Source: Bolinopsis microptera (lineage: Eukaryota > Ctenophora > Tentaculata > Lobata > Bolinopsidae). Taken from it: a stretch of 64,000 nucleotides of DNA. The DNA lies in NCBI RefSeq assembly GCF_026151205.1, contig NC_087082.1, positions 13,053,865-13,117,864 on the forward strand, in the 5' to 3' direction. The translations under genes and the position numbers were made by a program. Shown piece after piece: positions 1 to 64,000 of the stretch. Below the pieces are notes generated by a model, which was not told the DNA's origin, made no database searches, and saw only the letters and a program-made list of their open reading frames with translations. Every line of letters begins with the position of its first letter. The first letter of the stretch is position 1.

Positions 1-225
1 TGTGTATTGTGTATATAGCTGAATTTAAATTTAGATTTATTTGTAAATGTATAATAATATTAAATATGTATTGATTGTTTTGTGGTAAATACAAATTTTG
101 TTTCACTAAATTTTGTTTTACTTTTAGATAATTTTATAATTAAGCATTTTTAAAACTATTTTTTTAATGCGCTACAAGAAAACAGTTTTTACATAATTGA
201 TATTGTTTACAAATTCACAATTTTG

Positions 226-328
226 TTGTATCACCTGGTGACTCCCACTGTTTCTTCACTATAGTAGAGTTTCTACGATACAGGGGAGCCGCGCACTCGT
301 GCGCGGCGGGTCATACAACGTATGACAA
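226..328 (+). mobile_element. 103 bp MITE (copy 1) with 8 bp target duplication
   Basis: Flanked by CAATTTTG at 218-225 and 329-336. Ends TTGTATCAC and TATGACAA. The core has the GC-rich stem CCGCGCACTCGTGCGCGG. The same element occurs at 54929-55038 with a different 8 bp duplication. Confidence 0.8.
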
Positions 329-670
329 CAATTTTGGTAATCAATTTATTATTTCATTTGATTTTAAATTATATTATAACGTTAACCATTTCGTATTTAT
401 ATCACTACATTATCATCATATTTTATTACCATTGTTAAAATTAACATATTCATTTTTAATTTTTCCCAAAGTGAAAATGTTTGAAATAACTCTCGTGCTA
501 ATTCGAAAAAGTTTAGAACAGTAACGATACAGCCCAGCTGTCGAAATGGAAACTCTTTACTGCAACTGGACTGGAGTGGAATAAAGGCAGCAATCTCGCT
601 GTCCGGGTGGTCAGCAACTCTGATGACCCGATAGAGGATTCCATGACATATGTTGATTGACAATGTCAAT

Positions 671-711
671 CCGTCGAGATCGTTGCTCTGCGAAGCAACG
701 ATCGTCGACGA
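671..711. repeat. GC-rich hairpin upstream of the retroelement fragment
   Basis: GATCGTTGCT and AGCAACGATC pair around CTGCGA. It is embedded in a GC-rich stretch (about 655-770) that contains GCGCGTCGAAGCGGCGAAG. A similar GCGCGTCGAAGCGCGGCGAA occurs near 54527. Confidence 0.5.
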
Positions 712-875
712 TGCGAAGCAAGAATGCTAGTTCGCGCGGCGCGTCGAAGCGGCGAAGTCCTCCAATGACATATGAAGCACACCAAAGTAACCAAAGTAAC
801 ATCCGTCAAATTAAAATCCAAAAATTCCAAATTTTGGAAAATTCAGTTTCCATGACAGTGAATTGGTTTTAAAAG

Positions 876-1442
876 GTGTTCGTGAAATGCAAGGATGTGC
901 AGACTGAGCTATTTCTTCTTCCAGTTGATGGTCTAGAGTTGCCAAGGGGAACAGTCCTAGGAGACCAAGCTAGGCTGGACATTTCTGCAAGATCGATATG
1001 GAATGCTTCAGAGAGGGCATATTTTGATGTAAGGTGTAAGGGTATTCCATGCCCCAGCCCCCTCCAACGCAATTCAAGCAAATCGATCCCTGCAATGTAC
1101 CAGTTTCATGAAAATGAGAAAAAACGATGTTACAACGCAAGGGTTCTTGAAGTGGAGAAAGGAAGCTCCACACCGTTAGTTTTCTCGACGTCTGGTGGAA
1201 TGGGTGGTGAAGCTGAAAGACTAGTGAAGAAGCTGGCTAGTAAGATGGAGTACCACACAGGTCAAAGGTATGCTGATGCTGTGGGATATATTAGGAAGCG
1301 CCTTTGGTTTGAAATCTTAAGAACAACGATGATTTCTCTCCGGGGAGAGAGGGGCGAGAAAGAACTTAGCCAATATAGACAGTTTAGATTTGAACTTGGA
1401 GCCGCAAGGCCAAGGGTGATTTTCAAAACTTTGAGTTGTTGA
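876..1442 (+). mobile_element. Fragment of a retroelement-type protein (C-terminal domain only)
   Basis: A 188-codon frame reads QARLDISARSIWNASERAY, FDVRCKGIPCPSP, YQFHENEKKRCYNARVLEVE, TPLVFSTSGGMGGEAERLV and RKRLWFEILRTTMISLRG. I recall the ARLDI...FDV...ENEKKRxY...TPLVFSxxGGMG pattern from C-terminal domains downstream of reverse transcriptases in cnidarian and sponge repeat proteins, possibly a PD-(D/E)XK-like fold. No reverse transcriptase motifs are present here. A fossil fragment; element family not determined. Confidence 0.6.
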
Positions 1443-1797
1443 AAGGTTTAGTTTTTTCTTTTTATATAGGGTCATTGTGACATTATGTGTATACTGTTTA
1501 AAAGGTGTTCTAAGGGGAATGGACTAAATAATCAGTGCATATTTAAACAAACGAAAAAAAATGAAATAGGGAGGTAAATACACAAAACTGTAGGAGGTTT
1601 TTTTTATGACAAAGATCTGAACAGTACACCTTCACACACAAAGGAAATTTTTAATAAACTATAAGTATTAGCTTTACCAAACGTGATAGCTAAATGTATA
1701 TTATGCTTAATGCACAAAGTTTATTCTAACACTGCTCCACCAAATATTATAAGAATGTTCACTGTTTCAAACTTAAACGCACCTAGAAGAGAACCTG

Positions 1798-1851
<54 letters not shown>

Positions 1852-3554
1852 CTTTCCAAAAAATTTTTTCTTTCCTGCAGTACCATTTAACCGTTTATGT
1901 AATTCAGATAAGAGCATTTCTTACATTGGGCCTAAGTTATACAACAAAACAGTCAACATTATTAACAAAGACATAAAATACGTTACGACTTGCCTACAAG
2001 ACAAATTCTTAAATTCATTCAAGTCTACAGTCAGCAAGCATGTGCTTACTGCACAAGCACTTAACCTGTATGACAAGGACTGGAACAACTCAAATTTCGT
2101 ACATTTTTAGAAATTTAAATAATTTGGTACAACATACGTTGATAATAACGAGCAACAAAACTTTAACCTCATAACGAAATATGACTATCTTCGAGCATTT
2201 TTTACAATGCTATCGCTACCGCGCAATTTCACTGTCATTTACAAATACAAGATAAAAATATCACAGTTGCGCATTCTTCAGACCCTGTGTCGCTGTTCTA
2301 AATTTATGTCAAGAGATAAGAGTTATTTAGAAATTCTTAATAGTACTATTTAAATTTGCTAATAGCGTAATCATATTTTATACATTATTCATATTCTATA
2401 GATTGTGTGCATATATTTATATTTGATTGTAATTAAAGATTTTAAGGCGTTAGTGCCGAGTAATGCCTCTGGGTAGTGCTCCTCAATCAATCAGCTAAAG
2501 AATTAACTAAATGAGTAAGAAAATAAAATTGTTTACCCTTTAAATTTGTTGGTCCTTTTAATTTTGGCACCACTGGCTCTCTTCCTACATGCTTTTGAAT
2601 GCATTTTTAAAGCTTTTCATGTCTCTAACTCATCCAGGAGCTGCTTGACGATCATATGTTTCACTTTGTCAAGAGGTTCAGTCTGGTATAAAGGCTGCAG
2701 TTCCTTGAGTGGCCGAAAACTTTGCCAATCCATCTTGTTGATGCATTGAATGTGTTCATTAGTCTATAACATTGGAAGTAGGCCATTGAAAATGTTGCAA
2801 CAACATGCCCTGTTTTTCACCAGTACCTCAGAAGCAGGAACAAGCCAAGACCAAACTCTTTATCTCTGGGTCAAAGTCAGGAAAATTCATCTGGGTAACA
2901 CTCATGTTGCAGCTATGCAGATTCACTCCATTGTTACCTGACCCATCATCAGTGACCTCAGTCCCTCAGCACCTATGCAGAATGCAAATGCTATCATGGT
3001 ATGGTACGTTGATGACAGATCGACTAGTTTACTGTAAACTTAGTAATACAAAACATTTGTCAGTCCAGTCTGGCTGTACTGGTCTTTTCTGATTCAGTCA
3101 GTGCCCAGTATCCATTCTACGTATCATTCAATGACATAGCATTTACTATTTGACCCAGCAACTACAGCATATTCTAGTATTCTGTCCATATTTTTACCAT
3201 TACCAACCTATGAACTGAGCATAAGAGTGGATGGCCCAATTTCATAACACCACCTGGGCCTACCAAATGGCTGATCACCAGTAAGGTTGATTTGGAGGTA
3301 TGGATGACACATATGACCATTGGAGTATGGACATGTGTCAGGGATGGTATACTTGTAAGAATTAAATTGACAGGACTATCTATTGGAAATGGCAAAGATT
3401 ACAATCTTCCCATGTGCAGATTTTGCTGATCAGACTTGAAATCACCTTTTCTAAAGGTTTTTCTAAAGGTTTCTTAAAAAGAAATCTTTGTGAGAAGCCA
3501 AAAGTCTAAAGTCGAAAATTATAATTAATTCAGAATTTCAATATCTTAGCAATT
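1443..3554. other. Intergenic stretch upstream of RSPH10B, no gene recognised
   Basis: Contains a 47-48 bp poly-T run (about 1803-1850) and otherwise AT-rich sequence. Around 2600-3400 the composition is more coding-like, and a minus-strand reading gives short peptides (for example MDWQSFRPLKELQPLYQ near 2720), but I could not assign it. It may be old transposon coding debris. No promoter motif identified for RSPH10B. Confidence 0.5.
1803..1850 (+). repeat. Poly-T tract
   Basis: About 47 uninterrupted T. An open frame passing through it translates to poly-Phe and is not a gene. It may mark a retrotransposed tail on the minus strand. Confidence 0.9.
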
Positions 3555-6341
3555 ATGGCTAAGAGCAAAGCTTCTAAAGAACCACCAAAGGTCAAAGAAG
3601 AAGAAACTGTCACAGAAAGTGAAGAGCCAGCTCCAATTGAACAAGAAGCAGTTGAAGAAGAGCCATCAGCTATCACCCCTCCTATTATCCTTGAGACACC
3701 AATTGAGGCTCACTTAGCTCAAATTGTCATTGAAAGGTTAGTCTCTAAGTATAAAGTCGCAAGATTGACAGTCGATAGATGACTGCTCACACATACATTA
3801 TTATAATAATATATATTATAGATATAATATATTATAAATATAATGTAGAATATACATTCTACTTAAATTATAAACATTTGAATTTGAGTCAACAATATCC
3901 TGTAATTGGCTAATTACACTTGTGTAACAATGTGGCTGTTGGAATACTCCGAAGTAAAATAAGTGTGAGATAAAAAATAATATCATAGAATTAGAGAATA
4001 ATGAGCAAATATTCCGTTTTTCAGTTTCGGAGATGAAGAACAAGACCCTCTCTTCACTGGAGAAAGAACTGTGAAATATCATGGAGGTCATGTCTACACG
4101 GTAATAACTAACTGTGACTACTTAAACTTATTGACTGAACGATTTTAATTTGTTTCTTATACCCCTTTATAATTTTTGGTTCTTTTGAAACAATTAATTC
4201 AAGTGATTTTCCATAATCATTACGAACGAAAAATTCTTTTAAAATCAAAAGCGATAAATTAACATGTTAACATGGAATTTCCCTTTCATAGTATTATACA
4301 TTATTGATATCAAGCTAAGACCTAAGTTGTTAAATCCCTCATTCAGGGTGAGTTTGAAGATGGTAAGATGGACGGTGAAGGGGAGTATACCTGGGCATAT
4401 GGCTTAAAATATAAAGTGAGTTTAGAATTTTACCTATTATAGTTACTAGCAGGAACCCGTCTAAAGTGGTGTCAAGACTCAAGAGACTAAAATAATTATT
4501 ACCTATTTAATTCGCGTTTTTGACACCACTTGGGGGTCCACATTTTGGGCACTAAAATTATTATTTTTGGGCACTAAAATTATTATTCCTTGGTCAATTT
4601 TTTATTTTTTTCATGCTGATTTGAAGACCATTAGAGCATTTGAATCAGTCAAAAAAGTTTAAGTTGTACATATCTTTTACCGTTTTTGCGGAAAGTCGTG
4701 TTAAAAAGTTGATGTCGTGGTGTCAGAGTTAATCATCACATATAGACAGCATGAGAGTAGGCCTGGCCATCTCGAAGTGATAAAATGGTACGGATATATA
4801 TATATATATATATCGTCTCGCTTTATATATAGTAAGATAAGGTACCTAATACCTATTATAAATCAGAACCTCTCTATACCATGCCTCTTTAATACCATGT
4901 ACCTCGATATACTGGGCCTCTACTTCACCCCAAATTTTAGTCAATTAGCCTGTATTGTATCAATGTATAGAAGTGATTACGGTGTCAATTAAAAACCTTT
5001 ACTACTAAAGTTAACTCTCAAGATTCTAGAATCTTCTTTTTACAGAAAGTTGAAAAGTTTGCTGCCATGTACTAAATAGTAAATACTGATTACTGACAAT
5101 AGCATATTATTCAGGGGGACTTTAGGAACAACGTTATTAGCGGTAGAGGCTGCTACATGTGGGGTGATGGTTCCGTGTACAAGGGTGAAGTAGAGGAGGG
5201 TTTCAGACATGGCAAGGGTTCCTTTTATTGTGCTGACAATCCCAGTATCTACTCCGGGGATTGGGTACATGGCAAACGGACTGGATCTGTAAGTATTTTT
5301 AACCTTTTATTAAAATTTGTAATATAGGTCATCATTGTTTGTTATCCTTAAGCCTTGAATTAGTAATTATTGTTTTTGGTAATTGTTTTCGTTGTATATA
5401 ATTTTGGTAACTATAAAAATACCGTCTTTATTTTTACATTTTCATGCTTGACAGGGAAAGATTTGCTACGACAAGGACGAGCTATCGTACTACATTGGAG
5501 ACTGGGTAGACAACAAGAAGTGTGGCAGAGGCTTCAGACAGTACCCAAGTGGAAGTACCTACGAGGGGGACTGGTTTGAGAACCTCCGGCATGGCCAGGG
5601 TACCATGCGCTGGGCAGGAACTGGCGAGTCTTATACAGGAGAGTGGAACATGGGCATTCAGGTTTTGAGGATCTCTTAATTAGTTAATTTTATTAGTTAC
5701 ACAATAAGCTAAACCGAGATATTATACAGAACAAAGAAGTAAAATCTTTACAAGTCTAATTCTGGGCTGAAGTGGGCTTGAACCCAGTAGTTCCACGTTA
5801 AGTTCATATCTGTCGCAGTCTTTGAAATATTCTTGAATTTTAATTAATTCAATTAGTCCAAACAATTCAGCCGTGAGTTATCATTTTGCTGTACTATTAT
5901 AAGTTAACTACGCAGCACGGAGAAGGAACGCAAACGTGGGTGGTAGATACTAGCTCACAGCTGCCACTGAAGAATGAGTACAAAGGACAATGGGTGAATG
6001 GTATGTATAACAGTGCAGATTGTGGAATTTAACAACACTTCCTTTTAATGCACTAGAATTAGTTGGTTCAAAATATTTCATAATTTTAAAACATTTCGAT
6101 TGAAGGTTTGATGCGTGTCTTGCCTCTTGATGGTGAGTAATGAGTATTAACTGAACTAACAATATGTCATTCTTGACATGTAACACCAATGATAACTAAT
6201 TATGTTGACTTGACTCAGGGAAGCGCGATGGAGCTGGAATGTTCAACTATGCTAGTGGAGCGAGGTACGAGGGAGAGTGGAAGGACAATGCCAAGCATGG
6301 TTACGGAAAGTTCTTCTTCAAGGATGGAACCGTCTTCGCAG
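3555..6341 (+). CDS. RSPH10B: RSPH10B exons 1-7, MORN-repeat block
   Basis: Seven compact exons encode the N-terminus and nearly all MORN repeats. Exon 1 starts at ATG 3555 (MAKSKASKEPPKVKEEE) and is Lys/Glu/Pro-rich. MORN units read Y/F-x-G-x(8)-G-x-G: examples are VYTGEFEDGKMDGEGEY, KYKGDFRNNVISGRGCY, TYEGDWFENLRHGQGTMRW, EYKGQWVNGKRDGAGMF and RYEGEWKDNAKHGYGKF. Exon phases chain cleanly, e.g. AG|T across intron 1 gives Ser and G|GG across intron 6 gives Gly. Introns 1-6 are 104-699 bp, very unlike the multi-kilobase introns that follow. Intron 3 (4416-5114) carries a minus-strand Helitron. Confidence 0.92.
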
Positions 6342-9300
6342 GTATTGGTCCGAAAATAAGCTTCTTGTTAGAGTTTTACAGTATAATTTACTTGCGCTTA
6401 GTTAATGAGAGTGGGGTAACCAGGAAAATAGCAAATTTTAAGATACATAATAAAATCGTTATTACATATTATACAGTCATCTAGCGAACTAGAAATATTT
6501 TAGAACAGTTAAAACGTTAGAAATTAAACGAAGACCACGGGTATTACATTAAGATAAGAAACGTACATACGGATAACAATTAAATCTACAACCACTCTTA
6601 TAGCATGACATAATTGCAATTATAGAGTATGATTGACCTCCCGTGAAAATTATTAAGTAGTAGGCCGTAGAGGAGACGATTATCCATTGATGATTTCGCC
6701 CTGGCCAAAGGAGCAAAAATCCCAAAAGTGAATCAAATCGTCCCTTATTTGATATCATCTCTACCCCTACATCGTGAGCACTGACCACTATGTAAATAAC
6801 TTATAGCACTAACCAATGTGTTGTTATATTTATATGGTTTACTTGCGACTGACTTAAGTTATCCTATCTGTATTGCTGTCTTTAAAAAACGTTTGTCTAA
6901 CTCCGCTCCTTTGATCAGTCATCGGGCTTTTCAAGTATGTCTTATAAAATGTCATATTACCTAAACAAAGCTGCTGTTTCTCCGAAGATTATCTTCAGAT
7001 TTAATATCCATCTCCACCGTATTAACAACCTTTAAAAAACTCTTTTGTACCTTTGGGGTATTGTACCTTGCCAAAATGGAACCTCTTGACCCGGTGCTGA
7101 CATACAACGAGTTCCTTTTTATACCTCCACGTTTGAAGAAGATCTTCACTGCTCCCCTGAACTTCTCCATCCTACTGATGTAGATAAAAGGGTTGAGGGT
7201 GGCGTTCATTGACACACAGATCACATAGCAGACTGACCAGCTGTAATACTTGGAGAACGTGTCACCTCGTACGTTGAAGTTCTCGTAGATGTACAGAACC
7301 CAGATGATGAAAATAGGGAGGTTGAGGACAATGTAGGTCACCGTTATCAGGATAATAGTGATGGTTGCTTCCAGCTTCATGTTACGAACTGCACTGCTCA
7401 GAGTGGAGACTTTCAGCGAGGACAGCACACAGTAGCTTGATATGAAACAGCTAATGATGACGGGCACTATGGGGAATGCAAGCAGCACAGCCCCGTTAAA
7501 TATCTCCAAGTTGGAGTACCAACCCGACCTTGTACTCTCCCAACAGTACGTGTCCTCCGGGGTGTACACAAAATATCCGTACTTGAATATAATGGGAACA
7601 GTGGACCACAGCACTAAATAACCGATATAAACCGACACAAATATCACGACCCTCTTAGTTTTGATCTGTCTGAGTGGGGAGATGAGGGAAATGGTGCGGG
7701 TGATGCTGAGAACCGCCACCAGGAACACAGACATGAAGGGGATGATGGCCCAGAGGATACCCCACCCGTAACAGAAGATACTGTTACCGTACCACATGGG
7801 CTGGCGGTGGTTGAGGTAGGAGATAGCAGTGGGGAGGCAGGTGGAGCAGGACAGGATGTCAACTAGGGTGATCAAGATGTAGAGGATGGTGGGCAGATCT
7901 TTACGGTGGTTGTGGAAGTAACGCAGTGCTACTAGGTTACCTGAGTGGATATGTTGTGTTATTGTACACGCACTGGGTATATCAATAATTATAAACGCAG
8001 TTGTTGAATTTTAGCCAAATTTTAAATGTTTTTTGGAATCATTGGTCATGTCAAGTTTTGGTATTTGAAATTTATGGATAGACCCAAGCAAATATACAAA
8101 AATGTTTTGATTCATACGGAAAATAGTCAGCTATTCCAAGTATTAAAAAGTAAATTTAATAAAAATATTATCATACCTGCTACGCCGACAGTTGCACAGA
8201 ATATACAAACTGCAGCCAGAAAATAGTCTGCCTCTGTCGAGTGAGTGGATATTGACTCCATCTAAACAAGATAGGGTGGTTAAAACAGTAAGAAAACAGT
8301 AAGATGGAAGTGATAACTTCGTGTTATTATTTTATTGAGAGCTTAAAACACTTAGACTAAAAATAGCATTATTTTATGGACTTAGATAATATTATAAACC
8401 TTGCAGTCTCTGAATGCTTAAATTGCATGAGTAAATTATGAAGCATTTGATATTTTTTTCAAAAAATTTGCTGCTTATTAGAAAATAATCCAATACCGTA
8501 CTATAATATTATAGAGTTATAGTAGGAGCAAAAACTGGTGAATAACGATTTTAAGTGGAGAAATTGAAATATAAACTTGAAATAGCAAAGAAACACCTTA
8601 ATTTTTCGATTAGAGATTAAAAGTCGCTTTTGGCTCTGCTATTTATTTTAAAAGTGAAAAATGATACTAGATATCACGATTGTTTAATGTTTATGATCAT
8701 CAATAATTGACGGAAGACTTAATATCCAATAATTATAAGTAGTAAAGCAGACATGAGACGGGATTATTCTGAAGTTCCAAATTAGCACAATGCTGACATA
8801 TCTCATCAACACGACACTGTGAAAAATCGGAATAGTTATCTATAATAATAGATAATAAATAACATAGAATAGTTATCTATAATAATATGTCATAACATTC
8901 AATTCTATTAAATTATTTATGATAATGAATAATATAATACAATATCATCTATTATGATAGAAGTATAACATTGCTTTGATTTAATCTAAACAACAAAATT
9001 GAGAATAAAAAATCATCTAGTAACATAACTTAAATATATAGGTAATGCAGACTACAAGGTTAATCTGAATTAACGTAATGTCGACATATATCTTCAACAC
9101 AACACCGCCGGGATTACTAGTTATATAGTAACAAAGTCGTGCAGTGAGCCTGAAATTGCATATTAACCCTGCTCCACGTGGTACTATGGAATACAGAGAT
9201 TGTTCACGTGGTACTATGGAATATAGAGATTGTTCACGTGGTACTATGGAATTTAGACTTTGTATTTTCATATTATATCCAGAACGTTAGTCATAATATC

Positions 9301-12300
9301 ACGTTATTATTTAGACGTGACTCGCATACGACAGATAATTGAAACGGAACAATTTCATGTTTGAATAACATGCAAAGTTTGCAAGCTAAGTCTAATTACG
9401 GAGGTCAGGGGAATTAATAAATTATTAGCCTGATTCAATGCAGAATATCAGAGATACAAGGTATAAATTAAGACTTGCCAGAAATGAGCAAAATTTGTAG
9501 ACAGCTAAACCCTTAAAGCAACAAACGTCAAACAAGCACAGTATTACGAAGCCTATAGGGGAGACAAGAGGAGAAGAGGAGGAGAGGCTGGAGAGAGAAG
9601 AGGAGAAGAGGAGGAGAGGCTGGAGAGAGAAGGAGAGGCTGGGACAGGAGGTATATTATAGAATTAGTACGGTCTATGTCGTTAGTACTGCTGGTGAGCC
9701 TAACTTTCTGGGATGATTTCTGTGTAACCTCTTTACGTCTTCCTACGACGTTGATAATCTGTGTATTTAGCATTTTTGCTTGGTCACAATGTCTTAAAGC
9801 GGGTTTTATCAAGGATGTCCGTTGTGGCTTTGTGCTCAAAATTTCGCCACAAAAACCAACCAAGTTTACCAAGTAGCTTCTAATGATGATAAATACAGGA
9901 GGCCATAATAATATATCGGCAGTATTTTATCAAAATTATTCGAATTGTTATCATAACAATAATGAATCGTCATAAAAAAGTCATAAGATACGCAAATTTG
10001 GGGACTAATGAAGCAAACAAATCCTATACCGTAACAAAAATGACGTCAATGAAAGTCACCTCATTGAGTATCGACTATCGAGGAGGGCAACAAAAACCAC
10101 TCACGTGCTGTTTGTGCTCGCTTACCGAAGAAAGCACACATGTCAAGTGTGAATTGGTAGCCACTGTTTAAAAAGACCCCAAAGGTATGATGGCCTGCAT
10201 GGCGAATTGCTGAGTGAGTATTGCAGAAGCAGGAATTTGTTAGACAGTGCGTTAACATGCTTTTTGTTTAACAGACGCGGACGTTTGTGACTTCATTTTC
10301 CGGGCGTAAATTTTAAAGTTAGTGACCATTAACGGATTCAGAACGGAAAAATACTCAAAAATTGATAATAACGAGAGTTTTTGAATGACCATTGACTGGG
10401 CTGAGCTGCTGTATCTAGTTATTCTAGAATAAGAAATAATGCCGAGAAAATCAGCTGAGAGAATTTCAAACGTTTTGAATCTGTCGTCAAGTCAGAGGAG
10501 TTTTTGAAGTTAAATGAAACTTTTGGTGAAAACTGTCGTCAGGTCCGAACATCATCGTAAGTTCCTGGCGAAATTTTGATGAACAGGCTCACAATTATTA
10601 TCACCAGTATGATTTGAACCAATCAGTTCCTTTCTTCTATTAGGTGACGAAAGGTACTTTGCTAGACTACTGCAAAAACTATTAACAAGATATTATAAAT
10701 CTTGATGTTAACAAGTCTAACACTCTAACAATTAAAATCGCTTTTATCTAGTACTTTCAGCACTTTTCTTGAAAGTATGGTCCATTGTGGGGCACCGAAT
10801 CTATCTGAATACCTTATACCTGAATACCTAATTCCTGAATAACTGAGTAAGAAGGCTACGTCCACCTACTGGCTGACGTCTATTAAAGTCCCTCTACTAT
10901 CAAATATCAGGAATCTGACCATCAATATCAGTTAAAATTAAAACTAGGAACGTTATAACAGAGATATTATTGAATTCAATCTTTGCCACAGAAATTAAAT
11001 ATCGATAAACCAAACAAGTAATAAGTCAGTATGCCTTATCAATAGCACATTATAACAGTTATTGGAATAAACCAGTTAACACGCCTTGTAGTTTATATTG
11101 GAACGGTCGGTAAATACTCCAAGAAATATCATTTTCACGCGTGATTATAACTTTATAAGTGACGTTTATCAGAGCAAATTTGTCAGCTCAAAAGGGGAAG
11201 TATTGTGCCTCGCCGTATTGTTCGTTAGTCACATAAATAATGATGATCCAAATTGTAACGTGAGCGAAATTGCGGCGACTAATTTGTCATTTGTAAAGAC
11301 TAAAGCGAAATATTGTAGAGGTAATCGATATATTTAATAAACATCATGGGCCGAGGGTTGCCCAGCAAAACTAAAACTTAAACAGGTTGCCCGTGAAACT
11401 GTGAAATTAAGTTTGGCGACTCTGCTCCCAACTGAAGCCAAAATCTATCATAAGATGTCTGCACTGGGCTTGTGGCATATTATGATACAAAAATACTTTT
11501 TCCTATATTATATTTATAGCAAGTAATCTAGGGAACTTTTGGGTGTTTTAAGCGCTACATTGTCTAACAAAATAGGGGGAGTTTCTGGAAATATCGCGAA
11601 CAAGACAGGATATAAAGACAAAGGTTTCTCAAAATGCTTACAAGTAATTGTCCATGGTGTGACTATCGCAAACTAATTTGGCCTAGACAGAATTTGTGCG
11701 ATATCTCGGGATATCTCCGTTATCACTGATTATGATGAATATAAGAAATTGCGTGATCTGTCATTAACATTTGTGGGTCTAAATATGTACATGTTAGGTA
11801 AACCTACAAATTCTTAGATTTTAAGTGGAACATCGGCATTTGCTTGCGTATTGTGTAATGTTCATAAAGTAGAACACAATATTATAACTGAGCAAATAAA
11901 TTTTCCAAAAACCGAGTCAATGGATTTACTACAAACTTCGAATTGGCGTTTGATAAATTACTAACTTTTTTATTAATAAATACTTTACAGAAGAATGCTA
12001 GAAAGCAACTCAATCAGGGTTGCGCGACGGTGATTTGTATACAACTGGTGGCGTCTGAATTCATGAGGGGTAGCCAAAATTTAACTATAGCTAGGGTCAA
12101 ACGTTTTTCATGACGTAATATCAAAAAATAGGAAAGTATAATTACTTTTTTTTAAATCAGGAAAAACACATCATGTTGAACATCCCAGAAAGTTTATTAT
12201 TATTATTATCAGCTGGCAAAGTGATAATACTAAATGGAGTGACTTTTAATACTATCGATATTCGGGGGAAAAAAAACAAAAGAGGATGAATCTGGCAAAT

Positions 12301-15300
12301 TAACAACTCGCAATCCCTCAAGAGATTGAAACTGAGTCACTTTAGTCACTTAAGATTCTACACAGTACACACAATGTGGTACAATGAGAACAATGTGTTG
12401 CAATCTAATGTTATAAAATTACTCAATAGAATACTCGCCAAGATTATATGCTTCACCATCTCAACAAACCCCTGGCTCTGTGAATCTGATCCTGCCCATC
12501 TGATTGTAAAACTTTCTATGAGGGTTATTCTACATTAATTATACATAATTCTACATTAATTATACATCTTGAATTGTCAAGAAACTCAGTGTTAGACATT
12601 AACCTGAATTATTTGTGAAAGGCAACGTTGTTGAATAGTTCAACCTGAGAGTACCAAAGAGTTTTAGGCAGGGTGGGAATCGCACTATTTACAAAATATT
12701 ACAACTCAGCTCGTACTTTAAATTGCGCTATACAGTATACACTATACATTATATTATACAGGGTGGCCCAAAGGTAAAACTACCCACACGCAACCCTTTA
12801 ATAACTCACGTTATTCGTGTCAGAATTTCTCAAAAATTTCAGAGAATATAGATATGGGTCAAACTTAGAATTTCTGAAAGTTTCGCAAAATTTCATTGAT
12901 TACAGAGACCGTAGGAATTCTGACATAAATTAGAAATTCTGACATAAATTACGTGAGTTATTAAAAGGGTTGCGTGTGGGTAGTTATTTTTGGGCCACCA
13001 TTATTATAATATAACCTTGCAGTATTGTAAAAAAGTAAAGGCACCCAAAGGAAATCAATGATTAAGGTTAATTGGAGTTCGTTAGAAAGTGGGGGTTTAA
13101 CTGCAATATGAATAAGCAATGTGGCCAACTTGAATTATTATTATATTGAAATAGATCAAAAAAGAGTACACGATGTAACAGATTAACGGTGCATCAGCAT
13201 TTCGTATTCGTAAACATAATAAAATTATAGCCTGATAAAAAAGAGGATTAAGAATGTACAGGTTATAACGTTCGATATTCAACCTATAGTCATTTCGGAA
13301 AAGCTGACTGATCGTATTATGATTTATTTTACCGCAGTCCATTCTTGAGAAAGACTTGAGGATAAATATTATTATATACCCGGCCAGTTGGTAATCTAGC
13401 TAGGCACACTTGGGGCACAAAATTGAAATTCCTGGGGCACAGTTGGGGCAAATAGTTACTTGGGGCACACTTGGGGCATAGTCGGGGCCAATACAGTTGG
13501 GGCATTTAAAAATATTATTTATCATCATGACAATGGTTATTCAATTCAAGCAGCAACTGTGCAGCTCCAATAAACGTGATATCCGTTACGATGCGCATAA
13601 AAATAAATGACATTAAATATTTTTAGACAAATTAATAAATGTTATTATCTGGCTGGCTGTTATTAACGACAACAAATATCTGAATAAGAATATTTTAAAC
13701 ACAACTGCAACCATGACACAAACAATCAGAACTTGGATTGTTTACTGAAAATTCTATTGAACTAAAACTATAACACTGCATTATGTGAATATCTGCGAGA
13801 ACAATGAACTGAAGTATTTCCGTTACCTCCCACTGCAAATTGTAATCTACTAAAATATTTCAGTGATAAAAAATACAAGACAATTCAAAATATTGCAGGT
13901 AATTTCGAGAACGACAGTATTGTGGGAAGACCAGGCTCTCCAGATGTTGGGAAAATGATGAGAAGTGCTATTGTAACGGGGCGAGTCTCATCTCCTCTAC
14001 AAAACGCAACTAAGGTATAATATTTTACTTTAAATACTTAGCATATATTACCCTCGGGGGTTTACGATCCAAAATTATAACATTAGCATATTAAAGATAA
14101 TATAATATATGTTAATTGATATTTTACTGTGGCACATGCTTCGGAGCACATGGACGTTTTCAAGCAACCAAACAAATAATACTTCAAATTGAGTCCCTTA
14201 ACAAACGGTTAACTACCTAAAAAGAAGCGCTCAGGAGACTGGATAAGCTGAACTTGCACTATACATATTTGTATAATCTATTCTTCTCAACAACTCAGGA
14301 TGAAAGAACTGTTATAGCAATATCCACATTTACACGGGTCATCCGTCATGGTAATAATATATTCATATCATAAGGCTCACAGTCCTAAGGGTGACTGTAT
14401 TAATTTGCAGTACAATGGGCCGGGAGGGGGCCTTAGTATCTGTAGATTATCTGCTCCTGGCACGGGAGAACTGAGAAGGAGAGCCTCCAAGATACGGGTC
14501 TATAGTTTTAATGTTTATAAATGATACGGTTAACAAAGAGAAACCCTGGCGAGATTATGAAGATACTCTGTCTCTTTGGTGTGGGACCCTCCTGGAAGAG
14601 GGTGCCAGGGAAATCTATGAGAATATGATGGGTGGAAAAGTGGAATGAAGTGGAATGAGGGGGAATTAATAAATGCCCGAATGCTGAAAGGATGATAACC
14701 AGAGATAATGAGGTAAAACTGTAAAACAGCACGAGAATTGGCATTAAGTCACTTGCACTCCGGTTTGATCCAGTTCCTTAGGCACAACATGACAATTGAC
14801 AATAAGGCGCTTAGGGTGATTTGCAAAATTGACAATAGTTATATAGTAACTTGTTGGTAATATGTTGGTTGTCAAAGAGCTCGAGGTAATAAGAAAGTAT
14901 TGCCCTCTTGGTCGTGCAATAGCTGGGCACTGTTCAAGAAAGTGCGAGACAGACGAATTGAGCTTTGTTGTTAGTTAATTCGACAAACATGATGTTCGAG
15001 CAACTTCCAATAGGAAAGTTAACTGGGCGTGGAATTTAATTGATTAATTGATTAATCGATTTAGAAACCCGTTTACCCGTAATGAACAATTGGTCTTAGG
15101 TTAGAGAGATGAATATTACAGATGAATATTACAATAAAGCTTTGTTCGTGAACAAAGCAGATGACAAAGAGAAACCCTTAATTTTAATTGAAGATGACGA
15201 GATTAAAAGAAAGTTCAATGAATCCTACAAAACAGGATGCGTGAGCAACTCAGTGCAAATTATACTTAGTTGATTATGCAATAAAATTAATTAATTGACT

Positions 15301-18300
15301 TGAGAAACCCGTTTACCCATAACATAAAAGCCATAAGAATTAGAAAAGCATTGGTTGAACTTGGATCATGGGTAGAAAACCTTGGTAAGGGTAACCTTGT
15401 TGCCTGCACAAGAGTAATTCTAACTGCACAGTGCACATCCACATTTTTTTATGAAAAGACTGATTTGAATCATATCTGCACAAAATTGTATGTTATCTGC
15501 ACACTAAACTTTTCTAAAGACATGACTTCAATTTAAGTTGACAATGACGAGATTAAAAAATTTCAGCGAATCCTACAAAACATAATGCGTGAGCAACTTA
15601 GTGCAAATTATACTTAGTTGAGTCTAGAATTAATTAACTTTAGAAGCCCATTTATCCATTCGATAGTGTTGAAGAATTATCGAGGGGGCCAGAATTCAAC
15701 GCTCCTCAATTAGTCGTAAGATTGTACTTGTCGAAATGTCGTACTTAACCCCTTGATAAGATTTAAGCATTTTTAATCAAATTATTATTAACTCATTATC
15801 TGTATCAAAGTGATCTAAGCAATTTTAAGGTAAATTTATGCATTTACATTATTTACACCACTCTTGACTCTCGCCCTGATTAGATAGTGATACTTGGTCC
15901 CACCCGCTAAATTAGTAATAGTTCACGGGCATCGAATTAGGGGATCAGTATGCATATCAAAAAACGTAGCAGGAAGGCATGGGGCCTCCCAAAAGGCAAC
16001 CTTTGCTTATATCAACACAGTGGATATATTTTTGATTAGTGAATATTCTAGGCTGTGGTTATCTGTTTGGTGCCGTGTTTTCAGTCAATACGTTTACATT
16101 CATTATCAGCTGTATATATATATAACGGGATCAATAGAAATTTACCCAAGAAAACATGTATACTGTATGTAATAAACATTGGCTGAGCCTCCGCTTCCGT
16201 CTAATTTTAACTAGTTTTTGTAACTACTTGATCTTGGAAATGTGTTTAACCAAAAAAATAGCGGATTTGTTCCCACTAGGAACCGACCGGATTGGGGTTT
16301 TGGCTGCCGGACCGGATTCAGCCGGATTTGGATCTCAAATCCGGCAAGCCGGATTTTGCCGGACCGGAACCGGTGGTTTCAGAGTGAAATAAAAGGCAGC
16401 CGGATTTTGCCGGATTTTGCCGGAAAATTTCCTTCCTTTCCACGCCTAATCTTCATCGAGCACTTCTTGCAGCTTGCATAAGGGATCCCATTTTCTTCTG
16501 AGTAGAACAACCAGACGGACGATGTTTTAGATTTACTACTACTCGACTCGACTTAGGGCGGCTTCAACGTCCGAACAGATTCGGATTTTTTACAAATCTT
16601 CCTATCTACTACTAGACATTGCTTAAACAAGCAGTACGTAGCAGACACAATGTAACACGAGTAGACACGAGTCACGACACTAGACGAGTAATAATCAGAA
16701 ATGATATCTAATTGGCATATGCTGCCAGACCCCACCCTGATTGAGCGCGTTTGTGCGAATTCCCTTTTTTCATGCAAGTCTGAGTATCATTGGGTCACGT
16801 GACTTACAACCAGAGGTGCTTAATAAGGTTGTTCGTAAGCAGGCACTGTCTAGTACAGTACTAATCACCGTCTGGCGTCTAGAGCTGAGTCACATGATTG
16901 CAGTAATGAGCTAATTAAACCCTGAACACGTGACCTTCATATTTCGTATTTCATAATCAGAAGATTAAATACTGCCAATTTTGCGATTATAGCCGGGGGC
17001 TAGCCCAGGGAGGTGGCCCAAAATATTTTCCGGTTTTTTATAAGTCCGCACCTACCCCTCGATACATTATTCTGTATTCTGGACTCAAGGTTTCCCCCGG
17101 TAATGCGATCTCGGAAGGCAGGCCTCCCCTTTGCAACACGAGCTCGGAAGCGGGAGCTCTCGATACAGGAGGTACGTCTCGAGAACGACTCGGACCGAAA
17201 ACTTTTAAGTTAAAATTTTTCGAAGTTTTTCTGAAAACCACTTTTTTCCACGATTCAGGCTACCCTGTTCATTATTAGCCGAAAATATTTTTTCGGTTTT
17301 TCGAAGTCCCCACCTACCCCTCGATACACAATTTTGGACTCGAGGTTTCCCCTGGTAATGTGATCACGGAAGGCAGGCCTCCCCTTTGCAACACGAGCTC
17401 GGAAGCGGGAGCTCTCGATACAGGAGGTACGTCTCGAGAACGACTCGGACCGAAAAACTTCAAAGTCAAAATTTTTCAAAGTTTTTCTGAAAACCACTTT
17501 TTTCCACGATTCAGGCTACCCTGTTCATTATTAGCCGAAAATATTTTTTTGGTTTTTCGAAGTCCGCACCTACCCATCGATACACAATTCTGGACTCGAG
17601 GTTTCCCCCGGTAGTGTGATCTTGGAAGGCAGGCCTCCCCTTTGCAACACGAGCTCGGAAGCGGGAGCTCTCGATACAGGAGGTACGTCTCGAGAACGAC
17701 TCGGACCGAAAAACTTCTAAGTCAAAATTTTTTTAAAGTTTTTCTTAAAACCACTTTTTTTCCACGATTCAGGCTACCCTGTTCATTATTAGCCGAAAAT
17801 ATTGTTTTGATTTTTTTTTCGGTAAAAAAAAACTGAAATCCGGCAAAAATCCGGCAAATTTTTTTCCAGCCGGAGCCGGAACCGGAACCGGATTTTGAAG
17901 CCGGATATCCGGCCGGAACCGGATTCAGCCGGATTTCCGGTCGGTTCCTAGTTCCCACCCATCAAAAAAATTGGATCGCTTTAATCCATAACATATCCTA
18001 TTGTTGTGGAAGATCACAAGTCACTAACTCATGGGTAAAACCTTTTTACCCGGTAACAAAACAGCAAAATTGTTATTAGATTCAAGAGTGAAATCATTCT
18101 CGTTATGATCTGGACAATAATCTGGACAATATGTTCCCAGGTGATATCGTAACAATGAAACTTCAGTTTAAGTTAAGCTGCTCGCTTTTGCTCATTAAAA
18201 TTCATGTTTAAACGCCAGCTATAATAATGACTACGAAGATCTTGAACTGAAAATCCAGATGGCTGATCTCTGACTGCAACTAAGCATGGTTGTTGCTAGA

Positions 18301-21300
18301 TTACAATTGGTTGGAACAGATTGGAACAGGTCTGAAATAACTTAAATGAAAACGTTCAGAGAGTCAGAGGTAGTTCACTGCATCGGTGATGTTTAACTTC
18401 TACAAATTCCACAAATTCCATGTCGGTACGGAGAAATTTGTTGAGTTGTTGGCCATCACTGGCCTGTTTATTTACGACAAAGAGGAGACAACAAGTCAAC
18501 AAATTTATTTTATTTAAACCGAGACAGTCCGCTATTCGTAATTGACTAATATGGGGATCTAGCAATTTACTATTCACATATTAGCCGATTAGGAAACCAT
18601 TTTTTATGACGTATAATGCTGAGACCGAGTGCCTTATGTAATTGTATTGATAGAAGACGTGGTAAACTGTTGGTAAATGTATAATGATAGCAAATAATAA
18701 TAAAATATTGTCGGTCAGTCGGGAAAACGTCAGCAAAGTTAAGTACAGATAATGGTACAGACAGGAAGTCATCTCAACGGACCTCAATCTTTAGCTCAAG
18801 TCTCTGTTGATGATACAGAACGTCATGATAGCTTGTAAAGTCATAAAGTGGACCCAGGCTTCCGATTGTTAAGCCAATTTAACGGTGCCTCAACAAGCCA
18901 CCACAAACTTAGAAGACTAAAAGTAGACGTCCGACATGACATCAATGAATCATAATATATCGATATGTCTACAAACAAAGACTAAAGAAATAGCATGTTT
19001 GAAAGGTTTAATATCGATCAATACCGAAACGATAATTCCTCCAATTTAAAACTTCTTTTGCTATTGCACGTGTTCCTTAAGCTGGTACGTGTTCATTAAG
19101 CTCTTTTAAGCTGAAGCCGAAAGACCAAAGTTAATGTCTCCAAGACTAATGTTATATTAAAATCAATAAAGCTTCAGTAACTTGTATTAAGATAATATCA
19201 CAATTAAACTTGTGATTGTCAACGTTTTAACGGTACAGCAACTGTAAGGGCTACAATTCATAGCTTATTTAAATAACTGGAAAGTGAAATCTGACAGTTA
19301 GAGTTACTGATCGTGCATTGAACCCCCTCACAACACACAAATAGTTAGTATAACTTGTAAGCAACAAATTGCACTGTCAGAAACAGCACGACAGATCGAC
19401 GTCTGTCAGCAAGCAGCCGACCCTATTATAAATCTTAGAGTGGATAATAATATAAGATACCCTGAATATTCGATGCATGATACATGAATATATTAAACAG
19501 ATTTATAACTAACTCAACTATCAGCTTAATATTGCTCTGGTTATGAGCGGACGGTAGCAAATGCGACCAAGGAAAAAAGTCCTGTCTAACGAACTCCAGA
19601 ACTCTAGTAATTGATCCTGTTTTAATAGATTTAGACGGGATCGGATCACCACACTAATACCCGGCTGGTCTTGAAGGCCAGTTCAGTGTCCACAAAACTT
19701 TGAAAAAGAGTTAATGATTGCACACTCCGAGAAAAACATTAAACGCGTCACTGTAAGAATTTGATTTGTATTTATCAAGACAAATGTCTTTTTCAAGACA
19801 AGTGTCTTTAAATCAAAACAAATTTCATAAATGAAGGTGGTTGCTAAACATTAAAGTGAATTTAGAACAATGATGCGAGCTTCTTAATAACCGTTTTAAT
19901 AACTTTTTATGTCGAGCCATGGTTAATCTAGTCATAAGTTTAACATGAAGTAAGATAAACGACTTTCGTTCCGAATGAAGCGTGGCCGTGGTGGCTAATA
20001 ATTAAAGTGAAGTTAGAGCAATCGTGCGAGCTTCACTCAACTAATTTCTTAAAAACCGTTTTAATAACTCTTAGCTTTTGTCGACTGTCGAGCCATGGTT
20101 AATGTAGTCATAAGTTCAACACGTATCTAGATAGTCAAACCGACGCGAAACCCTATTTCTTAGTAATTTATTGATGAAGATAGCAAGCTTGACTGGCGGT
20201 CCTTTACTTTAAATACTGTTATGAAACATCGGTCATCAATAAGTTTTCTTACGAATGACCCCCAGGCCTTTTGCTTACCACTGACATGACCCCCATGCCA
20301 GGGCTCTTAATCATGCAGGGCCTAGTTAATTAGATTTCTTCTTCGAGATAAACTAGTGAAATATCTAGAATAGCAAGATCAAAACATTGTAATTATCTGC
20401 GACAAGACAAAAACTTGGGTAAAATATTTAGCAGCTTAAAAAAGCCAAGTCGGTGGTAAAGTAACGTCGCTAGAAATTTTACGTACAAACTGTGACAAGA
20501 CGCAACTGGTACAAATTGAAATAGTCCGAAGTTCAGAAAAATGCCAGTATTACTTGCAGTGTAATAATTACACGATACACACTCAAATGGATATATTACT
20601 GACAAATATGTTCCATTTTCAGTAGCTGAGGAATTAACACTAGACATTTTAAAATTTGCGAATTTCAATCCGTTAGAAAAATGGCTGATACGCGGAGCCA
20701 TATTTCCGGGTTGGTTTGGGGTCTGACTAAGAGCTCTCCTACGGTTAATAAGCTAATAATATTAGTAAATAATACTACTTCTACAAGGTACTAAACTACT
20801 ACTGCTATTGTTCCATCCCACGGTTCTTTGCTATCATTGTTTCTATGTGGGAGTTCTCATGATGGCTTAAAGAAGTTGGATAATTCACACTTCCAAACCT
20901 TATGTTGACTCGCCTTTCCTACAGAAATAAAAATAAAACAAAAAATAATAATCCCACGGTGAAGTTAGTGATATAACTCTCTAGACCGTCTGGACTCGAC
21001 CAATCACAATCCTCCAAACTACCAGCGTGGACAACATATTCCCAGACCTCCTAGTACTTCATCGCTTCTTCAGGTTGTGCATGATTGCACTTTTTATCGT
21101 ATTAATTAAGGAGGACAGTCCAGGAAAATATTTCATATTACAAATGACACAGCTCATCATTAAGAGCTTCTGAGACAAATCAAATTTAAAATGGTTTAAA
21201 ATTCTGTTGCCTGATCTGAGGCCTACGACTCTAAAGAGGATTTGTTTGTACTAGACAACTCGACGACCTTTCATATGAGGGATTGATAAAAACATGATAA

Positions 21301-24300
21301 ATTTAGGAGAACTGTGAGAACATTGAATGAGTATTTGCACCTTCCCTCGAAAAAAATTGCAATCAAATTAGATGATGAGAATGCATGGTCATGGCAGTGC
21401 TACTGTAAATAGAAAAGTTGTGGTAAACGACAATACCTTATATTGGCTATTGGAATGAATTGAGGCAACTCCCTCCGCCATAGTTGTTAGCTTTTTATTA
21501 GTACAATGCTCTCTTTGAATTTTATAGCTCGCTTCAGCAAGCAGGATATATCATTCTTCAAATTAATTATTGTAACACCTAGCAGACTAGCACTATCAGA
21601 ATGAAGATGCTTTAACAAGCGCAGAAAAATGCTGAAACATAAAAGTCTGATAACTTTAGATTGAAACGTATCCAATTGCCAACGCCGAATGAGATTCTTG
21701 ACACTCATTCTTCAGGTTAACAATATGTGGGGTTCACAATAACTGCGCGACCTGGTCGTGACCTGCTTCGTGACCTGGTCGTGACCTGGTCGTGATCTGC
21801 TTCGTGACCAATACCAGGCCATACTCATTAAAACCACCATAACAATGCATTTAACATAAAAATAACAAGTTAGCATCAATCGCATATACCCGCTAGATGC
21901 TAGCACTGATGCATGCAAATACCCCCGCAAAATGTAGCACCCCTGCAAAATGTAGAAATATGTCAAATGGTATGGACGCGATCAAGGACACAACAGGAAC
22001 CCTCTAATTAATTGCTGATCTTTAGCAGCCCTTCTGCTATTGAGCTATTGGTCAAACGGTGTGCTATTTGTTATACTAATTACTTCAAAAGAAGAAGAGG
22101 AGTTATTAGTGGTGCAGCAGGTTGTGGTCCTACAACTAATAATATAATATAGTTTCTGTTTTGAAATTTTCGATACTTTAAGAGGAGAACTGTGCGTGAC
22201 CTCAAATAGGAATCTACTATTTTCAGTTATCAGAATCATCGTAATGTTAGAATGCAAATCTCCGATGAAAAGCATGAACGTACAACTTGTATCAAACTTT
22301 AATCTCAGGACCAATTAAAATTCATACCCAACGAAAATTTTCCTCAGTTAAGTGTAAATAGTCTTGTTAAGTAAATTTCAGTAAAACTAGGTTAATAAGG
22401 TCATGGAATTGGGTATTGATCAATGTCGAGATCTAACTGGCCCGTTGATAAATTGAAGCAGGATTAACAGGGCTGAACTTTGGTGTTTCACCGCAGCTAC
22501 ACATCTTACTATATATAAAGCGAGACGATATATATATATATTTATTTATCCGTGCCATTTAAATAATAATTACCTATTTAATTTGCGTTTTTGACACCAC
22601 TTGGGGGTCCAAATTTTGGCTCTAAAATTCCTATTCCTTGGCCAATTTTTTATTTTTTCATGCTGATTTGAAGGCCATTAAAGCATTTGACCTAGTCAAA
22701 AAAGTTTCAGTAGTATATCTTTTACGGTTTTTGCGGAAAGTCCCGTTAAAGTTGATACCGTGGTGTCAGTAAAATGGTACGGATAAATAATAAATATATA
22801 TCGTCTCGCTTTATATATAGTAAGATATAATGTAGTATAACAATTGTCACATGGGACGAATTATTCTGTAGCCGCTGAAATGCAACAAAATATAAGTTTA
22901 TAGTGTGGTTGATGCACGAATCTCCTTCATAAAGTTTTGAGGAAGCTCAACTTCTAGAAAGACCATGTACATTGAACATCAGCTCTTCTCTATAATTCCA
23001 TCCGTATCATGATATTGGGTGCAAAATTGAAAAGTCATTGGAACAACTAAAAAGGAACCTTGCAAGGCGACAGAATATCTGTTAAAACCGGGGTATTAGA
23101 AATCTACTCATCTAGCACAAAAAATCGGTCATCAGGTGATCAGAACTATAGCATGTACGTCGTACATCAAATATCTTAAACAATAATCTCAGAATGTGTG
23201 TGTGTCTGATCGTCTGTGCGTGTGTAATTTCCGGTCGGTTATATAGTTAAAAAACGGTAAGAGTTACGAGACTGGTTTTTTTCGGTATAGTGTCGACAAA
23301 ACTCGGCCGCGTTGGTATGTGGTTTAATTGATGGTTTTGTACCACAAATGTTACATAAAAAGATAAAATGGCTTGAGCAGATTAATCAAGAAAACGGTAA
23401 GAGTTACGGGGCTCGCTCTCTCTCTCTCTCTCTCTCTCATTACTGCATAATATTATGTAGCGTTGTTATATATTACACGGTCATGTAATACTATAAACTC
23501 ATTAGGGGAGGGAGAGCTCAAACGATCTGTTTGGACTGTAGAGAGAGTTTATACTTTCATACGACAATGTAATGCATGTTCACAAATATGATGGGCGGGT
23601 GTGGTGTTAAGGGTTAATTTCTATTGATTATTGTTTAAGATACTATTGTTTAAGACACCATTGGATACGTGAGCGCACTCCGAATAGAATTGCTCACTTA
23701 ATGCGGGTTTTGATTCAACGGGTAATTACTCCTACCCTTTTTAACTGCGGCAGTGAAATCCCGGCCGAAGGCCGGGTTACACTAGTAACTCTATAAATGT
23801 ACAGCATACTCAACAAGTAGATAACCCTTCTTATAATACACGTACTCTCCAGTAATTTGAAGTCAACAACATGAACTTCAAACAGAAAACCACACCCACA
23901 ATCCAATCAGCCATGACTAGAAACTGATCACCTTACAAAGCTAGCTAACAACCACAAAGACTAACGAACAATTACGCAAAACCTGCGTGTTCCCATCAAA
24001 TGAGGTGCCAGCCAGACTGTTTCCATGGTAACATGACCAAACTATGAAAGTATAAACTGCTCGCTGTAAACGTTCAAATGCACCTTACTGGCAAGTCTGA
24101 TCAGTGATCGTGAATCGTGATTGTGCTAGAATTAGAACTGATCATTGGTTACCCGTGTGTGCGGTAGAGAAATGATCAGTTGACGACACAAGTTGAGAAG
24201 TTAAAGGACGGTGAGCTAGCTTGGAGATGTGTATTGTGTATTCACGTGGTATTAACACCTCGTGACCGCGAAAACGGGGGTTATATAATATAATATATTG

Positions 24301-27300
24301 TATTATCATCATGTTCTACTACAACTCCTCTTGCGATGGGTGTCTTAGTTATGTTGTGTTCCTTTTGTTTAATAATGGCTGGATTAGGAGGAGGCGGGGA
24401 GTTGTTTATAACTGAGGGGCAGGCTGTCGTGAGGTGTGTGGGGCCGGAACTGGGGGTGAAATTGGGAACTTTGTGACGACATTACCCACAAATAGTATTA
24501 GTCCAGCCTAAATAGTGTGGTAAATAGTGGATGACGAGTGGTGATAATGAAGTTTTGTAGCAGGATAATATCTCTGATATTATGTAAAGTTGTGACGGAA
24601 GGGTTCAGACAGGGCGGGATCCAGGCATTGTTAGTAGTACCTGGGTTTAGTCTGACACAAGGATCTATCATAATAGTAGTATTACTCAATACTCATAATA
24701 TCTGGAAGGCTAGTGGTGGAAAATGGATATAGAGCCCGGAACTTAAACTCACTAGAAATCACTGTGAAAATGTGCAAATTAATTAAAATCTCCCTTGTGA
24801 GTTGTGCAAATGTGGTGTGGAGATGCGTAAATTATTCGAAAGCGAAGATTAAAGGTTGCAATTACCGATAGATTATCTATAATTAATTGAACGGTATATT
24901 AAATTATCACGACGTATCATTAGTGATCTAGTAAACGTCTGTTCCTCTCCTCTTGTGAACTTTTAATGAGAGATCTTCAAGTGGTCTTTACTAAGTTATT
25001 ACTTATTAGCCTCAATACAAGGACTGTGAAACTTGACGTATCATAAAAAATTGAGGTATCATGACTTAAAGGTATCATGACTTAAAGGTATCATGACTAA
25101 AACTTGCCTTATCATGCCTTATCAAGTTTTAGAATTAGAAAAGTCTCTGTTTTCGCCATCATACTTGATCTCATCAAACGCTAAAAATATTAAAATATTG
25201 ATGGTGTAAACTGTAAAGCGTCCCGATCCTTGGGTTAGTAAAGACATTATCTGTTACGCAGTATTATCAAAACTTCTAAACAACTCTAATCCTCTAATCT
25301 GAAATGAAATTTATACAAAATGAAAGTTAAAATATCGTTCATCGACTCATCTGTGTCATTATTTATAGTTACTTAGCTGTTTAATACTTGACTATTTGTC
25401 TAATCAACGTCTAATAATTAAAGTCTAATTGAGCCGGAGGATTGATGTATTCATTAGCATATTAACTGTTTACTAAGTTACTACTAGACTGTACAAGGTA
25501 TTGAAATTTGCACAAAAAGTTCCAATTGAGACGAAATCACAAGAAAATCTATGCGAACATTGTCTAAAATAAACTTTCTGAGCCCTCACTTCACAAGTCT
25601 TGTAGTACCGGATGTTGTATGGTTTTTCGGTGATTATAATAATAAAATCATTAAGTTAAATTAATACTTATAACATCTGCAGTGCCCACCAGACTAGACC
25701 TAATTAAATAACAAAAAGAGATCCTGGTTCAAGTGAATAAGATACTACAGATCTGACACAGAGTTGTGATTTGTGGAGGTCTCCCCCTCCCTCTCTCTAG
25801 CCAGCATCATGTTGACGAAAACAGTTGGACGTATGACCAACTGTGCATTATATACTATTACTAATATAACGCTCATTTGATGATGAATTTCACCACTTAT
25901 CTCCCGATCTAAAGAAAGCAAAAAGTAATCAAATTTTCATCTGTATGTCGAACAACAGCGCGCTGATCCCCTGAGCTGAACGCTGATTAATTGCTTGCTC
26001 TCAAAGTAGGTAGCTAAGTTCAACAACAGAGGCTGCATTAAAATGCGTGATATGACCTGCATATTATATAACACGACCGGCGGCACTGTGGAAATGTTTA
26101 CTAAATACTAATGCTTTTAACAGCACTGTTAACTATACAGTAATTTTTATCGTATTACCATAATTACGATTCGATGCTCACTCTTGTCAGATATGTCGAA
26201 ATAAAAGAGCCAATTAGCCAATAAGGGCACTTCCGTTAAATAGCAGGTAAAACAATTCAGAAATAATTGGTCAAAGATTAACTGTGGCAAAGAATTTAGG
26301 GCCTATTGACAGCAAATAGTGGAATATAGCCGGAAGCCTGAATGAGGCTTGAATGACAGTTGGTATTTCCAATGACTGCATGTATTAGAACAAGATAATA
26401 GACAATTATTACTCATTTAGACTTCTTTAAAGTCTCAGTGATTGTATATTTCAACAAATAGCATTTAATAGATATTTAACGTGAATTGTGTGCATGAACC
26501 GGTTCACCCATGCTCGGCACACGGTCCATGCACACAACGTCCACGCACGGTCGTGTGCCGACCGTGCACGGTGCATCGGGCCATTACCAAGTTGCCAAAT
26601 ACTCAATTAAACAATTTATCGAAAGATCGAAGAGAGTAATTTGTATGCCAATGCCTAAAATTTCCATAGTTCTATACATTTGTTGTAGAGTTCTAGTATC
26701 TAATATTTTAGTTACAAACTAGTACCTCGGTATTAAAGTGGACGTTCGCGTTATGTCGACAAACAATAAATATTGTACATACCTGCTCAGTATGCACTTC
26801 AAATGTCGACCGAATGTTTATTCTCACTCGTAAATCAATAAACTTGAGCCGATCAAATCTGAACGACTGCCTAAAATTTGTAACAGCGCTATTGTCAAGG
26901 CGAGACAAAAACAAGACTTAATCTAAATAAACAATTTCCTGACAAGTAGCGTTGTTTAAAAAACGAGAGCGTTTAAATAACAGATTCGAGCAGAAATGAC
27001 TAAAACAGAGGAAAGAACAGGGGAGAGAAATGAATATATAATTACATCATACCTGTCAGGTCACACATGCCATCCCTTTAGAACTGTCGGCATCGACTGC
27101 TTTAAAAGTTATGAGGGCTGTTCTAAGTTGGGACATGATGTGATCACTTGATATTCACATATTTAATGTTAGTTTTCACTGGTAACTGTAAACTGGGAAA
27201 AATGGAAATTAGGCTAATGTGAACTTAAATGATATGTACGAGTGCTTGGTGTACGTTTATAAAAACTTTAATTACACCGACATTCTTTAAGCAAACTTCC

Positions 27301-30300
27301 TTATTATATAATTAATGATAACCCTTTCAGAAGAACCAAAGCTCGTTCCAATTAGACATCAAGAGTTTGATATCAGACGAGATATTCCATGACGAAGAGC
27401 TACAACAGGTCAGCAAAATTAATACTTGATAATATTTACTCACTGTATAACTATTGTGAACTTTGCAAGCATTAAATATATTATAAGAATTAAATATTAT
27501 TGGATACGTCTTGTAAAGTTTGTAATTTCTGAGTTTAATATCAGTTTTTAAGATTTTAAATTTTTAAGATCAAAATTCCCTCGAAATTGAATTTTTAGTT
27601 GTTTCTGATAGAAGGGAGTGATATCTATCAGATGCTTTTGGTCCCATGGAAAAATATTATTCCTAGCCAAAATTATTATCGGTCAAAGGTCAGCACTTAA
27701 GTGTAGTTGTATTGCGCAAGCGATTTTCAATCACGTGTCCTGAAAATCGAGTCTAAAATCTTCTCCTACATTTTTTGAGCAATCACCTTGAAAAGTTGAA
27801 ACTTTCAGGATATGTTCTAAGGACCATTTAGAAGATTCCATTCGATCAGAATTTTAAGATAGGCCTTTAGTTAGGGCAAGAGTTGATTTTTCTGTGAACA
27901 AATTCGTAACAAAGGTTTGTCTACTGGAATGTGTTGTCCATAGTCCCAGGAACCACAAAAAAAAACCGTCCAGCTGAAACTTTTGGGCAAAAATTTGTAT
28001 AGTCATTTTTCTCCAGGAACCCATACGCCCCACCCCTAATATTGGTTATTCGGCTCCCGAAGGTCTTGAGATCTCCATAGGGGGTGCAAAATGACCGCAA
28101 TGGCCACATTATGGCAGGCGAATGATAGTTTCAGAACAATTGGAGCTTTATTTTTCGAAATAAATGGAATTTTCGAAATTTTTCTCAATTTTATTGAAAT
28201 TTCGAAAAAAAATACACCAAATTATTTTTAACGCTTATTTCAAATCTTACTCGGGAAATAACTTCAATTTACAAATATCAAGGTTAACTAACAAACAACA
28301 GATTATTGACCAACCCCCAGACAGCTCTTCGACGGTACATACTACTCTGGTTGAATGTCTTAAGTTATCCTACAGTGAGCCGATGATAATCACATTCGAT
28401 TTTCCATTGTGGATTAAGGCCACCCGAATAGTACTGGAAACTGGGATGCCTATTGTGGTCAGGGTTGGGGGCTTCCACACTCTCACGAGTTTTCTTGGCT
28501 GCATAGGCTATATAATGGCAGACTCGGGTTTAGAGGAGCTCATCAAACTCGTGTATCCTGGAGACGTCACGCATATATCGGATGGAGGATCTTACTATAA
28601 AGCGTTGAGAGCCCACTTTCTGATCGACGCCGCTCTTTGTTGTTTCATTATAGAGGAAGAAGTTTACGACGATGAACTAGTAGACTTGGAAGGTTACATC
28701 AACAAATGTGTGAACGAAAATCTAGGTGTTAACTTTAAGACTAAATCTATTCAGGATCTATCAGAGAAAATAACTCTGCTTCTAAAGAACCTGTTTTCCA
28801 ACAGTAGAACAGCAGCTCTATGGGTTACTTACCACAACATGATAACACTAGTAAAGGACTTCATAAGAGCAGAGAGGTTGCACGACTACAATATGCATTT
28901 ATCAGCAGTAGCTTTGAAGCTGCCCTACTTCGCAGCAGCTGGGAGGGGACAGTATGCAAAAGCTTTAAGACTCATGTATTTGGAGCAGGATGTTATTTTT
29001 AAAGTCAAGTATGGGGCGTTTTTAAAGACCTTTAAAGTAACTGGGCTTCACACGGTTTGTTACAACGACCACGAGTGGGCCGGGGTGTGGACTGACCTCT
29101 CCATAGAGGGCAGCTAAATCTAGTGGTGGATTAACAAGTGGAAGGATGAGTAATCGTGAGTCCGCTCACAAGTTATGGGTGGCCACCCTGAATCAGATGG
29201 CTTTAATAAATCAGTCTTTTGGAGATTCATTAGCTAATTCATCGAAGCGAGGAGTACCAACTAAAGCTGCCATCCACTCAGATCTTACCAAGTCATCAAT
29301 CAAGAAAAACTGTGATGTATTTGGAAAATTATTAACTTGGTTTAAAGTTACTGTCGACTTTACAGAGTCCGAAGATAAGACTAAGTTAATATCTTTTTCG
29401 ACTGGTCTTATATCACAGCCTGGGAACGATGAGGTGAATCCCGAGGAATGTTTGGCCGTTGGGGCTGTCCTTCAACATGAGCTAGATGGGTTGACATTCA
29501 TCGATAAGATAAGTATCAAAGGTAAAGCAAAGAACTTGACACAACTAAGAAAGCAGGTTAAAGTGAATAATAAAAGCGTTGCAGTCGATCCGTTGAAGTG
29601 TTTTAACCGTCTAGTCTTGGTTGCTGATAGAGAGACTTCAATAGAGGAATGCCTAACATACGAGTTAACTGTGATGCCGATGAGCTTATTTGATCAATAT
29701 CAGATGATGAGGAAATCTAATAAGGCTGCTCTTGGTATTTATAAACCAATCTACACTTAAATCTTGCAGCTTCACGATCCCACTAGTCATTGATGGAGGT
29801 TGGCTAATTCACCAACTAAGCTCATTTAAAGGGTGTGACAATTATGGTGAGGTAGCAATGGAGTTCTTGAAGCTTATCCCTAAAAATCGGGATGTTACTG
29901 TGATTTTTGATGGATATGAGCCTTCTACTAAAGATCACGAGCACAAGAGGAGAGTAAAAGCGTTCTGTGCTAATATTGCTGTAAAGAAATCCACCTTTTG
30001 TACTGTCACCAAAACAACATTTCTGAGCAACAACAATAACAAAAAAGAACTGATCGACCTTATCTCAAGCATTTTTACTGTAAATGGTATTGAAGTGATC
30101 AGAGCTTGTAACGATGCTGATACTTTAATTGCAAAGAAAAGATTGGTAATGTCATTCCTTGGTGATGTTGAATTGAAGGCAGAGGATACCGATATAGTTC
30201 AAGTCTATTAGTACATCATTTCAACAGTGACCATCACAATGATATTTATCTAACAACGAAGAAGGGTACATATTCAATCAAAGAAATATCAAGTCATCTA

Positions 30301-33300
30301 GATCATAAAGAAAAGGAGATACTTCTTCTAATTCATAGTATTTCAGGTTGTGATAGCGTCAGTGGAGTGCAATGTTTGGTTTTAGCAAGGTTAAAGTGCT
30401 AAAGAAAGCTCTCGCCTTTGATGAGCAAGGTCAGTTGGCAACATTACTTTCGGTGAGAGAATCAAAAGAAAAGATTATTGAGGCAGGCCTCTGTTTCTTG
30501 CAGTACATTTATGGTGACAAAAAAAGACTCTTTCTGCTTTGAGATTCCTAGCATACAATAGGATGGTAGCGAAAAAGAGTCTCAATCCGAATAGGCTACC
30601 TCCAATAATAGCTTCAGCAACGGAGCACATCCTTAGAGCTTACTTACAGTACCATAACTGGGTCATGCTTAACGCTGACAGTCTGAATCCCCTTGACTAC
30701 GGCTGGAAATTGGCTTCTGGTGGCACTTACGAACCAGTTGCAACAAAAGCTATAATTGCTCCAGAGTCTATTTTGAACCTTATATGTTGTAACTGTTCTG
30801 TCGATGTGGAACAGGCCTGTTTGACTTTCAGATGTTCATGTAGGAAATATGGCTTCAATTGTTTGCCAGCTTGTGGACGATGCCATGGTATGAACTGCAC
30901 AAACATTAGACATGATGAACCTGAAGAACAAGCGAATTTTGATTAATATTAACTGTGTATTAATATTTGTCATGGTATTTACTGAGAATACACATTTTAG
31001 ATTAACTGTATTTGTTATTTGTAGATGAGTTTTTAAATAGATTTGAAATAAGCGTTAAAAATAATTTGGTGTATTTTTTTTCAAAATTTCAATAAAATTG
31101 AGAAAAATTTCGAAAAATTCCATTTATTTCGAAAAATAAAGCTCCAATCGTTCTGAAACTATCATTCGCCTGCCATAATGTGGCCATTGCGGTCATTTTG
31201 CACCCCCTATGGAGATCTCAAGACCTTCGGGAGCCGAATAACCAATATTAGGGGTGGGGCGTATGGGTTTCTGGAGAAAAATGACTATAAAAATTTTTGC
31301 CCAAAAGTTTCAGCTGGACGGTTTTTTTTGGTGGTTCCAGGGACTATGGACAACACATTCCTGTAGACAAACCTTTGTTACGAATTTGTTCACAGATTGA
31401 CCCATAAACAGCAATTCTTGCCCTAACTACTTAGAAAATTTTTTATTCGATTTTGAAAATCTTGGACCTCGTTTTTTGACGATTTTTCCAGGTCCAAGAT
31501 TTTCAAAATCGAATTAAAAATTTTCTAAGGCCTATCTTAAAATTCTGATCGAATGGAATCTTCTAAATGGTCCTTAGAACATATCCTGAAAGTTTCAAGG
31601 TGATTGCTCAAAAAATGTAGGAGAAGATAGAATTTTAGACTCGATTTTCAGGGCGCACGATTGAAAATCGCTCGCGCCATACAATTACACATGAACGCTG
31701 ACCTTTGACCGGCAATAAATTCGGCTAGGAACAATATTTTTCCATGGGACCTAAAAGCAGCAGATAGATATCACTCCCCTCTATGAGAAACAACTATAAA
31801 ATCAATTTCGAGAGAAATTTCATAAAGACCCCCCCCCCCCCCCCCCCCCCTGCCCCCTTAGCAACTTATCTTGCCACGAGTATCGCCAGTGCTGAAAAGC
31901 AACACGATGGGAGTCTGTAGAGTAAGAAATGAAAAAACTACTTTAACAATCTTATTTTATCTGAAGGCCCTCGACCGTTTCATTAGTGATAAAGTAATAA
32001 CGCTCTCGCATATTATGATGATATCAACCATTCGATACCTCGATGGTCTTCTAATCCGATTGCTTTCAAATACCCTGAAAAATATGTACTTAAAGCTAGA
32101 AAAGGAAATGCTCCATTTCGTACATATTGAAGCGAATACGTTTAAAAAGGCGCAAGAAACGCTTTTAACTTGCCAATGACTGGTTTAATCCTGAATCCGA
32201 AACTGAGCTTTTATTTGTGATTATTACCATGAAGTCATACCACTGACCGGAGACAAAGGCAGTATCCAAGAAGCCTTGCCCCGATTAAGGAGAAGGAGCA
32301 AAGTTAAAATTTTCTCTGGCGTCAGAAGCGGTCATATTCATAGGGTCGTATGCGGAGCTGAATATACGGTATATATAGGTCAACATGAACATTGAACATG
32401 TCAATTAATGTTAGTCGAAACTAACTGCATCCAAACTACACGATATCTGCTTACCATCACGTCATAAGTAGTCCGCGGACTGGGTTGGCTTTCTTGGATA
32501 CTGTCGAGACAAAATTATAATTCTTAGTGGGTAAAGTCAGTCGGAAATTGGTTAATTTTATATTAAGATTTCAGCTCTGGAACTTATAGCATGAAAAGTC
32601 AAATGTTTTCCCTCTAATCGGCTAGTGTAATACCTGCAACTGACAATAGCACTAAACCGTCTATGATATAAAAAGCGATTCTCCAGAAGAAATAAATTTC
32701 TTGAATTTCGTATAACTAATTTTACCAAAATACTTCTATTCATAAACCGCGAGTGAAAGGATAATTATTCTAATTAATATTTTATGTCGTCATAATTAAA
32801 AGCTGGCACAACCACCAGCTGTATCACGCAGAAAATACCTCGTACAACACAGGTACTGCTACGTCACAACATTTCACAGCTGAGTGAAATGTGACGAACA
32901 ACAAAAAACAACAAAATTAGGATTCATTAGCACTCTTATATATTTCAGTATGAAATGAAATGAAATAATGTGCTTGTATACCGCCCAAATGATTAGCAAC
33001 TTACACAATTGTACTAACCACGTCAGAGCGGTTCTAAAGGGTGAAAGATGCATTATAGACTTTAACTTAGTTATCCGTAACTTGAAAATTGAATGAACAA
33101 TGAAATGGAGTTACATTTCGTAATGCTGTAATGCAGTCGATTTGTAAGTTTTGCTATCAGCGGATAAGTTTTTAGCTAAATATGTTCCTGATAGAGTGAC
33201 AAGCTAATAGTGTAAATCTAAACAACAGCTGTTTCCACAATATTAGGTGTATATTGGATGAGTCCCGCCCTATTTGATCGTTCAACCAAACCTATGAAAA

Positions 33301-36300
33301 CAGAGGTAACGCAATATCTTATCACTTCTTCTCCTATAGCCATATAAATCCAATAATAAAAAATAATAGTACAATCCACGTTAGGAACAGGTACGGATGT
33401 ACTAATATCTGTCAAAAAACTAACCCATAAATAGGCCACTTAATCCACCAACCCACATGAAACCTGATCATTTGAACTGTGAGATTAGCCGTTTCAGATA
33501 TCACAATTTCAAGTTGTTTCTGGTGATGTGATTCCATTTCTTTCAGTAAACGAGGCTCTGCAAGTTTGGCAACAATACGGTAATCAAGCGCATCCGATTC
33601 TTTCTTCATAGAGTTTTCGTTGACAATCGGCTATTGTTGGAATATATTTTCATCCTGGTAGTTCATATTGATTGGATTCTTTCGAGACTTCTTACCCTTC
33701 TTTGGCGTATGTGGTGCATTTTTCTTTATTACTATTAAGTATTAGGTGCTTCATTCTTTCGTTCACCTTCAGTCTCTCGGACAGGTAAGAAAATACTGCC
33801 TTGCTGCAAACTACAAACAACAACCTTTCTTCTTCGGTGAAAGACGTCTTCTTAGCATCATGCACTAGTTCATCCCTAACCTCAATTATTCTCTTAAGTA
33901 TCATATGTTTCACTGACTGATTTAATGTGAATGCTTTAAGCAGAGTCCCCAACGAAGCGTCATCTTCTAATTTTCGGTTAAGAAAATGTCTTCACGTAAA
34001 CAATATTCAAAATATTTTGTAACAGAGATTGTTTGTTCTGCATCATTGTTCATATTTTCAAAGATAGGCGGTTCTTCTATTCCCATCATTGCAAGACTGA
34101 GATCTTCAGATCTCGGGGGAGGCAACAATCTAAAAAGCGATGCAAGCAAAAGGTCTTTATATCAAGGAAAGAATTTCTCTAGTAGAAACAAACAATATAC
34201 AGGGTGGGCCTCAAAAGTCTACCCATCCTTATCTCTTAAAATTGTAACAGCTCGCTGAGATCTCACTAATTATTTTATTTCAGAATGGAAAAGCGCCATA
34301 ACTTACGTTCTGATTAATATTTTTGCTTCAAATTTTAAGAGATAAGGAAGGGTAGACTTTTGAGGCCCACCCTGTACCTAAAAAATGCGGGTTCAAGCCT
34401 ATTTTGGTATTTAATAATAATATTGATCTAGATAATATTATGTTTTTCATACTGTCAGAAAATAAAAGTCTCGGATCCTATGTACATTAAGATTGTTACG
34501 GGATTTTACCTTTTAAAAGGATATTTTGATTTGAGCTGTGTTCACTGATGGCTTGAGTTTACCTCAGTAGCTGAGTAGCAGGAGAGGTGAAATTCTAAGA
34601 CTAGATTTAGTCTACTACAGTAGTCTAGATATAGTTTAGATGCAGTCTAGTTTCGGCACGATCCTACACATATTATATCGTAAGGGGACGACACAGTAGA
34701 ATGAGGACAATTTTCGTGAGATGTCCACGATAAGATTAAAAAGGAGATAACACCTGTACCTAGTGATAAGGTAAGACTGGAGGTGCCCCTTTAACAGTAC
34801 GTGTTGTACTACGTGACTAACGTGACTAATGATACAGAATATCTGCATTAGTCACGTTGGTAGAGCATGATGGTAAGAGCAAGCAGCTCTGTTTTGCATG
34901 ACATTGCAATCGCTCCCCGCATATTTGGCACTCATTAAACTTCATAATTTCGTCTCTTTCTCTAGATTTTGGTCTTGGTTATAAACTTACAACAAAGTAA
35001 CGTTAAATTAAGAGTTGGGATTTATGCCGTGTAGCACATCTAGGATGCAGGAGGAGGTTACAAGTTTAGTAACGACTCCAGCGGGTCTACTGCGACAGTA
35101 CCTTTTGCCTGCTTCTTCAATGATATAGGAGTATAATATCTAATTCATGGTTTTATTTTATGCAGGACTCCGACTAATTTGTCAAATCATTAAAATATTA
35201 CTTCATCCGAGGGCTATGATAAATAAGCCCGACTCCGACCTGCGGCAGCAGTTTAGTAATTCAATAGATAATGACTTAGTACAGTAGATAATGATTTAGT
35301 AGATAAAAGATAATTGTTCTCTACGCCCAACAGCAAGGTAAGTTTATAAGTATACGTAGGTATATTAATATAGAATTAGTATATTATATAACCGTCTCTC
35401 TAAGACAGATCTGTCTGCAGAGCTTGTCTAAGAGAGTCTGTTAGACAGGCTCTAGATAAGCTGGTGAGCGGACGATGAACATGGGTTAGCGCACGTGTGT
35501 TACAATATGCTATACGCCTCTAGCCAGGGGGTCCAGCAGAGACGACTTATACAAATGTATCGAATTTTGAAGGTGCACATCGAGAATTTTGAAACTTTGG
35601 CTAAAACAGTAATATAGTGCTATGTTTCGTAAAATAAGGGGGGGGGGGGGGGGGGGGGGGCAACCATATTAAAGTATATCCCCGGGTAAAAATCGGAAAA
35701 AAACTTTGTATTTTGGCCCATAAATTGGTCAAGTATCAATATCTTTGAAAAGACTAACTTTACATGAAAGGTAAATTTGATCTATACATTAAAGGCCTTT
35801 AAAGAAATTAAGCGGCCAAATTTTGAATCGAGATAATATAGGTATATTAAAGTATATTAAAGTATATTAAATCCACCTACAATTAGTAGATTTATATTCT
35901 TCCTTATATGCCCATATTTGGGAATATGCACCAAATTTGATATACAAAAAATTTGTATTTTGGCCCATAAATTGGTCAAGTATCAATATCTTTGAACAAG
36001 ACTAACTTTACATGAAAGGTAAATTTGATCTATACATTAAAGGCCTTTAAAGAAATTAAGCGGCCAAATTTTGAATCGAGATAATATAGGTATATTAAAG
36101 TATATTAAAGTATATTAAAAGTACATTAAAGTATATTAAAGTATATTAAAAAACCTACATTTTAATATACTTTCATATGGTTGCCCCTCTCCCCCCAAAT
36201 TAGCAGTCAAAGTTTTCGCTTCCTATGCGTACTTGAGATTCTCGCAATGTTCACCGTGTAGAGGGCGGCTAATTTTTTGTGAATCAGACATTTACAGTTA

Positions 36301-39300
36301 ACCTTATGAACGTCACTTTATTTTCTATTACAGGTGCACAACGTGTTACTACGTCACATCTCAGATCTGAGGAAGATTTACAATCACTACTGCAAACTTG
36401 CAGACCAGGAAAGCGGAATCCTCGCAAGAATGGAGGTTTGATCTTTATCTTATATTAATTACTGCTTTTCTTATTATATTATCAGTTTTCTTTATTATAT
36501 AACAATATAACTTATTATATAACTTACCTCTCACTTAAGCTGCGTATTTTTATTAACTTTTGCGACTTTGTCACTCTTAAAAGCATCTGAATAGAAACAT
36601 GTATTCCTTGAAAGAGCGAGATATTCTCTAATACAAAATTAATTCCTTAGGTTCTATAAAAGCTTAAAAATCTTGGAACAAAATACAAATATCGAGTCAA
36701 AAGCATAAAAGCATGAAAAAATCAAATTAGGCAAAATTAGTCGCTTGTCGAACAGCTCAGGAACATGTATTTTGATCACTCTGTAAAAGTTCACATACAA
36801 AAATAACGACTGAATGGAATTTCATGACTGAAAGAGGATCCAAGACGAAATTTCTTCAATTCTTTGGTGTTTAATTGGTCAATATTTTGTCGCTTCGGTA
36901 TGTAATCAGAAGACAGCAAGCGGTATAAATTATGATTTGAATTGACTTCTTTTTTTTTGTAATAGAAAATTAATTAGGCGTGGGTATTGGATTGTCTTAA
37001 AATTAGGATCTTAAACGCCTAGGCATAAAACCCCGACGGACAATAAAACCCCGAAGGACAATCATTGCGCAAAGATAAAGATCAAATAGGAACTAATGAG
37101 TAATACTAATGACCAATCGGTATCTCTTCTAAGATAATATTTATTAAAAATAATACATTGTTAGAGAAATTGCTAGATCTAGCATAGAAGTCATAGAGAT
37201 CATTCTGTAGAAGTTCATATTATATACAATATCTGTATCGACTGAATACTTACTTGTACTTTATCGACTGAATGAAATATTTAATATAATTTCATTAGTG
37301 GAAGTAGAAAAAAGAGAACTTGGGAGTCGGAACTGGAAGTTCTACAATTCTGCGGATCTAAGGGCCCATGCTTGTGCAGGAGCTGCATTTGCACTCAATA
37401 TCTGTGTTTTGGTGACCCGAAGTTAACCATAACCCTTACCACAAGCCTAACCCTAACCCGGGCCCTAAACAATCGAATTCGTATTTTACTAGCCTGTCAA
37501 GTGACCAAAACGGTTTTTTGCCCATAACTCTCCAGGGAAGCATTTTAACCCTACGTCATGGGGGGTGATTCGGAATCAGCGTCCAAAAATACACCGATAT
37601 ATAACAGTATCACTTTCATGCCCCAAAGGGCCTTTTCACAAGAATTTCCTTAAAATTTGGGCGAGCGATTTAGTAGAAGCGGTAGAAAAGCGATCATAAG
37701 CGCCTATAAGCGCTTTTAAATCCTGATTCTGCCGGTGACCCCAGGTTGCACAGAAAAGCACTTATAACTATAAGCAGGCACACTGATTTCCAGTTCTGAC
37801 CAGGTTAAGGGGAATTGAGAAATCGCTTATAAGCGCAGCATTAAAAAAGCGCTTTTTAATTCCGGGCACTCCCCCGTTCCGACCAGGTTAGTGGTAGCAT
37901 TGAAAAAGCGCTTATAAGCGCTTTTTAATTCCGGGCACTCCCCCGTTCCGAACAGGTTAGTGGCAGCATTGAAAAAGCGCTTATAAGCGCTTTCTAATTC
38001 TTGCCAACCAGGCCATGGGTGATAGGAAAAGCGGTAGAAAAGCGATCATAAGCGCTTTTAAATCCTGACTCTGCCGTGTACCCCAGGTTGCTCAGAAAAG
38101 CACTTATAAGCGGGCACTTTGATTTCCAGTTCCGACCAGGTTAGGGGCAGCATTTAAAAAGCGCTTATGAGCGCTTTTTAATTCCGGGCACTCCCCCGTT
38201 CCGACCAGGTTAGTGGCAGCATTGAAAAAGCGCTTATAAGCGCTTTCTAATTCTTGCCAACCAGGCCATGGGTGATAGGAAAAGCGGTAGAAAAGCGATC
38301 ATAAGCGCTTTTAAATCCTGATTCTGCCGGTGACCCCAGGTTGCACAGAAAAGCACTTATAACTATAAGCGGGCACACTGATTTCCAGTTCTGACCAGGT
38401 TAAGGGGAATTGAGAAATCGCTTATAAGCGCAGCATTAAAAAGCGCTAATGAGCGCTTTTTAATTCCGGGCACTCCCCCGTTCCGACCAGGTTAGTGGCA
38501 GCATTGAAAAAGCGCTTATAAGCGCTTTCTAATTCTTGCCAACCAGGCCATGGGTGATAGGAAAAGCGGTAGAAAAGCGATCATAAGCGCTTTTAAATCC
38601 TGACTCTGCCGTGTACCCCAGGTTGCTCAGAAAAGCACTTATAAGCGGGCACTCTGATTTCCAGTTCCGACCAGGTTAGGGGCAGCATTTAAAAAGCGCT
38701 TATGAGCGCTTTTTAATTCCGGGCACTCCCCCGTTCCGACCAGGTTAGTGGTAGCATTGAAAAAGCGCTTATAAGCGCTTTTTAATTCCGGGCACACCCC
38801 TGTTCCGAACAGGTTAGGGGCAGCATTGAAAAAACGCTTATAAGCGCTTTATAATTCTTGCCAACCAGGCTAGAAAAAGCGGTAGAAAAGCGATCATAAG
38901 CGCCTATAAGCGCTTTTAAATCCTGACTCTGCCGGTGCACCCCAGGTTGCTCAGAAAAGCACATGCAAGTGGGCACTCTCCAGTTCCGACCAGGTTAAGG
39001 GGAATTGAGAAATCGCTTATAAGCGCTTTTAAATTCCGGGCACCACCCCGTTCCGACCAGGTTAGGGGCGGCATTGAAAAAGCGCTTATAAGCTCTTTTA
39101 AATTCCGGGCACACCCCCGTTCCGACCAGCTAAGGGGCAGCATTGAAAAACGCTTATAAGCGCTTTATAATTCTTGCCAACCCATGCCATGGGTGATAGT
39201 AAAAGTGGTAGAAAAGCGATCATAAGCGCCTATAAGCGCTTTTAAATCCTGACTCTGCCGGTGCACCCCAGGTTGCTCAGAAAAGCACATGAAAGTTCCA

Positions 39301-42300
39301 ACCAGGTTAAGGGGAATTGAGAAATCGCTTATAAGCGCTTTTAAATTCCGGGCACTACCCCGTTCCGACCAGGCTAGGGGCAGCATCGAAAAAGCGCTTA
39401 TAAGCGCTTTTTAATTCCTGCTCGCCTGGCCATGGATGATAGGAAAAGCGGTAAAAGCGGTGAAATAGCGATGAATTAGCCGTAATAAGCGATTTCTAAA
39501 AAAACGCTTATAATCGATTATAAGCGGTTATAAGATGTAATATAGCGTTTTCCTGACTCAATTTTAAAAGCGCTTATAAGCGCTTTATTTGCGCTTTACA
39601 AACAGCTAAATTGCACCCTAATTATAAGCGCTTATAATCGCTTATAAATGGTTCAAAAAAGCGCCCACGAATCGCTTATCCGGCCAACCGCTTATCCACC
39701 CGTTCTTGGCGCCAATCCTACTGGAAAACCGCTTTCAAATCGCTCAGCAACGCTAGTAAGCGCTTAAAAGCGCTTATAAGCGCTTTTAAATTCAAAAAAG
39801 CGCTTTTTTGAATTATGACACCAATTATAGTCGATTATAAGCGATTTTTTTTTAACCGTTTATAATCGTAAAAAAAGCGATTGTAAACGGTTTTTTTTTT
39901 AAAAAGCGCCGAAAAAGCGCTCAATAAGCGATTATCGTCGCCGATCATAAAATATCGTTTATGGAAACTTGCCGACAATCCATGCTTAGAGGACAATATT
40001 ATATTTAACTAATTCATTGTGTATATTTAACTAATTCATTGTGTAAACTTGTATATATATATATGTAAACTTTGTATGTAATTGACTGATTTGAAAGATT
40101 TCAATAAAAAATAAAAAAAATTGGTCAATATGTTGAGTTTAATCAGAGGAGAGCATTCAGTGTTACTATTAGAATATGAAATTAAATTGGCACTTTCGTT
40201 GAAGTAAAATTGATTAACCAATAACCATGGTTAATGGTTATTTATAATAAACTAAGGACAATAATACATAAAGGATAAAATTCAAATGACAGGTCTATCA
40301 TAGACCTGTCATTTGAATTTTATCCTTAATACGTCTTCTCAGAAAACTTTTGAAAATATATTAAACAAAGATATTTTAATAATTAATGAAATTATTTATT
40401 AAATAAAAATCCCACGACCTACTGTACGATAACTTAACCATGTTAAAATTAACATCTGACAACCTTTTCAGTTCTGGAAGTTTGTCAAAGACACGAAGAT
40501 TTATCTCAAGCTTTCCATGCCGCTTGCTGACTCCGTTATATGTAAGTTCTTTAAAAAGTTAATAGTCAAACGAGTCAAGTACGTGACTGACGGTTTGACA
40601 GGTTTCTAAATACAAAACAAAGAGTTTAAATCCTATTCTATCAACTTATCAAGAGGTGCGGTAGTGATATAGGAAGATTGCTGACGAACACTAAGACTTA
40701 AAATCCGCAGACTTACGCTTAATTAAACACTAGATCTCCGGGCTTTATTTCAACTAATTTGATTATCTTTAATAACATGAAACATGGGCGACAGGAAATT
40801 TGGCTCAGGAAATTTGACTCTTTTATAACCGTACGAACAAAACAGCGCTTAGAAATAAACCTCATCTATTATAAGTTAAGAGGCAAGGAGGCGTGTGACT
40901 TTCTGATATATATATATCAAACCAGATCATTAGACACAGTGATGTTTCTGGAAAATTCCGACTGGCGTTTATCGTTAAAAGGTTAAACACTTCAATATGC
41001 CAGCTATGATTGCTATAAAATGGCCTGCCAAAGATGTCAAATATCAGATACCATTTAATAGAGTCATTGGTTTTTAAATGAAACGCGCATGACATTTATC
41101 TTTGTTGTTCTGATAATGGTTGAAAGTAATCAAAAAATTGCTCACAGCAGCCCATTTGAAACTTCCATTAATCCGATCATTATCTTAAATGGTCATATAT
41201 AAGATAAAATAACGTTTGAACAAGACTTGAATCAAGAAAATCTGTCTAAACGTTCAGTGCCTGTTCAATAATTTCATTCTGTTTTACCGAGAATAACTTT
41301 GCCATAAACACAACACTTTTTCAGCTGACTCGCTGGAATTGGAATGTGAAACAGAAAGAGAATCTCCCTTCACGAAGTTCTTGTTCAGAGAGTTCCTACA
41401 GGCTGTAGTGTTCTTGGCTGTCTACATCTACCAGGATCAGGTCACGCGGTATGCCGTTTGTGTCGCGTTTCTTTTGATCACGTGACAGAGAAGTTGTTTG
41501 TATATGATCACAATTAATCATAGTTGCCATTCAATCGAGACACAACAAAGCTTTATCATAACCTTAATTATCACTCCTATCTACAATATTACAGCACATC
41601 GTGACCCAGGATTGTACAGGGACTATTATTATTATCATTACATTGGGACTAACAAGAATTTTATAACCTCATGAGATGAAATAACTTCATATTTTGCAAA
41701 TATTAATGTCATTGCGGCATAAGCGGCAAACCTTATCTGCAGATCTGTTATAAATCATCAACTCTCTTGAAATTTTTGTATACTAATAATAATTTAAAAT
41801 GACTAAATCAGTAAATTGAATGTTGCAACTGGCAATGAGCGTTAATTCCAATAGAAGGGTATCACATGCTTCATCATCTCATGACGTAACGCTTTATACG
41901 TTGGAACTAGACAAGAACAATACAATTTATACAAATCACCTAATTTCGGAACCTGTTACCTTCAATTTAACACTAGCTGCAAACTTGAAGATAGTTCGTT
42001 GAACTCTCCTCATTAATTTGTCTGGCAAAGGACACAAAAGACAGTAAAATAACCGTTATATATTAACTAAAGTCTGGAATGCACCATAGCCTTCTTAACA
42101 CAAGAGAGTCTGAGCCATGGTAGCAGCTACTCAACAACTAGTCTCTAAATTAAAACAGCCGGCTAACTCACTAAAGTAGTCGTCTGAAACTCTGAGAGAC
42201 TCTGATCACCCAACCTTTTGTATGGCTAAAGCCTAAAAATATGACGTATTTAGGACGTAATCTATCCTCTTCTCCTTTGAGTGGAACTCTTCTTTTCCAT

Positions 42301-45300
42301 AGGACTACATTGGGATTTGGGCCGATTATGGACGGACCTAATTATGAGCTGATATTGGCTAATTGGTTAATTGGTTAAATAAGGTCCGCTCATGAGTTCC
42401 ATTCGGTAACTTTTTAATAATTTCGAGTCCGAATCTTAGTCGAGATGTTTAAGTATGCTTTTGTTAATGATAAGTAAATATTTATGTTATCGTTTTGAAG
42501 CCTAAATAGATTCGAAATCTCCCAAATCTTACGATGTAGCCAAAGCCACTTAAACTATAAAGCAATGATTGTGACAAGAGCTAAGTATTATCAAGTCAAA
42601 TGTTATTAAATTAAAGCTCAATCAAACAAACAAACGAAGAGTTAAACGAAGTACGAAACACTATAATACAGATTGAACAACACGTATCCCAGTGCTTCTA
42701 GAGTTAACAACAGGATTCTGAAATTTGCTTAGTTAACAACAAAAGATTGTATACACTCATATTGAAAATAGACTCATTCAATATTAAGTTGTATTATGTA
42801 TTTGTTAGACTGCTTCTCCTTTGTTTCTGACTAGCCGGCTATGAGTTAATAAATAAATATCATTAAAACATATTATACAAGAGATGATACAATAATATAT
42901 AATATAAGTAACAAGCTCGACTTGGTGGTTGGTACTACATTTTAACTTGTAACTAACATGAGGATTGAAAACAATGAGCAGTCCAAATTGTAAGCCAATT
43001 CAATAAACGACCGTTTTTATTAGCAGAAGATGGCGACTTCCTCAAATTTTACCGCTGAAGGACCGTCCAGGCGTCCCTGAAACAGCTAATAAGGTTAAAC
43101 TTTTACGTATTCAAGTCTGTAGTAATTGGTTTCATCAGACAATCGTTTCAGAGAGAACGGTAGTTTCGTGTCAAAGTGTTTGTCTGGCTTGCTTCATGAT
43201 CACGTGTTACCTCTCGATCTGGACGCCAATACAGGTAACTTACCACGTTATTCCATACATATTACATATAATATTAATGCGGAGAACCAATAGCATAATT
43301 TCCATTTTCCAGTTCAACCTGAAACTCCTGATCATTTTAACTCTGTGTTAATCGGGAATTTTCCAGAAATATCTTAAGGATCGAACTCTACAGTCTACAT
43401 ACGTTAACCCTGCCATTTCTAGCTGATACAAAATGTTGTGGCTCAGTTGTTAACCATTATGGTGTAACTAATTAATAGCATGTCTCAATACATGTCCTGC
43501 CTCAATGTAACACTCCTGTAAAACACTCTGTTACAGCTCACTTTTCTTGTCATGACTTTTATGTTTGTTTATTTTCTGTTGAGTTCCACTGTCTTGCAAC
43601 TTGTTTCATCTCAAGAAGAAGACTCAACTGTAGAAGGACCAACTGTACCTCAAAATGAGGCCAACCTTCTTCTTTATGAACCCTATAGTTGTTCTTCTGA
43701 ACTTGTTGGAAAAAGCCGTTTAGTCGCCCATACAAAGCCTACAGAATACGATGAGGCAGATAAAACAGCACTAAAAGGAAGAGTTGAGGTATGTCTCCCT
43801 GCGCCTCCTAGCTACAATATAAGGCTGAACTTGTGGGGAACTGTCTGCTCTGAACCAGATATGGATACCGCCAGCGCCATGTGCGCGAGTCTGCACTACA
43901 ACCAGTTTGGGAGGATTAAGAAGATTTTAGAAAAGGAGATCAGTAGTAGGGAGTATCGTAATGCAGATGAGACTCAACCACTATTCATGAACAACGTAGT
44001 TTGTGACGATGGCAGTTATTCTGACCTGACAAGATGTACTTACGATTTGGAGAATTTAGGGGAAAATGCGTGCAAGCGAAAAGATAACGTTTACCTGGAA
44101 TGCGATGAACGAATAGAATGCAATGTCTGTGACACAGAGTCCTGTTCTTTTATGAGCTTAATTGAAAAGAAACAACGCTGCACCAAGGATGAGATCTACT
44201 GTGTCAGACAGCAGACTGTTTACAATGATGGGACGTTACCTGATATCGTGAATATGGGCTGCTCTGAGAAGGATTGTGGGACTTGGTTGGAAACTTGCCG
44301 TCAGAACGTGGACAATGTATCATGTTTTTGCAATGATTGTATTGTTGGTAATTGTAATCTTTTATTCCTTGATATTTTTAATGTAGTTCTGCAGACGATT
44401 GGCCGGCCTTTTGTGGATTTTATGGCACAGTTGATGAAGTCATTGAATTTTGGAATCAGACTTTTGTTGTTGGATTTTTCAGCGTTGATGACTTTGTTTT
44501 AGCTATTTTAGGACTATATTTTCTCTCTTTCAAATTAAGATATTTATTTGGGTTAGTTAACCGGTATTAGATGTAAGCAAACCATAAAATTAATAGTTTT
44601 CTTGGAACTCTAAAAATTGAAACAAAATTATATGCATAGGCCATAGTTTTATTTTGCTTCGAAAGTACTAGACCTTTAAATAGTCAACAACAGAAAATCA
44701 TATTGATCGAAGCATCAAGCATGTCAAATCAGTGCCTTCCTATTTCATTTGAGCATTTTTTGTTGAATTTCTGACAGAAGGATATTTAACCAGGTTACTC
44801 CCACTCTCATCCAACAAACAAGCAGTACATAGAACGATGCTGGAAGATCTATCTCATCCTGAGTAAACGGTCGTCTCACCAGTTTACCATACGGGATACA
44901 CTTTTCGTACTCAAGGTCAGTGGAGTTGCTTCTTGGTTAGATTGCAATAATTCGGCCGGTGTACCCAAATAAAGTTATAGTTGGAACGCGCAAGTAGTCT
45001 TTCATGATGTAAGTTTTCAAACGCTCTTGCTGTGTGTTTTTCATTTTCTCAATTTGCGCGCGTCATAGTTTCACAATTTTTCATTTCTATCAATCGAATC
45101 TTGTTACGTTGCCATGCACAAACTTTTAGAAACACTCAACTTCAGTCCTTTCGGTTAAAATGCGAATGAGCAAATAAACTAAGGACTCAAGCCAGGAGAT
45201 TTGAGATCGCGGTATTGCACCCAGTCTGTTTCAGCCGAAATGCAGGAAGCTTTCGAAGCCTCGTCTATAACGTGAATAAGAAACAAAATTAGAAGACAAT

Positions 45301-48300
45301 GATGTTTATAATGATAATGTGATTTTTAAAATACATGGGGAAGGAGGCGCCTTTATTTATTTCTAATTTTATCTTAATGGTAACCTTTTCTTTTTTTCCA
45401 TATTAATTTTAGAAACAATTGAGATACTGGAAGTTAGATTCATGGAGAAATCATCACAAAATAGGGACATTATATGATCGTCATATTTTTTGTCTCATTT
45501 GGGCTTTGGCATTTTGAACGATGGAAGATGACATTTCCTGGACCGAAATTTCGCAGTTTTTACCTAATTTTTCTCTAGTGACCAATGAGTCAGTTAACTA
45601 TGGATTGCATAAGATACAATCGGGGTACTGGAAGTCAATTCTCTCCACTATCAGTCAACAATAATCTCAATAATTTAGACTGAATGGTACTCTATTATGG
45701 GACAAAATATGTCGAACAAAATAGAACTAATAGAGAGAAGATATCTGATTCCCTTATTTCAATAGTGGAATAGTTTTAAAATTAAATACTAGTCACCAAC
45801 TCAGTATGTGACATTTTGCCTAATCAACAAGCCTTGATTTGGCACCCGTCACAATACTCAATACTGAACTTTATCTATAATATTGACCACCGGAGATCCT
45901 TAACAATGCCCTAGAAAATCAAATAAAACCCACCAAGTCTCAAAAATCGGCTATCTTTGGAATTTTAATCAGTGAACTATTACCTTCTCTGTATTCAAAT
46001 TAAATCTGCGTCTCCCTTTGTCAGCGAAAATTAGGGAAATTGTTTTCATGTGACTCCCTTTATTCCAGAATAACGAAATAGTTATTTTGTCTCACACTGG
46101 TCAGTAGATTGACCATAGAGCTTCCAATTCAACAATGATCCATAGATTATAATTATGATCTTTATTATATGAAGTCAGACATGGCGGAGTTTAGGTAGCA
46201 TATCAGAGCAATTTGAAAAACGTATAATTTATAGTAGCTGCGCAGTACCAACGCGGTGAAGTTTATCTTAAATCGGTAAAATCATAAACTCCATTTCTTC
46301 TCATCAGTATTAATCCAATTAAATTTTGCCCTACTAAAATCTAAGGTATGAAGTAAGAAGCATAGTAGAGCTCAAGATTAAAGTATTCCATTTGAAGTTT
46401 CTTTATGCCTCCTTCCCCTATATATTGTTTAGACTGAAAATGTTATCCCTCATTGGATAAAATACTAAGATTAAACAAGAATACTAACATGTTCAAAGTC
46501 AACCTTAACCCACGACAGTGTCAGGGAAGTGAACAAATTTCTTCCGAACTCTAAATATATAGCCAATTGATAATGTGACGCTGTGCCGTAAACAGCGTGG
46601 CTTTATTGATTAATACCAGCAGAATATTGAAGCCTAATGAATTCTCCTCTTATTTGTGGTTGTCAAATGAGCGCGTAAACGATTTTGTAGAGACACTATT
46701 CTGAGCTTTCATTCCGTAATATCATTACATTAAGATAATCAAACTATAATATACTATATTTGACAACATATTTTACGAGTAGTATTAGCTGAGTTTACTC
46801 TTGAGCCTGGCAAAACCTCCCATATTAATTACTTATCGCTTGGGCACAGCTAAGTGAAAATGAGTATTCCTACCCCAAAAAAATGAGAATATGTGTCACG
46901 GAAATTTAGAGGAAATTGAGGGAACTCATCATTATTCAGAAAACGGGTTCAACAGTTTTAATAACGCGCGTTACTTAACATCAGCACAGCTGATAACTAG
47001 TTTGATAAGTTACCACGTGATATGCTCGTCATATTTAAAATAAAGGATCTTGAACACTTGACCGGTGAGCCAAAAACAACCTTTGCCTCTACCGAGATTT
47101 TAGAAGAACCCCCAAGGTCACAATGGCACTAAGAAAACACGAACAAATAAAATGGAACTTTTCCAATTGATCTCAAATAAATAGATATGGGCATTTGTTG
47201 TTGGCAACAATCAACATATTCCAAGAAATTGTGACGTCTGTATCTCGATTCATGGAACTGTCCAAGTAAAGCAAATACCCGGCGCAGTAATTGAAACATG
47301 GTATGGTTCCAGCTTTATGGCACATACGCCCATATTACGGCTTCCTGTTTAACTTCCTGGTCAAATCCTGTTTAATTAATTCATTTTTACGACCGGTCTT
47401 AAACGAGCAGGTGCCGCTACTATTGGCAGGACAGTGTCAATTTGGCACTCACGTGTACGTCAGGCCTCTTCATATCATAGCTTGTAAAAGAGAAACATCA
47501 GTAAAACTTCATTTTAAAACCCCTGTATTTCAGGATTTGAAACTGTTGAGTGGCTCATACCCCCATCTCGACGTTAACTCTGTAATTAACAACATAATGC
47601 TGACCATAAACGAAAACATGCAAGTAGATGAGGCGCTCTACTTGGATATTCCGATAAACTTCTACGACTTCTTCAATATACTGTGCGGGTGTGCTCTGGT
47701 GATCAAACACTCTTCTCCTAATGCTTACAACCTCCACAGCCAACTGGGGGTAAATCAATTGGTCATTATTACTATAATATAGTGTTTTTATGTTTTATTA
47801 TACATACATTATGTATATATTAAATATTTATTATATGTGCTATAATTGTGATCATATTAAAAGTATTCTACCGACCTGAAAGCCTTTTTAAAATTCAAAT
47901 ATATCTATTTCATGTATGAACTGGACGTGTGCTCATGTCGTCGAAGTAGTTTGACCGAGTAGTTGATGTTAAACTTAATATTATGTTATTTATCAGACGG
48001 AGACGGATATCTCTAATGGTGGAGGTATCCTACTCTCTCCTGATAAGACTCCCTTACCCCCTGGATCTGAGTCTCCTACCAAGTCTCTTAGTAAAAAGAA
48101 CACCCCTTCTGAGACTCCCATTCAGGTACATTATAAGATTATAGCATTATTATTACTATTCAGGTAGATTATTTAATAAACTCTTTATCAGGCTGAATTG
48201 TTGATCAACTTTGTAATTTATCATGTAAATTTATATCTTCTCTTGTAATAAAAAACAATCAAACTTCATGTTGAATAAAGAAAACTATCGTCATCAACCA

Positions 48301-50133
48301 ATAACCTAATTAACTAGTTAACAGCGAGTAATTAATTAATTAACTAATTAACGGCAAGTAAAACTGTAAGTGATTCTGTTGATTTATAGTTAGTTTTCCT
48401 CAGACCCCGGCACCCTCTGCACCGGACTCTGATGGCAACGACGGGGTGAGAGTTAATCACGCATCTCAAGCCTCTCCAAGCCTGCCATTTCACTCTTCAC
48501 CACATCTCAGTCACATTCACCACAGCATGGAAGTTTATGCTTGTTCTTTTCATTTCACGTTTTCCTAAATTAGCTTTATTATTTGAAATATAAAATTGGG
48601 TGCAATTTTCAAAAGATTTATTCAGTGGGTGGATGCCCCAGCATGAAGCTACTTGTAGTTGTAGCGAGTGTGATATATGCCAAGATTAGGATTTTTCATC
48701 TCCAAAGCAAAATATTTGAGGGATACATTAGCAAAAGCAAAAGCAACATTAAACTAAGAATATGGTCTATGGGAGTAAATTTTCAAGCGCTGAAATATTA
48801 TAAACTTTACCTAAAGTCAATAAAAACAAATTGTCGTGACTGGCCGGCGTCTTTTGTCTAATTTTGCCAAATTGACACGTGATATGACACGTGATATGTG
48901 ACAATACATCCAGACAACCCGTACTAGTCACCCTAAGTGACCCCACAAATCACGTACTCCAGTGCGCATTCCACGGATGAAAGGCGATTATGAAGTCAAG
49001 TCACCACCCTTCATTTCTAAGTGCTTATAAACACCGTTATTGTCATTTTCCTTTGGTAAAACAAAGGAACAATGATGGACACAATTAATGTCCACTTTAA
49101 GGGAAGGATTTGATTGACAAAATTGTGTTGCATTTCTGAGGACTATTCCCATTGATTGCTACGCTATTTAATTAATATCACTTGCACTAATAAATGTATA
49201 ATGTGAAAAATGTAAATGTAAATGTGCAGCAAGCTGATTAATGACATTAACGTCGTTAAAATATCGATATGTCACTAACAATTATTGTCACTTTTGATTT
49301 GCTGCATGTTTAATTTAGCTTCATGTTTATCTTATTCTTTCTTCATAGCCAATCCTCTTGTTTTTCTGAATTCCAATTATTGGACGCTAAGCTGGACATC
49401 CAGTATACGTTTCAGGAAGGTTCAACTCCAATGGTAGACAGCGTGGCTAGTTTGGATAACCTTCGAGAACAAAGTATCCTTATTTCTCCTTCTATTGGTA
49501 AGTTAAACGATTTAGAATAGTTAGATTATTTTACGATTGACTTGTCGTGGAAACCGTCCGCTTGAGTAAAAGATTTTGTATTATCTTATCTACCCTTACC
49601 CCGCGTTTTATCACAGACGAGAGATGTGGAAGTTTCGAAGACTGGGATTCTCGAGTGGAAGATTTCTTCGTGTGTCACTTCTTCCCTGCTGCTGATAAAC
49701 TGATCGAGGTGGAGGCTAGAATCGCCGAACAAAGGGAAACAGAAAGGTTTCAGCAACTAAGATATTACCTAATATGTTCAGAACTCTTAACTTATATCTT
49801 GTCGTGCTTATAATTATGCGACGGCAGGGAGAGAGGAGTTTAACGGTTACAACACTCAACCATAAGCTTTTCTTTACATAACATATCAGCAAGATATCTT
49901 ACTGCATATTAAATATGATGCTGGGTATATTATAATTTATATTTCAACTAATGTAAATAATTTCCAGACTGGAGCAGGAGAAGGCGGAGGAAGAGAAAGC
50001 TCTGGCCCCGGAGTTACCACTTATACAGCTCAAATCACCCTCTGTTGCAACCAACCAATCTGATATTATCAATCAAGAAAGTATGGACACCACGATGACC
50101 GAACAATCAGCTACTGTCACAGTGTCTGGATAA
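3555..50133 (+). CDS. RSPH10B: RSPH10B orthologue, radial spoke head MORN-repeat protein (20 exons traced)
   Basis: Radial spoke head component of motile-cilium axonemes; the spoke links outer doublets to the central pair. Exons I could place by GT-AG sites and phase: 3555-3736, 4025-4100, 4347-4415, 5115-5288, 5455-5661, 5916-6000, 6219-6341, 13899-14014, 27331-27408, 36334-36435, 40472-40541, 41325-41448, 43152-43234, 44794-44915, 47534-47749, 47997-48125, 48404-48445, 49349-49497, 49617-49746, 49968-50133 (TAA stop). The product is about 813 residues; I recall about 870 for the human protein. Order: acidic N-terminus, about ten MORN repeats, a helical region resembling the vertebrate C-terminal half (FWKFVKD, SPFTKFLFREFL, CWKIYL, FYDFFNILCGCA), a Ser/Pro-rich linker, and a charged coiled-coil tail. 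Reading phase is consistent at every junction except 48445/49349, where a microexon or another splice site is missing. Identity rests on remembered vertebrate RSPH10B sequence, which matches in order along the whole length. Confidence 0.9.
4446..4837 (-). mobile_element. Short non-autonomous Helitron, minus strand
   Basis: On the minus strand it begins TCTTACTATATATAAAGCGA right after an A and ends CTAG right before a T, the A|T insertion rule of Helitrons. The interior (TTTTTGACACCACTTGGGGG on plus) is shared with about 22580-22610. The hairpin before CTAG is weak. Lies in RSPH10B intron 3. Confidence 0.65.
6961..8261 (-). CDS. Class A (rhodopsin-like) GPCR, two exons, nested antisense in an RSPH10B intron
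   Basis: Exon 1 runs 8261 to 8177 (MESISTHSTEADYFLAAVCI...), donor GTATGA; exon 2 runs 7940 to 6961. Joined in phase (G|GT = Gly) they give about 354 residues with seven hydrophobic segments. Landmarks: GNLVAL at the end of TM1 (N1.50), TLVD in TM2 (D2.50), Cys before TM3 (IFCYG) and YCWES in extracellular loop 2 for the conserved disulphide, NLPIFIIW in TM6, and NATLNPFIY in TM7 (NPxxY form). The usual DRY at the end of TM3 is replaced by TRT (SITRTISL). The tail is basic then Ser/Thr-rich and ends NSSFV. The extracellular N-terminus is only about 12 residues, which favours a small ligand (inference). Ligand unknown. It lies wholly inside RSPH10B intron 7 on the opposite strand and looks intact. 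Confidence 0.88.
9173..9262. repeat. 3 x 30 bp tandem repeat
   Basis: Units of the form TTCACGTGGTACTATGGAAT plus ten more bases, at 9173, 9203 and 9233. Each contains CACGTG, an E-box, but that may be incidental. Confidence 0.85.
9557..9652 (+). repeat. Purine-only minisatellite
   Basis: Nearly uninterrupted G/A on plus with repeats of GAGGAGAAGAGGAGGAGAGG and CTGGAGAGAGAA. Such homopurine tracts can form triplex DNA. Confidence 0.75.
12759..13001. mobile_element. Mariner-type foldback MITE (243 bp)
   Basis: Left end CAGGGTGGCCCAAAG after TA; right end GGGCCACCA before TTA. Inverted arms of about 70 bp share CTACCCACACGCAACCC and AATAACTCACGT. The CAGGGTGG-type end and TA target are typical of Tc1/mariner elements. 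No coding capacity. Confidence 0.75.
13390..13506 (+). repeat. GGGGCA-rich short repeat cluster
   Basis: About seven TTGGGGCACA/TTGGGGCATA-like units with irregular spacing in otherwise AT-rich intron sequence. Potential G-quadruplex strand; function unknown. Confidence 0.6.
13899..14014 (+). CDS. RSPH10B: RSPH10B exon 8, last MORN unit and linker
   Basis: After the acceptor ...TATTGCAG, GT completes the Gly codon left by exon 7 and reads NFENDSIVGRPGSP, the degenerate final MORN strand (vertebrates have a similar F-x-N-D-x-I stretch here). It ends ...QNATK with donor GTATAA at 14015. It is isolated: 7.6 kb from exon 7 and 13.3 kb from exon 9. Too short to appear as a long ORF; recognised by homology and phase. 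Confidence 0.85.
14015..16276. other. First part of RSPH10B intron 8, with an imperfect 350 bp duplication
   Basis: No exon seen. Sequence at 15194-15310 (GACGAGATTAAAAGAAAG..., GTGCAAATTATACTTAGTTG) recurs at 15547-15660, offset 353 bp. GAAACCCGTTTACCC recurs at about 15064 and 15303. Confidence 0.6.
16277..17950. mobile_element. hAT-like non-autonomous element, 1.67 kb, 8 bp target duplication
   Basis: Flanked by GTTCCCAC at 16269-16276 and 17951-17958. TIRs TAGGAACCGACCGG and CCGGTCGGTTCCTA. Both ends are packed with short CCGGA/TCCGG subterminal repeats, as expected of transposase-binding sites in hAT elements. The interior holds three tandem 257 bp units. No transposase coding seen. Confidence 0.85.
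17018..17810 (+). repeat. About 3 x 257 bp tandem repeat inside the hAT-like element
   Basis: Units begin near 17018, 17278 and 17534, with a partial fourth near 17791. Shared landmarks: GGCAGGCCTCCCCTTTGCAA, CGAGCTCGGAAGCGGGAGCT, TCTCGAGAACGACTCGGACC. Open frames across it repeat per unit and are not genes. Confidence 0.85.
17959..22503. other. RSPH10B intron 8, middle part, no gene
   Basis: AT-rich. A local duplication of about 140 bp: 19833-19945 and 19978-20125 share GCGAGCTTC, AACCGTTTTAATAACT and GTCGAGCCATGGTTAAT. A short CGTGACCTGGT tandem lies at about 21748-21810. No coding region recognised. Confidence 0.5.
22551..22825 (-). mobile_element. Inverted Helitron 5' part inside the larger Helitron
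   Basis: The minus strand from 22825 reads TCTTACTATATATAAAGCGA, then the interior shared with 4446-4837 (GACACCACTTGGGGGTCC on plus). Its own 3' end is missing. The two 5' ends form an inverted repeat of about 50 bp. Confidence 0.6.
23416..23439 (+). repeat. (TC)n microsatellite inside the Helitron
   Basis: CTCTCTCTCTCTCTCTCTCT follows a second copy of AAAACGGTAAGAGTTACG (about 23391; first copy about 23252). Confidence 0.85.
23786..27330. other. RSPH10B intron 8, distal part, no gene recognised
   Basis: A GC-richer patch at about 24200-24480 includes a 34-codon frame starting at 24312 (MFYYNSSCDGCLSYVVF), too short to call. A GGTATCATGACTTAAA triplication lies at about 25053-25100 and a GC-rich imperfect palindrome (GTGCATGAACC ... 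CGTGCACGGTGCAT) at about 26490-26580. Confidence 0.4.
27331..27408 (+). CDS. RSPH10B: RSPH10B exon 9
   Basis: Acceptor CCCTTTCAG, then 26 codons KNQSSFQLDIKSLISDEIFH..., donor GTCAGC. It aligns with the vertebrate segment SSIELDLNLLL just after the MORN block. Phase 0 on both sides, matching exons 8 and 10. It lies only about 170 bp upstream of the left end of the long-TIR transposon, which sits in the following intron. Confidence 0.82.
27575..28250 (+). repeat. Left terminal inverted repeat of the long-TIR transposon
   Basis: Begins near AAATTCCCTCGAAATTGA and ends near ACGCTTATTTCAAATC. It pairs with 31041-31824 on the other side. The inner part of the TIR overlaps the first coding piece (start 28164), so TIR and coding sequence are not cleanly separated. 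Confidence 0.8.
28164..29117 (+). CDS. Transposon-encoded protein, N-terminal conserved region
   Basis: 317 codons. Diagnostic conserved stretches: MIITFDFPLWIKATRIVL, VVRVGGFHTLTSFLGCIGYI, ADSGLEELIKLVYPGD, LWVTYHNMITLVKDFIRAER and WAGVWTDLSIE. I recognise the GGFH...GCIG...SGLxxL pattern as a hallmark of the family, whose biochemical role I do not know. The true start is uncertain because the frame begins inside the TIR. Confidence 0.65.
   Translation: MEFSKFFSILLKFRKKIHQIIFNAYFKSYSGNNFNLQISRLTNKQQIIDQPPDSSSTVHTTLVECLKLSYSEPMIITFDFPLWIKATRIVLETGMPIVVRVGGFHTLTSFLGCIGYIMADSGLEELIKLVYPGDVTHISDGGSYYKALRAHFLIDAALCCFIIEEEVYDDELVDLEGYINKCVNENLGVNFKTKSIQDLSEKITLLLKNLFSNSRTAALWVTYHNMITLVKDFIRAERLHDYNMHLSAVALKLPYFAAAGRGQYAKALRLMYLEQDVIFKVKYGAFLKTFKVTGLHTVCYNDHEWAGVWTDLSIEGS
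29146..29760 (+). CDS. Transposon-encoded protein, middle region
   Basis: 204 codons continuing the same protein family (ESAHKLWVATLNQMALINQ, ECLTYELTVMPMSLFDQYQ, MMRKSNKAAL). The LxYEL-x-P-x-SLFD-x-Y-x-MRK pattern precedes the nuclease-like segment in relatives I recall. No catalytic motif identified here. Confidence 0.6.
   Translation: MSNRESAHKLWVATLNQMALINQSFGDSLANSSKRGVPTKAAIHSDLTKSSIKKNCDVFGKLLTWFKVTVDFTESEDKTKLISFSTGLISQPGNDEVNPEECLAVGAVLQHELDGLTFIDKISIKGKAKNLTQLRKQVKVNNKSVAVDPLKCFNRLVLVADRETSIEECLTYELTVMPMSLFDQYQMMRKSNKAALGIYKPIYT
29732..30211 (+). CDS. Transposon-encoded FEN/XPG-like (PIN-fold) nuclease segment
   Basis: 159 codons. Acidic motifs in FEN-family order: LVIDGGWLIHQ (first Asp), VTVIFDGYEPSTKDHEHKRR (compare the FDGxxP...K...R block of FEN1), RACNDADTLIA (compare SEAEAQCA) and EDTDIVQVY (compare the D-x-D pair). 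Downstream near 30340, in another frame, HSISGCDSVSGV resembles the helix-hairpin-helix GCDY...GIG segment. This motif reading is mine and needs a profile search. The segment overlaps the preceding piece in a different frame. Confidence 0.55.
   Translation: MVFINQSTLKSCSFTIPLVIDGGWLIHQLSSFKGCDNYGEVAMEFLKLIPKNRDVTVIFDGYEPSTKDHEHKRRVKAFCANIAVKKSTFCTVTKTTFLSNNNNKKELIDLISSIFTVNGIEVIRACNDADTLIAKKRLVMSFLGDVELKAEDTDIVQVY
30539..30946 (+). CDS. Transposon-encoded C-terminal CXC cysteine cluster
   Basis: 135 codons. Begins in helical sequence (TEHILRAYLQYHNW, LNPLDYGWKL) and ends in ICCNCSVDVEQACLTFRCSC, then RKYGFNCLPACGRCHGMNC. The CxC...CxCRKxGxxC...CxxC pattern resembles tesmin/TSO1-type CXC DNA-binding motifs, so a DNA-binding tail is plausible (inference). 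Ends TAA at 30944. Confidence 0.6.
   Translation: MRFLAYNRMVAKKSLNPNRLPPIIASATEHILRAYLQYHNWVMLNADSLNPLDYGWKLASGGTYEPVATKAIIAPESILNLICCNCSVDVEQACLTFRCSCRKYGFNCLPACGRCHGMNCTNIRHDEPEEQANFD
31041..31824 (-). repeat. Right terminal inverted repeat, carrying an extra 98 bp hairpin
   Basis: Reverse complement of the left TIR, but interrupted at 31431-31528 by a palindromic stretch absent from the left copy. The end is followed directly by a poly-C run (about 31830-31850). Confidence 0.8.
31431..31528. repeat. 98 bp hairpin inserted in the right TIR
   Basis: Arms 31431-31469 and 31490-31528 are 39 nt inverted copies with one mismatch, around a loop of about 20 nt (GTTTTTTGACGATTTTT). The left TIR runs uninterrupted through the equivalent point (GATAGGCCTTTAGTTAGG), so this is an insertion of a tiny foldback element or a local inverted duplication. 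Confidence 0.8.
31827..34199. other. RSPH10B intron 9 after the transposon
   Basis: Starts with a poly-C run (about 31830-31850). A 102-codon frame at 31871-32179 (VITLSHIMMISTIRYLDGLL) is unassigned. The rest is AT-rich; the minus-strand coding debris at 33.4-34.15 kb is listed separately. Confidence 0.4.
33412..34149 (-). pseudogene. Decayed minus-strand coding remnant, unidentified
   Basis: Consecutive minus-strand segments in differing frames have protein-like composition: LFRLLPPPRSEDLSLAMMG, then LKAFTLNQSVKHMILKRI and TEEERLLFVVCSKAVFSYL, then EPRLLKEMESHHQKQLEIV. Frame changes and a stop separate them. I cannot name the family; it could be a dead host gene or mobile-element debris. 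Confidence 0.4.
34200..34374. mobile_element. Mariner-type MITE (175 bp) with TA target
   Basis: TA at 34198-34199 and 34375-34376. Inverted ends of about 44 bp start CAGGGTGGGCCTCAAAAGTC with one mismatch (ACCCATCC versus ACCCTTCC). Too small to encode a transposase. Confidence 0.9.
34377..35637. other. RSPH10B intron 9, no gene
   Basis: AT-rich. Clusters of short CTAGA/AGTCT and GTCTAAGACAG inverted motifs at about 34590-34640 and 35395-35455. Confidence 0.5.
35638..36200. mobile_element. G-tract-ended inverted-repeat element with internal duplication
   Basis: Left end is a poly-G run then CAACCATATTAAAGTATAT; right end is ATATACTTTCATATGGTTG then CCCCTCTCCCCCC. Inside, 35705-35870 and 35952-36118 are near-identical (TTTGTATTTTGGCCCATAAA ...), offset 247 bp, each ending in TATATTAAAG repeats. 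No coding capacity; class unknown. Confidence 0.65.
36334..36435 (+). CDS. RSPH10B: RSPH10B exon 10
   Basis: Acceptor TTCTATTACAG, 34 codons VHNVLLRHISDLRKIYNHYC...ILARME, donor GTTTGA. It corresponds to the vertebrate stretch VLRNITELRRIYSFYSSLG. Phase 0 at both ends. Confidence 0.88.
36436..37654. other. RSPH10B intron 10, proximal part
   Basis: No gene seen. At about 37425-37600 there is a segment with CCTAACCCTAACCC and GGTGATTCGGAATCAGCGT that recurs inverted at about 55280-55345, so it is part of a dispersed repeat. Confidence 0.5.
37655..39955. repeat. Palindrome-based satellite array (AGCGCTTATAAGCGCT)
   Basis: About 2.3 kb built on the perfect 16 bp palindrome AGCGCTTATAAGCGCT and close variants (AGCGCTTATGAGCGCT, AAACGCTTATAAGCGC), with well over ten copies. 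Between them are conserved spacers such as CCGGGCACTCCCCCGTTCCG, GACCAGGTTAG and GCGGTAGAAAAGCGATCATA. The last spacer recurs near 37678, 38030, 38284, 38568 and 38879, giving a higher-order period of about 255-310 bp. Both strands read almost alike, so short open frames there are artefacts. The distal part (39440-39955) keeps the motif but loses regular spacing. Confidence 0.9.
40271..40327. repeat. Perfect 57 bp palindrome
   Basis: Arms of 28 nt are exact reverse complements around a single central C: AAGGATAAAATTCAAATGAC on the left and GTCATTTGAATTTTATCCTT on the right. It lies 145 bp upstream of RSPH10B exon 11, inside intron 10. Confidence 0.95.
40472..41448 (+). CDS. RSPH10B: RSPH10B exons 11-12
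   Basis: Exon 11 (40472-40541) reads FWKFVKDTKIYLKLSMPLAD, matching the vertebrate FWRFLKD...LTLAD. Exon 12 (41325-41448) reads DSLELECETERESPFTKFLF and ends in VYIYQDQVT, matching SPFTTILLRTFL and HIYHEEF. The donor at 41449 (GTATGC) is preferred over the upstream GTCACG at 41441, because only it leaves the two bases that complete Arg with exon 13. Confidence 0.87.
41449..43151. other. RSPH10B intron 12, nothing recognised
   Basis: AT-rich sequence without repeats of note or coding signal on either strand. Confidence 0.5.
43152..43234 (+). CDS. RSPH10B: RSPH10B exon 13
   Basis: Acceptor TCGTTTCAG, then A|GAG AAC: ENGSFVSKCLSGLLHDHVLP, donor GTAACT. It aligns with the vertebrate RSPSLFLCFTKLM region. 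It ends in phase 1 (ACA G), which fits exon 14 starting GT TAC. The following intron contains the complete SRCR-LU gene. Confidence 0.8.
43552..44502 (+). CDS. Secreted/GPI-type SRCR + Ly6/uPAR-like protein, intronless, nested in an RSPH10B intron
   Basis: 316 residues in one exon. Residues 1-20 form a signal peptide (FVYFLLSSTVLQLVSS). Residues about 55-184 read as a scavenger receptor cysteine-rich domain: GRVEVCLP, LWGTVCSEPDMDTASAMC, VVCDDGSYSDLTRC, ENACKRKDNVYLEC. Residues 190-269 hold twelve cysteines, start ECNVC and end GNCN, the signature layout of a Ly6/uPAR three-finger domain (last Cys followed by Asn). The C-terminus (about 270-316) is hydrophobic and ends LLLLDFSALMTLF with no basic tail, which suggests a GPI-attachment signal; a membrane anchor is the alternative. 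Same strand as RSPH10B, entirely inside its intron 13. Likely an immune or adhesion surface protein (inference). Confidence 0.78.
   Translation: MTFMFVYFLLSSTVLQLVSSQEEDSTVEGPTVPQNEANLLLYEPYSCSSELVGKSRLVAHTKPTEYDEADKTALKGRVEVCLPAPPSYNIRLNLWGTVCSEPDMDTASAMCASLHYNQFGRIKKILEKEISSREYRNADETQPLFMNNVVCDDGSYSDLTRCTYDLENLGENACKRKDNVYLECDERIECNVCDTESCSFMSLIEKKQRCTKDEIYCVRQQTVYNDGTLPDIVNMGCSEKDCGTWLETCRQNVDNVSCFCNDCIVGNCNLLFLDIFNVVLQTIGRPFVDFMAQLMKSLNFGIRLLLLDFSALMTLF
44794..44915 (+). CDS. RSPH10B: RSPH10B exon 14
   Basis: Reads YSHSHPTNKQYIERCWKIYL and then FTIRDTLFVLK, with donor GTCAGT at 44916. It matches vertebrate SYMNKSWEIYL and MKMRHFLWMLKD. The 5' boundary after CCAG at 44793 was chosen by phase; an internal AG closer to TACATAGAA is possible. 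Confidence 0.78.
44916..47533. other. RSPH10B intron 14, nothing recognised
   Basis: AT-rich. An open frame from 47291 runs into exon 15, but only the part after the TATTTCAG acceptor (47534 on) aligns to the protein family. Confidence 0.5.
47534..48445 (+). CDS. RSPH10B: RSPH10B exons 15-17
   Basis: Exon 15 (47534-47749) reads DLKLLSGSYPHLDVNSVINN, then FYDFFNILCGCALV, equal to the vertebrate DFKMINKELTAATFMEVI ... FLEFFEALLSFA block. Exon 16 (47997-48125) is a Ser/Pro/Thr-rich linker (SPDKTPLPPGSESPTKSLSK). Exon 17 (48404-48445) adds TPAPSAPDSDGNDG. Exon 17 is supported only by splice sites, phase and composition. Confidence 0.8.
49349..50133 (+). CDS. RSPH10B: RSPH10B exons 18-20, C-terminal coiled coil
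   Basis: Exon 18 (49349-49497): QSSCFSEFQLLDAKLDIQYT. Exon 19 (49617-49746): DERCGSFEDWDSRVEDFFV ... VEARIAEQRETER, aligning with vertebrate EEFNTWVNNMYVFF ... KIRADR. Exon 20 (49968-50133): LEQEKAEEEKALAPELP ending TVTVSG and TAA at 50131. The 18-19-20 junctions are in phase. Exon 18 needs two bases from the preceding exon that the exon 17 donor does not supply, so a microexon between 48446 and 49348 is likely unresolved. Confidence 0.83.
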
Positions 50134-50382
50134 GAATATCGGACTAGAAATTAGAGTCCCTTCTCGTTAAGGGGAATTATAAGCTTCACTTGTACTTGTA
50201 GTAATAGTATATTGTAAATAGTGTTAATGTGTTATGTTAAGTTTCAGTACCAACAGTTTTACAGACATTTTTATATCATGTATATTGTATAACTATATAA
50301 AATCAATTCTTTTAAAGAAAATATTCCACTTTCACGAAATTTTATAATTTTTGTAGTTACCTAATAGTAATTAAGTAATACC

Positions 50383-53379
50383 TTGTATACATACATACAT
50401 GTTACATGGTAAGGTCTCCTCCTAGTCGTTGGAGTGGCCTGCATCACACACATCGCGTTGGCGGCGTAACATATGTCTCCACTGTACTCGGTTGGTAGCC
50501 AAAGCTTCTGTTGTGTCGTTGTCGATGTTTTCAACACCTGTAAACTTAGCAGCATCTTCGAGTACGCAGGACTTCCAGTTCTTACGGGGTCTGCCCCTTG
50601 ACCTCTTTCCATAATTTGGCTTCCAGTTCAACAGAAACCTCGGTAGTCTAGAGTCTGGCATTCTAACTACATGTCCATACCAACGTAGCCTGGCAGCACT
50701 GATGAAAGTCTCAACTGACTTGATGCCAGCCCTCCTAAGAACTTCGTCGTTGGTCACATGAAAGAACCATTTAATCCTAAGGATCCTTCTCAAGGAGGTT
50801 TGGTGGAAAACCTCGAAGCGTTTCATCTGCTTTTTGGTGGTGTTCCAGACTTCAGCTCCATACAACAAGATGGTGAGGACAGCAGCCCTATAGATCCTGA
50901 TCTTGGTTCGAGTCTTTATAGTTCTGCTATTCCAAATGTTCCAGAGCTGATGAAAGGCGCCATTAGCCTTCTGGATACGGACATCCAGGTCTCTGTTGAT
51001 TGTCCCATCCCCACTGATAGTTGCACCCAGGTAGACAAAGTTGCTAACCTGCTCGACGGGTTCACCCTCAACCGACAGCTCAATACAATCATCCTTGATG
51101 AAAGGTCGCTGGGAGGCGCACTTGCTTACAGCCATGCATTGGGTCTTCTCTGCATTTATTCTGAGCCCAGCGTAGGAGCTGTAATGAACTAATAGATCAG
51201 TTGACTCCTGTAGGCCTTCCCCTGAGTTGTCCATAATAGCCATGTCATCGGCATAATCGGTGTCCAGAATGACCTTTTCCTCGACCGTCTTCATCTCTTT
51301 CTGCAGCACTGCGCCTTGACTGATGATCTTGTTGGTCTCAGCCAGAAATGCAGAAAAGTTTAGGCAGAAATTAAAGACAGGAGGTGCTTGAATGTCACCC
51401 TGACCTGTGCCTGAGTTAACATCAAACCAGTCTGTCAGCTCCCCATTAACCCTCACGGCACTCATGGTACCCCCAAAAAATGACTGAAATATTCTGACAT
51501 ATTTTTCAGGCAGCCCATAGTGTCTCATACTGCACCAAATAAAGTCCCTTCTGATAGAATCAAACGCTGCCTTGAAATCGACAAAATTAATGTAAAGAGG
51601 AATGTTAAACTCAAGACAGTTATGAATAATAGTTCGGAGAGAATAAATCTGATCAATACATGAGCGGTTCTGTCTAAATCCGCACTGATTCTCCCTGAGA
51701 AGACACTCCATACCAGCATGCAACCGCTTAAGAAGAATCATCTGAAAAAGCTTGGATGCTGTAGACCTTAAGGTGATCCCTCTGTTGTTCCCGCAGACTG
51801 AAGTGTCTCCTTTCTTCCCAATAACAATGATCACACCCTTTAACCAATCTTCAGGAACAGTCTCTTCTTCCCACACTTTCTTGAATAGACACTCTAGTTG
51901 ATCAACTAGAGCACTCGCACCATACTTCAGTTGCTCGTTAGTTATCCCGTCCACTCCTGGGCTTTTGTTGTTCTTAAGCTTTGTCAGGGAATAACTAATC
52001 TCGTCTCTGGTGGGTGGTCCATCCGAACAAGAGAGAGAGTTAAAGTGGGGTTGGGGTGGTACTGTATCAAGGTCGGCAAGGTCGACACTTGATAATGGAG
52101 GGTTCAGAAGTTCAGTAAAGTGCTCCTTCCACCTATCCCTCTGCTGTTGGGGATCCGTGATCTTCCTACCGTCCTTGTCCCGGACACAAGATGCTTGAGG
52201 CTTCTTGTTCTTACCAGAGATCTTCTTGATCTTTGCCCATACCTCACGCTGCTGACCTTTGCTCGCTGCTTCCTCAAGATCAGTAGCTACTCTAACTGCC
52301 CAGTTATTGTCGTCTAGCTTGCTGCTTTTCTTGACTAACTTATTAAGTTTAGAATACTCTGACCTGTTAGCGTCCGAGTTTGGGTCTTTGCGCTTAAACT
52401 GTGCCCGCTGAATCAATAAATCCTTGGTCTTCCGTGACAGGTGTTGCTCCTTTGCCTTCCGGGGTCTTTTGCCTAGTACCTCTAGTGAGACATCAGTGAC
52501 GGTCTGACTGATATTACGCCACATATCCTCGAGGTTGACCTCATTATCCAGACTTGCAAATCGATTTTGAAGAGCCACATTGTACTCTGTAACCGTAGTA
52601 CTATCCCTCAGGCGCTCAATGGCAGGCACATTGGGCCTGTTGGCGTTGATCTTTGTCACTGACTGAAGTTTGATTTTCAGCAGTCCTAGAACCAGATAAT
52701 GATCGGAACCGATGTCTGCCCCGCGACATACCCTAACATCAAAAAGTGACTGACGAAACCGCTTTCCAATGCGGATATGATCTATCTGATTGACGGTGAG
52801 CCCGTTGGGGGACCGCCATGTTCCCTTGTGAATGTTCTTGTGCTCGAAGAGAGTTCCCCCGATGACAAGCTGGTTCGTCGCACAGAAATCCACAAGTCTT
52901 GTCCCGTTGTCATTTGATGAGCTGTGGAGTGATTCCCCACCGATGACCGCTTCACTTCCATATCTGCCTGATGTTACTTTTGCATTAAAATCGCCGAGCA
53001 GTAACTTGATATCGTGACGAGGTAGCCCATCAAATGTATCTGTGAGTGTCCTATAAAACTTATCTTTCTCACTCTCCTCTGCACCCTCAGTTGGAGCATA
53101 GGCCACAACAACAGAGATGTTGATTTGCTTACTATGCAGCCTAGCAGTTAAAACCCGCTCCGATGTGGGAGTGAACGATATCAGGGAGTTTCTGATTCGT
53201 TTTGAAAGACTGAGACCGACTCCCTGTCTCTTGATCCCGTCGACTCTACCGGAATGGATGAGTAGACTGCCATTGTCCAGTAGAGTGGTGCCAGATCCAG
53301 GCATGTGAGTCTCGGTGATCCCCAAAAGATCTAATCTGTACTGATCAATGTTTTGACTAAGTTGGTTGTATACATACAT
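50383..53379 (-). mobile_element. RTE-like LINE insertion with probable target-site duplication
   Basis: The sequence TTGTATACATACAT occurs at 50383-50396 and again at 53366-53379, flanking the ORF. If it is the target duplication, the element body is about 50397-53365 and the first few codons of the open frame (MYVYN) come from flanking DNA. The 3' end (low-coordinate side) runs into ATGTATGTATGTAT-type simple repeat, as RTE elements often do in place of poly(A). No 5' UTR is present. The target site is itself a short TACA repeat, so the duplication call is moderate. Confidence 0.7.
50422..53379 (-). CDS. LINE ORF: AP endonuclease + reverse transcriptase (RTE-like)
   Basis: 985 codons open without interruption. 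Residues 1-235 are an AP-type endonuclease: GITETHMPG (about 21-29), VVAYAPTEG (91-99), LLLGDFNAKV (126-135), QIDHIRIG (198-205) and GSDHYLVLG (224-232). Residues about 465-800 are reverse transcriptase: CGFRQNRSCIDQIYSLR, FVDFKAAFDS (599-608), GTGQGDIQAPP (657-667) and YADDMAIM (709-716). The C-terminus has LRWYGHVVRMPDSRLP and GRPRKNW, typical of RTE-related elements. The usual N-terminal WNVRT strand of the endonuclease is absent, so the copy is slightly 5'-truncated. The uninterrupted frame suggests a young insertion. It lies convergent to and about 250 bp beyond the RSPH10B stop. Confidence 0.92.
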   Translation of the reverse strand: MYVYNQLSQNIDQYRLDLLGITETHMPGSGTTLLDNGSLLIHSGRVDGIKRQGVGLSLSKRIRNSLISFTPTSERVLTARLHSKQINISVVVAYAPTEGAEESEKDKFYRTLTDTFDGLPRHDIKLLLGDFNAKVTSGRYGSEAVIGGESLHSSSNDNGTRLVDFCATNQLVIGGTLFEHKNIHKGTWRSPNGLTVNQIDHIRIGKRFRQSLFDVRVCRGADIGSDHYLVLGLLKIKLQSVTKINANRPNVPAIERLRDSTTVTEYNVALQNRFASLDNEVNLEDMWRNISQTVTDVSLEVLGKRPRKAKEQHLSRKTKDLLIQRAQFKRKDPNSDANRSEYSKLNKLVKKSSKLDDNNWAVRVATDLEEAASKGQQREVWAKIKKISGKNKKPQASCVRDKDGRKITDPQQQRDRWKEHFTELLNPPLSSVDLADLDTVPPQPHFNSLSCSDGPPTRDEISYSLTKLKNNKSPGVDGITNEQLKYGASALVDQLECLFKKVWEEETVPEDWLKGVIIVIGKKGDTSVCGNNRGITLRSTASKLFQMILLKRLHAGMECLLRENQCGFRQNRSCIDQIYSLRTIIHNCLEFNIPLYINFVDFKAAFDSIRRDFIWCSMRHYGLPEKYVRIFQSFFGGTMSAVRVNGELTDWFDVNSGTGQGDIQAPPVFNFCLNFSAFLAETNKIISQGAVLQKEMKTVEEKVILDTDYADDMAIMDNSGEGLQESTDLLVHYSSYAGLRINAEKTQCMAVSKCASQRPFIKDDCIELSVEGEPVEQVSNFVYLGATISGDGTINRDLDVRIQKANGAFHQLWNIWNSRTIKTRTKIRIYRAAVLTILLYGAEVWNTTKKQMKRFEVFHQTSLRRILRIKWFFHVTNDEVLRRAGIKSVETFISAARLRWYGHVVRMPDSRLPRFLLNWKPNYGKRSRGRPRKNWKSCVLEDAAKFTGVENIDNDTTEALATNRVQWRHMLRRQRDVCDAGHSND

Positions 53380-53924
53380 GATATAAGTCCTAAAACCAAG
53401 ATCAGATGACCTGTCATGTAGTCAATGCAGTAATTCGAAAGAAATTTGATCATGATGTCAGAGTGTAATTAATTGTAAATGATTTCGGCACTGCTCAATT
53501 TTGTTTAGAATGTTTTGTTTCTGGTGTCTAATATAAAGGTATATATGATATAACAAAATTCTGTTCAAATTCAATACTACTACTACTACTAGTCTATGTA
53601 ATAATATAAGTAGGTAGTGCGCCATCAACAGTGAGCCGCGCGTGCACCGACTGTATAGGATGATTTTTGGCATAATTCATAATTATATAGCTACATTAAC
53701 AAGGTAACACATTATAATTTACTTGGTGGCGCTCAGCCTGTCATTCCACCGAATCTTTATGTTTTATGAACATAATAGCCTGGGGTCTCCAGCTAGGTAA
53801 ATTATAATGTAATAATATAAAACCTGTAATATTGAATATGTATAATGAAAAGTTGATATTGAATATGTATAATGAAAAGTTGATAATTGACGATGTCAAA
53901 TTGTCAACCCTCCCAGATATTGTC

Positions 53925-53975
53925 ATACGTTGTTATATGACCCGCCGCTAGCCCCCTGTATTATATTAGGGGGTG
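53925..53975 (-). mobile_element. Partial inverted copy of the same MITE
   Basis: Contains CATACGTTGTTATATGACCC and GCCGCTAGCCCCCTGTA, the reverse complement of the MITE core with its stem altered. No clear target duplication. Confidence 0.5.
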
Positions 53976-54928
53976 CACGATAAAAATAAACTTGTCCGGA
54001 TTTTCAAAATTTTTGTACCATGCATTGTTTTCTATAAGAGACTGTGAGAATTTTCACAGAACCAAATTTGTTATACCTTTTTGGAATGATCAGTAAGTTT
54101 CGCTTAAGTGCCATATTTTATGGTACGGGGCTTTTGGAGCAAAATAAAGTAGGTGTAAAAGTCGCGTAATTTGACGAAATTCGTTGATTTTTGTCGTATT
54201 ATTCTGTTATATCTTCGGTTCCTTGAATGAGATCATTCTAAAAATTTGTGAGGACTTTCCAATAGGGCTTTCACAACTGTCCGAAAATGGGACAAAATGG
54301 GGCAAAATACGCTGCTTTTAGCTGTAACATAGTGTCTGATCATGATGGTTGGATATGCTTTAAATTTTTCGGACACTTTCAATTGTAAGTTTATGAGTAA
54401 GCTTACCTATTTTTATTAAAGTTGGATCAATGATCAAGGTTACTCAATATAATACGCATTTGTTTCAAGAATTTTGTGCTGGCCGAAATTAGATGAGAAG
54501 TAAAAATGATAATTGATAGTTTGCGCGTCGAAGCGCGGCGAACGGGCGAAGTCCGTACATCCTTCAAAATGAAAAAAGACAAAAGGGTAAATAGTGGTCT
54601 CCAATAACAATTATTTGCCTTAATGCTTAAAGAATAAAAATCGAACGAACGCGAATGCTTTGATCATCTGTTCATTTCGAAGCAGGGAGCTAGCTATGGC
54701 CTATTATACTTAATAGGTAGTACATTACCCCAAATCTTTTTCATGTACGTACGTACAGATAAAAGTAAATTAATTTATGACATCACATTTATTCACATCA
54801 TCAAATTGTCACACATTATCAATTATAGACCTAAAGTTAAACTTGCTTTCGCCATGATACATGGTGGCTTTCGTTATACGATACTGTACTTATAGTTACT
54901 GGGCCGGCGGCGCTCAGCCTGTCATTCT

Positions 54929-55038
54929 TTGTATCACGTTGTGACACCCATGGTCGTCCTGACGATACAGGGGAGCCGCGCACTCGTGCGCGGCGGGTCA
55001 TACAACGTACGCGCGTATATGTATATGACAACTGACAA
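54929..55038 (+). mobile_element. 110 bp MITE (copy 2) with 8 bp target duplication
   Basis: Flanked by GTCATTCT at 54921-54928 and 55039-55046. The core shares ACAGGGGAGCCGCGCACTCG and GGCGGGTCATACAACGTA with copy 1. It interrupts a repeat whose uninterrupted form is at about 53719-53800, which confirms the insertion boundaries. Confidence 0.85.
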
Positions 55039-55315
55039 GTCATTCTGTCGAATCTCTATTATTATATTATTATGAACATAAATATAATAGCCTGGGCCGG
55101 GTCCCTACATGGGTTAGTGATATTTCGTAGCAATTACCGAGCGTGTTGTAGCGCGATGCACTACTGGGTCGCGCGCGCATCAAATAATGCTTAACTTCTT
55201 GCAACCGCAGATCGGCGAGATGCGAAGGATTGACATCGTGAATCAAGGTCCCCGACAGTTGAAACCTAATTCAATCGATGTATATTCAAACGCTGATTCT
55301 GAATCACCCTCATGA

Positions 55316-55370
55316 CATTAGGGTTAGGGTTTCAGCATATATTATGTTAAGGATTGGGTTAGGGTTAGTA
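55316..55370 (+). repeat. Interstitial telomere-like repeats
   Basis: TTAGGGTTAGGGTTTC and TTGGGTTAGGGTTAG occur within about 50 bp, as a degenerate tract. Probably part of the dispersed repeat also seen inverted near 37430-37600. Confidence 0.6.
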
Positions 55371-57397
55371 TAGGGTTGCAGTTGGGATCAGATTAAAGGG
55401 TTAGTTATAGTTTCGAATAGTCGTTCAGGACCAGCTAGAGAACGGGTTAAAAAAGTCACGTGACAGTGGACAGTCGAGTGTAGAGTGATTAATTATCATC
55501 CAGCAATTACCTCGGCCAGCCATTTTGTGAAGAAAGTGGTACGCGCTACTTCGAAAAAGTTTAGACAAGTAAACATGTCGGTCAACATCGGTCAACATCG
55601 CACTATTTATAAAAATTTACAGTATATATTTCCTCACTTACATTAATTATTTATCAAATACAATATCTTTAAAATTATCAAAACATTATCCTATTTTAAA
55701 AACAAAAAACTTAATCAAACTACCCAGTAGAATAAAAATTTATAAAACGCTTATTTGCCACACAAGGATGAAACCAAAAATAATTGTTATGTTTCTTTTT
55801 ATTACTGCACTGATATAACTGGATCCCCCAATTTTTATCAATACTTAATTAGAAACTGGAAACATTCTAAAAAAGCAATAATTTGTAATACTTCTAGAAA
55901 TCATATCTTTCTTAAATCATTCTAATTTAATTTTAAAGCCTAAAACTGTTACAGAGTTCTTGACGTTCGGAGGGAGTTTGTTCCAATATGAAATATATAA
56001 CTGGCTCCGGGAGAAAATACTTCTGGATATTCTTGATTTTTGTTAAACTTCTACTACATCTATTGGTTAAAAAAAGATTAAGACCGGATCTGCCAATTTT
56101 AAACATCCCGATCCATAATTAGTCAAATCACTTGTTACTTTAGAAACTTCTATGAGGTCCCCACGTATTTCAAGATCTACACCATTTACCTTATGATTTA
56201 GATTTACCTGGGAACCTCAGGCTATAATGTCCATAAATATAAAGATTCGGCGGAATGACAGGCTGAGCGCTGCCCAGTAAAATTTTGATTAGTAAAACAC
56301 TGAAAATTATCTAAAAATTCGAAATTGGCATGGCAAAAAAGCTGCAATAAATTGCATGTGTCATCAATTTCATATGTAAGATGTCAAAATTTCACCCAAG
56401 CTAGTGTCAGTACCCAGAAAGTTTTTTGAAGCTACTTCAAGAGCCTGCACATCACATGGTACATTTCCTTTTTGAACGGCCACTTTAACACAATATTTTC
56501 AATATATTATGTATTGAGAGGAAAGACAATTTTTTGAGAGAAAAGACAATTTTATTATTTATCGCCAATTCAATACATAATCAATAAATATATAAATCAA
56601 AAATAATCAAAAATTAAATGATACAAGTATGCTAGCAGCTAGCGCGCTTGTATTTCATCAATATACACGCTGTTAAAATGGGTCTTACTACACCGCCACT
56701 CACATTAGCACAGTTGGTGAACGGACCCAGGCGCTGTTAAGCTTTTATGAGCCCTTCTTGACTGCTGAGAGTGGCGACGAGTCTGACATTAACTTTATCT
56801 TAGTTTTCCCTATATTCCAGTAAAATTTTAGTTTTGAGTTATATGATTTTTATGCGATATTTAAGTTACAGCTGCTCGCAATACATTATTGCTTAAAATT
56901 TGTTAAATATGCTCGCTATACACTTAACTTTTAGATACCGTATATATATGTACATATTAGCTCATAATACCAAATAACAATAATGAATAAATCAAAAGCA
57001 TGAAGAGGTCCAAAACCAATTCAAGCATGACACCAGGTTGAACACATTGTCATCGGAAGCAGGAGTTGAATAGCCTGTGTCACTACATTTATTCTCCTTA
57101 AAGTGTCACTTTTGCATACAAATTTAGCAACAAAAGTAAACAAAGGACAATTGTATTATTGTATGATGAATATGCAATAGTCTAAACTACAGTGTAATTT
57201 TCCTCCATTTTACTTCCTGTGTGACAGCTTGTGGCCAGAAACATTTATCAACAGTCAGTTTTGTGACATGTCAATGTATTCAAGCATCGACAATGTTTCA
57301 TATATTGTTACCACGAAAAGAATGTATAATGTTATAGCATCATATATGTATAGTGTATATAAATGAAGGTGTTCTTAACAATGATTTTCCAAGGTTT

Positions 57398-60300
57398 ATG
57401 GAGGAATGTGAATCAAAAATAAAAGATGTTTTTGTGTCTTTCTTCAAAGAATGTGGTCCTCAAACCATTGACACCCTCTACAAGAATCATGGGTAAGTAA
57501 TTTCATTATATTTCATGATATGTCACACTGTAAAATCGAAAAGCTCAGTCTCATTCATCCTCATCTGCAAATCCAAGCATTATAATAGCCGGAGCTCGAA
57601 GAAAAATAGTTGGAACTCATTTATACGGCATTCTTTACTATAACTGACGAGCAACTTTAAAAGATTTTTCACCAAAGTTACTAGTCTCAGTAGTAACAGT
57701 TTTAATAAAAAATGTATGGTAATTAATCCTTTTGATAATTACCATATTATGTTGATAAGTAAGGATGGCTAAACTGTATTGCATTTCAGGCCGTATAATC
57801 CAAAGACATCAATCGCTTGCTGTTACATGAAATGCATTGTGAGTTTTAAAAACAAGGATAGTGTTCCAGTTTGCCCAGAAGTTATCAAAAATGAAGATAC
57901 TTTCAGAAGACCCACTGCTCTTATTTGAAAACCCCGAACCTAATTTTAGCCTTATGTAATGGAAGATTGTCTGGGCCTTTTTGATTGATGCATTTTGTTT
58001 CATTTATTATATATAATACATTTTATATGTATGTCAGATTGGGAGGCAGATTATCATTTTGAGTACTGTGAATGTGCTATTAACACAATCCACTTAGAAT
58101 CAACAAGCAAGCTAGACTCCCAAGGGTGTTTGCAATGTGAAATCAGTTTGATTAGTTTTTGTTGTAATTGTGTGTACCATATTATACATGAACAGACATG
58201 TGAATGGACTCAATTTTCACTGGTTTAATTATCAGGTTGCAGTAAGCTGCTGGAATGAGGAAGCAATAAAGGAATCATACAGCTATGTCAAAGAGACACA
58301 TAACATGCTCCTCAAGCTCCAACTGGAGCATCAGATGTTTGGTACTCCTGTGGAGAAACTAGTCCTCAAAGTGAGAAATTCAAAGAAAACCGTTCAAATC
58401 TATACTATTTTTAAATTAAACTGGATGAAATTTCCCTGCAACAGCTTTAAGTAAATACAGTCACTAGTCAGAGTTCCTTGGGGTTTAATATAACTATTTG
58501 AGCTCTGGTCATGCAACACGAATGGCATGGCATACCTAATGTTATTATTATACAGGGTGGGCCAAAAGTCAGTGTGCAAACGTTGGCCTTAATAGCTCAG
58601 TCACTGAGTGCCCAATTGGTTCGAGGAATTTGTCAACTCGAAAAATATTCGCGTTCATTTTTTTCAAATGGAGGGTTATTTTCACATTTATTTGATAGTT
58701 TGGATAGTCGGATCAAGCTAAATGATATTGAATTGTGTTTGGCCATTCGAATTACGTTTGTCCTGAAAGAATTAGAACTGTAGCTTCTCAGATGACCGAG
58801 ATATGAAGCATAACGAGTTTATTCATTACGTGTGATCAGGTGATTGGTTTACCTAATCACGTGATAAGGTGACCCCGTTAACTACCCCGTTAAACATTAT
58901 GGGAATTGTTAAGGGTGCCCAATTAAGGTGTCGTGTCACGGTGTCACATAATCACCCAGTCAATTTTGTTAACGAGATACAGAAAATGCTTGATAACTTC
59001 GTCATTTCTAATCCGTTTTGCCTCATGTTTTCAGATCATCTGCAACATTTAATAATCTACCGTCTCTGAAAAAATTAGGTGTTCAGCATGTTCAGAGAAA
59101 ACAATATAGGTGTTTTAATATTGAATGGGCGTGGTCTAAAATATTCGAATTTTCAAATTTTGACGACGGAATCCTCGAACCAGTAAGTACAGTATGCCAT
59201 CTGCAAAGCAACAGCTCTCAAATATAAAACACGGCGGAGGTATAAGACCCAACGTTTGCACACTGACTTTTGGCCCACCCTGTATAATAATGAAACAAGT
59301 TCAGTGATGGAGAAGAAATTATCGAATGGAAATAAGAAATACAAAAAGTTACAACAAAGATAAAAACTTCTGTGCAAAACCTTTTGACTCGATTATAAAC
59401 TCACTCAAAGGAGTTTATAGATTATCGGAGATTATGTAAGGATTGCCTAAGATGAATTATAAACGCCGGCCAATTGATATCCTTGAGATTAGTGATCAAG
59501 GACGTAAACAGGAAGTCTCAAACACAGAACCACAGTTGGTCTTGGATCCGCAAGCGTGAACTCTCCCGAAAATATTCCCTAAAATCATATATTTCCTCAA
59601 GTAACATTTCCAAAAATCAAAACATACCAACTCTTCAACATTTAATACAAAATTTTACAGTATATAACAGTAAAAACAAAAACTTGAAAAATTCAAAAGA
59701 AAAGTGAACATAGCTCATTTTGTCCTAATTTTGATCTTCCTCAAAAGAAATCATAATAATTGTACTTTTAATGTAATTTAATGTTTTTCCAAAAGTCATT
59801 GCCAGTCATCCCAGCCATAGTTTTATCACCATCTCTCTCTCTGAAGGTTATTTTAGAATGGAGCGATGCTGGCAATGGTTATATTGAGAGCTTAAGAGTT
59901 TGACATTTAATTTTTCTTTGTTCTAGCGTGATATAGGTATTTGATTTGGTGAAAATCTGCCTAGCAAAGTCATAGGTGCAGATTTCGTTTTGAGGTGAAC
60001 TTTTAAGTTCCCGAGAAATCTTCTTAGGTTTGCTTTTTTTCTCCTTGGGCACATTTGTATCCTACGGGCCAGGTAAACCTAAACTACATATTGACCGTTA
60101 AGAGGCTCATGGTAGTCGGGTGGCGCGTACGTCGGTATCTGTCAAGGAGCCAAATCATCTGAAAAGCCCTAAACATATATTTTGCTCAGGCACGTAGCCA
60201 GGATTTTTCTTTGGGGGGGGGGGGGGGGGCTGTCGGCGAGCGAAGCTGCATACTGTGGCAGGGGTCTGGGGGCGCAGCCTCAAGCGGGGTCCAGGGGCGG

Positions 60301-63300
60301 ACCCCATTGGCGGGGGCTTGGGGGGCGCAGCCCCCGGTAAAATTTTGCGAAATAGGGTGTTTTAGGCTAAATTGAAAGTTTAATGAATTTACGAAAATGA
60401 ATGGTTTGGCATAATCATTGCCTACAATCCTGACCTGAGTAATTTTCCCCTTTGAGACTTTATTTTGGGTTGTAAATTGAGTTTATCGAGAGGAAGTGAA
60501 AAATCTCTTGTTCAAATTTGGATTTGAAGCCAATTGTTTGTGCAGAAAGCGCACGATTTTAAGGGAAAAAATGTATGTTTGCTTTTAATTTTTATGGTCC
60601 TGTCGGCACCTGAAATCGACGAAATCTGCAGGGGTGAGCAAAGTTGAAGCAGGACCAGTACCTCTCAACAGGAGAGTGAGTGGGGTGAGGATGGAACAGA
60701 TCAGTGCGCAGGTCGACAGGGAGAAGTATGTCATTACCAGATCACTCCAGGGTGTGGAGGTTCTTCCCTCTTCCATCAAATCTTCGTATTCACTCTTTGA
60801 GCCTAGGTATCCTCTTCTGCCATCTTCTATTAGCCATGTTATAATGGACACAGCTGCTGTACTCACGTAAATGCTAGTCAATAGAAAGATGGTCCAGCTA
60901 GCCTTTCCCACGAGAATGCTTTCTTGGCATGTGGCACAACTGCAATATCATGAGAAGAAAGCAAAGCACCGTCGGTAAAGCAGTCGGTAAAATATACTGG
61001 ATAAGATTTCCAAGTTGATAAGCGGTATAGCTTGCAGCATACTGCTCGTTATGCATGCTTAGAAGAACAAGCCCAAAACCCGGCTCACCTTTTAAAACCA
61101 ATGTCTTCATCAAGTTAACCTTGTTGTCCATCCTCCTACTTTTAGTGAACTGCCACAAGTCTGTTGCAACAATAATCATCCATGAGACCATGTAACTAAC
61201 TGTGCCCAGGGTAAGAGCTTTTTCAATTTATTCTGTGTAGCGGTCTTACGATTTGTATGTACCGGACGACACCCAACACACAGTTCATGAAGACACTCAT
61301 CCTGATAGCAACAGCCAACAAAAAATAGCTGATGTAGGTTGGGACCGTTATGTAGGACATTCCACTTCCCTCCGAGATCATCAGATAAAGAATGGGGCTT
61401 TGTAAAAGAACTCCTAATCCTACAAAGAAATCTGCCAGTCCATTTTGGAGATACAAGACATGCACTAATTTTTTGTTGGTGTGAGTTTTAACCCTGAAGT
61501 ATGCCATTATGACGCTAAGCCCTAAGGACAATACAACATATAGATAACAAGACATTAGCTGTGGTGAGGGTCATGAGGCTGGCTTTGTTCAGGCTTTCTG
61601 AATCGGAGGAGTTCAACTTTATCCCATTTTCCATCAATATCATCGATTTAAATGTAACTACTGGAATATATATAATACATTCTCTTCCGATGGAATCCCA
61701 TGATACATCCCATTGCATGCTCATTTTCGGTGTTAAGAACTGACTATCAGAATAGGCTCCATACATCTCGTTTGTTGGGATACAATATTCTACGGTTACC
61801 AGTAACAGTCCTAACCTTGTAAATTAAAAAAAATTAACAACATTTGAAACGAACAATTAATAGAAAGTACAGCTCAGATAGTACAATACTAGATTCTATT
61901 GAATCACTTATTTGTATGAAGTTTGTTGGGAATGAAGTAAGTCTTACAATAGAATTTTATTGTATTGTTACCAACTTTAAACCAGGCTTGTCCGCCGTGG
62001 CTAAATGGATCGGCGGCGGCGTTTCACTAAAATTACACCGGCGGCGGCGGCGTACGCCGGCGTGAGCCGTGAAATCAAGGCCAACTAAATTGAGGTCTAT
62101 GAAATATGAATATGATCATGTACTTAATTTGGGTAATTTAGACTTAACTTCGACAAATGATGTTGGTATATTGTTATGGTATTATCTGCTATCAAATAAA
62201 AGTTGAGACAAATTGATACAATTATTTTAATTAAGGTAAAATATATAAACAATAAATCATTGCCGAAATCAATGGATCTCTCAATATTTTTTGTTGGAAA
62301 CAAAATCATAGTTTTTAGAACAAAACAGTGTATATTTGAAATTCTTAACATTCATTCTAGATCGCTGACTAGAAAGAATTAAACCTGCAGCCGACTAGGT
62401 TCTTTCAATTTCCGCACTACTGGCAGGTATACAATGCACTATTCTTACTATGTTTGAGAGTATTGGGAAAGTTTTTTGCCTATCGGCCCAAAATCTTAAA
62501 AGTTCGAATTGTAAAATTTCTTCTTCAGTCAAACTTATGAGTAGGTATCTGCTCAGTTCTTCTGATAATCAATATTGTTAAGTTAGCTAAAGGTGTGTAT
62601 CATGTGTTTGTTGCCCCTAGCCGCTAATCGCTATCAGTAACACTGATATCTTCAAATGAAGACAGAATTATTTTGAAGTCAGAAAATGCACGCCGTACGC
62701 CGATGTACGCCGGGGTGTATCGGCGGCGTTCGGCGTGGCAAAATCACCCGGCGGCGGCGGCGTTCGGCGGCGGCGGACAAGCCTGCTTTAAACAAAGCAA
62801 CGATTTATCTGGCCAAACCACGACTCGTGAGACAAAGACGTTTGTCTAAATTTCAATGGAACTATTTGATGAAACAATTGTTTATTTTCAATTTGACCAC
62901 TTACTTAATTATTGTATTAATTTGTACAGTATCGTTGTGGAACACAACAAGAAAATTGAGAATAATCTTGTGCGAGGGTATAAGGGACCCAGATGTCGTT
63001 TCTAACCCAAATTAAAACGTTAAGGCCAGCATATCTAAAAAATACCTCAAACTGATTCCGCCTTGTTAGACACAGGGGTGGCATATAAAAATATAAGTGG
63101 GGAGGATGTGGAATCACGCTATTAGCCGTTCTCCGCACATAATCGCAATATTTTCCGCATTCAAAAAGATTGTCTTCCGACATTCATCAACCTAATTTGA
63201 TTACACTTCTCCAGGTCCTGACTGCAGAAGCATTGCTGTTGATTGCTGTAATGAAGATGGCGGTTAAGCGCTGCATCAAGCACTACTTGAAAGCAGGTAG

Positions 63301-64000
63301 ATAACACTGCTATAAACTTATCATTTTCTGTGATGTAAACGAGGGAGGGGGGATGACTGAATCACAAACATATCCTGATTTATCCCAAAACTTTCTTCCG
63401 TATGAGACAATTTGATATTAAACAAGAAATCAAATTGTCAGTATAAATGATAGGTCAGGAATTTGATTAGTAACTCAGGAGTTTGATTAGTAACTCAGGA
63501 GTTTGATTAGTTACTCAGGAGTTTGATTAGTTACTCAGGAGTTTGATTAGTTACTCAGGAGTTTGATTAGTTACTCAGGAGTTTGATTAGTAACTCAGGA
63601 GTTTGATTATTTACTCAGGAGTTTGATTAGTTACTCAGGAGTTTGATTAGTTACTCAGGAGTTTGATTAGTTACTCAGGAGTTTGATTAGTTACTCAGGA
63701 GTTTGATTAGTTACTCAGGAGTTTGATTAGTTACTCAGGAGTTTGATTAGTTACTCAGCAATATGATTAGCAAAAATATCAGCACTGCTACTAATATAAC
63801 TGAAGTTGCATAATATTTTTAATAATACCTATTACTTTACAATTTACATGTCATACATAGCGAAGCTTTTATGATTTTGAGAATACACCTCAATGTATAC
63901 CTCCCAGGGAGTGCCTCCCTGTTAAGCTGTTGTTGCAGTTTTAAACTTAATTTTAATTTAGAATATGAAGGGTATATCTCACTTGTTTCAGGTATGAATT
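57398..64000 (+). CDS. Unidentified multi-exon gene, 5' part, runs off the window
   Basis: Exons in phase: 57398(or 57394)-57492, 57790-57838, 58236-58370, 63215-63296 and a start at 63992. The peptide begins MEECESKIKDVFVSFFKECG, continues NHGPYNPKTSIACCYMKC, then NEEAIKESYSYVKETHNMLL, FGTPVEKLVLK, VLTAEALLLIAVMKMAVKR and HYLKAGMN. Each boundary has a good GT/AG: GG|G makes Gly across intron 1, CTC AAA|GTC across intron 3 and G|GT across intron 4. The composition is helical and soluble, resembling an alpha-solenoid, but I do not recognise the family. The first ATG at 57398 may be the start codon or internal, since an AG acceptor lies just upstream (57393). The missing 3' part should identify it. 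Confidence 0.6.
58553..59282. mobile_element. Mariner-type non-autonomous element (730 bp)
   Basis: TA at 58551-58552 and 59283-59284. Perfect 34 bp TIRs beginning CAGGGTGGGCCAAAAGTCAG and ending CGTTGG. The interior has no transposase; its short open frames are not recognised. Lies in intron 3 of the right-hand gene. Confidence 0.92.
59283..60180. other. Intron of the right-hand gene, no gene
   Basis: AT-rich with no recognised coding or repeat structure. Confidence 0.45.
60186..60335 (+). repeat. GC-rich dispersed repeat fragment with poly-G
   Basis: GGCACGTAGCCAGGATTTTT followed by about 18 G and then GGGGGCGCAGCC-type units. I recall this CGTAGCCAGG-poly-G signature from repeats in many invertebrate genomes, probably ends of DNA transposons. 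Only one end is visible here. Confidence 0.55.
60585..61766 (-). pseudogene. Class A GPCR pseudogene, antisense in an intron of the right-hand gene
   Basis: Minus-strand segments in successive frames give a seven-TM receptor in the right order. Segment 61766-61515 has the N-terminus and the start of TM1 (LMTLTTANVLLSICCIVL). Segment 61555-61223 has TM1-TM3 (GLSVIMAYFRVKTH, QNGLADFFVGLG, GVVRYIQIVRPLHR). Segment 61191-60898 has TM4-TM5. Segment 60911-60585 has TM6-TM7. Frame changes fall in TM1 (about 61530), in loop 2 just after RPLHRIN (about 61225) and in loop 3 (about 60905). DRY is VRY and the TM7 NPxxY is degraded (ILTPLTLLL). Three frame breaks plus decayed motifs argue for a dead gene rather than one with tiny introns. 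It lies in the 4.8 kb third intron of the unidentified gene, on the opposite strand. Confidence 0.75.
61983..62785. mobile_element. hAT-like non-autonomous element, 803 bp, 8 bp target duplication
   Basis: Flanked by CTTTAAAC at 61975-61982 and 62786-62793. TIRs CAGGCTTGTCCGCCG and CGGCGGACAAGCCTG, exact inverses. Subterminal GGCGGCGGCG repeats at both ends contrast with the AT-rich middle. No transposase. Confidence 0.92.
63461..63760 (+). repeat. 15 x 20 bp minisatellite
   Basis: Fifteen head-to-tail copies of GTTTGATTAGTTACTCAGGA, with a few TTA/TAA differences at the same position. Near-identity implies recent expansion. Located in the intron before the exon at 63992. Confidence 0.97.

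Follow-up and report, generated by a model that had tools for sequence, protein, structure and literature searches.

The inverted-repeat region studied in the window, a 64,000-nucleotide stretch of Bolinopsis microptera DNA, was composed of two nested elements. The inner one, element A, is very probably an Academ-type (AcademX-like) cut-and-paste DNA transposon that is decayed and internally shortened, and its superfamily is most likely one that has already been named. The outer arms belong to element B, a separate and abundant hairpin MITE that is unrelated to the transposon. Element A had TAGTTAGGG ends and TIRs of ~380–391 bp. The sequence TAGTTAGGGCAAG was located at both of its extremities (27868 and 31429), with CTT on either side. 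The features of the window were as follows.

27569..27867, + strand: element B (outer hairpin MITE), left arm, outside the transposon
27865..27867, no strand: left TSD of element A, CTT
27868..31429, + strand: element A, Academ-like DNA transposon copy (3,562 bp), defined by its termini, TIRs, and TSD
27868..28247, + strand: left TIR of element A, starting with TAGTTAGGGCAAG
28164..29117, + strand: DDE-like region (ITFD ... ERLHD ... SIE) in an open frame whose initial 84 bp are inside the TIR
29107..29760, + strand: open frame between the DDE-like and FEN-like regions
29711..30211, + strand: N part of the FEN/XPG-like nuclease region (VIDGG, FDGY, DAD, EDTD)
30172..30402, + strand: C part of the FEN-like region (SGCDSVSG, a motif also present in relatives)
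30357..30542, + strand: frame continuing beyond the GCD motif
30518..30946, + strand: C-terminal portion, including the CXC-type tail, which is rich in cysteine
31039..31429, − strand: right TIR of element A, terminating with CTTGCCCTAACTA
31430..31432, no strand: right TSD of element A, CTT
31430..31823, − strand: element B, centre and right arm; the true end of the element is further out, beyond a poly-C

The preliminary description had assigned the structure to one transposon with TIRs of about 675 bp and ends at 27575 and 31824. Merging the two nested elements had produced an incorrect TIR length and incorrect ends; the transposon itself spans 27868–31429. The apparent long inverted repeat was resolved into several arm pairs by the repeat analysis, and the outer set, 27569–27867 with 31527–31823, was that of element B. 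At its inner edge, this set ran on into a palindrome with 40-bp arms (31430–31529). Nothing equivalent was present on the left, which is expected if element A was inserted directly before the palindrome. The TIR pair of element A was aligned locally with 394 identities, 13 mismatches, and 18 gap columns, and this alignment reached slightly beyond the TIR.

With 27569–27867 as a query, copies of the outer arm were sought in the genome from which the window was taken (232 contigs totalling 264.65 Mb). At least 81 matches were found, of which the best 40 candidates were scored, and at least nine complete hairpins, with full-length arm pairs 94 bp apart, were present among the matches listed. An 80-bp empty-site probe, composed of 40 bp of each flank joined with a single CTT, was compared with nine MITE loci, eight of which were independent (L049 and L051 are one place). 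The identity was 100% for L049/L051 and L045 and 98.75% for L048 over the 80 bp, and 90–92% over 61 bp for the other five loci, in which the differences adjoined the insertion site. The MITE loci with a single CTT thus represent empty sites, and element A jumped into hairpin B, duplicating CTT. This comparison of empty and filled sites, which had been proposed earlier, fixed the ends of the transposon. The hairpin B copies in L045, L048, and L049/L051 had TTAA on both sides of their own ends.

One composite element with 675-bp TIRs would explain why the two arm sets are arranged in the same order on either side. This reading is virtually untenable, since the outer arms also exist as stand-alone hairpins, the joined flanks correspond to empty hairpins at 100%, and other copies of element A terminate at TAGTTAGGG with differing flanks. 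A single 675-bp TIR pair was ruled out by the nested elements and the empty-site comparison; nested repeats are able to imitate very long TIRs.

When the genome was searched with the TIR, as had also been suggested, further copies of element A were found, with at least 42 matches (best 40 candidates scored). Except for the window's own match, the matches started at query position 287 or later, and the element end corresponded to position 294. Seven copies were ~94–98% identical to element A in the main aligned blocks. TIRs surrounded other copies of the protein as well, in agreement with the claim that the protein is tied to them. A 3-bp TSD was observed in all 26 copies with both ends recovered (11 pairs by comparison, 10 by eye from the flanks, four more, and the full-length copy described below), and the chance of a 3-base match was ~0.018 per copy under assumed base frequencies. 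The count was confined to such copies; for L002, L004, L007, L008, L021, L025, L037, and L041 (second tandem copy), a single end was recovered. The TSDs included ATA (L034), TAC (L035), TTA (L036), and TAT (L039), and in L032 the match stretched to five bases within a TA run. The triplets were AT-rich, with T at the first position in 16 of the 26.

The protein of element A was broken into six overlapping frames, and in the N part of the FEN-like region ~10 starting residues were out of frame. The copy is dead, as had been concluded previously, and the motifs named at that time (VIDGG, FDGYEP, ADTLIA, EDTDI, GCDSVSG, and CxC) were all present in the open frames. Relatives kept 706, 650, and 1,342 codons open. 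The longest of these frames (C7:12447645-12451670) was located in a full-length copy of 7,694 bp (C7:12447076-12454769), which had TIRs of ~370 bp at 98% identity and the TSD AAC. The idea that the 3' end had been duplicated in inverted orientation to form the TIRs was considered and dropped, given the ~370-bp TIRs at both ends of this copy.

The 1,342-residue frame consisted of an N-terminal part, the DDE-like region, the FEN/XPG-like domain, and the CXC-type tail, in this order, and frames farther upstream in the same copy may be first exons. Copies of the window's clade were aligned to this frame only from residue ~406–470 onward and thus lacked roughly the first 400–450 residues; element A likewise was without the 5' coding part present in the full-length relative. 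With residues 1–400 as a query, only the full-length copy was complete, and the remaining 10 of 11 matches were partial. Three more distant families of the same genome, L038, L063, and L064, contained the FEN-like, GCD, and cysteine-rich parts in identical order, and L038 and L064 additionally carried portions of the DDE-like region. Within one genome, a protein family unnamed by Pfam thereby gains exact ends, a TSD length, and a domain order.

The FEN/XPG resemblance proposed in the preliminary description was supported by conserved acids and by profile–profile comparison. Residues D98, D139, D207, D209, D231, D233, and D285 were invariant in alignment A2, which comprised four relatives 31–58% identical to the first sequence, as were G and D within the GCD/GSD motif. 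These acids matched those of exonuclease 1 from D139 on, and the first position lay beyond the compared segment. When the domain was compared by hhalign with exonuclease 1, RAD2, XPG, and the host XPG, a score of 56.1 was obtained over 174 columns (probability 93.5%), whereas the highest score among 299 column-shuffled controls was 20.3. Exonuclease 1 alone gave a score of 44.9, and the set without it gave 24.5 with a probability of 4%, the shuffles being those of the full set only. A profile search of the PDB (E up to 10) returned four matches, none individually significant. The best match, a carbon storage regulator (E 0.29), was unrelated; the other three (E 0.44–1.2) were versions of one protein, exonuclease 1, two of which were aligned across FDG, EAD, EDSD, and SGCD. 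Judged from these sequence comparisons, the assignment of the domain to FEN/XPG appears good but distant. The likeness to exonuclease 1, FEN1, and XPG lies in the order and spacing of the catalytic acids and in a GCD motif ahead of a G-x-G stretch. In contrast to these enzymes, the transposon domain is very distant (20% over 174 columns), forms part of a protein that also has a transposase-like region and a cysteine-rich tail, and is not seen by the Pfam XPG_I model.

Searches with single models and single sequences gave little signal for this domain. The PF00867 (XPG_I) scan of the genome matched six other places and none of the transposon copies, and single relative proteins had no match to Pfam XPG models. 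The NCBIfam 5'-3' exonuclease model, at E 0.017, was a weak hint; nothing exceeded the curated cut-offs of Pfam and NCBIfam, and nothing was found in PHROGs below E 0.05. When the FEN fragment was modelled by AlphaFold from a single sequence (pLDDT 45), Foldseek matched the model to RNase H-like folds, including a resolvase, a terminase, and others, and not to FEN. Taken literally, these matches speak against a FEN domain, but the model was too poor for them to be weighed. When viral contigs were scanned, the single protein gave no pattern match and A2 gave 42, none of them confirmed. The scan of genome contigs with A2 for prokaryotic relatives gave 40 pattern matches, again with none confirmed.

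Upstream of the FEN-like part, a separate region was conserved between families, and the earlier statement that the FEN-like domain is the only nuclease-like one was not confirmed. Within this region, D481, D643, and E716 (numbering of the 1,342-residue frame) form a candidate DDE triad, proposed from few sequences: L038 spans the first two positions and L064 the third only. The dead copy L030 had N at the first position. Pfam transposase models had no match in any frame scanned. The expectation that the first frame would have no clear match to a DDE superfamily held, as no Pfam DDE model was found; the expectation of a FEN/PIN hit for the third frame failed in the Pfam scan, yet was supported at the profile–profile level. 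A second single-sequence AlphaFold model reached a pLDDT of 39, too low to inform on the fold of the proposed transposase. The CXC-type tail noted previously was recognized as a cysteine-rich C-terminus, and the tails of two related families gave sub-threshold matches to preSET_CXC (E 0.026 and 0.12), which were weak hints.

In order to describe selection, clades were compared over the DDE-like part, the FEN part, and the first 96 codons past the FEN part. Between the two main clades (L029 versus L031 and L030), pS was 0.78–0.86, which is near saturation, and pN was 0.20–0.24. The DDE-like region was constrained as strongly as the FEN part. The DDE-like and FEN-like parts, including the nuclease, were kept by strong purifying selection during clade divergence. 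Inside the second clade (L029 versus L036), dN/dS was 0.57, which indicates weak constraint there.

The constant 3-bp TSD of this family, at varied sites, suits staggered DDE strand transfer. The preliminary description had proposed an unnamed superfamily that may use a structure-specific nuclease together with a DDE transposase or instead of one. A new superfamily in which the nuclease replaces the transposase would agree with the absence of a Pfam DDE match in the frames scanned and with the FEN-like residues being the best conserved catalytic set. It is nevertheless very improbable, because a separate region with conserved D481, D643, and E716 is under constraint equal to that of the FEN part, the TSD fits DDE chemistry, and, in the available excerpts, Academ is classed as DDD/E (PMC9587614) and AcademX is given a nuclease (PMC10045372). 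The features of element A and its relatives fit this Academ/AcademX kind. The C-terminal CXC-like cysteine cluster would also be compatible with a different superfamily that has cysteine-rich motifs, for example KDZ (Zisupton, Dileera, and Kyakuja), with which CXC motifs are associated. A KDZ affiliation is very improbable in view of the TSD length, which is 8 bp in Zisupton and Dileera and 7 bp in Kyakuja, the latter without TIRs, in the available part of PMC12730594, and 3 bp here in all 26 copies with both ends recovered.

The Academ placement was based on the TSD, the nuclease, and the general layout, and the comparison with Academ was made through published descriptions rather than sequences. 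The AcademX nuclease is XPG-like; a literature search for Academ with XPG found no statement of this in the portions of text available. As in the family of element A, AcademX has a nuclease and a transposase region in one element with TIRs. According to the accessible excerpts of PMC10045372, AcademX has a nuclease and TSDs of 3 or 4 bp, AcademH has a helicase and TSDs of 9 or 10 bp, and the author related this difference in TSD length to the nuclease and the helicase. The TSD of the present family was 3 bp throughout, which falls within the AcademX range and differs from that of AcademH, a member of the same superfamily. Unlike AcademH, the 1,342-residue frame and two upstream frames had no match to a Pfam helicase. 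The nuclease encoded by AcademX has its counterpart here in a FEN-like domain within the same 1,342-residue frame, with distant similarity only. For its DDD/E transposase, the region with the candidate residues D481, D643, and E716, proposed from few sequences and without a Pfam match, may be the counterpart. Academ was counted among the DDD/E superfamilies in the excerpt of PMC9587614, and the mean length of bivalve Academ elements was 5,565 bp in that of PMC10294476. The Kolobok lineages KolobokE, KolobokD, and KolobokP likewise have a DDD/E transposase plus an added nuclease, but the nucleases are of other types (lambda exonuclease-like, DEDDh, and His-Me finger; PMC9587614, available text).

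In an Academ-like element of this anatomy, the DDE region would cut the ends and carry out strand transfer, the cuts being staggered by 3 bp. The FEN-like domain might trim or open branched intermediates at the transposon ends, the target joints, or repair gaps, and the CXC-type tail may bind DNA. The anatomy and the selection on the DDE-like and FEN-like parts were observed directly, and the division of labour among the domains is inferred. It is rather unlikely that the FEN-like domain is itself a core transposition enzyme and no mere accessory, cleaving flaps or branched junctions at the transposon ends and contributing to the 3-bp stagger; if it is, these elements move by a two-nuclease protein. 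With a full-length open copy, empty sites, and defined ends, the role of the FEN-like nuclease in transposition becomes testable.

Short copies without the N-terminal part, such as element A, were probably mobilised by the proteins of fuller copies. Short derivatives of 1.7 kb (L005) and 0.94 kb (L061/L062) had the same ends, as is expected of copies mobilised in trans.

The outer element, in which the Academ-like copy (element A) was nested, was a long-hairpin MITE:
window 27569-27867 and 31430-31850, long-hairpin MITE
This MITE was abundant, with arms of ~300 bp and a 94-bp centre in nine complete copies. In other copies, its termini were GGGGGCAGGGG and its flanks TTAA. Elements of the piggyBac/Kolobok type have a TTAA target preference, and the ends and flanks of the MITE therefore suggest a mobiliser of the piggyBac or Kolobok type. 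The left end of the window copy was degraded, and a long poly-C was located close to its right end.

Among the relatives of element A, the TIRs were ~0.65 kb (L034), ~1.1 kb (L035), and ~0.84 kb (L036), and thereby longer than those in the full-length copy (370 bp). The TIRs overlapped the 3' coding part in L035 and L036, and L034 had a further 748-bp inverted repeat beyond the element ends.

A distant relative was represented by two identical copies separated by 120 kb:
C6:4309035-4310726, L038, 564-codon open copy
C6:4429730-4431421, second copy, 564 codons, open

Degenerate copies of the FEN-like region were found at the following loci:
C10:7561593-7674192
C12:1376431-1439732
C13:15331201-15430339
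The genome search also placed such copies on C5, C6, C8, and C11. Their scores were identical across several chromosomes, and oppositely oriented copies were spaced ~13.4-13.6 kb apart. The copies look as if embedded in a larger multi-copy repeat.

Other features of the window, the resemblances of the open frames being judged by eye, were as follows:
50422-53421, minus strand, 999-codon open frame, resembling the endonuclease/reverse transcriptase of a non-LTR retrotransposon
6961-8010, minus strand, 349-codon open frame, reminiscent of a seven-helix receptor
63455-63770 and 37847-39418, tandem arrays
The arrays comprised a 20-bp unit in 15.8 copies with 96% matches, and 69-bp based arrays.
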